Shown: in pieces, positions 1 to 36,298 of the stretch
How the letters are laid out: each line of letters begins with the position of its first letter
Position numbering within the stretch: position 1 is the first letter of the stretch
From: a virus
IMG/VR virus record: IMGVR_UViG_3300009537_000078
Span: 1-36,298 of that record
Length of the DNA: 36,298 nucleotides
Direction: 5' to 3' (one strand)
Translations under genes and position numbers: made by a program
The notes under the pieces: generated by a model
What the model was told of the DNA's origin: nothing
Databases searched by the model: none
The model's input: only the letters and a program-made list of their open reading frames with translations

Positions 1-162
1 CCAATCCCCTATCCAGAATTGTATCGCCCCTTCCGCCGTCTTCAGGAACTTCCCGGCTTCTATCCATGCTTCGATCGGAGTACCTTCGTCGATCTTCAGT
101 GACGTAGGCGTTAGCTTAAAGAACTTGTCGGAGAGTGGGACGAGACTCATACAAGCGTTCAT
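1..162 (-). CDS. Partial DNA-binding-like protein (W-x-GDW motif), cut by the left edge
   Basis: The first 54 residues are visible before the frame runs off the window. I chose the ATG at 162 because it overlaps the upstream stop as ATGA; an in-frame ATG at 150 is the alternative. The visible part has a predicted helix containing IEAWIEAGKFLK, followed by AIQFWIGDW. That W-x-GDW signature is found in LmbU-like and phage helix-turn-helix proteins, where it precedes the DNA-binding helices, so a regulatory or ParB-like role is an inference. Joined to the right end of the window the frame would stop after four codons, so the window probably does not close exactly here. Confidence 0.6.
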   Translation of the reverse strand, partial: MNACMSLVPLSDKFFKLTPTSLKIDEGTPIEAWIEAGKFLKTAEGAIQFWIGDW

Positions 163-335
163 ATGGATTCGTTTAAGACTTCATAAAGCTTCTTAATGAG
201 CCGTCCTTCTTTTCTCCAAATAGTCCATCGGAAACCTCCGCCGCACTTATCGCATCTTTGTTCCCTCGTCTCGCTTTCGTCGTCACCGACTACCTTCTTC
301 CTAAGACCTCCTCCGCACCCTTTGCACTTAAACAT
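159..335 (-). CDS. Zinc-ribbon mini-protein, 58 aa
   Basis: A short gene with CKGC near the N-terminus (residues 4-7) and CDKC near residue 28, each followed by glycines (GCGGG, CGGGF). This is a four-cysteine zinc ribbon, followed by a basic C-terminal helix (RRK-EGRLIKKL). It is the first gene of the leftward unit. An AGGAG-like sequence lies about 20 bases upstream, rather far for a ribosome binding site. Its stop overlaps the next ATG (ATGA), so the two are translationally coupled. Function unknown. Confidence 0.65.
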   Translation of the reverse strand: MFKCKGCGGGLRKKVVGDDESETREQRCDKCGGGFRWTIWRKEGRLIKKLYEVLNESI

Positions 336-652
336 AGCTTGGCTAAGATTAGACTACTCTCCTAATATAACTTAACTTAATTCCCCCACGCTAATTTCTC
401 ACCGACAACGTGGCAGAAAATCGTTCACCTTGCGGTTGGAGTTTTGCCTTCTTGATTCTTTGGTCTTGTCATAGAGCATGGCCTGACTCGTCTAGCACGG
501 CTATCTTGAGCCGTTCAAAGCTAGTCCACAGATTACACACCCGTGAAACCCGATTCCCCGCCACCGGAACGTCCTCTCCGGCTAGGTAGTGGGCCGTTAT
601 GATCCAACTTCAAGGCAAGGATCGACGCGGCGCGTCATTAGCACCTATCGGT

Positions 653-676
653 CGTCGGGATAAAGAAATCCCGACG
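653..676. repeat. Perfect 9-bp inverted repeat (operator or RNA hairpin)
   Basis: CGTCGGGAT is followed by six bases and its exact reverse complement. In a divergent phage control region this is a typical shape for a repressor site, but it could equally be an RNA stem. No matching copy was noticed elsewhere in the window. Confidence 0.5.
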
Positions 677-681
677 TGTCC

Positions 682-710
682 TTGACACCTCGGGGGAAAG
701 CTGGTAAGCT
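682..710 (+). promoter_or_regulatory. Candidate sigma-70 promoter
   Basis: A perfect -35 box (TTGACA, 682-687) is followed by a 17-bp spacer and a weak -10 (TAAGCT). If active it would start near 717 and make an RNA of about 60 nt ending at the terminator at 750-777. The poor -10 keeps confidence low. Confidence 0.35.
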
Positions 711-749
711 TTGTCCGTGATCAAGACAATCACAGGCTACCAAGCCCTC

Positions 750-777
750 AAGAACTCCGCAAGGGGTTCTTTTGTTT
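750..777 (+). terminator. Rho-independent terminator
   Basis: AAGAACTCC and GGGGTTCTT form a 9-bp stem with one G-T pair and a GCAA tetraloop, followed by TTTGTTT. No protein gene precedes it on this strand, so it most likely ends a non-coding RNA made within 336-750. Confidence 0.75.
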
Positions 778-843
778 AGTGGGAGTGGATAACTTTCTTG
801 GGCGGGCGTGATAAGATAGGAAAGGCTTATAATATAGCCTTTT

Positions 844-1050
844 ATGGCTCATCATAACAATATCGGCGTCTTACAATCCAAGATAGACCTCTGTCTGCGG
901 GAGATAGAAAAACGGCGTCAGCATTGGTTGCTTATCATAGATCGTGAAGACGAGGCGGAGGATATCATCAACAACGACAAGGATATACACATGTATTATT
1001 ACCGCGCCGACCGTCTTGTCGCAGCTCTGGACAATCAGCGGAAAAAATAA
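844..1050 (+). CDS. Small hypothetical protein, 68 aa
   Basis: A charged, helix-rich protein with no recognised domain. It has an amphipathic N-terminal helix, an acidic middle (REDEAEDIINNDKD) and a basic C-terminus. The ATG lies directly downstream of the hairpin 821-842, and a TATAAT (828-833) sits in that hairpin's loop, so a nearly leaderless transcript is possible. It is the first rightward gene and is followed by the promoter and RNA unit at 1080-1275. Function unknown. Confidence 0.55.
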   Translation: MAHHNNIGVLQSKIDLCLREIEKRRQHWLLIIDREDEAEDIINNDKDIHMYYYRADRLVAALDNQRKK

Positions 1051-1079
1051 CGTTTGGCGTCAATAAGTGCATAAGTAAA

Positions 1080-1108
1080 TGGACAAAACGCTTAAAGTTT
1101 GCTATCAT
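1080..1108 (+). promoter_or_regulatory. Sigma-70-type promoter of structured RNA 1
   Basis: -35 TGGACA (1080-1085), 17-bp spacer, -10 TATCAT (1103-1108) preceded by TGC (extended -10). The -35 and the next seven bases closely match the promoter at 4042-4070 (both contain GACAAAACGCT), so the two belong to one promoter family. The expected start is near 1115. Confidence 0.75.
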
Positions 1109-1114
1109 CAATCC

Positions 1115-1275
1115 GTGGGGAAGCACGCTTTGCGCTTAGTCCAAACTCAACGTCGCTCAATTCACGATGCGATATCGCTGGTATCACTAGCATCTACGCA
1201 CACGTTCACGACGTGATAAGGGACGCCCGCTTCTGCCCCCGGAAAACCTTTATTTAGGGTTTTCCGTTATTATAA
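1115..1275 (+). ncRNA. Structured RNA 1 (leader or small RNA)
   Basis: The transcript expected from the promoter at 1080-1108 carries no ORF. It can fold several hairpins: AAGC/GCTT near 1121-1137, GATGC/GCATC enclosing a GATATC/GGTATC stem at about 1168-1197, and CACGT/ACGTG at about 1201-1215. It ends with a 9-bp terminator-like hairpin (CGGAAAACC, 1240-1248, with GGTTTTCCG, 1258-1266) and a short T/A-rich tail. The ATG at 1281 follows directly, so this could be an attenuator leader for that gene or an independent small RNA. Confidence 0.6.
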
Positions 1276-1280
1276 GGTAT

Positions 1281-1499
1281 ATGACGGATTTTTATACATT
1301 CGCGCTGGGAATCATAACCGGCCTCATCACTTGCACGCTATTAGTCTTGATAGAAATACGGCTTTCGCGGAAGAACCGCACCATAATTGGCGAGATAGAC
1401 AAGACAGAAAAAAAGATATTTCAAGAAAAGGGTTCCATATTCGACCCCGACACCTCAAAGGAAAGATTGCACGATGTCGTGATAAACGCCCTGAAATGA
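1281..1499 (+). CDS. Small membrane protein, 72 aa
   Basis: One clear N-terminal transmembrane helix (about residues 6-26, rich in Leu, Ile and Thr) is followed by a basic stretch (RLSRKNR) and a charged soluble tail, suggesting a cytoplasmic C-terminus. An AAGG sits four bases before the ATG, one of few SD-like sequences in this arm. The stop joins the next gene as TGATATG. The fold resembles the antisense mini-protein at 26467-26589 (one membrane helix then a charged tail). Function unknown. Confidence 0.65.
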   Translation: MTDFYTFALGIITGLITCTLLVLIEIRLSRKNRTIIGEIDKTEKKIFQEKGSIFDPDTSKERLHDVVINALK

Positions 1500-1500
1500 T

Positions 1501-1866
1501 ATGGAGCAGATAGACAAACCTCCAGCAGAAGCCATCTGCAAAGACAGCAAGCTCCACGACTACCGCACGATACTTTCTACACACGATGAAACGGTGGACC
1601 AGTGCCAGGTATGTGGCAGGTTGACCATTTGGAAAAAGTTTTTTAACAAGATAACCGATGAAGAAGGCTACATAAAATCACATTTTAAAGACTTCCTTCA
1701 ACCAGAAGGCCCAACCCGCAAGCTCTTCATAGAAAATTACGGCATCGCCGCCTTCAATGACTATCAGGCAAAGCGCATAGCGTCCATGACAAAGACCAAG
1801 ACAAGATTAGACGCCGGGGAACGTAAGGAGTTAAAAAATGACATGATAGAAAAGACGATAATCTAA
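1501..1866 (+). CDS. Hypothetical protein with CxxC motif, 121 aa
   Basis: Begins one base after the preceding stop (TGATATG). It has an N-terminal HDYRT segment, then a DQCQVC pair near residues 33-37, and a helical C-terminus ending in a basic region (KTKTRLDAGERKELKND). Its place directly upstream of the small terminase gene suggests a packaging or head-related role, but no family is recognised. Confidence 0.6.
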   Translation: MEQIDKPPAEAICKDSKLHDYRTILSTHDETVDQCQVCGRLTIWKKFFNKITDEEGYIKSHFKDFLQPEGPTRKLFIENYGIAAFNDYQAKRIASMTKTKTRLDAGERKELKNDMIEKTII

Positions 1867-1872
1867 TCGATT

Positions 1873-2289
1873 ATGCCGACCCTACGTCAAAAAGCACTCG
1901 CTAGAGCCCTCGCAGAAAACGCATCGTCTGGCAACCCAAAGACCAAGGGTGAGATCTTGGTAAGTATTGGTTACTCCCCAGCGACAGCAACAGGAATACC
2001 CAAGGAGATAATTGAGGCTAAGGGTACACAAGAAGCATTGATAGCTTTGGGTTTCACAGAAGGAAACGCCAAGATGGTGGTAAGCGAGATTTTGATGAAT
2101 CCTGAAGAGAAGGCTCACGATAGACTCGACGCCGCAGACAAGATTTTCAAGTTTCATGGTTCATACGCGCCCGAGAAGAGCGAGAACATTAATTACAATC
2201 TCAACAGGAATATAGACCCGGTTCAAGCCGCTCTTTTAGCTGAATACGAGGAAAAATTACGTGGTAAACTTTCGGATGGAGTTCAGTAA
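1873..2289 (+). CDS. terS: Terminase small subunit (putative)
   Basis: 138 aa, directly upstream of and overlapping the large terminase. The N-terminal half has the helix-turn-helix character of phage small terminases (ILVSIGYSPATATGIPKEII and a second repeat ALIALGFTEGNAKMVV). A later segment, RLDAADKIFKFHGSYAPEK, matches the conserved region of many small terminase-like proteins just before the oligomerisation tail. Its expected role is recognition of the packaging start and recruitment of the large subunit. Position and overall shape support the call more than any single residue. Confidence 0.75.
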   Translation: MPTLRQKALARALAENASSGNPKTKGEILVSIGYSPATATGIPKEIIEAKGTQEALIALGFTEGNAKMVVSEILMNPEEKAHDRLDAADKIFKFHGSYAPEKSENINYNLNRNIDPVQAALLAEYEEKLRGKLSDGVQ

Positions 2290-3865
2290 ATTATCACCGC
2301 ACGCGTTCATCCAAGAGCACGGCCTAGTCACGGAGACTGGCCAGCCTTACTCGTTCCGGAATCACCTCTTCCTCTTTGACATCCTTAGGGACTACACGCC
2401 TAACCAAGTTATCCTGAAAGCCGCACAGGTGGGTTTTTCAACGCTAGCCATCGTCAAGAGCCTATGGTTAGCCAAGAACAGGGGGATGGATATCATCTAC
2501 ACCTTGCCGACATCGAACGACATCAACGACTTTGTTGGCGGCAAGGTCAACCGGCTCATATCACAGAATCCTGTCTTCCAAGAGTTCGTCAAAGACAAAG
2601 ATACCATCGAGCAAAAGCGCGTAGGCAACAACCTAATCTATTACCGCGGGACCTGGGTAGAGAAGGCCGCGCTCATGGTCAGCTCCGACCTTAACATCCA
2701 CGACGAGGAGGATCGATCCAAGCCCGAGGTCGTAGCACAGTACAGCTCCCGTCTTCAGCACTCACCCCACAAGTGGACATGGCACTTTTCAAACCCATCG
2801 ACCCCGGGCCATGGAGTGTCCGCCTATTGGGACCGTAGCGATCGTAAAGAGTGGTTCATCACTTGCAGGGAATGCAGGACTCAACAGATGCTCGTCTGGC
2901 CTAGCTCCATCGACAGAGTCCTCCAGGTGTACGTCTGCAAGGCTTGTAAACGCCCTATAAGCGACGAAGAGCGTCGTGTTGGTGTATGGAGGCCTACAGC
3001 CCCGATAACCTCGGAAAAAGGCCTTAGTGAGCCTTTCAGTGGTTACCACATTAGTCTCCTTATGGCACCATGGGTGTCAGCAGCCGAAATACTAAATTAT
3101 GCAGATACTAAAAGCGCGGAGTTTTTTCACAACTTCGTCCTCGGGCTACCGTACGTCGGGGAAGGCAACACCGTCACGGAGGATATCTTCACACGCAATT
3201 TCACAAAGAAGGTCAACTCACAAGAGAACGTCATCATTGGGTGCGATTCAGGACTCAAAAAGCATTACGTCCTCGGTAACCGTGAAGGTCTGTTTTACTA
3301 CGGTGTCACCGAGACGTGGGCCGACATTGAAGCTTATCTTAGACGTTTTAAGGGGTCGGTCGCAGTGATAGATGCACTCCCTGATCTCACTGGACCTAGG
3401 GAATTAAGAGAAAAATACCCCGGGAGGGTATTCTTGGTCAGTTATTCCAAGGATCGCAAGACCATGCAGTTACTTCGCTGGGGTGAAGGTAGCGAGGCCG
3501 GCCACGTCAACGCAGACAGGAATAGGCTAATCCAGATGGTCATCGATGACTTCGCCACCGAGCGCGTCCCCCTTCAGGGCACCGCTGGTGATTGGCAGGA
3601 CTATATCTCCCATTGGAAGACTCTTTATCGCGTGACCGACAAGGACATTGTTGGCAATCCGACGTCCATATGGGAGACAAGCAACGGCATGGATCACTGG
3701 TGTCATGCAACCTGCTATTATCGTATCGGCATGGATCGTTTTGGAAGAGGGGCAGGGAAGATATTCACAGATTCCCCACCACCGTTCTATGAGCGAGGAG
3801 TCGAGATTCAGCCCGATCAGACATCGAGTTTCTATCAATTGCCAGATAAGAATCAAGTATGGTGA
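2276..3865 (+). CDS. terL: Terminase large subunit (packaging ATPase/nuclease)
   Basis: 529 aa from the ATG at 2276, which overlaps the small terminase by 14 bases; a GTG at 2261 is a less likely start. The ATPase part has the Walker-A-like AAQVGFST (about residues 49-56) and an acidic HDEEDRS (about 142-148) in the Walker B position. A zinc ribbon formed by CREC (197-200) and CKAC (221-224) is typical of GpA-type terminases. The C-terminal nuclease part has candidate metal-binding aspartates in GCDSG (about 324), VIDALPD (about 366) and GMDHW (about 474). It packages DNA into the procapsid through the portal at 4215. Confidence 0.92.
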   Translation: MEFSKLSPHAFIQEHGLVTETGQPYSFRNHLFLFDILRDYTPNQVILKAAQVGFSTLAIVKSLWLAKNRGMDIIYTLPTSNDINDFVGGKVNRLISQNPVFQEFVKDKDTIEQKRVGNNLIYYRGTWVEKAALMVSSDLNIHDEEDRSKPEVVAQYSSRLQHSPHKWTWHFSNPSTPGHGVSAYWDRSDRKEWFITCRECRTQQMLVWPSSIDRVLQVYVCKACKRPISDEERRVGVWRPTAPITSEKGLSEPFSGYHISLLMAPWVSAAEILNYADTKSAEFFHNFVLGLPYVGEGNTVTEDIFTRNFTKKVNSQENVIIGCDSGLKKHYVLGNREGLFYYGVTETWADIEAYLRRFKGSVAVIDALPDLTGPRELREKYPGRVFLVSYSKDRKTMQLLRWGEGSEAGHVNADRNRLIQMVIDDFATERVPLQGTAGDWQDYISHWKTLYRVTDKDIVGNPTSIWETSNGMDHWCHATCYYRIGMDRFGRGAGKIFTDSPPPFYERGVEIQPDQTSSFYQLPDKNQVW

Positions 3866-4056
3866 AACTAGAACTTACTGACGAGGACGCCTTCCTGTTC
3901 CAGAAGTTTAGGCAGCATCAGGATGCATTCAACCGCATAACGATGTCCCGAGTCTTCGACATCAGGGGCGGCAGTGCCGTGATTCACTTCGACCACGATG
4001 GCAACATCATGCGGATAGACAGGAACGATCGGATATTCGATTTGACAAAACGCTGA
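3859..4056 (+). CDS. Small hypothetical protein, 65 aa
   Basis: Overlaps the end of the terminase gene by seven bases. It is an alpha/beta mini-protein: an acidic N-terminus (KLELTDEDAFLFQKFRQH) then strands with IRGGSAVIHFDHDGNI. Proteins of this type occur beside phage terminases, but their function is not known to me. Its last codons contain the -35 box of the promoter at 4042, so the coding end and the regulatory signal share DNA. Confidence 0.65.
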   Translation: MVKLELTDEDAFLFQKFRQHQDAFNRITMSRVFDIRGGSAVIHFDHDGNIMRIDRNDRIFDLTKR

Positions 4057-4070
4057 TTAAGTGGTATTAT
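4042..4070 (+). promoter_or_regulatory. Sigma-70 promoter of structured RNA 2
   Basis: Perfect -35 TTGACA (4042-4047), 17-bp spacer and -10 TATTAT (4065-4070), close to consensus throughout. The -35 lies inside the end of the preceding gene. The -35 and the following bases match the promoter at 1080 almost exactly. The expected start is near 4077. Confidence 0.85.
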
Positions 4071-4076
4071 CTTGTC

Positions 4077-4209
4077 GTTAGAGCCCTAACCCTAGGAGGT
4101 CTGAAATAAGGCCGAACCATCGGCGGGCCGGAATCTGCTGTTAGAGAAAAGTAGTCAAGTTAGAGGACTTGCCGGAATTCTCGACGGTGGATTCTGGCCC
4201 GTCTTTTTG
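4077..4209 (+). ncRNA. Structured RNA 2 between terminase and portal genes
   Basis: About 130 nt with no ORF. It begins with a hairpin (GTTAG 4077-4081 with CTAAC 4086-4090), then GCCG/CGGC (4111-4114/4121-4124). A long closing stem follows: CGGGCCGGAATC (4124-4135) pairs with GATTCTGGCCCG (4190-4201), 12 bp with one G-T pair. Inside it are CAAGT/ACTTG (4156-4160/4167-4171) and a possible GAGAA/TTCTC pairing (4144-4148/4178-4182), giving a branched fold. The T-rich TCTTTTTG tail makes it a terminator. The portal ATG is five bases further on. It could be a free small RNA, a packaging RNA, or an attenuator of the late operon. Confidence 0.7.
4190..4209 (+). terminator. Intrinsic terminator closing structured RNA 2
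   Basis: The 3' strand of the 12-bp stem (4190-4201) is followed directly by TCTTTTTG. The stem encloses a 54-base branched loop rather than a small one, which is unusual for a simple terminator and suggests the fold itself has a role. Confidence 0.6.
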
Positions 4210-4214
4210 TATCT

Positions 4215-6038
4215 ATGGCAGATTTTACGAGCGGTTATTTCTCGCTCAAGCAGAACGTCAACAAGACGCAGACCGATCCAGATAAACGTGAACGCATGGA
4301 GGGGATGGTCAGTGAGCTAATCCCCGAACTGTCGTTGAAAGTCTCTGATGACGATCTGATTAAGCTCAAGAAGCAGTGGGAGAAGGACTGGGAAAAAGAC
4401 CGCTCCCTGCTCGAGAGGAGACAGAAGGAAAACGAAAAGTACTGGCTAGGCAAGTCATATTTTGACACTAGCCAGGAAGAGAAGGATAAGCCAATCCCCG
4501 ACAATCTTGTTTTCGAGGCCGTCGAGACTTTCATACCGTTAGCTACTCGCCAGAATCCCGAGGCGATGGTCTTAACCGACGATACCGAGCAGGGTCAAGC
4601 ACTAGCCGATAAGGTCAAGAAGATACTCTCATACCAAGCGGACAGGTTGGCTATTAAGCTTTCAATCAAGCAGGCCACAAGATATTGGCTCCTGTACTTC
4701 TTAGGTTGCATCAAGGTCGGATGGAACAAAATCGAGAACGATATCGACATCTCGGTTCTTAGGCCCCAGAAGCTCATCCTGGACCCGAACAGTGAGATAT
4801 TCCGCGGTGTCTATAAAGGCGCGTTCATCGGAGAAATCAAGGAAGACAAGGCATCAACCCTAGCAGCAAGATACCCTGGTAAAAAGACCGAGATTGAAGC
4901 CTCTTGCAAGGGGAAGATGGCAACTAAGATTCATTACAAAGAATGGTGGACCAATGAGTATGTCTTCTGGACCCTAGAGGACTCTGTGCTTGATAAAGCC
5001 AAAAACCCTCACTGGAACTATGAGACTCCCAGACAAGTGATAGACGACTTCGGAAACGTCACCGAGACGATTGAAAAGGGTAACAACCATTTCTCGGTCC
5101 CGCAGATGCCCTACGTCTTCTTGAACGCCTTCAGTCTCGGAAGGAAGCCCTATGACGAGACCAACATGTTGCACCAAGTGCTTTATCTCCAAGACGTCGC
5201 ACAGCGTCGTTTCGAACAGATAGACAGGAACGCTGACTCCATGAACGGAGGGCTCGCGGTATCCGGCGACGCTTTCACCAAAGACCAAGCCGCCCAGTTA
5301 TCCGAAGCTGTCAGGAAGGGCGGGACTGTCTGGGTACCACGCGGACGCGTCGAGGATGCCATTCAGAGGCTCACGGCGCAATCGCTGCCCTCGGATGTTT
5401 ATCAGAACGAAATTGATATCAGGCGCAGGGTCCAGGACATTTTCGGCATTACCGGATCTAGCGCAGGCGGTATTCAGAAGGAGAGGACGGTACGTGGGAA
5501 AGTCTTACAGACGAGCAAGGATACGGATCGCATCGGAGGCGGAGTAGGTGAAAACATCGAGCAGTTTGCCGATAGGCTTTACAACTGGCTCGTGCAAATC
5601 ATGTACGTCTATTATGACGAACCTCACGCTGCTGCAATCATCGGCCAGGAACGTGCCGTCGAGTATATAAACATCAAGAACTCCGACTTCAACCGGAAGA
5701 TAACGGTCTCGATCAAGGAAGGCTCGCTCTTGCCCAAAGACTCGATGAGCAAGCGGAATGAGGCAGTGGAACTCTTCAGTGCCGGTGCACTGGACCCCGT
5801 GACTCTTTTCGACCGTCTCGAGTTTCCTAACCCGCGGGAGACGGCACAAAGACTTATTATGTGGAAGCTTAACCCCTCTGCTCTGCTCCAGGGCGCACAA
5901 CCTAACATACCAGGAGGATCGGAACCCATGCCGTCCCAGATGGCTCCCCAGATGGCTCCTCCGCTTGAAACTCCCCAACCACCACCCGAAGTTTTAGTAC
6001 CTGAAACACAACAATTAAGCCAAGTTCCCATCCAATAA
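4215..6038 (+). CDS. Portal protein (head-tail connector)
   Basis: 607 aa, the usual size for podovirus portals. The N-terminal third is highly charged and helical. The core has typical portal features: YWLLYFLGCIKVGWNK, RPQKLILDP, and a long helix region (LYLQDVAQRRFEQIDRNADSMN) leading to FGITGSSAGG. The C-terminal 50 residues are Pro/Gln/Met-rich and probably disordered. It should form the dodecameric ring at one capsid vertex through which the terminase pumps DNA. Directly upstream is the terminator of RNA 2, so expression may depend on read-through. Confidence 0.9.
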   Translation: MADFTSGYFSLKQNVNKTQTDPDKRERMEGMVSELIPELSLKVSDDDLIKLKKQWEKDWEKDRSLLERRQKENEKYWLGKSYFDTSQEEKDKPIPDNLVFEAVETFIPLATRQNPEAMVLTDDTEQGQALADKVKKILSYQADRLAIKLSIKQATRYWLLYFLGCIKVGWNKIENDIDISVLRPQKLILDPNSEIFRGVYKGAFIGEIKEDKASTLAARYPGKKTEIEASCKGKMATKIHYKEWWTNEYVFWTLEDSVLDKAKNPHWNYETPRQVIDDFGNVTETIEKGNNHFSVPQMPYVFLNAFSLGRKPYDETNMLHQVLYLQDVAQRRFEQIDRNADSMNGGLAVSGDAFTKDQAAQLSEAVRKGGTVWVPRGRVEDAIQRLTAQSLPSDVYQNEIDIRRRVQDIFGITGSSAGGIQKERTVRGKVLQTSKDTDRIGGGVGENIEQFADRLYNWLVQIMYVYYDEPHAAAIIGQERAVEYINIKNSDFNRKITVSIKEGSLLPKDSMSKRNEAVELFSAGALDPVTLFDRLEFPNPRETAQRLIMWKLNPSALLQGAQPNIPGGSEPMPSQMAPQMAPPLETPQPPPEVLVPETQQLSQVPIQ

Positions 6039-6040
6039 TT

Positions 6041-6229
6041 ATGCCGCTCACATCCAAAGGAGAGACCATCAAGAAAGCGATGCAGAAACAATACGGTGAA
6101 GAGAAAGGTAAGCAGGTCTTTTACGCCTCCGAGTCGAAAGGAACGATCAAAGGCGTCCACCCCAAAGGCTCCAAACGCGCGAAGCAAGTAGCCGCCATGA
6201 AGCGGTTACATGCCAAGTCGAGCAAATAA
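6041..6229 (+). CDS. Small basic phage protein (DUF7681-like), 62 aa
   Basis: A Lys-rich mini-protein with the pattern KGETIKKAMQKQYGEEKGKQVFYAS followed by KGTIKGVH and a basic tail. Short proteins of this type sit beside portal or terminase genes in many phages and are listed as a DUF family; I recall the family from the pattern and did not check it. It starts two bases after the portal stop. Role unknown; DNA or nucleic-acid contact is plausible from its charge. Confidence 0.7.
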   Translation: MPLTSKGETIKKAMQKQYGEEKGKQVFYASESKGTIKGVHPKGSKRAKQVAAMKRLHAKSSK

Positions 6230-6277
6230 ACAATTTAACTGGCTCTCTGTACTCGTGCCTCGAAACGATACTGACCA

Positions 6278-7051
6278 ATGCCCGAAGAATCATTGGCGAA
6301 CCTGGTAGGTGCGACCCAAGAGGGGACGCAAGCCTTCCAAGAAGAGGAGAAAGAGACTCCTCCCGCCCCGCCAGCGGAAGAAAAAACTACTGAAGAAGTC
6401 ACGCCTGCCTCCGGAGGCGAAGAGGACAAAGCAAGTGCCGAGTCCACCGATGAAGAACCTTCTCACGAGATACCGGAGAAGAGATTCAGGAAAGTGATCG
6501 CCGAACGGAACGAACTCCGCGAACGTATCGCTGAACTGGAGACTCTCAAACAGGAGATCGAGGCGCTGAAGAAAAGCGCCCCTAAACCTGCTGAACCTAT
6601 CCCCGACTGGTTCACCGAATCGTTCGGAGAGAACCCCGAGCTTTGGGGCAAGTATCGCACTTATGAGGAACAGCGTTATGCAGCCATACAACAGGCCGCC
6701 GAACGCAGAACTCAAGAGACGTTGAAAGCGGAACGAGAAGAGGCAAATAAATGGGAAGGATGGGTTAAGGGTCGGCTGGATAAGCTTGCTGCCAGTGGCC
6801 TTGAATTCGACCGCAACCGATTGCTTAAAGTGGCTCTCGATTATGCTCCGTCAGATGACGATGGCAATATCGACTTCGAAAAGGCTTATAAACTCATGGT
6901 TAAGTTCGACCATAGCGACAAGCATGAGAGAACCGAAGCTAAAAAGAAGATCGCCACACTTACCGCTCCATCAGGTACTGAACCCGAGGCACAGGAGTTT
7001 GTCACCGATGCCGATCTCAAAAAACTTAGATGGGGTTCTATCACTATTTAA
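6278..7051 (+). CDS. Scaffolding protein (putative)
   Basis: 257 aa, placed between portal and capsid genes as scaffolds usually are. The N-terminal third is acidic, Glu/Pro/Thr-rich and probably disordered. A coiled coil covers about residues 65-105 (RFRKVIAERNELRERIAELETLK and onward), followed by a second helical stretch rich in Glu, Ala and Arg. No catalytic motif is seen. It likely guides capsid assembly and is lost from the mature head. Confidence 0.75.
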   Translation: MPEESLANLVGATQEGTQAFQEEEKETPPAPPAEEKTTEEVTPASGGEEDKASAESTDEEPSHEIPEKRFRKVIAERNELRERIAELETLKQEIEALKKSAPKPAEPIPDWFTESFGENPELWGKYRTYEEQRYAAIQQAAERRTQETLKAEREEANKWEGWVKGRLDKLAASGLEFDRNRLLKVALDYAPSDDDGNIDFEKAYKLMVKFDHSDKHERTEAKKKIATLTAPSGTEPEAQEFVTDADLKKLRWGSITI

Positions 7052-7060
7052 TCTAAACTT

Positions 7061-8086
7061 ATGGCGTTTGGTAATCGTATTCAGACGACCCTCCGGAGCA
7101 AACTGCTTCCCAAGGTCGTAGACTCCGTCCTCAATAGCAATGTCCTTGCCACCAGGATGCTCTCGAAAGCTAAGAAATGGTCGGGTCAGAAGCTCCAGGT
7201 CCCGGTTAAGATCTCCGCCAATGCAAACGGCAAGTCTTTCTCTGGCATGGACACCTTCTCAACTTCCGCTGTCGACAACCGCGTGCTCGCAGAGTTCAGC
7301 CCTTCTTTTTTGGAAATGCCCTCCGTCCTGCCTCTCGATGAGTTGTCAGTCAACGCGAAATCTTCCCCGGAAGAAGCCATCATCAACCTGATGGAAGTCA
7401 CCCTGGAATCTGATTCGCAGGATCTCGCCGACCTTGTCGGCTCCCAGTTCTATGGCGACGGTACAGGTAACTCTGGGAAGGATCTTCTCGGACTCGCAGC
7501 GGCCGTCGACGATGGCACTTCGGTCCCGACTTATGGCGGTCTAACCCGCTCGACCTATACGACCTGGAAGGCCACCAAGACTGCCTCTGGCGGCACTATC
7601 ACCCTCGACAAGATGGCTGCTCTCCATGATGCGGTCACCTCTGGCACCCAGTCACCGACCATCGGTGTAACCACTAAGGCTGTCTTCTCACTGTTTGAAA
7701 AACTCATGCAGGCCCAGGAAAAGATCGAAAAGTCGGTCCAGATGATGAAGGACGGTCTGATCATGGGTACTGGCGCGACGGGTCTTTACTACAGGGGCTT
7801 CCAGATTGTCTCTGATGAGAAATGCCCCTCCGGCTCACTGTACTTCCTGAACGAGACCTTCATCGACTGGTATGCCCTGCCAATGGCCGAGTCTGAACCG
7901 ATCCGCTACAAGAAGCAGATTGAAGGCAACGACTACTCCGATGTCATGGGCCTTGGCTTCTCGTTCTCCGGTTGGATCAAGCCGACCAACGCCGCTGCGC
8001 TCATCGGTCACCACTTCCTCGGCGGTCAGCTCGTCTGCCGCAATCCGAAGCGCCAGGGTGTTCTTTCAGGGATAAGTTCAGTCTAG
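7061..8086 (+). CDS. Major capsid protein
   Basis: 341 aa. The order portal-scaffold-capsid and the sequence style (an N-terminal arm, then repeated strand-rich segments such as VPVKISANANGKSF and LVGSQFYGDGTGNSGKDLLGLAAAVDD) fit an HK97-fold coat protein without a protease domain. The FYGDGTG...LLGL...V pattern is common in such coat proteins. The gene uses C/G-ending codons more heavily than its neighbours, consistent with high expression. A 7-bp hairpin directly follows the stop. Confidence 0.87.
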   Translation: MAFGNRIQTTLRSKLLPKVVDSVLNSNVLATRMLSKAKKWSGQKLQVPVKISANANGKSFSGMDTFSTSAVDNRVLAEFSPSFLEMPSVLPLDELSVNAKSSPEEAIINLMEVTLESDSQDLADLVGSQFYGDGTGNSGKDLLGLAAAVDDGTSVPTYGGLTRSTYTTWKATKTASGGTITLDKMAALHDAVTSGTQSPTIGVTTKAVFSLFEKLMQAQEKIEKSVQMMKDGLIMGTGATGLYYRGFQIVSDEKCPSGSLYFLNETFIDWYALPMAESEPIRYKKQIEGNDYSDVMGLGFSFSGWIKPTNAAALIGHHFLGGQLVCRNPKRQGVLSGISSV

Positions 8087-8108
8087 TTTCCTTAACGCTT
8101 TAGGAAAC
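8086..8108 (+). other. Hairpin after the capsid gene
   Basis: GTTTCCT (8086-8092) pairs with AGGAAAC (8102-8108) around a nine-base loop, starting at the last base of the capsid stop codon. No T-run follows, so it is more likely an mRNA-stabilising or processing hairpin than a full terminator. Confidence 0.5.
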
Positions 8109-8163
8109 CTAATTCATAGTCGCCTTTGACCTCGCTTGACGAGAGAAGGCTCAAAAAAGAACT

Positions 8164-8835
8164 ATGGCTTCAGCCACCCCACTACTCGAAAATTACGTGC
8201 CTGCGGTGTTATACAACGGTCTCAATACTGAAAAGCCCGTTGACTTCTCCGGTGCCGCGACGGCCAAGCTACCTGCGGCCACCACCATCGGCGGTTCCTC
8301 CGTGGCGGCTCTCTCGACGATTACCTCCATATCCGCCGATGCCCTAACAGTCGGTCCGAATGGAACTACCAACCCCAGCTTTAACGTCGATGCCTCGACT
8401 GCCTCCGCTGCTACAGGTCTGAAAGTCAAATCCGCGGCCGCTGCCGGTGGATTGGCCGTCTCCGTCATCACGTCAGGCACCAATGAAAACCTGAAAATCG
8501 ATGCGGCTGGTTCTGGAACGATTACGCTCGGCGGAACGTCCACTGGGAACATCGTCCTCTCCCGCGCACAGACTGGAGTCTCGACTTCTTTAACGGGAGC
8601 CGTGACCGCCAAATCAGCAACTGCGGTTCCGGCAACTGCTGGCGCAGCCGCTGCTGGAGCTCCTGTCGTGTTGAATAGCAATGGAATCACGATAGAGGCG
8701 ACTACAGATGCGCCGACGCATTCTCGCCCGAAGGGTTCATTGTGTATCAACTTGGGAGGCAGCAGTGGCTCGACGCGTCTCTATGTAGCGACAGACGCTA
8801 CGGGTACTTGGACGTCAGTTACAACCGCCGCTTAA
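8164..8835 (+). CDS. Head fibre or decoration protein (putative)
   Basis: 223 aa, Ala/Thr/Ser/Gly-rich, with repeating beta-strand patterns (for example VKSAAAAGGLAVSVITSG and IDAAGSGTITLGG) like trimeric fibre shafts. The C-terminal part (PKGSLCINLGGSSGSTRLYVATD, then GTWTSV) is a motif seen at the end of many phage fibre proteins. Its location right after the capsid gene favours a head-attached fibre. The preceding 77 bases hold only the hairpin noted above. Confidence 0.6.
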   Translation: MASATPLLENYVPAVLYNGLNTEKPVDFSGAATAKLPAATTIGGSSVAALSTITSISADALTVGPNGTTNPSFNVDASTASAATGLKVKSAAAAGGLAVSVITSGTNENLKIDAAGSGTITLGGTSTGNIVLSRAQTGVSTSLTGAVTAKSATAVPATAGAAAAGAPVVLNSNGITIEATTDAPTHSRPKGSLCINLGGSSGSTRLYVATDATGTWTSVTTAA

Positions 8836-8852
8836 TCAATCAATCTAACATT

Positions 8853-9590
8853 ATGGCAACTTCGCTCACTGGTCCGCTCCAAATTGCTCCAGCCGATATC
8901 TATTCTAATTCAGCGACACAGCTCGCCAATGTGGGCGCAGTAGCACACACTACGGATGGACGTAAGTTTAGATATGTCAAAGTCGGTGCGGTGGCTACGG
9001 TAGCCGGCAAGGTCTATCAAGGACCGGCCCTTGATGCTACCAACATGCAGCCTACGGGTGGCTTGACGCCTTCTGCGGGCGTGGCCATCGGAGGCACCCA
9101 GATTACCATCAGCAGTTCGATCACCTTGGCTGCAAATCAGCTAACTGGTGGATTCATGTCCGTCGACGTTACTCCTGGTCAAGGATATACGTATAAGATT
9201 AAAGGGAATACCGCGGTTTCTGGCGCTGGAGGATGCGTGGTTACGCTTGAAGATCCTCTGGTCGTTGCCATCACGACCGACAGTCGAATCATCTTCGTGT
9301 CTCATCCTTGCAACGGTGTCGTGATCGAACCCGGAACGCCAACAGGTCCATTGGTCGGAGTCGCTCCGTGCATTATCACTGCTGGTTATTACGGTTGGCT
9401 CCAAGTCGGTGGTCCGGCAGCTTGTCTCTTCACTGGTACGGGAGTCGCAGGCAAGGCCGTCGGTTCACTTTCAGGTGGAACATCCGGTTCACTAGCCCCG
9501 TGCATCGCTGAAACTGCTATCCTCGGTCATCACATGGCCACTAGCATCTCGGGCGAGTATGCAATGATCAACCTTTGCTTTCCTTCCTGA
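8853..9590 (+). CDS. Capsid-associated beta-rich protein (DUF2190-like)
   Basis: 245 aa from the ATG at 8853; an upstream in-frame start at 8742 would overlap the previous gene by 94 bases and is not favoured. The N-terminal segment is typical of head decoration proteins: a Gly/Ala-rich barrel with VAHTTDGRKFRYVKVG. Later GYYGWLQVGGPA, then SGEYAMINL near the end, also resemble capsid-stabilising proteins with a small beta barrel. Likely a decoration or vertex protein. Confidence 0.6.
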   Translation: MATSLTGPLQIAPADIYSNSATQLANVGAVAHTTDGRKFRYVKVGAVATVAGKVYQGPALDATNMQPTGGLTPSAGVAIGGTQITISSSITLAANQLTGGFMSVDVTPGQGYTYKIKGNTAVSGAGGCVVTLEDPLVVAITTDSRIIFVSHPCNGVVIEPGTPTGPLVGVAPCIITAGYYGWLQVGGPAACLFTGTGVAGKAVGSLSGGTSGSLAPCIAETAILGHHMATSISGEYAMINLCFPS

Positions 9591-9684
9591 AAGATCAGAA
9601 GTGGACTGTTTCGGGAGGTTCAGTAAAAAAACCTCCCGCAATGGGCGTTAACAAGCGGGATTAGCCCAGCCGCTATCAAACATT
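9591..9684 (+). other. Intergenic hairpin within the head operon
   Basis: A perfect 9-bp stem, CGGGAGGTT (9612-9620) with AACCTCCCG (9630-9638), with an A-rich nine-base loop. No T-run follows, so termination is unlikely; RNA stability or processing is possible. The rest of the 94-base gap shows nothing else. Confidence 0.5.
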
Positions 9685-10116
9685 ATGAGAAATTACGTGC
9701 CTGAAAATCCAGTTACCATAGTTAAGTTCTATAACTTTACTGACAGTGACTTCACCTGGAAATGGGCAGACGTCCCCTACACCTTCAAGGCCGGGACGAC
9801 GATGGCCATGGAAGACTGGAAGGCTGAACATTTCGCCAAGCACTTGGCTGACAGAATCCTGACGGATAAGAAGCTCCGGGTGGATGATGAAACAAGGGGG
9901 GAATATCTTTCCAAAGCCATCATCTCGATAGATTCAGAGCCAGTTGCCTCATCGCAGGCGGCTACTGTCATCGTCAACGAGAATCTATCCAATGCCATCC
10001 CCGTCCAAGTCGAACCTGTCAAAGTAGAACCGGTCAGAAAGTTCTGCAACCACTGCGACTCCAAGGGTGTCAAGCACAAGAAGGATTGTCTAAGAACCCA
10101 TGCGGCTGCTATCTAA
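9685..10116 (+). CDS. Head-proximal protein with C-terminal zinc knuckle, 143 aa
   Basis: The N-terminal domain contains YNFTDSDFTWKWADVPYTFK followed by a helical AEHFAKHLADRIL segment, a combination seen in phage genes near the head module. The C-terminus has CNHC then HKKDC, enough for one zinc site. A Val/Glu/Pro-rich linker separates the parts. Its stop overlaps the next start by 17 bases. The function is unknown; I infer a virion or assembly role from its position. Confidence 0.6.
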   Translation: MRNYVPENPVTIVKFYNFTDSDFTWKWADVPYTFKAGTTMAMEDWKAEHFAKHLADRILTDKKLRVDDETRGEYLSKAIISIDSEPVASSQAATVIVNENLSNAIPVQVEPVKVEPVRKFCNHCDSKGVKHKKDCLRTHAAAI

Positions 10117-10816
10117 AGAAGAATTGATAGACACCAGACGCAAAGAACAGGAAGAACAGGTAGTGAAGTCGGTGAAGATAGCTGAGATCTACGAGCGCGA
10201 AAGGCGCGCGCTTCTCGACTTCCGACACAAGAAGCAGGCGGAGCTTGATGCTATATCCGATGACTTCTCGCGTCACATGGCCGACATGGATTCACAACGC
10301 CTACAGATGACGAAGGAATTGGAAACACTGGCGGAATCAAGGAAAAGACTGGAAGAGCCTCTCGATGCACGCAAGACATCGTTGAATGACCTGGAGAAGT
10401 CACTCGCTGACAGGGAATCAATCATGGCTATGCGCGACCGAGAGATAGAAAATTCCTGGAGACTCTTCAGGGAAAAGTGCCGGTCGATTGAAGACACCGA
10501 ACATAGTCTCAAGGCCGCCGAGTCTGACTTAGCGGTGCGCATATCCGATATCGCGCGCAATGAGGAGATATTAGCTTCGAAGGTCTCCTCCATGAGTGAT
10601 GCGCAGACGATATTGGAAGACGATCGCGCTAAGCACGAAGATATGGTGATCAAATCTATCCGGTCGCTGGAGTTCAGAGAAAAGGAACTCGTGGCCGAGA
10701 AGAACAGGATGGAAGAATTGCGGCTCAAATTAGAGAAAGAGAGAGCAAGCCTGGAATCACAACGGCATACGCTCAAAAACGCCTTCGAGGAAGGTCGCAA
10801 GAAAGGTATTCTGTAA
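10100..10816 (+). CDS. Long coiled-coil protein, 238 aa
   Basis: Almost the whole protein is predicted coiled coil, with heptad-like Leu spacing and high Glu, Arg, Lys and Ser. There are no cysteine pairs, membrane segments or enzyme motifs. It overlaps the preceding gene by 17 bases. Candidates are a fibre shaft, a tail spike stalk or an assembly spacer. It lies directly before two genes that share an N-terminal anchor domain. Confidence 0.6.
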   Translation: MRLLSKEELIDTRRKEQEEQVVKSVKIAEIYERERRALLDFRHKKQAELDAISDDFSRHMADMDSQRLQMTKELETLAESRKRLEEPLDARKTSLNDLEKSLADRESIMAMRDREIENSWRLFREKCRSIEDTEHSLKAAESDLAVRISDIARNEEILASKVSSMSDAQTILEDDRAKHEDMVIKSIRSLEFREKELVAEKNRMEELRLKLEKERASLESQRHTLKNAFEEGRKKGIL

Positions 10817-10831
10817 CGCCAATCATCATTT

Positions 10832-11119
10832 ATGTCACAGTCACCACGCGATGCGAATAGTGTGCCCGCAGGACTCGGTGTCTCCGATGCCGACTCCGTC
10901 ACAGTTTTGCCATTTTACATAGACTCCGTGACGGGCCGAGTATTATTCAATATCACCGAATCCAGCGATGCCGGGGGCATCACCGCCTCTGCGCCGGCAT
11001 TACGGGAAGGAAATAGAGTGACGACTACTATGGCCACCTATTCTGACGATACTGGCATAGCCCCAGTAGTCATCGATTCGAGAAACGGTAATCTTTATTT
11101 AGATATGTTGTTTGTCTGA
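10832..11119 (+). CDS. Stand-alone tail anchor-domain protein, 95 aa
   Basis: Contains the pattern RDANSV...GVSDADSVTVLP...IDSVTGRVL, repeated in the first 45 residues of the next gene. It ends with VVIDSRNGNLYLDMLFV, probably a strand-forming tail. In longer fibres such segments serve as the N-terminal particle-binding part, so this short version may be an adaptor or cap. The stop joins the next gene as TGATATG. Confidence 0.6.
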   Translation: MSQSPRDANSVPAGLGVSDADSVTVLPFYIDSVTGRVLFNITESSDAGGITASAPALREGNRVTTTMATYSDDTGIAPVVIDSRNGNLYLDMLFV

Positions 11120-11120
11120 T

Positions 11121-13169
11121 ATGGACGCCAAACGCGATTCTAATCGGGTCCAAGTAATGATGGGCGTGTCGGATGCTGACGGCAAGACGTTATTGCCTGT
11201 CAGGATAGACCCAGTTACTAACCGCATCCTTGCCACTGCAACCGGTATTGGTTCAGGTTCAGTAACTAGCGTCTCGGTTACCACCGCGAACGGTGTCTCC
11301 GGTTCAGTCGCTACACCGACCACGACCCCAGCAATTTCGTTGACGCTAGGAGCCATCACGCCGTCATCAGTCAACGGGGTCGCCTTGTCCGGTACAAGCA
11401 CCCCCACCCTAGCTGTCACTGGCACCACGGCTGTGTCCGGCAGCAATACAGGGGACCAGACCAACATTACAGGCAACGCCGCGACCGCCACGAAACTGGC
11501 CACATCGCGGTTGATTGCCGATCACTATTTCGACGGCACGGATGACATCTCAATCGTGCTTGATGACATCTCGGATGTAGCTGCTCCATTCCCTGATGTA
11601 GATGACCACTTAAAATGGAACGGTTCTAATTGGGTCAATGCCCCGATGGCTTCATCTGCCACATCAGGCATCACTTTCTGGAATGCGACCCCGGTCATTA
11701 CTTCCAGGACCTCTCCAGGAGGCATTTCACAAGACGGAACGGCAGGAAACGGGATACAGATCAATAGCCTATCCCTCACCCCAGTCGTCACTGCCGAACA
11801 GACGCAAGCGGGTCAAGCCGTCTCTGATACCAGAGCGTTTTCCGCTTGGAAACTTCCCACCGCACTTGGAGTGACCCAGATACCATCGGGAGAATGGAAT
11901 TTTATAACCTATTGCTCTGTAAATAGCCTCACGGCCGGAAGAGTCACGACCCTAAACAAGACCATCTATCAAGTAGTCGTCCCATCTTCCGGGACAGTCA
12001 CCGTAACTGGAACCGGTAATTCAAGGACGGCCACTGCCTCGACAGGCACTCCGTTTGCTACGGGCGGATATTTCAATCCCAGTGCCACCAACACCGTCGC
12101 CTCTTATCTTTATCTTCCTTCTGGGATTTATCAGATTACCGGCCGGACATCAAATACTGTAGTCACCATCACGGTCCCCACCGGATATGCTAACGAGAGC
12201 ACGGTCGCTTTTGATGTATGGAACAAACTAATCTCTGCCGTCTCACCAGCCATAACTGCCGTAGGTACTAATTACTCCGCGAGCTTCTATTCCGCCGCTT
12301 CCGCCGCCTTTGTAATGAATGCGACTGATAAGTTGGGTTCGATTAGCTTCGTGACTTCCAACAACACGACAACACTCACAGTGGCGTATGACGGTATAGC
12401 AAGAAATTCGGACTTCGTAGCCCCACTTTTGATTGCTCACAATGACCTTCCGGGTTTGCAGGGTGGAACAGGTGGAGAAAGATATCATCTGACATCAGAC
12501 GAATATGCCGGTTCTGGGACGGGAGTCTTCGCTAGGGTAAGCTCGCCAGTCTTCACCACTCCGAACATTGGCACGGCGACCGGATCGATAACAGGCAACG
12601 CCGCCACCGTGACTGGGTTCACGGCTGGAGCCGGTACGCTGACAGGCCCCGCTACTTCTGGAACCGCTGTCACGCTTGGAAACGCTGAAACCGTGACAGG
12701 CGCAAAGACGATGTCGAGCGTCCTCTTCCCGGCTGGAGCCACCTTGAACCTGAACGCTACACCGTCTTCGGCAGGATGCACCGGGAACACGACCAACGCA
12801 TTCAACTCTGGCTACACGTCTACTGCTGTGGGCGATCTTGTCTACCTCGATTCTTCTGCGACATTCCAAAAATGTGATAACGCGACTTCGAGCACAACTT
12901 ATTCTGGAATGTTGGCGATTGCTCTCACCGTCGCCGCTTCTGGAGCCGCCGTCACTGTGGCTTTGCCTGGTTCTTATGTATTCGCTACCGCATGGAATCT
13001 GGCAACCGTAGGCGCGAAAGTCTACATGGGGACTTCAGCAGGTCTGACGTTGACCGCCCCGACAACTACTGATACGGCGACGCGCATCATTGGCTATGTG
13101 GTCGCATCAGGAAATGGAACTACTAAGATTTTCTTCCAACCAGACCCATCATACGTGGTGCATTCGTAG
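11121..13169 (+). CDS. Tail fibre protein, 682 aa
   Basis: Starts at the ATG at 11121, one base after the previous stop. The N-terminus shares the RDSNRV...GVSDADGKTLLPVRIDPVT anchor with the preceding protein. The body is Thr/Ser/Gly/Ala-rich with fibre-type repeats, including SGSNTGDQTNITGNAATATKL (about residues 110-130) and a second ITGNAATVTGFTAG copy later. The C-terminal 120 residues (GDLVYLDSSATFQKCD and onward) form a beta-rich tip. It is probably a host-contact fibre. No enzymatic domain is seen. Confidence 0.75.
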   Translation: MDAKRDSNRVQVMMGVSDADGKTLLPVRIDPVTNRILATATGIGSGSVTSVSVTTANGVSGSVATPTTTPAISLTLGAITPSSVNGVALSGTSTPTLAVTGTTAVSGSNTGDQTNITGNAATATKLATSRLIADHYFDGTDDISIVLDDISDVAAPFPDVDDHLKWNGSNWVNAPMASSATSGITFWNATPVITSRTSPGGISQDGTAGNGIQINSLSLTPVVTAEQTQAGQAVSDTRAFSAWKLPTALGVTQIPSGEWNFITYCSVNSLTAGRVTTLNKTIYQVVVPSSGTVTVTGTGNSRTATASTGTPFATGGYFNPSATNTVASYLYLPSGIYQITGRTSNTVVTITVPTGYANESTVAFDVWNKLISAVSPAITAVGTNYSASFYSAASAAFVMNATDKLGSISFVTSNNTTTLTVAYDGIARNSDFVAPLLIAHNDLPGLQGGTGGERYHLTSDEYAGSGTGVFARVSSPVFTTPNIGTATGSITGNAATVTGFTAGAGTLTGPATSGTAVTLGNAETVTGAKTMSSVLFPAGATLNLNATPSSAGCTGNTTNAFNSGYTSTAVGDLVYLDSSATFQKCDNATSSTTYSGMLAIALTVAASGAAVTVALPGSYVFATAWNLATVGAKVYMGTSAGLTLTAPTTTDTATRIIGYVVASGNGTTKIFFQPDPSYVVHS

Positions 13170-13173
13170 AAAT

Positions 13174-13400
13174 TATGAGAACTGCTTGGAACAAAGGAGT
13201 CCCATGCTCGGACGCAACAAAAAAGAAGTTGCGTGAACAACCATCACGTTGACCACATCAAACCCATCAGCAAAGGAGGCAAGCATCACCAAGACAACCT
13301 TCAAGTGCTGACCCGCTCCGACAACCTAAAGAAAGGCAAGAAGTATCCCTACGCGATTCCCAAAGAAAGATGTTTATTCCCCTCGCTAACTAACGCCTAA
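13174..13400 (+). pseudogene. Broken HNH homing endonuclease remnant
   Basis: An ATG at 13174 opens a 25-codon frame with the NUMOD3-like pattern TAWNKGVPCSDATKKKL, stopping at about 13251. In another frame the next bases encode HHVDHIKPISKGGKHHQDNL, then LTRSDNLKKGKK, the HHVDHI...N core of an HNH nuclease, ending at 13400. The expected CxxC middle is missing. This is best read as a homing endonuclease reduced by deletion and frameshift, left as a spacer between tail genes. Confidence 0.8.
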
Positions 13401-13404
13401 ACTT

Positions 13405-13665
13405 ATGAACCTCGACCCAAACCTCCTCCCGTTCCTTCAGTCACTCGCTGACGCCGACGGCATCACTACCGACGAGTGGTGCACCCGTCAGATCAACGGC
13501 AAGCTCCGCCAGCTCCTCAAACAGTCCGTGACGGACAAGCTCGACGCTTCCGACACCGCCACGATCGTCCAGATGGCCTCTGGCGTGTCCGATATCAAGG
13601 CTTCAGTTGACGTGCAGAAAGCAGCAGACGCTAAAGCTGTTTCCGATACCATCGCATCCTCATAG
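13405..13665 (+). CDS. Small hypothetical protein, 86 aa
   Basis: An acidic, helix-rich protein with a Leu-rich N-terminus (LLPFLQSLAD) and an Ala/Asp/Val-rich C-terminus. Its codons are strongly C-ending like the capsid gene, which supports that it is expressed. It sits just after the HNH remnant and before a tail protein. It could be a tail assembly helper, but there is no recognised family. Confidence 0.55.
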   Translation: MNLDPNLLPFLQSLADADGITTDEWCTRQINGKLRQLLKQSVTDKLDASDTATIVQMASGVSDIKASVDVQKAADAKAVSDTIASS

Positions 13666-13712
13666 CCGGTTGACTCGGCCACTTCGACCACCCTGTAACT
13701 TAATTCCGTCGT

Positions 13713-14468
13713 ATGTTGTACGTCACATCAGCAGGCTACGATAGCGGGACCACTACCCAGAATTATGATTATACTGGGTTGACTGTTACTGCGGATGCTA
13801 ATAGTGCCCTATTCATAAATCTTTCTCAGAACTATAACGGCGACGACCATAGTGGAACCGCAACATGGGATTACGGAGGGACAAATCAATCATTCACCAT
13901 AACAAAATATCATTTCAATTCCGGAGGTGAAAATGGCTGGTTTTACTTTGGATATGTCCTTAATCCAACGGCAGGAAATAAAACTCTTCGTACTTCATTC
14001 GACTCTTCCGCGATGAAACATCTTGTCGCTGTTGTCCAGTATAAGAATGTACAGCAGACGGGACAGTTCGATTCTCAAGGAACCCTCGCCCAGCATGATA
14101 GAAATTCTCACTTATTGACAGCCTCTACGACGGTCGTCAGTTCTTCTGCGTGGCTTGTCGGTGCCTTCATGCAGAATAATGGGAATTGTACCGCTGGAAC
14201 TGGGACGACCAAACGCGTCGGAGATCCCTCTGGTTTCGTGACTATTTGCGATTCTAATGCTGTTGTTGGTACTGGTTCTCAAAGTTTGATTGTAGATTGC
14301 ACCTCTAATAATTGGCAGTCTGGAGATGTATGGTCTGTTATTGCTCTCTCCAATCCTGTTGGCCCAGTTAACGTCAAAAGTGTAAATGGAATTACGGCCA
14401 GTACGGGTATCAAAAGTATGAACTCCGTGACTTGGAGCAGTGTTAAAAGTCTAGACGGAATCGCTTAA
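13713..14468 (+). CDS. Tail or adhesin protein with beta-sandwich fold, 251 aa
   Basis: A Gly/Ser/Thr/Asn-rich beta protein. A central segment (ATWDYGGTNQSF, AVVQYKNVQQTG) resembles concanavalin-like or carbohydrate-binding sandwiches found in tail proteins. The C-terminus carries short repeats of the type VKS(V/M)NGI or SVKSLDGI, used as terminal motifs in many fibre proteins. Base composition here is more A/T-rich than in the preceding genes, hinting at a different origin. Confidence 0.55.
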   Translation: MLYVTSAGYDSGTTTQNYDYTGLTVTADANSALFINLSQNYNGDDHSGTATWDYGGTNQSFTITKYHFNSGGENGWFYFGYVLNPTAGNKTLRTSFDSSAMKHLVAVVQYKNVQQTGQFDSQGTLAQHDRNSHLLTASTTVVSSSAWLVGAFMQNNGNCTAGTGTTKRVGDPSGFVTICDSNAVVGTGSQSLIVDCTSNNWQSGDVWSVIALSNPVGPVNVKSVNGITASTGIKSMNSVTWSSVKSLDGIA

Positions 14469-14472
14469 CCAT

Positions 14473-14676
14473 ATGACCTCCATCACCCACCAGACTTCCA
14501 TCAGCATCGGCCTAGCCATAGTCCTCTTCGGGGGAGCGATGTCGTTCGGTGCGACATGGCAACGTCTTGGGGACCTTGATGGAAGACTGGCGAGGATAGA
14601 GAAGAAGCTGGACTCCAGCAGTCAGATATCCGCGCTAATCAACTCAGGTGATTCTAGCTTAACCGTACGCCCATGA
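14473..14676 (+). CDS. Small membrane protein, holin- or spanin-like, 67 aa
   Basis: One transmembrane helix (about residues 10-27) is followed by a short coiled coil (LGDLDGRLARIEKKLDSS). That pattern is common in class III holins and small lysis proteins. It precedes the first tiny-membrane/C39-peptidase cassette, so a lysis role is an inference from context. A 28-codon frame (14673-14759) begins at its stop (ATGA) and has a counterpart at 18311, so it may be part of the duplicated unit. Confidence 0.5.
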   Translation: MTSITHQTSISIGLAIVLFGGAMSFGATWQRLGDLDGRLARIEKKLDSSSQISALINSGDSSLTVRP

Positions 14677-14710
14677 AGCAAACTGTCCGTCTAACTATTC
14701 TCTCTCAGAT

Positions 14711-14797
14711 ATGTATGACGACGATAGTTTCAACATCTACGGTCTGCTCTGTATCCTAATTTGCCTCGCGATAATCGGACTTGTGACATCGCTATGA
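14711..14797 (+). CDS. Tiny membrane protein, cassette copy 1, 28 aa
   Basis: Starts MYDDDSF, has a Tyr-Gly-Leu step, and the rest is one hydrophobic helix (LLCILICLAIIGLV). It is clearly paralogous to the frame at 18349-18441: both have YDD, F, Y, L and the core LICLA-x-IG-x-V. Each overlaps the start of a C39-like peptidase (here ATGA). It may be a holin, pinholin or export helper for that peptidase. Confidence 0.6.
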   Translation: MYDDDSFNIYGLLCILICLAIIGLVTSL

Positions 14798-15183
14798 TAA
14801 ATCTTCCTACATTCAACCAGTGGGATCCCGCATGGGCCAACAAGCCTCTCGGCAACAGCGGACTGATTTGTCGTAATTACGGATGCTACACCACATCGAC
14901 AGCGATGATACTGAACGCTTATGGCATCCACGTCACGCCAGGCCAACTCCTCGATGCGATGAATCCGGACGGCTTCGATGATACTGGTATGCTCAGGTGG
15001 AACGTGCTGATGGACAAGTACCCCGATATCACTTGGATGGAATCCTGGTACACGACCGTGTTCACCAAGTTTCAAGGGCAGAAGATGGATGATGTAGACA
15101 GGCGGATAGCTCGCATCGAGAACAGGGTCTTTCCGTTCGCACTCGCAACCGAATCAGCCGGCTCAACACGTATAATTAAATAG
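14794..15183 (+). CDS. Truncated C39-like cysteine peptidase, copy 1, 129 aa
   Basis: I chose the ATG at 14794, which overlaps the previous stop. The N-terminal half matches C39-like peptidases: FNQWDPAWANKPLG, then YGCYTTSTAMILNAYG with the likely catalytic Cys31 and VTPGQLLDAM. The half that should hold the catalytic His and Asp is absent, replaced by a short coil (VDRRIARIENR) like that in the membrane protein at 14473. It is probably inactive alone, perhaps a binding subunit or decoy. Compare the full-length copy at 18432. Confidence 0.65.
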   Translation: MINLPTFNQWDPAWANKPLGNSGLICRNYGCYTTSTAMILNAYGIHVTPGQLLDAMNPDGFDDTGMLRWNVLMDKYPDITWMESWYTTVFTKFQGQKMDDVDRRIARIENRVFPFALATESAGSTRIIK

Positions 15184-15189
15184 GAATTT

Positions 15190-15516
15190 ATGTCAGAACT
15201 CTTAGTGAGAAGAGGCACGATACAGACCGTGATTGTCGATACCACTACAAGTGGGGACAATGCGCTTGTCGTCGGCGTAGCGGGTCAGACGATTACAATC
15301 CACCGCATCACGCTCTTTATGAATGCGTCTAACAACATAACGATTAAGGATGGTTCGACCAAACTCTTCGGGACGATGAACTTCACCGCCTCGCAAGGAT
15401 GGGAGCACGATTCTGACACTCATTGTCCCCTAGTCTTGACCTCTGGCAATACCCTTAACCTGAACCTGTCGGCCGCCTCCCAGGTATCAGGGAGGATCTG
15501 GTACGTGCAAGAATAA
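15190..15516 (+). CDS. Small beta-rich tail protein, 108 aa
   Basis: An all-beta protein with a central ITIHRITLFMNASNNITIKDG and a C-terminal LNLNLSAASQVSGRIWYVQ. The alternating hydrophobic pattern suggests a compact sandwich of the kind found in phage tail knobs. It is joined to the next gene as TAATATG, so it belongs with the three paralogous tail proteins downstream. Confidence 0.55.
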   Translation: MSELLVRRGTIQTVIVDTTTSGDNALVVGVAGQTITIHRITLFMNASNNITIKDGSTKLFGTMNFTASQGWEHDSDTHCPLVLTSGNTLNLNLSAASQVSGRIWYVQE

Positions 15517-15517
15517 T

Positions 15518-16267
15518 ATGAGCCATTTTACCAACGACGGAGATGTACCGGCACCGGCCATCATCGTGATGCCTTTGACTGCATCGCAGATTAACGTCTC
15601 TTCCGTTGGTGATACTTATATTGATGTCTCTGGGAATACTTATGCGGAGACCATCAATCAGACTAGGACCACGATGCCATCGTATATACGAACAATCGGC
15701 TGGAGTATTAGCGGGCACGTAAGTGCTGGGACGGGGAGTTTCCAGATATGGGACCAAACTAGTTCTACGCAAATAGGTGTCGTCACGACCACATCCACTA
15801 ACGAGGCACACATGACAAGTGGTAGCGCAGCGACCGTAGCAAATGATCTAGCTACGTTAAGAGTAAAGAATAGCGGTGCCGGCAACACCGTGACCATTGA
15901 TGCGGGAGGATTCATCACTTACGACTCATCATATACGCTTAGCGGCAACGCTCCGGGATACTTCACAATTACGGGAACAGGGGGAGGCGGCTGGTATTCC
16001 AGGATGAGCGTTGTATTGCTTAAGTCCTCGACTGGGGCGACAACCACCATGCAATTCCAGAATGGACTTGTCTCTACAACGATCGCCTCCCCTGGTAATA
16101 ATATCGGCAGTTCTTTTGGAACCAGTCAATCTAATACCGTCTTTACCATCATTCCTGACGTAAAGGCTTATACAGGAACATCTACAGCCATACAACTTAA
16201 TGCCTCCGCTTTGTCAGGTTGGTTTGCCTGTGGAGTATCGTGGGAACTGAAAAACGATTTAGTTTGA
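15518..16267 (+). CDS. Tail protein, tandem paralogue 1 of 3
   Basis: 249 aa, all-beta. It shares with the next two genes an N-terminal block (LTASQINVSSVGDTYIDVS), then SGHVSAGTGSF, a central NSGAGNTVTIDAGG strand and a C-terminal SFGTSQSNTVFTI. The copies differ most in surface-loop regions. This is the pattern of a duplicated host-contact or virion-surface protein. It is joined to its neighbours by TAATATG and TGATATG. Confidence 0.65.
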   Translation: MSHFTNDGDVPAPAIIVMPLTASQINVSSVGDTYIDVSGNTYAETINQTRTTMPSYIRTIGWSISGHVSAGTGSFQIWDQTSSTQIGVVTTTSTNEAHMTSGSAATVANDLATLRVKNSGAGNTVTIDAGGFITYDSSYTLSGNAPGYFTITGTGGGGWYSRMSVVLLKSSTGATTTMQFQNGLVSTTIASPGNNIGSSFGTSQSNTVFTIIPDVKAYTGTSTAIQLNASALSGWFACGVSWELKNDLV

Positions 16268-16268
16268 T

Positions 16269-16994
16269 ATGCAGAATCCATCAAAACCAGTGATGTCTCT
16301 GACGCCCACGCAGATTAACGTCTCTTCCATTGGTGATACTTATACCGATGTCTCTGGGAATACCTTTGCCGAGACTTCCAACCAGACCCGTCTTCTAATG
16401 GCATCTTATGTCAGGACGGTAAACATGATAATCAGTGGACACGTGAATGCTGGGACGGGGAGTTTCAGATCATTTAACTTCACGGATAGTGCAATCTTGG
16501 GTACCAGTACGACGACCTCTGTCACTAGTGTCAAATTGACTCTAGTCTCATCAGCACTAGCTACTAACAAGAATGATTACATCACATTGTTGGTCGCCAA
16601 TAGTGGTGCTGGTAATACTGTGACTATAGACGAGGGAGGGATAATAGCTGCGGATGGGTTCGGATCTAACGGTTTTTCGAGTTTACTTAATATCACCACG
16701 ACTACTACCGGTGGAGGAGGTTATTACAAATCATTAAGCTACGGATTGCTGAAACAAACAACAGGGGCGACTTGTACGATACAACCAATGACCGGCATTA
16801 TTACGTCGACTATTAACAATCCCGGATTTAACATAGATGTCCCTTTCGGAACAGCGCAGGCCAACACAGTATTTTCGATGACTCCAAACGTCAGGATAAC
16901 CACTGGAGTTAGCCACATAATCGCATCCGTTACTGCCATATCCGGAACTTACGCACTGGCGATGTCGTACGAAATAAATAGCGAATTGGTCTAA
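16269..16994 (+). CDS. Tail protein, tandem paralogue 2 of 3
   Basis: 241 aa with the same plan as copy 1 (LTPTQINVSSIGDTYTDVS, SGHVNAGTGSF, NSGAGNTVTIDEGG, PFGTAQANTVFSM). It carries a DNA block (16326-16367) identical over 42 bases to one in copy 3, although the rest of the genes has diverged widely. That suggests gene conversion or recent recombination. It starts one base after the copy 1 stop. Confidence 0.65.
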   Translation: MQNPSKPVMSLTPTQINVSSIGDTYTDVSGNTFAETSNQTRLLMASYVRTVNMIISGHVNAGTGSFRSFNFTDSAILGTSTTTSVTSVKLTLVSSALATNKNDYITLLVANSGAGNTVTIDEGGIIAADGFGSNGFSSLLNITTTTTGGGGYYKSLSYGLLKQTTGATCTIQPMTGIITSTINNPGFNIDVPFGTAQANTVFSMTPNVRITTGVSHIIASVTAISGTYALAMSYEINSELV

Positions 16995-16995
16995 T

Positions 16996-17745
16996 ATGTT
17001 TACCTCTCCCATAATTATTCCCTCCACTACAGTAACGACGCTGACTCCTTCTCAAGTTAACACGTCGTCCATTGGTGATACTTATACCGATGTCTCTGGG
17101 AATACCTTTTCGGAGACTGCACATCAGACAAGGTTGACTATGGCTTCATATCCGCGTTTTGTGGGTGGTTTGACGAGTGGACATGTTAGTTCTGGAACTG
17201 GCACTTTCGAGTTGTTTAATTTTACTGACAGCACATCTTTAGCTACATCGACCACGACATCAACGACAGAGGTCAGGATAGGTTCTTATACCTCGGCGTC
17301 TGTGTCCACTAATGTCAATGATCAGATTACTATCCGGGTCAAGAATAGCGTTGCTGGCGCAACAACAACTATCGACTATGGAGGCATGTTCGAAAGTGAT
17401 ACGAGTATCACTACCGGTGCTTCGGCAGTCGGTTATTTCCCAATAGTCGCAAGTGCTTCTGCTGGTGGTCGGTTCGAGACGTTAAGCATTGCGTCCGTAA
17501 AATATACAAGTACCTCTACAGCGACAATTCAATTATTGAATGGTTTGATATCTAACACGTCGCTTCAGCCTGGCAATGCAATAGGAAATAGCTTCGGTAC
17601 GACACAGGGGACATCGATCATCACCATAACGCCATCGACCAAGATATATGCGGTAGGATCATCCCAGATACTGGCTTATATCTCATCGATAACTAGCTTT
17701 TGGGGGCTCGGTCTTTCAGTAGGGATTAAATGCGATTTAATTTAA
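16996..17745 (+). CDS. Tail protein, tandem paralogue 3 of 3
   Basis: 249 aa with the same plan (LTPSQVNTSSIGDTYTDVS, SGHVSSGTGTF, then VAGATTTIDYGG and SFGTTQGTSIITI). It is the most divergent in the middle and more A/T-rich in places. The conserved 42-base DNA block lies at 17068-17109. Three copies may form a heteromeric tip or give host-range choice through recombination. Confidence 0.65.
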   Translation: MFTSPIIIPSTTVTTLTPSQVNTSSIGDTYTDVSGNTFSETAHQTRLTMASYPRFVGGLTSGHVSSGTGTFELFNFTDSTSLATSTTTSTTEVRIGSYTSASVSTNVNDQITIRVKNSVAGATTTIDYGGMFESDTSITTGASAVGYFPIVASASAGGRFETLSIASVKYTSTSTATIQLLNGLISNTSLQPGNAIGNSFGTTQGTSIITITPSTKIYAVGSSQILAYISSITSFWGLGLSVGIKCDLI

Positions 17746-17749
17746 GAAT

Positions 17750-18286
17750 ATGCACGTCTTCAAGGTAAAGATACCGGACTATGATACAAATCAGGCTCAC
17801 AATCTAGCAGTCGAGATTGGAGATCATCTCGGAGTCGATCTTTGCAATCACGATAAGGAGAATCCGAACCCGGTTCATGGCTACATGAACACCGATTCCG
17901 AAGGCAACGTCGAAGTGTATCTTTATGAGCCGAAAGAGGTAGAGATAATCAACAACCTGCCGCACACGATAACAGATGCTACAGAAGAGGAGGAACGTGC
18001 CGTGTCTATCAAACACCCAGAAATTGAACTGGAACACCATGACACCGACTTGGACGAGCTGCACGACAAGCTCTGTGAAAAACTGTGCGATGAGAAAGGT
18101 GGAGTCTTGGACAAATGTTGCAAGGACGGCTTTGCTTGCGAGCCTCACCACCTCTGCTGTCTCGCGGATATGCTGGTAAAAGAAGGCGATACACACGTCC
18201 TCAAGCCAGTAGATATGCCGGCAGACGAAGAGACTGCGCAGAGGAGCGAATCAACGGATGAAGAGACGGCTAAGAAGAGCGAATAA
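17750..18286 (+). CDS. Cysteine-rich acidic protein, 178 aa
   Basis: The N-terminal half is mixed alpha/beta (VFKVKIPDYDTNQAHNLAVEIG). The middle is acidic and helical. A cysteine cluster around residues 108-145 (CEKLCDEKGG, CCKDGFACEPHHLCC) could bind metal or form disulfides. The end is a Glu/Ser/Thr tail with a repeated DEETA motif. It lies between the tail paralogues and the second lysis cassette. Function unknown. Confidence 0.55.
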   Translation: MHVFKVKIPDYDTNQAHNLAVEIGDHLGVDLCNHDKENPNPVHGYMNTDSEGNVEVYLYEPKEVEIINNLPHTITDATEEEERAVSIKHPEIELEHHDTDLDELHDKLCEKLCDEKGGVLDKCCKDGFACEPHHLCCLADMLVKEGDTHVLKPVDMPADEETAQRSESTDEETAKKSE

Positions 18287-18348
18287 ATCCTCTGATTTAA
18301 CACCATCATCATGGAGCAAAACCGCGGTCTAACTCTTATCTACCCGGT

Positions 18349-18441
18349 ATGCATTATGATGACAACTTTGATCCGTACGCCCTAATGATTACCCTTATCT
18401 GCTTAGCAGGTATCGGAATAGTAATTGATATATGGCACTAA
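18349..18441 (+). CDS. Tiny membrane protein, cassette copy 2, 30 aa
   Basis: Begins MHYDDNFDPY and continues as one hydrophobic helix containing LICLAGIGIVIDIW. It is the paralogue of the frame at 14711-14797 and overlaps the start of the second C39-like peptidase by ten bases. A short frame at 18311 (MEQNRGLTL) matches the one at 14673 (MKQTVRLTI), so the duplicated DNA extends upstream of this gene. Confidence 0.6.
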   Translation: MHYDDNFDPYALMITLICLAGIGIVIDIWH

Positions 18442-19091
18442 AAATCTTTGGACAAAGAGACCCGCGCTGGACGAATCACCCATTAGGCTCGACGACTATC
18501 GGGGCTATGGGCTGTCTGAATACGGCATTTTGTTCCGCACTCTCTTGCTGGGGCATCGATCTGATGCCAGACAAAGCGGAAGAAATGCTAGCAAGCAAAA
18601 AAGCAATAGACATCAACGGAGACTTCATACCAGCTAATGTCTTCTTGGCATACCCAATGCTGAAGCTTTTGGGCCAAGATTATGTCGAGAAGCCTCTATT
18701 CAATACTCAACTCGTCACGGGAGACACCGTACTCGACAGGACAGAGAAGATGCTGGCGATCGGTCAGCCTGTTCTCCTGCACGTAAAACTAGGGTCCAAC
18801 CTAGCCAGGTCTAACCATTGGGTCGTGGCTTCCCCCCAGTCCGGGCCACTGGTCATCATGGACCCGTGGTTCGGAGATATGGTGCCGTTTGCCAGTCGAT
18901 ACGGCGACCCAGCACATCAGATATTCGGTGCCATACGGTTCTTCGGCCCAGTCACAGACGCTCCGAATAAGATGCTTATGAACCTGTCATTCAAAGCCTA
19001 CGAGATGATGCAGGCATCAGGGCATCCGGAGCTCCAATACAAGATAGACACTTATTCTAAGGAAGTATTTAACGATATTCTAGGCATATGA
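18432..19091 (+). CDS. C39-like cysteine peptidase, copy 2 (full length), probable lysin
   Basis: 219 aa. It opens like copy 1 (FGQRDPRWTNHPLG), with a likely catalytic Cys28 in GAMGCLNTAF. Unlike copy 1 it keeps the second half: SNHWVVA with His129 and IMDPWFGD with Asp144, completing the Cys-His-Asp set. C39-like domains cut peptides; in a phage lysis context the target could be the peptidoglycan stem, but this is an inference. The following gene is holin-like and overlaps it (ATGA), which supports a lysis module. Confidence 0.75.
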   Translation: MALKIFGQRDPRWTNHPLGSTTIGAMGCLNTAFCSALSCWGIDLMPDKAEEMLASKKAIDINGDFIPANVFLAYPMLKLLGQDYVEKPLFNTQLVTGDTVLDRTEKMLAIGQPVLLHVKLGSNLARSNHWVVASPQSGPLVIMDPWFGDMVPFASRYGDPAHQIFGAIRFFGPVTDAPNKMLMNLSFKAYEMMQASGHPELQYKIDTYSKEVFNDILGI

Positions 19092-19312
19092 ACATCCTAA
19101 AAAAACTCTGGTCTAAGCTGCCATCATCGACACAAGCTCATGTCGTCAGCTTCCTGCACACCTTCGCGGCGTCGCTCATAGTCACCATCGGCGCACAGAT
19201 AACACTGCCCAATCCGTCGTTTACCGAAGATGCATTGATGTCACTGGTCATTTCTGCCGTCCGCACCGCCATCAAAGTAGCACTCGCCAAGGAAGCCACT
19301 CCTACTCCTTAA
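19088..19312 (+). CDS. Holin-like membrane protein, 74 aa
   Basis: A short protein with a basic start (KKLWSKLPSS), a central helix (about residues 22-41, FLHTFAASLIVTIGAQITL) and a second moderately hydrophobic helix (about 50-67). Two helices, a charged N-terminus and linkage to the peptidase gene by an ATGA overlap fit a holin or a membrane partner of lysis. It ends in a Thr/Pro tail. Confidence 0.6.
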   Translation: MNILKKLWSKLPSSTQAHVVSFLHTFAASLIVTIGAQITLPNPSFTEDALMSLVISAVRTAIKVALAKEATPTP

Positions 19313-19322
19313 GCAACCAATT

Positions 19323-20231
19323 ATGCGATCCCTGACCTCGCTCCTGAATCTCTACCAAAATCTGACGCTGGACAGTTCCACAGCGAATCAGACGCTTGGG
19401 ACGACATTCATAAATGACTCCATCAAACTCATCTGCACGGCGAGGGACTGGGACTTTTCCAAAAAACAAGCCTCGCTCTCGACAGTTGCACTTCAACAGT
19501 TCTACGACTTGCCGAATGACTACGACCAGCTCATAGATACGACAATCACGGTGGGGACGACAAAATATACTCCAAGAGAATGTCCGTCGCAGGAACGATG
19601 GGATTTTCTGAACGAGGTGACTTCATTCTCGTCCAATTTCCCTGAATGGTTCTTTATCTTGAATGGCCGAATCGGATTCTATCCGACGCCATCCGCGTCT
19701 GGTAATACCATCACCCTCACCTATCGTAGGAAAGTAGTCGATCTTCAATTCACCGACTACACGACAGGCACGTTAGATATAGTGACCAATGGGTCCAACG
19801 CTGTGACGGGTGCGGGGTCATCATGGACTGCTTCCATGATAGGCAGGTGGCTCAAGATAACTCCCGATGCAGCTGTTGCCAAAAATGGTGATGGGTATTG
19901 GTATCAGATAGCCACGGTGCCATCTTCAACTACATTGACGCTCGTAAAGAACTATCAAGGAACCTCCATGACCACCGGCGCAGGAGCTGCCTATACGATT
20001 GGCGAGATGTCCATCATTCCCGAAGCCTATATGGACTTACCGGCCTATGAGGCCGCCGTCACTTACTTCATCACTCAAAATCCAGATTCCATGCGCGCGA
20101 CGAACCTGAAAGAAGTCTATGCTGAAAAGTACGCGCAACTGGTCTATGACCATTCAGTGAGAACAAGCAACCCCGTTGTCGAGAAAGTCGAGCGTGTCCA
20201 GATAAATCCAAACCTAACAGTGACATTTTAA
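19323..20231 (+). CDS. Head-tail adaptor, tail tubular protein A-like (T7 gp11 type)
   Basis: 302 aa. The N-terminal helices (LTSLLNLYQNLTLDSS, INDSIKLICTARDWDF) and the following YDLPNDYDQLIDTTI segment match the general plan of podovirus adaptor proteins that bind the portal. The middle has beta inserts (LDIVTNGSNAVTGAGSSW). The C-terminal YMDLPAYEAAVTYF...LKEVYAEKYAQ is a helix pair, also typical. It connects the portal ring to the nozzle encoded next; the junction is TAATATG. Confidence 0.75.
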   Translation: MRSLTSLLNLYQNLTLDSSTANQTLGTTFINDSIKLICTARDWDFSKKQASLSTVALQQFYDLPNDYDQLIDTTITVGTTKYTPRECPSQERWDFLNEVTSFSSNFPEWFFILNGRIGFYPTPSASGNTITLTYRRKVVDLQFTDYTTGTLDIVTNGSNAVTGAGSSWTASMIGRWLKITPDAAVAKNGDGYWYQIATVPSSTTLTLVKNYQGTSMTTGAGAAYTIGEMSIIPEAYMDLPAYEAAVTYFITQNPDSMRATNLKEVYAEKYAQLVYDHSVRTSNPVVEKVERVQINPNLTVTF

Positions 20232-20232
20232 T

Positions 20233-22029
20233 ATGCCTTTACAGAAGTACCACATCACCGGGATAACGGGAGGTCGGACTTCTTCTAGGTATTATCCCGC
20301 CGACAAGCAGTTTACATCCTCATTGGGTGTTGACCCCGACCTCGCCATCGGCACGCAGACCACATCATGTGGAGGCGCCGTTCCTGCTGCCTACTCGGCA
20401 ATGTCGGGTGCCAACGTGAACTCATACGTTATCAACTTCATCACATGCCCCAAGACCACAAAGACCTATGCCGTTTTGGCCAATGGCCGCTTGGTCTCTT
20501 ACAACAACGCCTTAGCTTCCGAGACTCTCTTGGCCACGGCGGGAGGTGGTAATGCATCGGGGGCGATATATTACAACAACTACATCTATATTTTCGGTAC
20601 GGGTAATCAGCTGGCATACAATACCCAAACAATAAATTTCACAATAGGGAATACACTCACGGGGGTGACATCCGGCGCCACAGCTAAGATAACAGCCGAC
20701 GCCGATAGTGGCACCACAGGAACCCTCACAATCGCCAACATCACAGGGACTTTTCAAGTGGGAGAGACGATAACAGATACCGGTGGCGGGTCGGCTAAGG
20801 TCGCGTCTGTTCTCTCCGGCAAGACTGATGTGGATCGTTACGGTCCGCTCGACCAAGGGTCCCCCGCTCTCACAGGGGCTTGGTGGGGCGGTCTAGGTCT
20901 TACTTTGCTGACCAACAGCACATATCCATCGATGCGACTTGCGGCCCTACCCAATCATTGGGGTCATGTCCATGGTGACGATTCCTTGTACTTCTGCGAT
21001 TACACCAATGGGCAGGGAATAATAAATCGTATACATACAAAGAAGGTAGCCTACGAGGGCGATACGAACGACACCGTGGTTCCATCAGCTTATAACGTCC
21101 TCGATCTGCCGTTTGGATACTACCCGACAGCCCTCTGCTCATATAGCACAAGCCTAGCTATCTTGGCGGTGAAAACAACCAGCTATGAGATCAACCAAGG
21201 GAACGCATCGTTATTCATCTGGAATCCGACAAATCCGACTAGCTTCGACCAGCAAATAGAGCTTCCCGATCCGATAGCTTCAGCTGTCATTAGTCGTGAC
21301 GGCGCCCTCCACATCTTCACCGGTTCCATATATGGCGGTGTGCGTGTCTCTACTTACTCCGGTGGCGATACGGTCCAGCCGGTGACCTTCATAGGGGAAG
21401 GCATGCCGCCCATGCCAGGGGCTGTCGCGGTATACGGCAATCGCCTGATGTTCGGGTCATTCTGCCTCGACCCGATAGAATCTGCCTGCGTTTATGCACT
21501 AGGTTCCCGGACATCCAACATATCCAATGATCTTCAGAACATAGTCTCGGTTGGGACTACAGTTGCAACTAACGATCAGATAACTACCGCTATCAAGGTC
21601 CACTCGACGCAATCAGGAAGCTATGTCAATCCGCAAATTCTGGTGGCGGCGATGAGCAGCGGAGCCACCGCCATCTATAATAAGTCAGCAGCGGGGACGC
21701 TCCAATCTTATTTGAATTTACCAATCCTCTACATCGGCAGGAAATTCTGCGTCAAAAGGATACGTTTCCCGCTCGGCTCATCTGTGATATCAGGAACCAT
21801 CATCACTCCCTATCTCTATTATGATGACGGTGCTGCGATTACTGTCCTTCCGGCCATCAACAACACCAACTATTCTGGCAAATATAAGGTGATATATCGA
21901 AAAGACACCGAGGCCGAGATCGGGCTTAATACTTTGATGGTCCAGTTACAGTGGACCGGGACCGCCCCTACCCCCGTCATGTTCCCCATCGAGATAGATA
22001 TCGATGTGTTTGACGACGAAAGAGATTGA
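20233..22029 (+). CDS. Tail nozzle/tubular protein B-like, with inserted beta domain
   Basis: 598 aa. After the first 130 residues a propeller-type protein begins, with short strand-turn repeats (for example TAVSRDGALHIFTG-like blades). At about residues 133-193 a separate domain (NTLTGVTSGATAKI, then GTLTIANITGTFQVGETITD) interrupts a blade; the blade resumes at DVDRYGPL. The same domain occurs in the next gene. Position after the adaptor and before the receptor-binding protein fits a short-tail nozzle. Confidence 0.65.
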   Translation: MPLQKYHITGITGGRTSSRYYPADKQFTSSLGVDPDLAIGTQTTSCGGAVPAAYSAMSGANVNSYVINFITCPKTTKTYAVLANGRLVSYNNALASETLLATAGGGNASGAIYYNNYIYIFGTGNQLAYNTQTINFTIGNTLTGVTSGATAKITADADSGTTGTLTIANITGTFQVGETITDTGGGSAKVASVLSGKTDVDRYGPLDQGSPALTGAWWGGLGLTLLTNSTYPSMRLAALPNHWGHVHGDDSLYFCDYTNGQGIINRIHTKKVAYEGDTNDTVVPSAYNVLDLPFGYYPTALCSYSTSLAILAVKTTSYEINQGNASLFIWNPTNPTSFDQQIELPDPIASAVISRDGALHIFTGSIYGGVRVSTYSGGDTVQPVTFIGEGMPPMPGAVAVYGNRLMFGSFCLDPIESACVYALGSRTSNISNDLQNIVSVGTTVATNDQITTAIKVHSTQSGSYVNPQILVAAMSSGATAIYNKSAAGTLQSYLNLPILYIGRKFCVKRIRFPLGSSVISGTIITPYLYYDDGAAITVLPAINNTNYSGKYKVIYRKDTEAEIGLNTLMVQLQWTGTAPTPVMFPIEIDIDVFDDERD

Positions 22030-22030
22030 T

Positions 22031-23278
22031 ATGGATATCAAGACACCATACAACGACGTGAATCAATCGACGGAGACACAATCTCGCAACGAGATCCGCT
22101 CGCTCATCTTGTCGGATCTCAAGAACTTCCGGAGCAATCTTAATTCCTTCTGGGGAGGATTGGGTCACTCGCTAGAAGTCTTCGGCGGCAATTTATATGG
22201 ATTCTTCCTCAAGAGAGGATTCGGGACTTACTACAGGGCCAACGAAGAGGGGGGAAGCGGCGACTCTAATTCGCTTAATACCATTCCCAATGACTTCGGC
22301 CGGGTCTTCGTTGACCAGTACAACGACAGATGGTCGCTGGTGAACGGTGTACCAACCCCCTTAGCGGGATCGCATCATACGCCATCGTGGGTATTCGATA
22401 TCCCGCAGTATTCACAGAAGGCTGTATTCGAATCTACGGGGGCTGGAATCGTTTACAACACTCTCGGTGCGGCCTTCACTGTCGGAGATACAATCACGGG
22501 AGGCACTTCGGCTGCCAAGGCCAAGATATTAGCTATACACACCGACGGCACTTCCGGGACACTTATCATCAGGAATATCACGGGAACATTCACGGTCGGA
22601 GAGGTCATCACCGACCAGCACACGGGGAACGCGACAGTCACCACCCAGACATACGGGAAGATCAACGCTATCTTCAGGGCTTATGGGATAGGCGGACGGG
22701 AGGTTAGGACGGATTCTTCAAACGTGGTCTTTACCAGGTGGGGAGCCTTCGATCTATTCTGCCCGATGCGCTATTTCACCTGGGACACCTCCTACACTGC
22801 CGCATCAGATCCCGAGACCCTGACATGCTTCGCCCAAGAGGGATTCACTTATGTGAGGACGGGCGGGGGGACTAACACTTTCAGGCAGTATCTCAATAGC
22901 AAATGGAATACGGTGGGCGGTAGCCCATCCATGGCCGTAACTACATCTTCAAGAGATATGACCATAGCTTCCGGCACGGCTACATACGCCCATAATCTAG
23001 GAACTATCCCGAAGAAGGTACAATTCAGCGCGGTAGATGTAGCGAGTTCGTATAATTTCTCTGAAGGTGCGTGGGACGGGAGCACTAACAGAGCCGTTGT
23101 CGGCGGTACGGTCTCCGGCGCTGTCTCAAGTTATTGTATTGATATCTACCAAGGAGCTGGAACAGATCACTATCGTGGCGCTGTCACTTCGGTAGACGAT
23201 ACTAATATAACGATAACGTGGTCGAAAGTCGGCACGCCATCGGGGACGATGAGTTTCCTAATACAATCTTGGTCATAA
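22031..23278 (+). CDS. Tail tip/receptor-binding protein, 415 aa
   Basis: I chose the ATG at 22031 (TGATATG junction). The N-terminus is helical and precedes FWGGLGHSLEVFGGNLYGFF, perhaps a nozzle-binding segment. At about residues 144-210 it has the same inserted domain as the previous gene (GDTITGGTSAAKAKI, GTLIIRNITGTFTVGEVITD). The C-terminal third (ATYAHNLGTIPKKVQFSAVD, then DGSTNRAVVGGTVSG) has the H-x-L-G-x-x-P-K-x-V pattern seen in many fibre receptor-binding heads. It likely contacts the host surface. Confidence 0.6.
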   Translation: MDIKTPYNDVNQSTETQSRNEIRSLILSDLKNFRSNLNSFWGGLGHSLEVFGGNLYGFFLKRGFGTYYRANEEGGSGDSNSLNTIPNDFGRVFVDQYNDRWSLVNGVPTPLAGSHHTPSWVFDIPQYSQKAVFESTGAGIVYNTLGAAFTVGDTITGGTSAAKAKILAIHTDGTSGTLIIRNITGTFTVGEVITDQHTGNATVTTQTYGKINAIFRAYGIGGREVRTDSSNVVFTRWGAFDLFCPMRYFTWDTSYTAASDPETLTCFAQEGFTYVRTGGGTNTFRQYLNSKWNTVGGSPSMAVTTSSRDMTIASGTATYAHNLGTIPKKVQFSAVDVASSYNFSEGAWDGSTNRAVVGGTVSGAVSSYCIDIYQGAGTDHYRGAVTSVDDTNITITWSKVGTPSGTMSFLIQSWS

Positions 23279-23290
23279 TTTCTAATCAAT

Positions 23291-24823
23291 ATGGCATACG
23301 AGGCAGAACAGGCGGCAACAAAGAATCAAATTGCTCTCGCTAAAAAAGCTAGGGAACTGATGGCCGCAAAACAGGCGGCAGCCATCGTGCCAGCTCCTGT
23401 CTTTTCTAAATCAGGCCCTGCGCCAAAGACCGCACCCAAGAAACTCCCAGCGCTTCCTTCCGTCAGTCCGCCCCCGGATAAGCCGTCAGGGTTTCAGACT
23501 GTCCTATCGCCGACTGACCCAGCAGCTATTGGCGGTGCCGCTACGGCCAAGCCCACCGCGCCTCCAGCACCGTCAATCCCACCATCTCCCGTCACAACAC
23601 CTTCGGCCCAGGCAGTGAAGGCGCCGGCTCCCGTACCTACTCCGGAGCAAGACCTGATGGCACAGAGGAATGCTGTGTTATCTTCGATGGTTATATCTCC
23701 CGAAGAACAACAGCTGAAAAAACAGATAGAGGAGCTACAGTCTAGGCAAGCTACTCTGGGCGCCTCCGAGGCTATGGGGTTGCAGAATGTAGCGGGGCAA
23801 CCGATTGCCATGCCATTCATTTCCGGCCAACAGTCGGCCCTACAGGGGCAAACAGCGGCCATACAGCAATCACTAGCCTCACAAGCACAGCCTCTGATGG
23901 CCCAGTTGGCAGCAGCTCAAGCCGCTAGGCAGGCGGCTACCGAGAGGGCTCAATTACAACTCGGATACACGCAGGGCGACATCGATACTCAAAGGGCCGC
24001 TGTATCGGCTGAAAAAGCGGCTAAAGACAAAGCCGCCGAACCTGTGACGTTAAGCAGCGGGTCTCAATTGATTGACCGCACAACGGGGCGGGTAATTGCA
24101 GCTGCTCCAAAAGAAGAGACTTATTCTGGTACTGTCGGCGAGTACAAATTCTATGCGGAGCAGGAGCAAAAAGCGGGTAGGTCCCCCATGACTTTCGACG
24201 CATATCAGACTATGGACGCCAACAGGAAAGTTAAAATTGCTGCTGCGGGTGTATTACCAGCTGATAACCCACTAGTCAAAACCGTCTTGGATAATCCGGA
24301 GCTATTCAATCAGCTCACGGCGACCGAAAAGGCGAGGATCGCTCCCGCGCTGAATGCGATGGGGTACACCTCATTTGGTAAGCCATACTCGGACACGGCA
24401 ATCAAGGAAATAACGCAGACAGAATCTGCCGTAGACATGCTCGATGACTTAAAGACCAAGATAATGGCCAATCTACAGTACATCGGCCCGATTTACGGCC
24501 TTCAGGCACTTAATCCATATTCAAAAGCAAGGCAGGTACAAGCTGATATCGACCGCGTTAAACAAGTTGTCGGTAAGACATTAGAAGGTGGTGTGTTGCG
24601 CAAGGAAGACGAGGAGAAATACAAGAAGATACTTGCCACCATGACTGACACGCCAGAAACAGCCATTTCTAAAGTCGACAACCTAATCAGTCAACTGAAG
24701 TCAAACCTGCAAACGTATAAGAACGCCCAGGCACTGGCTGGGAGGGGGTCGAAGGTACAGACGTTAGGAGATGGTTCTCAGTGGCAACAGAATTCTGATG
24801 GCTCATTCACTCGTTTGAAATAA
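23291..24823 (+). CDS. Internal virion or ejection protein (putative), 510 aa
   Basis: The first 160 residues are Ala/Pro/Lys-rich and disordered. A long Gln/Ala-rich coiled coil covers about 140-250. The C-terminal half is helical (TESAVDMLDDLKTKIMANL, LNPYSKARQVQADIDRVKQVVGKTLEGG). Large Ala/Gln-rich proteins after the tail genes are usually ejected pore proteins. The LEGGVLRKEDEEKYKKIL segment is common in such proteins. No enzyme signature is visible. Joined to the next by TAATATG. Confidence 0.6.
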   Translation: MAYEAEQAATKNQIALAKKARELMAAKQAAAIVPAPVFSKSGPAPKTAPKKLPALPSVSPPPDKPSGFQTVLSPTDPAAIGGAATAKPTAPPAPSIPPSPVTTPSAQAVKAPAPVPTPEQDLMAQRNAVLSSMVISPEEQQLKKQIEELQSRQATLGASEAMGLQNVAGQPIAMPFISGQQSALQGQTAAIQQSLASQAQPLMAQLAAAQAARQAATERAQLQLGYTQGDIDTQRAAVSAEKAAKDKAAEPVTLSSGSQLIDRTTGRVIAAAPKEETYSGTVGEYKFYAEQEQKAGRSPMTFDAYQTMDANRKVKIAAAGVLPADNPLVKTVLDNPELFNQLTATEKARIAPALNAMGYTSFGKPYSDTAIKEITQTESAVDMLDDLKTKIMANLQYIGPIYGLQALNPYSKARQVQADIDRVKQVVGKTLEGGVLRKEDEEKYKKILATMTDTPETAISKVDNLISQLKSNLQTYKNAQALAGRGSKVQTLGDGSQWQQNSDGSFTRLK

Positions 24824-24824
24824 T

Positions 24825-26546
24825 ATGCCGGTACAAGTAGGCCAGACAATATCAGCCGACGACTTCGCAAAACTTAAGGGGATAAAGCCGACAGGATCGC
24901 CGCCCGTGGGAGCGACTACTAGCGCAGACGAATTCTCTAAGATGTCTCAAGAACCGACCCTACCGACTTCTCCTACCCAACCTCCCACCTTCGCCCAAGA
25001 GCACCCGTTCCTTTCGGCTGTTCCGGAGGCTGGTATCGGTGTAGCGAAAAGTGCGGCGTCCTCACTTGCTGGCCTGGCTTCATTGGGAGAAAAACTTATC
25101 ACTCGTCCGATAGATGTTGGGATGTCGAAACTTACTGGTAAGCCACCCATTCTCCCCGTTACTGGCCCGACTACTGGTGAGCAAATACAACAGTCACTAG
25201 CTTTACAAGAAACTGGTCCGGCGCAGGCAGTCGGCAAAGGACTGGAACAGATAGGGGAACTTATCGCCCCTATCGGATTAGAGGAAGCCGGAGTCAATCT
25301 CGCTTCCAGAATCGCCCCTAAAGTCCCTAAACTGGCGCAGGGAGCGTTGAAACTAGCCGGTAAGGCATTGGGAGGAGCGACGGAGTTTGGAGTCAAATCC
25401 GCCCTTCAAACGGGTGGAAATGTACAGCAGACAGAACAGGCTGCCGAATTAGGAGCCTTGTTTCCTCCTGCCGAAGTCGCCCTAGGTGGTTTGGGCAAAC
25501 TGGCAGGAAAAGTTGGTACGGAACTTTTCGGGAAAATCACGGGAGCCGGTGAAGCCGCTCTGCGGGAAGCCTACAACAATCCGAATGTTATGAAGTTCGC
25601 CCGGCAAGGAAATAAAGAAAGTCTCGCTCAGCAGGCTTTGGATGAAGCAAAAATTGGATTGAATAAAATCAAACAGCTTCGTGGTAGGGCCTACTCGGCC
25701 GCTCTTAGGAAGATCAAATCAACCAAGCAAATGATTGATCCTATCGTTTCAGGTGCGAGGGATAAGGCGCGACAGTTGATGGATAAAATGGATATCAAAA
25801 TAAAGCCCGGTAAGCTCCTTAATAATCTTGACTTCGGAGTAAGTGTTATCGAAAAAGGTCAGGGTTCAGTCCAAAAGGCGTTTAATGACGTGATGAAGTG
25901 GACGGACAACACCCCCGCTGGATTGGATACCCTGAAAAAGAAGCTATCTTTTTACCTCGATGAACTTCGCGATGCTCCGGGTGCATATCAATTCGTGAAA
26001 GGGCTGCGTGATGAAGTTAGGTCTGGTCTTGAGAAAAATGTCCCTGGATATAAGGCAATGACCGCTGGATACCATCAGGCTTCCAATTTAATTGAGGATT
26101 TACAAAAGACTCTTTCGCTGGGAGATAAAACCAGTCGCGATGCTGGACTTAGGAAAATCATGTCTGCTATACGTCAAGATAACGGCTTGCGCCAGGACAT
26201 GCTTCGGACGCTCGGATCGGCCGGCGGTAAGGATGTCATAGGAAAGGTGGCCGGTGCACAACTCTCACCTTTATCCGCTAGAGGTTTTGCCGGCACATTA
26301 GAAGGCCCGGTAAGCATTATAGCTGCCTTGAACCCTACCCACATCCCTGCCGTTATCGCTTACCTTGCCGCTTCCTCACCTAGATTAGTAGGTGAAGCGA
26401 TAAGCTTATTAGGGCGGACAAAAGGACGGATATTGACCCCCGTTGTCAAAAAAGGCTTAGAGGCTCTTATTCTACAAGCCTCTCGTCCAAGTCCTGATTC
26501 TTCCGCTTCAACTCAAACAGAACTTCGTCCACCCACGAACCAATAG
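24825..26546 (+). CDS. Large internal virion or ejection protein (putative), 573 aa
   Basis: A Pro/Thr-rich N-terminus with two similar segments (ISADDFAKLKGI, TSADEFSKMSQ), then Ala/Gly-rich amphipathic helices (residues 75-200, for example GIGVAKSAASSLAGLASLGEKL). A mixed helical core and a C-terminal hydrophobic stretch (PTHIPAVIAYLAASSP) follow. This fits an ejection protein that inserts into the cell envelope. Its last 80 bases overlap a minus-strand mini-gene (26467-26589). No lytic transglycosylase signature was seen. Confidence 0.6.
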   Translation: MPVQVGQTISADDFAKLKGIKPTGSPPVGATTSADEFSKMSQEPTLPTSPTQPPTFAQEHPFLSAVPEAGIGVAKSAASSLAGLASLGEKLITRPIDVGMSKLTGKPPILPVTGPTTGEQIQQSLALQETGPAQAVGKGLEQIGELIAPIGLEEAGVNLASRIAPKVPKLAQGALKLAGKALGGATEFGVKSALQTGGNVQQTEQAAELGALFPPAEVALGGLGKLAGKVGTELFGKITGAGEAALREAYNNPNVMKFARQGNKESLAQQALDEAKIGLNKIKQLRGRAYSAALRKIKSTKQMIDPIVSGARDKARQLMDKMDIKIKPGKLLNNLDFGVSVIEKGQGSVQKAFNDVMKWTDNTPAGLDTLKKKLSFYLDELRDAPGAYQFVKGLRDEVRSGLEKNVPGYKAMTAGYHQASNLIEDLQKTLSLGDKTSRDAGLRKIMSAIRQDNGLRQDMLRTLGSAGGKDVIGKVAGAQLSPLSARGFAGTLEGPVSIIAALNPTHIPAVIAYLAASSPRLVGEAISLLGRTKGRILTPVVKKGLEALILQASRPSPDSSASTQTELRPPTNQ

Positions 26547-26589
26547 TTCCACACACGAAAGCTAATGCGATGCCAGCTAGTAAGTTCAT
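26467..26589 (-). CDS. Antisense mini membrane protein, 40 aa
   Basis: Begins MNLLAGIALAFVCGTIGSW (one membrane helix) and ends in a charged helix (ELKRKNQDLDERLVE). It has both a promoter (26619-26646, minus) and a strong Shine-Dalgarno (AGGAG eight bases before the ATG), unlike most genes here. It overlaps the 3' end of the ejection-protein gene in antisense. Candidates are a small toxin-like peptide, a lysis accessory or an anti-host peptide. No family recognised. Confidence 0.65.
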   Translation of the reverse strand: MNLLAGIALAFVCGTIGSWVDEVLFELKRKNQDLDERLVE

Positions 26590-26618
26590 ATGAATCTCTC
26601 CTAATACATACACCCCCA

Positions 26619-26646
26619 TCTATACTCATAATCCCTAAACTGTCAA
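26619..26646 (-). promoter_or_regulatory. Minus-strand sigma-70 promoter for the antisense mini-gene
   Basis: Read on the minus strand, -35 TTGACA (26646-26641), 16-bp spacer and -10 TATAGA (26624-26619). It lies in the gap between the ejection-protein gene and the ATP-grasp gene and points toward 26589. A transcript from it would be antisense to the end of the late operon. Confidence 0.65.
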
Positions 26647-26654
26647 GTACCTCT

Positions 26655-28037
26655 ATGGCCGCTCTTAAGAAAATATTCATCACTTCATTCTATGGAGAAG
26701 GGTTGGCCATTGGCTATCAGCTCCAACGCGAAGGGGTCAAGGTCTATGCATCCATCATCGCGGACATCAACGACACCGTGACGCAGTGGGAAAAGAAGAA
26801 AACCGAGGACCAAGAAAACAAGAAAAAAAGACTTTCTTTGTTCGACGGTATCATAGAAAAACAACCGATCGATGGTTGGGTCGATTTCGTATCAAAGAAC
26901 GCGGACTCCAACTCGTTTATCCTTAACGATTTCAACAGCACGTGGAAATATGCTGAACAATTATCTACCCTAGGAATTGTCGGGATATATCCAACCGAAG
27001 ACGATAGGCGCCTCGAGATTGATCGGGCATTCGCAAAGGATTTTATTAAAAAACATTATCCGGAGGTCGAGATAGCGGAGGAGCATGAATTCAAAAAGGT
27101 AACTGATGCTATAAAGTTTGTTGAAGGTTCATCTGATTCTTTTTGTATCAAGGGGAACAACGATGACGCCCCGACCTTCGTCCCCGATACTGACGACGAG
27201 GAGGCAGCCAACTTATCTACGGTAAATAAGTTGAACGACGAAAAGACGATCTACGAAAAGGGTGGCTTCATCCTCGAAAAGAGAATCAAAAACTGTAAGG
27301 AACTCAGTCCCCAGGCTTGGTTTGTTAACGGAGAAATGGTCGCCACTTCTCTCGATATTGAATTAAAACGTATAGGAGCTGGCGATATAGGTTTTATGAC
27401 TGGTTGCGCTGCCGATCTGGTATTTGAAACGCCGATTGACTCTGAAATTAACAAGGTGGCCTTCCCGCCCATCGTTAAGAAGATGGCAAAAGATCATCCA
27501 GGGGTTTTTATCTGGGACTTATCGCTTCTTTATGATCCTGAAACCGGAACAGCTTACGGCTCGGAATTCTGCCCCGCCCGACCAGGATACAATGCTTTCT
27601 TTACCGAGCTGGCTCATCAGGAGGAGAAGAAAGTCTTTTTTGAACGCCTGATGTCGGGTCAAAGTCCCTACGAAGACAAGTCGGCTAAGTTTGGAGCCTC
27701 TATTCGCATCTTCAATTTCAAGTCTTCTGGCGGAGATATGAGCGTACCAGAAGGTAAGCGAATCGAACTTACCGGAGAGACAGAACAGAACTGCTGGCCG
27801 ATGGACGTGAAGGAAGGAAAAGAAGGGATGGAATCTATTGGATGGGATTATCAATTGGCGGTGGTCACAGGGACTGGCGATACCATCAAGCAGGCTGCCA
27901 AGGAGGCATATAAGGCCGTAGCGGGATTTGGATTCGTTGATAAGGTCAATAGGCCCATGGAAGACTATCTAAGTACCAAATATCCATCCAGCATTGTTAA
28001 CCGGTATGACTGGGGCTCGAGAGAAGGCCTCTGGTAG
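26655..28037 (+). CDS. PurD-like ATP-grasp ligase, 460 aa
   Basis: I chose the ATG at 26655 (MAALKKIFITSF); an upstream frame start at 26565 would add an unrelated 30 residues. The order of segments follows phosphoribosylamine-glycine ligase: a Rossmann-like start (KIFITSFYGEGLAIGYQLQREGVKV), a central EKGGFILEKRI, then ELKRIGAGDIGFMTGCAADL (about 237-256), which matches PurD's KR-x-x-D-G-D-x-G-P-x-T-G-G-M segment. A GSEFCPARPGYNAFF follows in the region where PurD has metal-binding residues. Some PurD positions differ (FMTG for PNTGG), so the substrate may not be phosphoribosylamine and glycine. It lies at the end of the late operon. Confidence 0.75.
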   Translation: MAALKKIFITSFYGEGLAIGYQLQREGVKVYASIIADINDTVTQWEKKKTEDQENKKKRLSLFDGIIEKQPIDGWVDFVSKNADSNSFILNDFNSTWKYAEQLSTLGIVGIYPTEDDRRLEIDRAFAKDFIKKHYPEVEIAEEHEFKKVTDAIKFVEGSSDSFCIKGNNDDAPTFVPDTDDEEAANLSTVNKLNDEKTIYEKGGFILEKRIKNCKELSPQAWFVNGEMVATSLDIELKRIGAGDIGFMTGCAADLVFETPIDSEINKVAFPPIVKKMAKDHPGVFIWDLSLLYDPETGTAYGSEFCPARPGYNAFFTELAHQEEKKVFFERLMSGQSPYEDKSAKFGASIRIFNFKSSGGDMSVPEGKRIELTGETEQNCWPMDVKEGKEGMESIGWDYQLAVVTGTGDTIKQAAKEAYKAVAGFGFVDKVNRPMEDYLSTKYPSSIVNRYDWGSREGLW

Positions 28038-28064
28038 CCCCTATAAGCCCATTACAGCGTCTTT

Positions 28065-28172
28065 ATGGCTTTAGACAACACTTGTCCCACCGAAGAGTTT
28101 ATCGACGGCGTAGAGTTCGATAATGAGCCAGTCGTCGTGGACTGGGAAAAGGAGACCGATGACATCGAGTAA
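28065..28172 (+). CDS. Tiny acidic protein, 35 aa
   Basis: A 35-residue, strongly acidic peptide (for example FIDGVEFDNEPVVVDWEKE) with one cysteine. The reading frame is clean between the ATP-grasp gene and the zinc protein at 28187. No SD. It may be a real small protein, perhaps a DNA mimic by charge, but the evidence is limited to its frame and context. Confidence 0.45.
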   Translation: MALDNTCPTEEFIDGVEFDNEPVVVDWEKETDDIE

Positions 28173-28186
28173 AGGATACATCGAAA

Positions 28187-28363
28187 ATGAGTGAAAACAT
28201 AAAAAAGACCATCACTCTCTACTGCACCAGGTGTAAGGAACGAACCGTGCATGTTCTCTCGATGAGAAGTCCCGCTACATATTGGTATGCATGTCAAAGG
28301 ATATACATGGGAAAACCATGCGGTATCATGCATGCTTTAGTCGAAGATATTGACGGGCAATGA
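28187..28363 (+). CDS. Zinc-binding mini-protein, 58 aa
   Basis: Contains CTRC (residues 13-16), then CQRIYMGKPCG later, a four-cysteine zinc ribbon. An AGGA lies about 12 bases before the ATG. It is similar in plan to the next gene (C-x-x-C ... YYAC ... CG), suggesting a duplicated pair. Function unknown. Confidence 0.6.
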   Translation: MSENIKKTITLYCTRCKERTVHVLSMRSPATYWYACQRIYMGKPCGIMHALVEDIDGQ

Positions 28364-28397
28364 ATCATGTGTTTATCTACCGTCATGGAGGTATCAC

Positions 28398-28604
28398 ATG
28401 GGCAATGTTCCAAAGACAATCGATATCAGTGTCGTGCGAGTCTGCTTCAGTTGCATGTCGGAGACGACCCATCGTCTGATTGCAGCGAGCAACCGCTCGA
28501 TATACTATGCATGTACGGGGATGGGGTGTTCTGGAAAGCTGTCTGTGCCAGCACCTTCAAATCTCCTGCAGCAATGGGAACGCGTCCCAGCTCTCTGCCC
28601 GTGA
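28398..28604 (+). CDS. Zinc-binding mini-protein, 68 aa
   Basis: I chose the ATG at 28398 because a GGAGG sits six bases upstream; starts at 28350 or 28367 in other frames are less supported. It has CFSC near residue 16, then IYYACTGMGCSGKL, the same zinc ribbon plan as the previous protein. The stop lies inside the terminator stem (28599-28650). Confidence 0.55.
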   Translation: MGNVPKTIDISVVRVCFSCMSETTHRLIAASNRSIYYACTGMGCSGKLSVPAPSNLLQQWERVPALCP

Positions 28605-28650
28605 CGGCGTTAGGGGTAATGTACTAGCCCCAAGTCGTCACGGCTTTTTT
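28599..28650. terminator. Intrinsic terminator between converging operons
   Basis: CCGTGACG (28599-28606) pairs with CGTCACGG (28636-28643), with an inner GGGG/CCCC stem (28613-28616/28628-28631), then TTTTTT on the plus strand. It closes the rightward operon. The leftward operon's last gene stops inside the same stem, so one hairpin may insulate both directions, although the minus side lacks an equally clear T-run. Confidence 0.8.
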
Positions 28651-28949
28651 ATACAATCATCAAACAGTCGTAACGGCCCAGTGTCTGTGTAAATCTTAGG
28701 ACTGACGATGTTAGCCAATTTGGAAGCCCTGGAAACGCAATATCGTATATGGGCAAGGTTCAGGGGGGTGGATGTGACCATTTTTCTAACAGTTATTACC
28801 CTGTTATAGAGACCTCTCAAGAAGAAACCATAGGCCATGGAGAATACCATCAATGTTAAAAACAACATCATGGCCCTCCTGTCCTTTTGGCCCTCCCTTT
28901 GCACAATGATCTCTGCCGCGATGTCGTCTAGTTCGTATCTAGATGGCAT
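28638..28949 (-). CDS. Small membrane protein, 103 aa
   Basis: I chose the ATG at 28949 (TGATATG junction); longer starts to 29021 overlap the upstream gene. A charged N-terminus (MPSRYELDDIAAEII) precedes one transmembrane segment (MMLFLTLMVFSMAYGFFLRGL), then a basic tail. It is the last gene of the minus operon. Function unknown. Confidence 0.55.
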   Translation of the reverse strand: MPSRYELDDIAAEIIVQREGQKDRRAMMLFLTLMVFSMAYGFFLRGLYNRVITVRKMVTSTPLNLAHIRYCVSRASKLANIVSPKIYTDTGPLRLFDDCIKKP

Positions 28950-28950
28950 A

Positions 28951-29421
28951 TCATTCCTGCGGCCACTTGATTCCAAAGTATTCGTCATATTTATACTTCT
29001 CACCGTGTGCTTTCCACGCACTTACTCCCATCGGGGTTTCGGTCTTTGGGGAGCATTCGGGACAAGGCACTAGACAAAGGCATGGCTTGCCGATTTCCCA
29101 TCCTGATGGTTCAGGACAGACGCTGCAAAGAGTACATTCTCGATTATTGGTCGTATGCGTGTCTCTTCGTTTGCCGCACTTACAGCAGTTCAGACAGGCA
29201 CAGAGTGTAGACAATGACAATGCAGGCTTCTCTTGATGTGGATCCTCATGGGTGACGCCGCAGGAGCAGGGTCCGAAGTGATGTGTTTGTCCTTCTGGGG
29301 AATCGTTCATCATATCTTTACATTCTCCATGACAGAAATAATCTTGATGATGCTGGTCTGCTTCATTCGCGGTTATTATCTTGCTCTCCTCATGCACAGG
29401 AACTTGCCGCAGACGTCGCAT
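28951..29421 (-). CDS. Cysteine-rich protein, probably frameshifted at its start
   Basis: The frame 29421-28951 has 156 codons with many Cys and His (for example FGPCSCGVTH, CACLNCCKCGK, CTLCSVC, CLVPCPEC), suggesting several zinc sites. Just upstream, in another frame, an AGGAG precedes ATG at 29429 coding MVKCDVCGKFLCMRRAR before a stop near 29379. That CDVCGKFL piece plus the FCHGEC of the long frame would make one normal zinc ribbon. The gene therefore probably started at 29429 and carries a one-base shift, or a sequencing error. Confidence 0.5.
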   Translation of the reverse strand: MRRLRQVPVHEESKIITANEADQHHQDYFCHGECKDMMNDSPEGQTHHFGPCSCGVTHEDPHQEKPALSLSTLCACLNCCKCGKRRDTHTTNNRECTLCSVCPEPSGWEIGKPCLCLVPCPECSPKTETPMGVSAWKAHGEKYKYDEYFGIKWPQE

Positions 29422-29473
29422 TTGACCATCATATCTCCTCTATTAAGGTAAGAACGAAAGTCAGGAAGAGCTA

Positions 29474-29821
29474 TCATGTCCCCAGAGATTTAATAGCGTC
29501 GATGGTTTCATAGAGGCATTGATTGAATCCTTCGTGGGCATAATAATCTTCCAAGTTCTCATCGACTCCTCGTTCTATTTTTTTCTTCTCTGGCAACGCT
29601 TCCATCACCCTTTCAATCGTCTCATCCCTAGCCTTCGCTATCTCGGAACGAATGAAGGGTTTGATCTTCTCATCAAATTCTTTTTCCATCTCAGCGAGGA
29701 TGGTGGAGAGAGTTGTCGAGGTCTTTGGCATATGCTTCTGGCAAAGATGAAGACCGCCGTTCTCCTGATTGACAGCGTATAGGTTACAGTCCTTTTCGGT
29801 ACATAACATTCCATGACTCAT
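29474..29821 (-). CDS. Zinc/coiled-coil hypothetical protein, 115 aa
   Basis: The N-terminus has CTEKDC then CQKH, a possible zinc site. A long charged helix follows (STILAEMEKEFDEKIKPFI and onward). The C-terminus (YYAHEGFNQCLYETIDAI) is a short motif found in small phage proteins. It starts MSHG at 29821. Function unknown. Confidence 0.55.
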   Translation of the reverse strand: MSHGMLCTEKDCNLYAVNQENGGLHLCQKHMPKTSTTLSTILAEMEKEFDEKIKPFIRSEIAKARDETIERVMEALPEKKKIERGVDENLEDYYAHEGFNQCLYETIDAIKSLGT

Positions 29822-29888
29822 ATCCCAAGTTTAGACGTTATCGTGATTTAAGAGTCGTAACATTGTTCGGCAAACGGGATGGGAGGTG

Positions 29889-30092
29889 TCAGTGACCTTT
29901 GTTCCATGGAGTTGAGCCTTTTAATGTCTTACTTATTTTCATCCTTGTCTCCTTAGAAGGAGAGTGTCCTTTTAGACTTTTACTTAATTTTAATCTAGTT
30001 TCTTTTGACAAGGTGTGTCCTTTCAAACTGTTGCTTATTTTATTTTTATGTTCCTCGCTCAACGTGCAGGTTGGCCATCGTCTAATTACCAA
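29889..30092 (-). CDS. NUMOD3-repeat protein, remnant of a homing endonuclease
   Basis: Three near-identical segments of the NUMOD3 type (LSEEHKNKISNSLKGH, LSKETRLKLSKSLKGH, PSKETRMKISKTLKG), a DNA-binding helix repeat of GIY-YIG and HNH homing enzymes, ending PWNKGH. No nuclease domain is attached. The start is uncertain (TTG at 30092, overlapping the upstream stop). It may be a degraded element or a freestanding DNA-binding peptide. Confidence 0.55.
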   Translation of the reverse strand: MVIRRWPTCTLSEEHKNKISNSLKGHTLSKETRLKLSKSLKGHSPSKETRMKISKTLKGSTPWNKGH

Positions 30093-30310
30093 CTAATTAA
30101 GCCATTACCATTGTCATCGCCATTACCATTGCCATAGCCATTGCCATAGCCATCGCCATGGCCACTGCCATAGCCACTGCCATCGCCATTGCCATTGCCA
30201 CTGCCACTGCCACTGCCACTGCCATAGCCATTGCCATAGCCATTGCCATAGCCATTGCCATAGCCATAGCCATTGCCATAGCCATTGCCGTAGTTTTTAA
30301 GAGCTTCCAT
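30086..30310 (-). CDS. Gly/Tyr/Asn hexanucleotide-repeat protein, 74 aa
   Basis: I chose the ATG at 30310, twelve bases after the upstream stop; an ATG at 30376 would overlap that gene. It begins MEALKNYGNGYGNG and consists of Gly in every second position alternating with Asn, Tyr, Ser or Asp, with a LISW end. The DNA is a six-base tandem repeat. Such sequences change length easily by slippage. The composition resembles low-complexity, phase-separating or glycine-rich loop proteins; that is an inference. Confidence 0.5.
   Translation of the reverse strand: MEALKNYGNGYGNGYGYGNGYGNGYGNGYGSGSGSGSGNGNGDGSGYGSGHGDGYGNGYGNGNGDDNGNGLISW
30102..30292. repeat. Hexanucleotide tandem repeat (GCCATN)n
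   Basis: Roughly 30 imperfect copies of GCCATA, GCCATT, GCCACT or GCCATC in plus orientation. The period of six keeps every frame open in translation, which explains the artificial Met-Ala frame on the same strand. It is the only microsatellite-like tract of this size seen in the window. Confidence 0.9.
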
Positions 30311-30321
30311 ACGATCCGATT

Positions 30322-30690
30322 CTAACTTCTCCAAATCGGAGCCGAGACTATTACATTCTTGGAAGTCTCTGTGCATGGCATGACAGTGTTCGCATCAAGC
30401 AAAGTCATCTCGGGAACTTCCTGCGTTATCTTACTTTCGGTCAGGTTCTTGATACCTTCCTGCGTCAACTGGGCAAGAGAAGCCGCGCCTTTCCAATACC
30501 AGATATTACGGGCATTGACGATGATGATCTTCGTTCCTTCCTGTTCTTTGATATACCCTGCCCACACGCCGGACTGACAACCGCGGACGATGCAATACTT
30601 CATGCCTTTATGAGACTTGGCCGGAACACTTGTCGGAACGCTGTCTGCTCTGACGTACTTCACTCCATCTACGATTAGTTCTTTTGCCAT
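30322..30690 (-). CDS. DUF6948-like small phage protein, 122 aa
   Basis: Contains MKYCIVRGCQSGVWAGYI, then KIIIVNARNIWYWKGAASL and a helical LAQLTQEGIKNLT. This ordered pattern is typical of a small phage family listed as a DUF; I recall it by pattern only. It starts at 30690 after a structured non-coding stretch. Function unknown; the family occurs in early or accessory regions. Confidence 0.65.
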   Translation of the reverse strand: MAKELIVDGVKYVRADSVPTSVPAKSHKGMKYCIVRGCQSGVWAGYIKEQEGTKIIIVNARNIWYWKGAASLAQLTQEGIKNLTESKITQEVPEMTLLDANTVMPCTETSKNVIVSAPIWRS

Positions 30691-30922
30691 AAGACTTTTA
30701 GTTTATTATCACCGCCATGACCCGCCATCCTTTCCCATACGGCACCACTAGGTTGGGGAAAGCGGGTCGTGGCGACAGCCGTATCGTGCGGCAACACGGC
30801 TATCGTCTCCCTGCATGGTTTTAACCTTGGTCGGTTATGCTGGCGGGCTTGATAGTTTAGCGTCATATCAAGGACGCGGGATGGTTGCTAGCGGGCTATT
30901 CAGATTTTCCATCGCTTCCATA
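30691..30922 (-). ncRNA. Structured RNA leader upstream of the DUF6948-like gene (candidate)
   Basis: 230 bases without a gene. Read on the minus strand, the stem CGATAGCCGT with ACGGCTGTCG (30805-30796 with 30782-30773) has 10 pairs with one G-U, which would be a mismatch on the plus strand, so the minus strand is favoured. A second long hairpin joins 30768-30762 with 30725-30719 and 30761-30756 with 30736-30731 (7 + 6 pairs). No T-run follows. It may be a 5' leader with regulatory fold. Confidence 0.5.
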
Positions 30923-31093
30923 TCAATTTAATTCTTCGTGGCAATCCTTACAATGATAGTCAGGTTCCGTCGCTGTGGGGCCTGTGTAGTAAACCGTTCC
31001 ATTAGGGTGATTCCTTAATCGGCACCAGAAGTTCTTGAAAGAGGCCGGTTTGAATAAGGCATATTGGATTCTGCCAATGATGTTCCAGGTCAT
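30923..31093 (-). CDS. Small hypothetical protein with C-terminal CxxC, 56 aa
   Basis: Begins MTWNIIGRIQYALFKPA and ends DYHCKDCHEELN. The NGTVYYTGPTATEPDYHC segment followed by CxxC suggests a half zinc ribbon or a short metal site. The frame is clean and has no overlap with neighbours. It fits with the many small Cys-pair proteins of this arm. Confidence 0.5.
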   Translation of the reverse strand: MTWNIIGRIQYALFKPASFKNFWCRLRNHPNGTVYYTGPTATEPDYHCKDCHEELN

Positions 31094-31176
31094 ATAAGTG
31101 GAGAATTAACAGCACGATAGGTTTCAATGCAATGGAGTCAGGTTCCCATGTTCTACACCCGACCCCGTGGAGAAGG

Positions 31177-31329
31177 TCAGACCCTTCCCTTTGATAAGGC
31201 TTTGTCTATCTCCCTTCTAATCCAATCGGAGAAGGTCATGTCGTTGACGTAGAGAAGAAGGAAGAAGTCCTTTTTCTTCTTCCGGTCGATGAAGACGCGG
31301 CTTTCAACGTAGTCGATAAGTTTTTTCAT
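31177..31329 (-). CDS. Small RHH-like DNA-binding protein, 50 aa
   Basis: A basic N-terminal segment (ESRVFIDRKKKKDFFLLL) leads to YVNDMTFSDWIRREIDKAL, shaped like the strand-helix-helix part of ribbon-helix-helix repressors. The start overlaps the HNH gene stop (ATGA), so it is coupled to it. DNA binding and regulation are inferred from shape only. Confidence 0.5.
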   Translation of the reverse strand: MKKLIDYVESRVFIDRKKKKDFFLLLYVNDMTFSDWIRREIDKALSKGRV

Positions 31330-31697
31330 AGGCTTTTCAGATAGGCTTTCGCTGTAAGGAGTTCCATAATTTTGTCTTTCTTTTTATACAGATGTACTCG
31401 GATTATGAGAGCGGAGTGGCATGCTTCGCCTAATTGCTTCTTCTTGAAGGCGATATATTCTTCACGGTAGTCGCCGCCCCATCGTCTATGGCAATTGGCA
31501 CAGAGAGCGTCGCAATTCTCGGGGTCGAACCTGGTATTACGATTGCTCCGTGAGTAATAGTGGGAACATTGTAGTCCGATGATGCCTTTGCCTCCTTCTC
31601 CGGGCCGGCCGCAGGCCACGCACTTCTTATCCCGTCTCCTGATGAATTCGGAGAAGTAGCGGTCGGCAGGTTCTATGCGTATGCTGTTCCAGCCCAT
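31326..31697 (-). CDS. HNH nuclease, NinG-like, 123 aa
   Basis: Has CVACGRPGEGG (zinc), then LQCSHYYSRSNRNTRFDPEN and CDALCANCHRRWGG. The C-x-x-C, H, N-C and C-x-x-C-H layout is that of NinG-like/HNH recombination nucleases, small enough to be a single domain. A C-terminal basic helix follows. It starts one base after the DUF6745-like gene (TGATATG) and probably processes recombination intermediates. Confidence 0.75.
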   Translation of the reverse strand: MGWNSIRIEPADRYFSEFIRRRDKKCVACGRPGEGGKGIIGLQCSHYYSRSNRNTRFDPENCDALCANCHRRWGGDYREEYIAFKKKQLGEACHSALIIRVHLYKKKDKIMELLTAKAYLKSL

Positions 31698-31698
31698 A

Positions 31699-32859
31699 TC
31701 AGTTCATATCTTTACCTGGAGTCATAGTCAGCCATCTCTCCGGCGTTGACTGGAATTTCCATGCCATCGCTTCCGCCACTGTCTTACAAGGTCTAACGCC
31801 ACTCATAAATTGTTTGGAGGAACCGGGTACCAGGTCGTCATAGATAGCGTAATAGGCTTTTTCAGTGAAGACGTGGCCTTTGGGAAATTGATAGAGCCAA
31901 TATCTGATGGTCGTCCCGTTGCCGCGTTCTTTGGCACACTCATCTAATTTCTTTCCCTTAGCATATTTTATGAATTCCCATACGTCGCCGAATCGCATCG
32001 CCTGTGTTCGTTGGTCTATGTCTTTGATTGCAAGGATCTCTTTGAATGGCATCTTACCGCTTGTGACTTTGTTGTAGAGATTCTCGTCGAAATAGACTCC
32101 GTTCAGGTGATATAAGCCCCATCCGTCGGGGTATGATATGGATTTGCCTGAAGTGTTATGAAGGAGCCCGCGATCATTGCGGTGTATCTCTTTGGGCCTG
32201 GCGCAGACAATTACAAAATCCCGATTGGGCCACACGTAGTTGACCGACTCGCACACTTTCCTATATGCCTCCGCACGTTCCATCATGTCTTTCGATAATT
32301 TTAACTTGCATACGTCGAAGAAGAAATTAACGAAAGCCACCCCCCAAATACGTCCACCGATCCAAAATTGACCCCCGAGCCAATAATGCCAAGTCAGGCG
32401 TGTTTCCTTTACTGCGGTAGAAACCGCTGATCTAACGGCACCGCTCACGGCATCATTTACGCCGATACTTACTGCGCTATCTATGGCGATACCCACGTTT
32501 ACATCGACAATATCCAACACGGAATCACGAACAGCTTGCCCCACGGCACTACACACAGCACCACCCACTGTATTACCTACGATATCATCCATGACACCGT
32601 CCGCATCGCCATTTTTTCTCAATATCCCTTCTGCTAAAGCTGCTGCAAGACCACCGACTAGGGGAGAGGAAACACGGACGACACGTGTTGGATACTTTAT
32701 ACCCGCCTTCGCATAACAGATGGGCATGTACTTATCGAAAGTGTCCCAGTCGGTCTCACCAGTCTGAAGACCTTTAGCAATCCAGTAATCACGATAAGAA
32801 AAAAGTTGTGTTTCCTGTTCAGGAGTGAGTTCTTTTATATGGACGACAGTTTTAGGCAT
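31699..32859 (-). CDS. DUF6745-like protein with Val/Ala-repeat middle, 386 aa
   Basis: I chose the ATG at 32859 (TGATATG junction). The first 75 residues are helical. Residues about 85-155 form an unusual Val/Ala/Ser/Asp-rich tract with short repeats (for example DSVLDIVDVNVGIAIDSAVS). The C-terminal half contains WPNRDFVIVCARPKEIHRND, then LHNTSGKSISYPDGWGLYHL and YFDENLY, a pattern I associate with DUF6745. Its role is unknown. The gene forms a tight pair with the following small cupin-like partner. Confidence 0.65.
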   Translation of the reverse strand: MPKTVVHIKELTPEQETQLFSYRDYWIAKGLQTGETDWDTFDKYMPICYAKAGIKYPTRVVRVSSPLVGGLAAALAEGILRKNGDADGVMDDIVGNTVGGAVCSAVGQAVRDSVLDIVDVNVGIAIDSAVSIGVNDAVSGAVRSAVSTAVKETRLTWHYWLGGQFWIGGRIWGVAFVNFFFDVCKLKLSKDMMERAEAYRKVCESVNYVWPNRDFVIVCARPKEIHRNDRGLLHNTSGKSISYPDGWGLYHLNGVYFDENLYNKVTSGKMPFKEILAIKDIDQRTQAMRFGDVWEFIKYAKGKKLDECAKERGNGTTIRYWLYQFPKGHVFTEKAYYAIYDDLVPGSSKQFMSGVRPCKTVAEAMAWKFQSTPERWLTMTPGKDMN

Positions 32860-32860
32860 A

Positions 32861-33181
32861 TCAGTCAAGAATACTGCGCTCTAACTTACCGAACCAATCA
32901 TACTCTCGTTCTTTTTCGACCAGATACATGCCTGGTTGGAGAATTATCGGGCCATGCTCTTCATGTATAACGGCAGCCTCTGTCGAGAGATTCAAGAAAA
33001 TCTGGCCATTCAGTGCTCTTACGATTTCCATATCCTCTGGTTTTTCTACGGTAATGACGTGTTTGTGCCCCGTAGTTTCCCCATAAGCAAGGATATAAGA
33101 TCCTTGATGGTTCAACTTCTCTCCCTCGATTTTATCTACGGGATGAAAAGTTACGTCTCCTTGATGGCTGAATTCATTCAT
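32861..33181 (-). CDS. Small beta-rich partner of the DUF6745-like protein, 106 aa
   Basis: Starts MNEFSHQGDVTFHPVDKI and contains YGETTGHKHVI, AVIHEEHGPIILQPGMYLVEKEREYDWFG. The HEEH, GPI, Q-PGMY and REY features are shared by small proteins found beside DUF6745 genes. The histidine-rich strands resemble a cupin-like barrel, so metal binding is possible. One-base junction (TGATATG) to the next gene. Confidence 0.6.
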   Translation of the reverse strand: MNEFSHQGDVTFHPVDKIEGEKLNHQGSYILAYGETTGHKHVITVEKPEDMEIVRALNGQIFLNLSTEAAVIHEEHGPIILQPGMYLVEKEREYDWFGKLERSILD

Positions 33182-33191
33182 CTATTTGTTT

Positions 33192-33356
33192 TTATTCTAC
33201 ACTGACCGTGACCCGCAGATTCTTCTGGATGGAACCTTCTACCAGTTTGGTGATGACGGCGGCATCTCTCAAAGGCACACAGAAAGATACTTTAGCCTCG
33301 CCGTCTTGATCGAAGTTGGCCTTGAAGAGAGTAGCTGAGAAAGTGAGAGAGTCCAT
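33192..33356 (-). CDS. Small hypothetical protein, 54 aa
   Basis: Two or three strands (LTFSATLFKANFDQDGEAKV, FCVPLRDAAVI) and a final strand (NLRVTVSVE). It begins directly after the upstream stop (TAATATG). No family is recognised; the size and place suggest an accessory early gene. Confidence 0.5.
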   Translation of the reverse strand: MDSLTFSATLFKANFDQDGEAKVSFCVPLRDAAVITKLVEGSIQKNLRVTVSVE

Positions 33357-33357
33357 A

Positions 33358-33633
33358 TTATCGGTTAAGGGTCAGTTTAGTTATCAGGTCGTCGAGTTGG
33401 AGGGAGAGGCGCTCCAAGTGGGCTATGATGGCTTCCCCCTGCCCGAAGGTCGTGCCCTGGCGTATCGCCACAGGCTCAGATTGGACCGTATAAGCGTTTT
33501 CCGTGCTGGAAGGCTTGGACGTACATCCCCGCTCAGGGCAAGCGTAGAACTCATTGTATGGTCTTCCGGTCTTCTTCGAGACGCCGGCGGGGACTATGCG
33601 GAACTCCACGTTGTGAATCGGACACGATGCCAT
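33358..33633 (-). CDS. Zinc-ribbon protein, 91 aa
   Basis: The N-terminal CPIHNVEF, then KKTGRPYNEFYACPERGC is a compact zinc ribbon of the type seen in DNA-binding or topoisomerase-like tails. A short linker leads to a helical C-terminus (IIAHLERLSLQLDDLITKL). It lies in the recombination gene group, so binding of nucleic acid is plausible. Confidence 0.6.
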   Translation of the reverse strand: MASCPIHNVEFRIVPAGVSKKTGRPYNEFYACPERGCTSKPSSTENAYTVQSEPVAIRQGTTFGQGEAIIAHLERLSLQLDDLITKLTLNR

Positions 33634-33696
33634 AGGGAAGCGTTAGTGTTATTACATCCATCTTATGCTATCGAGAGGCGCTTTGGAAGGGGATAA

Positions 33697-34155
33697 CTAA
33701 ATTTTATTTTTCTTTAATGTGACTTCGTAACAGGTCTTACCGTGGGCTTCCATGTGGTGTGGTCGGCACAACCAAGTTACCAAGAACGGTTTACTGTAGT
33801 CTGTATGATGGCCTTCTGATTTTGGATTCCCGCACTTTACACAGGGTTGTCTTATCAATTTTCCTCTCCTGATCGCGCTATCATAAGTTTGTATATTTCT
33901 GCTTTTCTCGGGATCTTTAGCTCTTCCTGCTGCCCGATAATATTTTCTTTTTTTTCTTCTCTCCGGTTCTTTGCTCCGCTTCTTCTCGTAAGCTATTATT
34001 TCTCGTCTTATCTCTGGACTTCTGTATCTCTTTTTGACGGATTCTTTTGTACATTCTTTGCATTTTCCTTGGTGCTTGTCCTTTGTGCTCACTTGTCTGT
34101 AAAACGAATCTAATCGTTTTCTGATAAGGCACCCATGGCAAATCTTATATTTCAT
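33697..34155 (-). CDS. HNH endonuclease-like protein, 152 aa
   Basis: Starts with CHGC, then CKEC, a zinc site. A Lys/Arg-rich helical region (KRYRSPEIRREIIAYEKKR) precedes CVKCGNPKSEGHHTDYSKPF and WLCRPHHMEAHG, the HNH core. Such proteins in phages are either packaging/early nucleases or mobile endonucleases. Base composition is A/T-rich compared with the neighbours, which fits acquired DNA. Confidence 0.7.
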   Translation of the reverse strand: MKYKICHGCLIRKRLDSFYRQVSTKDKHQGKCKECTKESVKKRYRSPEIRREIIAYEKKRSKEPERRKKRKYYRAAGRAKDPEKSRNIQTYDSAIRRGKLIRQPCVKCGNPKSEGHHTDYSKPFLVTWLCRPHHMEAHGKTCYEVTLKKNKI

Positions 34156-34170
34156 ACACCTCAGTTTCTA

Positions 34171-34713
34171 TCAGATAAAAGGGACATTGGCCGCGTCCGC
34201 CGCCTTCTCCTTCTGGAAGCACTCCAAACACTTGGGATAATTACCGTTATGGAGCTTGGCGCACTTCGGACAAAGTTTTGCGTCCGCTAGGGTGGGTTTG
34301 GCGGTCGGTACGACGTAAGCAGTCGGCGCGGACTTGACCGGCACTCCGGCTTTGGCCATCTCGTCTACGGAAGCGATGCTCTCGATGACGCCGATCCCGA
34401 GCATGGCGAGCGCACGTCCCACTGCACTTGTCTCCGCGTTCTCAAGGGCGGCCGTCTTATTGACCATGCCCTGACCGATGACGGCCTGAGAGTAGCCGGT
34501 GAAGACCCTGTCGTGGTTCGACCAGTCGGGGACGACAGTAGCTTTCACGATGATAGTCTGGCTCTCCGGTGCACTTACTAGGAACGTCATGATGCCGCCG
34601 TTCGGGTAGACCTCATTGAAGTAGACTATGCGATCACTGACCAGGACATAAGACTTTCCTTGTATCTTGACGGCCTTACTTTTAAGGCTTTTGTCGGTCT
34701 TTTTAGGTTCCAT
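34171..34713 (-). CDS. Single-strand annealing protein, ERF/Rad52-like
   Basis: 180 aa. The core has GIMTFLVSAPESQTIIVKATV, then VIGQGMVNKTAALENAETSAVGRALAMLGIG. The last part (ENAETSA-x-GRAL-x-x-x-GIG) is the hallmark helix of ERF and related phage annealing proteins. The C-terminus adds a zinc site (CPKCAKLHNG, CLEC). It should anneal homologous strands during phage recombination. It starts one base after the upstream stop (TAATATG). Confidence 0.8.
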   Translation of the reverse strand: MEPKKTDKSLKSKAVKIQGKSYVLVSDRIVYFNEVYPNGGIMTFLVSAPESQTIIVKATVVPDWSNHDRVFTGYSQAVIGQGMVNKTAALENAETSAVGRALAMLGIGVIESIASVDEMAKAGVPVKSAPTAYVVPTAKPTLADAKLCPKCAKLHNGNYPKCLECFQKEKAADAANVPFI

Positions 34714-34714
34714 A

Positions 34715-34963
34715 TTATTCTATGATATTAACCTCGGCTCCGAACTCTTCCTCCGTGGCGACCTCGTTTACTATCCGCATGGCTTTCATGCGTCCCACAG
34801 CGGCGACGGCTGAAAGGTAGGCGACTCTTAGGTTGTCGATAGCTTCTTCTTCGTAAGTCATAGTTTTTGATAGCCAGCGCATGAGCTGGGCGTTACCATA
34901 TAAGTGTCGGACGACTTCGCATGTAGTTATCCATCGGCTCCGGCGATAGGCATGTCTATTCAT
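34715..34963 (-). CDS. Small helical protein, 82 aa
   Basis: I chose the ATG at 34963 (MNRHAYRRSRW), which overlaps the preceding mini-gene; a longer frame to 35038 is less likely. It is mainly helical (TYEEEAIDNLRVAYLSAVAAVGRMKAM). Its location before the annealing protein suggests a recombination accessory, by context only. Confidence 0.5.
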   Translation of the reverse strand: MNRHAYRRSRWITTCEVVRHLYGNAQLMRWLSKTMTYEEEAIDNLRVAYLSAVAAVGRMKAMRIVNEVATEEEFGAEVNIIE

Positions 34964-35108
34964 GTTTTTTCCCACATCCAGGGCAATAGCTCTGACGCTC
35001 GTAGACGACGTTACCGCAGTCGCATAGATGGCCGACAACGGCTACCCCGCAAGTTGAACAGAACTTGTCTCCGTAGGTCACTTTGTGTTCGCAGTTCTTG
35101 TTTTTCAT
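34956..35108 (-). CDS. Double zinc-ribbon mini-protein, 50 aa
   Basis: Three cysteine pairs plus an extra Cys (CEHKVTYGDKFCSTC, LCDCG, YCPGCGKK) in only 50 residues. It shares its stop region with the next gene (overlap of eight bases) and its start with the preceding one (ATGA). The compact overlapping arrangement supports that it is a real gene. Nucleic-acid or protein contact is likely by type. Confidence 0.6.
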   Translation of the reverse strand: MKNKNCEHKVTYGDKFCSTCGVAVVGHLCDCGNVVYERQSYCPGCGKKHE

Positions 35109-35197
35109 ATCTTTTCTTCACACTCGCAGACTTTTTCCGCGATGTTCCAGTTAGGACAGGTCTTGGCGTGTTCTATCTTTTCTTCGAGGGTTTTCAT
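35105..35197 (-). CDS. Tiny Cys-containing protein, 30 aa
   Basis: MKTLEEKIEHAKTC, then KVCECEEKI. It follows a 27-base leader identical to the one before 35413 and contains an AAGGA element. It overlaps the next gene (ATGA). Very short, but the leader and overlap support expression. Confidence 0.45.
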   Translation of the reverse strand: MKTLEEKIEHAKTCPNWNIAEKVCECEEKI

Positions 35198-35221
35198 ACG
35201 TTTTCCTTAAAGTTTAGATAG
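35195..35221 (-). repeat. Translation leader repeat, copy 1
   Basis: A 27-base stretch ending at the first ATG bases of the gene at 35197. On the minus strand it reads from CTATCTAAAC through TTTAAGGAAAACGTATG and holds the AAGGA Shine-Dalgarno. An exact second copy is at 35411-35437. Confidence 0.8.
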
Positions 35222-35230
35222 TAAATCATA

Positions 35231-35413
35231 TTATTTTAATATCAGAGACTCTGCTCCGTGTTCGCACGTTCTCCTGTCATTGTCTACTAGAACTTCCTCA
35301 TTACATTCTTTACAGAATACTAAATCCTCGTCGCATTTCAGGCATGGCGCTCCTCCGTTGCAGGTATGAAACTCTCTCAGGATTGATTTGATGTCGGTGA
35401 TGTCGTGGCTCAT
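35231..35413 (-). CDS. Zinc-binding mini-protein, 60 aa
   Basis: Cysteine pairs CLKC and CKEC with further Cys nearby (TCNGG, TCEHG), a likely zinc ribbon. It is preceded by the same 27-base leader as the gene at 35197, with AAGGA upstream of the ATG. Function unknown. Confidence 0.55.
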   Translation of the reverse strand: MSHDITDIKSILREFHTCNGGAPCLKCDEDLVFCKECNEEVLVDNDRRTCEHGAESLILK

Positions 35414-35437
35414 ACGTTTTCCTTAAAGTTTAGATAG
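35411..35437 (-). repeat. Translation leader repeat, copy 2
   Basis: Identical 27 bases to 35195-35221, placed the same way in front of the gene at 35413. Two neighbouring genes with identical leaders suggest duplication or a shared regulator. Confidence 0.8.
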
Positions 35438-35444
35438 GGTCATA

Positions 35445-35585
35445 TTATTCGCTTGCTTGAAGTTCGATGTTATCCTCTTGCCTTCGTATCGACATGCACT
35501 CGTCGCATATCAGGACTTCGTGTTCTAAGAGCGCGTCGGCCTGTTCTTCGAGGTCCATCTTTTTGCCGCAGTCTACGCAGAGCAT
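35445..35585 (-). CDS. Zinc-binding mini-protein, 46 aa
   Basis: CVDCGKKMDLEEQ at the start and CDECMSIRRQ in the middle make a four-cysteine zinc site. It starts one base after the upstream stop (TAATATG). One of a cluster of such mini-proteins between 34956 and 35585. Confidence 0.55.
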   Translation of the reverse strand: MLCVDCGKKMDLEEQADALLEHEVLICDECMSIRRQEDNIELQASE

Positions 35586-35586
35586 A

Positions 35587-35925
35587 TTAAGCTTCCTTTC
35601 CAAGTTCAAAGAAGCTGACGACCTTGGTGGTGCTGAACTCCGCCCGGCCGGACTCTAAGGCTTCGCGCTCTATCTCCTTCGACTTGAACCTGGCCTCGTT
35701 CATAATATCTTTAACGGTGGCGGCGTCGGTTTCGTTAAGGGTCACTTTGGAACGGGTGGAAAGAGTAAGGGAGCCGAGATCGGACTTGTAGGTTCGGAGT
35801 CCGGCGGTCTCCATCTCCTTCGCCACTTCTTCCTTGAGCGCATCCATCTGGTTTTCAAGGTAACGCTTTTCCGCCGCTAATTCAGTGTACCGTTCTATGA
35901 AAGTAGCGCGTGCCTTCTTGGTCAT
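35587..35925 (-). CDS. Coiled-coil early protein (Gp157-like plan), 112 aa
   Basis: A coiled coil fills residues about 10-40 (YTELAAEKRYLENQMDALKEE). A KSDLGSLTLSTRSKVTLNE strand part follows, then another helix (VKDIMNEARFKSKEI). This coil-plus-SL-T-L plan resembles Siphovirus Gp157-type proteins, but I did not confirm it. It is the first gene after the promoter at 35967-35995, so it is probably an early gene of the minus operon. Confidence 0.6.
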   Translation of the reverse strand: MTKKARATFIERYTELAAEKRYLENQMDALKEEVAKEMETAGLRTYKSDLGSLTLSTRSKVTLNETDAATVKDIMNEARFKSKEIEREALESGRAEFSTTKVVSFFELGKEA

Positions 35926-35938
35926 AGTGTTTTCTTAG

Positions 35939-35954
35939 AGGGGATAGCTCCCCT
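35939..35954 (-). other. Leader hairpin between promoter and first gene
   Basis: AGGGGA and TCCCCT pair around a four-base loop in the 5' leader of the minus operon, between the promoter and the ATG at 35925. Could protect the RNA end or regulate initiation. Confidence 0.45.
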
Positions 35955-35966
35955 TTCACTTAGTCC

Positions 35967-35995
35967 AGTATAGCAACCTTATGCTACGATGTCAA
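35967..35995 (-). promoter_or_regulatory. Strong sigma-70 promoter of the minus operon
   Basis: Read on the minus strand, -35 TTGACA (35995-35990), 17-bp spacer and -10 TATACT (35972-35967), with a TGC extended -10 as in the promoter at 1080. It should start at about 35960 and drive the genes from 35925 downward. Confidence 0.85.
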
Positions 35996-36019
35996 ACATG
36001 CCAAGATAAGCCTTTTTTC

Positions 36020-36250
36020 CTACTTATCCACCGTCTTGAAAGCTTCTATAACATCCACGGCCAGGGAGTCCGCGGGCTTGAAAACACACTTACATGGGTA
36101 CATCCTTACTTGGTTCGGCTTCGCTACGCTTTCCAGTTTCATCTTGGCTATACCTTCACTAGCCCAGACACCAGCGATGATATCAGTGGCGTGATCATAG
36201 ACTATGAAAGCGTCGATGTAGCGGCGGCCGTCGGGCATGGAGTAGGTCAT
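36020..36250 (-). CDS. Small hypothetical protein, 76 aa
   Basis: Starts MTYSMPDGRRYIDAFIVYD and ends in a Lys/Asp tail (DVIEAFKTVDK). It has a central VWASEGIAKMKLES segment and one Cys pair (PCKC). It precedes the promoter at 35967-35995 and is therefore in a separate transcript. Function unknown. Confidence 0.5.
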   Translation of the reverse strand: MTYSMPDGRRYIDAFIVYDHATDIIAGVWASEGIAKMKLESVAKPNQVRMYPCKCVFKPADSLAVDVIEAFKTVDK

Positions 36251-36276
36251 TTTCCAAAGGCTAGGTTATAAGTTAA

Positions 36277-36298
36277 ATCCTCATTACGTAATGAGGAT
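36277..36298. repeat. 22-bp perfect palindrome at the right edge
   Basis: ATCCTCATTAC is followed at once by its exact complement, and the last base of the palindrome is the last base of the window. The window therefore ends exactly at a perfect hairpin-forming site, which may be a physical end, a break point or an assembly artefact. Confidence 0.85.

Follow-up and report, generated by a model that had tools for sequence, protein, structure and literature searches.

In phage lambda, the gene for the Q protein is located directly 5' of the late promoter. Q controls the late genes; its loading takes place at a sigma-dependent pause and goes through a DNA element (PMC7171158). Antiterminator hairpins of the LicT and ANTAR types are held by a protein and are mutually exclusive with an intrinsic terminator (PMC3369936, PMC8934654). 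The put RNA of phage HK022 works without a protein: about 70 nt long and folded into two stem-loops, it binds the polymerase and acts on distant terminators (PMC9378689).

We analysed a 36,298-base virus record from IMG/VR, subsequently referred to as the window. Its terminase and portal genes are separated by a promoter, a short leader and an intrinsic terminator, and part of the leader can fold into a second hairpin that shares a strand with the terminator. Judging from the sequence, this region is probably a promoter-proximal transcription attenuator of the head, or late, operon. The reading that fits the element best is that of a new RNA family, widespread among uncultured phages.

Promoter, leader and terminator between terminase and portal genes

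The plus strand of the window carries, in this order, the genes for the terminase large subunit (TerL), a small protein (SO), the portal, a scaffold-like protein and the major head protein. The features are collected in Table 1.

Table 1. Genes, signals and RNA parts around the start of the head operon (window coordinates).
Feature	Position	Strand	Remarks
TerL (terminase large subunit)	2261..3865	+	PHROG 675, E 2e-85; Pfam GpA_ATPase, E 2e-13
SO, 64-aa ORF	3862..4056	+	GTG start; overlaps the TerL stop; candidate trans-acting factor
Sigma-70-type promoter	4042..4070	+	TTGACA (4042-4047), 17-nt spacer, TATTAT (4065-4070), TG extension; -35 within the last SO codons
Predicted transcript	4077..4209	+	~130 nt; presumed start ~7 nt after the -10, presumed end in the U-tract
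Competing (putative antiterminator) hairpin	4083..4128	+	segment alone folds so, -15.5 kcal/mol; core and P1 covariation in relatives
P1	4083-4086 with 4125-4128		GCCC with GGGC
J1	4087-4089		UAA
P2	4090-4091 with 4122-4123		CC with GG; extended P2 between
J2	4124		C
Intrinsic terminator	4122..4208	+	hairpin 4122-4203, U-tract 4204-4208; 5' base includes P2' and P1'
Portal gene	4215..6038	+	heads the structural operon; PHROG 156 portal, E 2e-11; weak P22_portal match
Scaffold-like gene	6278..7051	+	3' of portal, same orientation
Major head protein gene	7061..8086	+	3' of portal, same orientation

A preliminary description of this DNA had noted a promoter close to the consensus and a structured RNA ending shortly before the portal gene. 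The promoter scores 11/12 and is the top promoter-like site of the window between positions 1 and 12000. The leader indeed ends in TCTTTTTG at 4209, and only TATCT stands between it and the portal ATG. The description had also pictured a branched fold. Folding is far beyond chance (-68.9 kcal/mol for 4042-4214, z -5.4, reached by 0/200 shuffles), but branching is not dominant: the transcript forms a single hairpin of 82 nt preceded by small 5' hairpins. For the predicted transcript alone we obtained -59.7 kcal/mol (z -5.6), and for the large hairpin, which consists of 21 bp, a 1-nt bulge, 5 bp and an inner 6-bp stem and is followed by TTTTTG, -47.1 kcal/mol (z -7.0).

When the segment of the competing hairpin is folded in isolation, it adopts the form GCCC-UAA-CC...GG-C-GGGC, whose 3' strand is at the same time where the terminator begins. 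Since the 3' strand of P1 is also the terminator base, the two folds are mutually exclusive. Forcing P1 to form cost 14 kcal/mol, removed the lowest 7 bp of the terminator and moved the remaining stem off the U-tract. In the window, the terminator exceeds the competing hairpin in stability by 32 kcal/mol, which counts against reading the region as an attenuator. An additional caveat concerns the growing transcript, in which the 5' leader has a different local pairing (-17.4 kcal/mol) that slightly surpasses the P1 hairpin (-15.5 kcal/mol).

The plus strand holds no promoter-like site above 9/12 between 4071 and 31000, so it seems that some 24 kb of structural genes can be transcribed only if the polymerase gets past the terminator.

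Three further observations concern the window as a whole. Most plus-strand genes between 1501 and 26565 have no Shine-Dalgarno-like sequence and show an A/U-rich stretch before the start, yet the promoters are sigma-70-like. A second promoter-terminator leader of about 130 nt occupies 1080-1282 (TGGACA-17-TATCAT, 10/12, with TG). It contains a terminator-like hairpin at 1240-1266, is directly followed by a small ORF with a hydrophobic N-terminus at 1282, and is without the consensus of the portal leader. On the minus strand, 31326-31694 encodes a NinG/Rap-like HNH protein, adjoined by a protein with a DUF6745 match at 31699-32865.

Conservation of the RNA core in related phages

Initial scans of IMG/VR returned one portal relative and five TerL relatives, while profile scans with the portal and TerL alignments gave 80 loci each. 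One relative (L005) has the same layout and a recognisably similar sequence; in two others (L003 and L004) the element is wholly missing. Most of 67 non-redundant gaps of 100-800 bases between TerL and portal show a small ORF and a -10-like promoter; after a short stretch comes a hairpin with a T-run, and the portal ATG stands a few bases beyond it. The full layout of a ~65-aa ORF, promoter, short RNA, terminator and portal is shared by about 45 diverged phages of IMG/VR. In the dozens of diverged relatives with such a layout, the portal is 38-53% identical. The distance from hairpin to start codon has a median of 13 nt and is 4-25 nt in most loci. Dozens of related uncultured viruses have kept this arrangement, which therefore probably serves to switch the head genes on and off.

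Read by eye, the core follows the consensus P1 - UAA - CC(rAACAay)GG - C - P1', with the rest of the terminator directly after it. The strands of P1 vary together (GCC/GGC, GUC/GAC, GCUC/GAGC, GCUU/AAGC, GUUC/GAAC, CGCC/GGCG and others). In 48 curated elements, picked by eye and with some long variants set apart, P1 formed 3.46 of 4 pairs compared with 2.71 after permutation (highest 3.04), and 18 different inner triplet pairs occurred. Cores were also picked blind to P1, by terminator position, P2 and loop only, which guards against choosing pairing registers. These 50 cores gave 3.08 of 4 pairs versus 2.53 permuted, above all 20,000 permutations (highest 2.84). The covariance model R1 gathered 42 matches, and in their alignment, which is biased to its model and includes a few chance matches, both sides of the six pairs had changed in 36 cells, as against 14.7 +/- 3.2 after shuffling (0/500). 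The covariation score of this alignment was 0.311 versus 0.07-0.15 with the partner slid, and sliding the partner by 1-3 columns lowered the paired cells from 84% to 60% or less. The absence of a conserved stem in relatives had been named beforehand as the result that would speak against a structured RNA; it was looked for, and the structure is conserved.

The unpaired positions are coupled as well. Among the curated elements, a J1 of 3 nt goes with C as J2 (29 elements) and a J1 of 2 nt with A (13), with 2 exceptions (p 2e-9). Such coupled, conserved unpaired bases are what one would expect of a binding site, and we infer that J1 and J2 form a putative one. A -10-like hexamer (at least 4/6 matches) lies 5' of 47 of the 48 elements. 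P1' forms the base of a hairpin with a T-rich tail in 47/48, with at least 5 T in 8 bases in 40. Median energies are -5.9 kcal/mol for the competing hairpin and -17.2 kcal/mol for the terminator; the leader has a median length of about 53 nt, and the core measures about 25 nt in the short forms. Two features of an attenuator are an intrinsic terminator between the promoter and the first gene, and a conserved alternative hairpin that shares a strand with this terminator. Both are present here. In an attenuator, the frequency of termination would also vary with a signal or factor.

We also ran an exact pattern scan of IMG/VR that was independent of portal and TerL. It revealed the element in front of a portal with no BLASTP relation to that of the window, behind another TerL and an SO (L175). 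In a second phage the element precedes a scaffold/capsid operon and stands behind an SO, away from TerL (L182). Two phages (L172 and L177) have it before scaffold/capsid and carry a second copy before the portal. A second pattern added a locus with SO, promoter, element and another portal (L207). These contexts (other portals, scaffold/capsid operons, double copies) fit a head-operon switch better than a component of the packaging motor, which they speak against. Apart from these two phages, one credible copy was the rule in complete or long records. The remaining pattern matches lay within coding sequence or had no promoter and were judged to be chance hits, and the best model match to a second copy in the window (391-422), with no adjoining promoter or terminator, was likewise taken as chance.

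A few loci deviate from the general picture. The core is kept in the portal copy of L177, whose hairpin has no T-tract, and in L107, where the terminator is weak. Four loci (L119, L120, L121 and L124) have neither element nor SO, and their TerL-portal gaps share another structured-looking stretch (CTTGTC..AAAGGTCGTCAG), perhaps a different RNA in the same place. In L172 and L177, a gene for a hexapeptide-repeat acetyltransferase-like protein lies between SO and the portal copy. A phage GroEL-like gene is found in L052, in L150 and at the start of L007; in L052 and L150 it is directly 5' of the portal promoter.

As to a possible host, GTDB contigs contain five portal relatives, three of which belong to MAGs labelled Parcubacteria or Jorgensenbacteria, and a TM7 phage is one distant relative. 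No clear copy of the element was found in these portal relatives or in the TM7 phage; in the TM7 phage and the Manatee Spring phage, both distant portal relatives, there is no room for it between TerL and portal. A search of 380 genomes from the phylum of one MAG that holds a portal relative yielded four weak matches, all of them without a promoter, terminator or phage gene.

The attenuator reading, its candidate factor and its rivals

According to the attenuator reading, RNA polymerase would start at the 4042-4070 promoter and make a short leader, whose 5' part would form a weak hairpin with the conserved 'UAA...C' internal loop. If this first hairpin were left alone, the stronger terminator would take over its 3' strand and transcription would stop just before the portal gene, leaving an RNA of about 130 nt. 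If a factor held the first hairpin, the base of the terminator would be blocked and the polymerase could read through into the portal, scaffold, capsid and tail genes. Since the terminator is stronger than the first hairpin, transcription would be expected to stop by default, and read-through would need something that favours the weaker fold. Termination may be regulated by a bound factor that tips this balance, and SO is possibly that factor.

The distribution of SO, for which the fetched loci contain 58 distinct homologues, follows that of the RNA. Of the 39 loci that carry a curated element, 34 have SO, as do 3 of 50 scored without one (Fisher p 8e-16). Loci related to each other do not represent independent events, and the comparison leaves aside 18 long or weak variants. 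The three SO loci scored as negative are near-duplicates of element-positive loci. Each of the five element-positive loci without SO carries another small ORF in its place, which showed no similarity to SO in a profile comparison; the RNAs of these loci have GA, UGA or CA as J1 and mostly miss the AACA loop. Where genes have been inserted between TerL and portal, SO stays beside TerL and the RNA beside the portal. On these grounds we infer that SO is the leading candidate for the trans-acting factor.

The protein itself gives little hint of its function. An AlphaFold2 model (pLDDT 91) has the order helix-helix-strand-strand, with no fold match in PDB or BFVD and no recognisable RNA-binding fold. 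The median net charge of 0 lends no support to nucleic-acid binding. A tblastn search of known phages found no match, and comparison with PHROGs gave only marginal matches of unknown function. Given the lack of a fold match and a charge close to zero, we regard the idea that SO is the factor as a lead only. It is a tentative proposal, and a somewhat doubtful one, that SO binds the UAA/C leader hairpin and frees the head operon, which would amount to a new kind of late-gene antitermination by a protein and RNA module that moves between otherwise unrelated uncultured phages.

The preliminary description had offered three roles for the RNA. The late-operon attenuator emerges as the best reading, while the genomic contexts disfavour a packaging RNA. 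The third, a small regulatory RNA, could arise when transcription terminates, although the attenuator does not need it. As an explanation in its own right, it would mean that the promoter and an ordinary strong terminator make a trans-acting sRNA of 50-130 nt, and that the terminator only insulates head genes transcribed from elsewhere. The unit is free-standing and sRNA-sized, and its 5' part is conserved. However, in nearly all relatives only a few bases separate the terminator from the first head gene, and it moves with the head genes, not with a constant locus. A competing fold that uses up the terminator base is also unexpected for a plain sRNA, and the operon is without another good plus-strand promoter. 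We therefore consider this explanation unlikely.

Improbable, too, is a translational leader, in which the hairpin before the start codon would govern how ribosomes gain access or how stable the mRNA is, with the T-run serving as an A/U-rich region for initiation. It would account for the short spacing of hairpin and start codon (4-25 nt in most loci), for the near absence of Shine-Dalgarno sequences and for the two loci, the L177 portal copy and L107, that keep the core without a good T-tract. The missing Shine-Dalgarno is not special to the portal, however, because other genes of the window lack it too, and 40 of 47 hairpins are followed by at least 5 T in 8 bases, as in intrinsic terminators.

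The attenuator reading invokes a factor on the leader hairpin; a put-like leader would instead bind RNA polymerase and make it resistant to terminators without a phage protein. A structured RNA sits right at the 5' end of a phage transcript here, as it does in HK022 putL (PMC9378689). Yet put has two stem-loops in about 70 nt, acts at a distance and does not overlap a terminator, whereas the ~25-nt core of the short forms shares a terminator strand, which makes this reading quite improbable.

For a metabolite-sensing riboswitch 5' of the head genes we see very little chance. Conserved unpaired bases and a terminator/antiterminator pair would suit one, but the core is very small, no Rfam riboswitch matched at relaxed E-values, and the element is tied to phage structural operons only, with no credible copy in the 380 genomes of the searched phylum. 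Hardly credible is a packaging RNA like the phi29 pRNA, acting together with portal and terminase. The position between these two genes in the window phage is in its favour. Against it, the element also stands before scaffold/capsid away from TerL (L182), occurs twice in L172 and in L177, accompanies packaging genes without a BLASTP relation to those of the window (L175), and is missing in close TerL relatives such as L003.

Comparison with known systems

To our knowledge, how late genes are switched on is unknown for most uncultured phages. Here, dozens of uncultured phages with different packaging genes share a compact, recognisable module of promoter, leader and terminator together with a candidate partner protein, which offers a testable handle on this question. 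The element would add a new RNA family to Rfam, and in metagenomic phages it would indicate where the head operon begins. Should SO prove to be the factor, it would represent an RNA-dependent antiterminator of very small size that had not been described before.

Rfam 15 gave no gathering match in the window and none up to E 10 in 3900-4300; in seven relatives, it returned only sub-threshold matches of miRNA type or unrelated ones. A full-text search of open-access papers found no description of the element. None of the lambda Q, LicT-type, ANTAR and HK022 put systems shares its consensus.

Like the phi29 pRNA, the element is a phage RNA encoded near packaging genes. Unlike it, it extends beyond the neighbourhood of terminase and portal, can be present twice in one phage and has no Rfam match. 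With HK022 put it has in common a phage leader RNA linked to terminator read-through, but here the short forms have a core of only about 25 nt, and the terminator that it overlaps is its own.

The sites of LicT/BglG and of the ANTAR protein EutV resemble the element in that a small hairpin is mutually exclusive with an intrinsic terminator. ANTAR sites differ in having dual hexaloops with A1 and G4, in contrast to the single hairpin found here, with a loop such as rAACAay and a UAA/C internal loop. The window proteins that were scanned showed no domain of the ANTAR or LicT type, although an ANTAR protein might be supplied by the host, and none of about 25 scanned against Pfam and/or PHROGs matched the Q family. 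The likeness to lambda pR'-tR' is one of layout: in both cases a late promoter is followed by a short leader and a terminator that has to be passed before the head genes, and the gene of a regulator, Q there and the candidate SO here, lies directly 5' of the promoter. The two differ in that Q uses a DNA element, whereas here it is an RNA hairpin overlapping the terminator that is conserved.

Follow-up and report, generated by a model that had tools for sequence, protein, structure and literature searches.

In the PBSX-type XhlA-XhlB-XlyA cassette of Bacillus subtilis (PMC5589764) and in the XhlA-containing lytic cassettes of enterococcal phages (PMC10630273), a small protein with a coiled coil and a transmembrane (TM) helix, a holin and a wall-cutting enzyme, which is an amidase, are encoded next to each other, and shuffling of the cassette genes is known for this type of lysis cassette (PMC5589764, PMC10630273). 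PeiR, the lytic enzyme of the methanogen provirus phi-mru, has a C39 peptidase as its catalytic domain and carries pseudomurein-binding repeats (PMC6189367). The peptidases described below share with the C39_2 family (PF13529, papain-like clan CA) the pattern Q-x-D-P-x-W ... G-C ... H-W-V-V ... D-P-W; cellular members of this family act near transporters and not in lysis (PMC10318531).

The window analysed here, a linear fragment of 36,298 nt, is the viral record IMGVR_UViG_3300009537_000078. By its terminase, portal, capsid and adaptor genes, the phage belongs to a large podovirus-like group, and we tentatively consider that the host group may be Patescibacteria. To our knowledge, the lysis genes of phages related to those of candidate phyla (Patescibacteria) have hardly been described. 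Judging its function from position, we propose that the locus is probably a lysis module of the holin-endolysin type with a C39-type (papain-like cysteine) peptidase, split by mosaic recombination. As in the XhlA-type cassettes, a coiled-coil/TM protein, a holin-like protein and a putative wall-cutting enzyme are involved, but the enzyme is C39-like and preceded by an extra TM peptide of 28-30 aa, 3 kb separates the two parts of the cassette, and there is a truncated second copy. PeiR is a precedent for a virus lytic enzyme with a C39 catalytic domain; unlike PeiR, our candidate enzyme has no detected wall-binding domain.

Two pairs of peptide and peptidase genes

The ORF listing of the window contains, at 14711-15183 and at 18349-19091, two overlapping genes, one for a one-helix peptide of 28-30 aa and one for a C39-like peptidase, so the pair described in the sequence-only reading is present at both loci. 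All window features given below are on the plus strand. The loci had been called distant, but only 3.2 kb lies between them, occupied by three tandem paralogues and other genes.

Copy 1 of the membrane peptide (14711..14797, 28 aa, MYDDDSFNIYGLLCILICLAIIGLVTSL) has one TM helix and an acidic N-terminus; copy 2 (18349..18441, 30 aa, MHYDDNFDPYALMITLICLAGIGIVIDIWH) also has one TM helix and overlaps the start of its peptidase gene by 10 nt. The two are identical at 14 of 28 residues, with a local alignment score of 70 that none of 2000 shuffles reached (shuffle mean 21.6), and of the 595 pairings among the window's hydrophobic small ORFs theirs scores highest, ahead of a runner-up at 45. Identity by codon position is 17/28, 20/28 and 9/28, as expected of coding sequence whose third positions are saturated. 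We see in the duplicated peptide, which is under clear selection, a candidate for a minimal peptide of the holin type.

The 38 nt preceding the peptide starts (14673..14710 and 18311..18348) are identical at 26 positions, more than expected by chance (reached by 0 of 200,000 random pairs and at a rate of 2e-5 by pairs anchored on an ATG). A short out-of-frame ORF (14673-14759) also begins with the first of these stretches and shares an ATGA with the stop of the gene upstream. Identity was 7/12, 8/12 and 10/12 by codon position, and since this shows no codon pattern, the stretches look like a conserved leader and not like a translated ORF. The earlier observation that the upstream short frames match holds for the nucleotides; the codon pattern does not support the frames as genes. 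The leader of copy 2 is predicted to fold into a hairpin enclosing ATG 18311 and ATG 18349 (-20.1 kcal/mol, z -3.9), whereas the leader of copy 1 gave a z of -0.1.

Peptidase family and catalytic residues

Copy 1 of the peptidase (14794..15183, 129 aa) matched PF13529 with 35.4 bits (E 1.9e-8, profile positions 2-93 of 143), above the Pfam cut-off of 24 bits, but lacks the His/Asp half. Its start is more likely ATG 14794 than TTG 14761 because of the ATGA overlap with the stop of the peptide. Copy 2 (18432..19091, 219 aa) stayed below the cut-off (E 0.0063, 17.5 bits; 18.1 bits in another search), and its membership in Peptidase_C39_2 is supported by sequence homology both with copy 1 and with the C39 peptidase of a related phage, record G022 (E 2e-4). 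The two copies align with a score of 79, not equalled in 2000 shuffles; the similarity is limited to the first ~50 residues and the rest is at chance level (p 0.79).

As had been noted, copy 1 keeps only the Cys half: it has Cys31, no His beyond residue 46, and neither catalytic His nor catalytic Asp. In copy 2, Cys28, His129 and Asp144 align with Cys28, His105 and Asp123 of the G022 enzyme. Copy 2 is small and has a single domain; no structural domain and no wall-binding domain was detected in it, and its AlphaFold model had a low pLDDT of 39. Nothing significant was recovered with either copy in phages, viral contigs or genome contigs, and sequence searches of the PDB gave no relevant matches. 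The C-terminal tail of copy 1 resembles the coiled coil encoded at 14473 (DDVDRRIARIENRV / GDLDGRLARIEKKL; 1 of 2000 shuffles as good), and a derivation from it was set aside, as the motif is common in coiled coils.

That the cassette is duplicated, as previously suggested, is uncertain. The pair is real, but with saturation at synonymous sites the two copies may be separate acquisitions. Since, moreover, the peptidases are alike over just ~50 residues, the pair is an ancient one and does not stem from a recent duplication.

Neighbouring genes

Upstream of the first pair, a 67 aa protein (14473..14676) with an N-terminal TM helix followed by a coiled-coil stretch (LGDLDGRLARIEKKLD) is the putative accessory membrane protein of cassette 1. 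Its maximum 19-residue hydropathy is 1.8, it had a weak match to a PHROG holin (E 0.046) and no match to XhlA (PF10779) in Pfam. It has the place and layout of the protein at L109:5496-5714 in a relative, without detectable homology (p 0.28).

The genes between the pairs (15190..18286) encode a 108 aa beta-rich protein, three tandem paralogues of ~245 aa with 46-47% mutual identity and a 178 aa Cys-rich protein. They had no family match in Pfam or PHROG and are probably virion or adhesin cargo; neither the three paralogues nor the gene at 10832 led to relatives when used as queries.

The second pair is followed by a gene for a 74 aa holin-like protein with two hydrophobic segments (19088..19312), which overlaps the peptidase gene by ATGA, so that 18349-18441, 18432-19091 and 19088-19312 are consecutive and all overlapping. 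Neither this protein nor the peptides matched a holin family above threshold in Pfam, NCBIfam or PHROG. Directly downstream is the SU10-type adaptor gene (19323..20231; PF24175, E 1.1e-14), which served as the syntenic anchor.

Cassettes in related phages

We compared the locus with 82 records of podovirus-like phages, reached via the terminase and, for two loci, via the adaptor. Several of them have a coiled-coil/TM protein, a peptidase and a small TM protein in this order. In two relatives the cassette lies directly before the adaptor gene, at the site of copy 2 and 19088-19312, with an M23 peptidase in place of C39. One of these (L109) encodes a 72 aa TM/coil protein, the M23 peptidase (5716-6462, E 4.7e-16), a 76 aa TM protein and the adaptor; the other (L112) encodes a 110 aa coil/TM protein (7385-7717) with a weak match to XhlA (E 0.02), the M23 peptidase (7719-8429, E 2.5e-18), a 119 aa TM protein and the adaptor. 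The holin-like protein of the window occupies the position of L109:6459-6689 and L112:8431-8790. In G022 the cassette is at the end of the late genes and consists of an 82 aa coil/TM protein, a C39 peptidase with intact triad and a 65 aa TM protein (PHROG holin, E 0.017). Papain-like enzymes flanked by small TM proteins were found at two further loci (L084 and L110), and, M23 apart, the relatives' enzymes are C39, papain-like or possibly NlpC-like.

An unbiased scan of 444 soluble ORFs for the order small TM protein, soluble protein of 120-320 aa, small TM protein returned six matches: five were peptidase-like, and the remaining one is probably a spurious frame. C39 peptidases occurred in only two of the 82 records, G022 and G048; the enzyme of the latter is fused to a coiled coil and stands in a different, apparently non-lysis context. 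The small membrane proteins show no sequence homology across the relatives, and a profile of both 28-30 aa peptides against 15,569 small ORFs did not find the peptide at the relatives' loci. We also looked for the paired arrangement, and none of the phages in the set carries a second peptidase copy. The cassettes of L109, L112, L098 (the G022 locus), L084 and L110 share the gene order with ours, two of them at the identical pre-adaptor site, and differ from it in peptidase class (M23, papain-like), in having a single copy and in lacking the tiny peptide.

Proposed function and alternative explanations

Matching cassettes with varied peptidases at the same slot point to a lysis module of holin-endolysin type whose peptidase can be exchanged. 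The copy 2 half (18349-19312) would be the working one, with the one-helix peptide, the C39-like endopeptidase and candidate endolysin with intact Cys-His-Asp, and the two-helix holin-like protein before the adaptor. The coiled-coil/TM accessory protein, normally placed before the peptidase, would now stand beside copy 1, whose peptidase appears to have lost its His/Asp half. The small membrane proteins, presumably made late, would make openings in the inner membrane or destabilise it, the peptidase could then reach the wall and cleave peptide cross-links, its putative substrate, and the cell would burst. Copy 1 is probably a relic, although its TM peptide may still serve. No other lysin families were found among the window proteins scanned; as the window is a linear fragment, an endolysin may also lie beyond it. 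From the comparison, it seems that peptidases of unrelated classes (C39, M23, papain-like, possibly NlpC-like) replace one another in a single conserved slot flanked by small membrane proteins. Gene layout could then reveal lysis genes of uncultured phages that sequence does not, and the enzymes in the slot are specific candidates.

Alternatively, the peptidases could belong to the virion and act at entry, opening the wall for delivery of the genome. Their genes sit within the structural block, among structural and adhesin-like genes, and another G022 protein (689 aa) carries an M23 domain at its C-terminus, as is typical of virion-associated lysins. We regard this as unlikely, given that the peptidase gene overlaps tightly with the genes for small membrane proteins before it (10 nt) and after it (ATGA), that the three-gene layout recurs in relatives with other peptidases, in G022 at the late-gene end, and that copy 2 is small and single-domain with no structural domain recognised. 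Processing of phage proteins or of a secreted peptide, with the membrane peptide as substrate or anchor, would resemble the C39 bacteriocin-processing peptidases. The classical C39 enzyme is a leader peptidase fused to an ABC transporter (PMC10318531), and the tiny peptide always accompanies the C39-like enzyme in this genome. This reading seems most improbable to us: no ABC transporter was found in the window, neither peptide has a double-glycine leader, and M23, a wall peptidase family, replaces the C39-like enzyme in the syntenic cassettes.

The truncation of copy 1 could be an assembly or sequencing artefact hiding a full-length gene, and the nearest homologue of copy 1, the G022 enzyme (L098:2915-3583, 34 bits), is indeed full-length with an intact Cys-His-Asp set. 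It comes close to the full-length relative that would make the truncation artefactual, but is too distant to settle the matter. Downstream of 15060 no other frame encodes the missing half and the next gene begins 7 nt past the peptidase stop, so a simple frameshift error fails as an explanation and was rejected; we find an artefact highly improbable. As to the regulated pair of an inactive and an active paralogue proposed earlier for lysis or envelope entry, the lysis or envelope part agrees with the relatives' cassettes, two of them pre-adaptor with M23 wall peptidases, and the regulated part is not supported. Copy 1 may have been retained as a pseudo-enzyme regulating copy 2, as heterodimer, decoy or wall-binding antagonist, considering its 129-codon frame without internal stop, its recognisable C39 core and its clearly constrained membrane peptide. 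We nevertheless think this quite unlikely, as copy 1 ends just short of the His strand like a truncated gene, its tail has no detectable similarity to copy 2, its nearest full-length homologue has the catalytic set intact, relatives have no second copy, and constraint on the peptide is uninformative about the peptidase fragment. A specific version, in our opinion very unlikely, has both copies in use, the dead C39 protein as antagonist or timer, and the peptides and the leader, with its hairpin only in the active copy, setting the timing of lysis; such an arrangement would pair an endolysin with a pseudo-endolysin in a phage whose hosts are wall-reduced bacteria of the candidate phyla.

Two peptide and peptidase loci

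The sequence-only reading had described two pairs of a tiny membrane peptide and a C39-like peptidase, and both were found in the window. At each locus, a single-helix peptide of 28-30 aa has a stop codon overlapping the start of the peptidase, by ATGA at 14794-14797 in locus 1 (peptide 14711-14797, peptidase 14794-15183) and by 10 nt at 18432-18441 in locus 2 (peptide 18349-18441, peptidase 18432-19091). The local alignment of the two peptides scored 70 (shuffle mean 21.6; 0 of 2000 shuffles as high), and no other of the 595 pairings among the window's hydrophobic small ORFs scored as well, the runner-up reaching 45. In the peptide frame, 17, 20 and 9 of 28 codons were identical at positions 1, 2 and 3, so the protein is conserved and its synonymous sites are saturated. 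Both peptides seem to have been under selection for at least much of the time since they diverged. The peptide was absent from the other genomes examined.

The 38 nt preceding each peptide start (14673-14710 and 18311-18348) are identical at 26 positions, well above chance and with no codon pattern in the identities, and we read them as a conserved leader. An RNA hairpin predicted at 18291-18363 (-20.1 kcal/mol, z -3.9) encloses both the ATG at 18311 and the peptide start at 18349; the copy 1 leader does not form such a strong predicted hairpin (z -0.1). The copy 2 hairpin could possibly provide translational control of the active cassette.

Divergence and catalytic residues of the peptidases

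The two peptidases match over their first ~50 residues (score 79, 0 of 2000 shuffles as high), and past this point similarity was undetectable (p 0.79). Third codon positions were identical in 7 of 43 cases. As synonymous sites are saturated and the match is confined to the first ~50 residues, the loci do not represent a recent duplication; either they diverged long ago or each was acquired separately.

The claim that copy 1 keeps only the Cys half, and copy 2 has Cys, His and Asp, held. Cys28, His129 and Asp144 of copy 2 align with Cys28, His105 and Asp123 of a homologue from a related phage (L098:2915-3583), and the 129 aa copy 1 has the Cys and ends ahead of the His strand. The missing His/Asp half is not encoded in any frame downstream of copy 1, and the next gene starts 7 nt past its stop, so copy 1 is truncated and not frameshifted. 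Copy 2 alone scores below the Pfam cut-off, and two sequences gave no usable prediction of its structure. A regulated pair of an inactive and an active paralogue, suggested for lysis or envelope entry, is possible but gained no positive evidence.

Peptidase cassettes in related phages

The terminase search recovered 368 related viral contigs, and the analysis used the 80 best of these. C39 enzymes were present in 2 of 82 related records (G022 and G048), and their absence from the others is weak evidence because many of the 82 are fragments. In G022, at the end of the late genes, the C39 follows a coil/TM protein of 82 aa and precedes a TM protein of 65 aa that weakly matches a holin (PHROG E 0.017). 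The same record encodes a virion-type protein of 689 aa whose C-terminal domain is an M23 peptidase (L098:5648-7717, E 1.4e-16), probably a virion-associated lysin. The G048 enzyme occurs in a context other than the cassette, its C39-like domain being fused to a long coiled coil (L104:17910-18827) apart from the structural genes.

The related locus L109 shares two genes with the window, 10832 (54% identical) and 11112 (70% over the N-terminus). Directly upstream of its adaptor, an M23 peptidase (E 4.7e-16) comes after a TM/coil protein of 72 aa and is followed, with an ATGA overlap, by a TM protein of 76 aa. The same exact site in the window is occupied by copy 2 of the C39 and a holin-like protein of 74 aa. 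L112 likewise has an M23 peptidase (E 2.5e-18) at this site, preceded by a coil/TM protein of 110 aa and followed by a TM protein of 119 aa. Two mutually homologous proteins (L084:12005-12880 and L110:13338-14255; E 1e-16, 27.6% identity across 275 aa), flanked by small TM proteins in lysis-like cassettes, were assigned as papain-like by motifs (Q..C, H, N-S-Y/W-G), neither having a Pfam match. In L107, a TM protein comes after a protein that weakly matches NlpC/P60.

A blind scan for a soluble protein of 120-320 aa between two small TM proteins, over loci with 444 distinct soluble ORFs of such size, gave six matches: two C39, two M23, one papain-like and one other hydrophobic frame, which is probably spurious. 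The small membrane proteins of the window and its relatives have the layout in common, not the sequence; holins are usually alike in layout and not in sequence. We infer that this phage group carries an exchangeable peptidase between small membrane proteins. The closest relatives (L003, L008, L016 and L024) have few or no genes between the coiled-coil gene (10100 in the window) and the adaptor (19323-20231), and the cassette region of the window is lineage-specific.

A probable lysis cassette, apparently split

For the M23-bearing cassettes, peptidoglycan cleavage in lysis is the natural reading. Since copy 2 stands at the site where relatives carry M23, its position makes it a candidate for the same lytic role in the window; PeiR of a methanogen provirus is a documented case of a C39 domain as a virus lytic enzyme (PMC6189367). 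Another lysin could lie beyond the incomplete window.

The cassette of the window appears to be split. Locus 1 contains a TM/coil accessory gene (14473-14676), the leader, the peptide and the truncated C39, and locus 2 the leader, the peptide, the intact C39 and the holin-like gene. The two loci are separated by two other genes and by three tandem paralogues (15518-17745; ~245 aa each, 46-47% mutual identity); no family could be assigned to the paralogues. Gene shuffling and XhlA-like accessory proteins are documented in lytic cassettes of other phages (PMC10630273, PMC5589764). The arrangement may have arisen by recombination of two cassette-bearing phages, or by an old duplication and subsequent cargo insertion; the C-terminal half of the copy 1 C39 would have been lost afterwards.

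Virus and host

The linear record of 36,298 bases has a podovirus-like gene set, with genes for a major capsid protein (NF033394, E 1.2e-52), a portal (PHROG 156) and an SU10-type adaptor (PF24175, E 1.1e-14). In cellular genomes, the terminase search gave a single match (41% identity), in a Candidatus Woesebacteria MAG on a contig of 40 kb, consistent with podoviruses reported from Microgenomates bacteria (PMC6509639). Because this contig is phage-sized and may be a binned phage, Patescibacteria are only tentatively considered the host.

No obvious Shine-Dalgarno sequence precedes any of the 14 window gene starts checked. A 490 aa protein encoded downstream of the structural genes (26565-28037) contains an ATP-grasp region resembling PurD (TIGR00877, E 1.6e-11, far short of the family's cut-off), and a minus-strand ORF at 30086-30376 is built from YGNGYGNG-type repeats.
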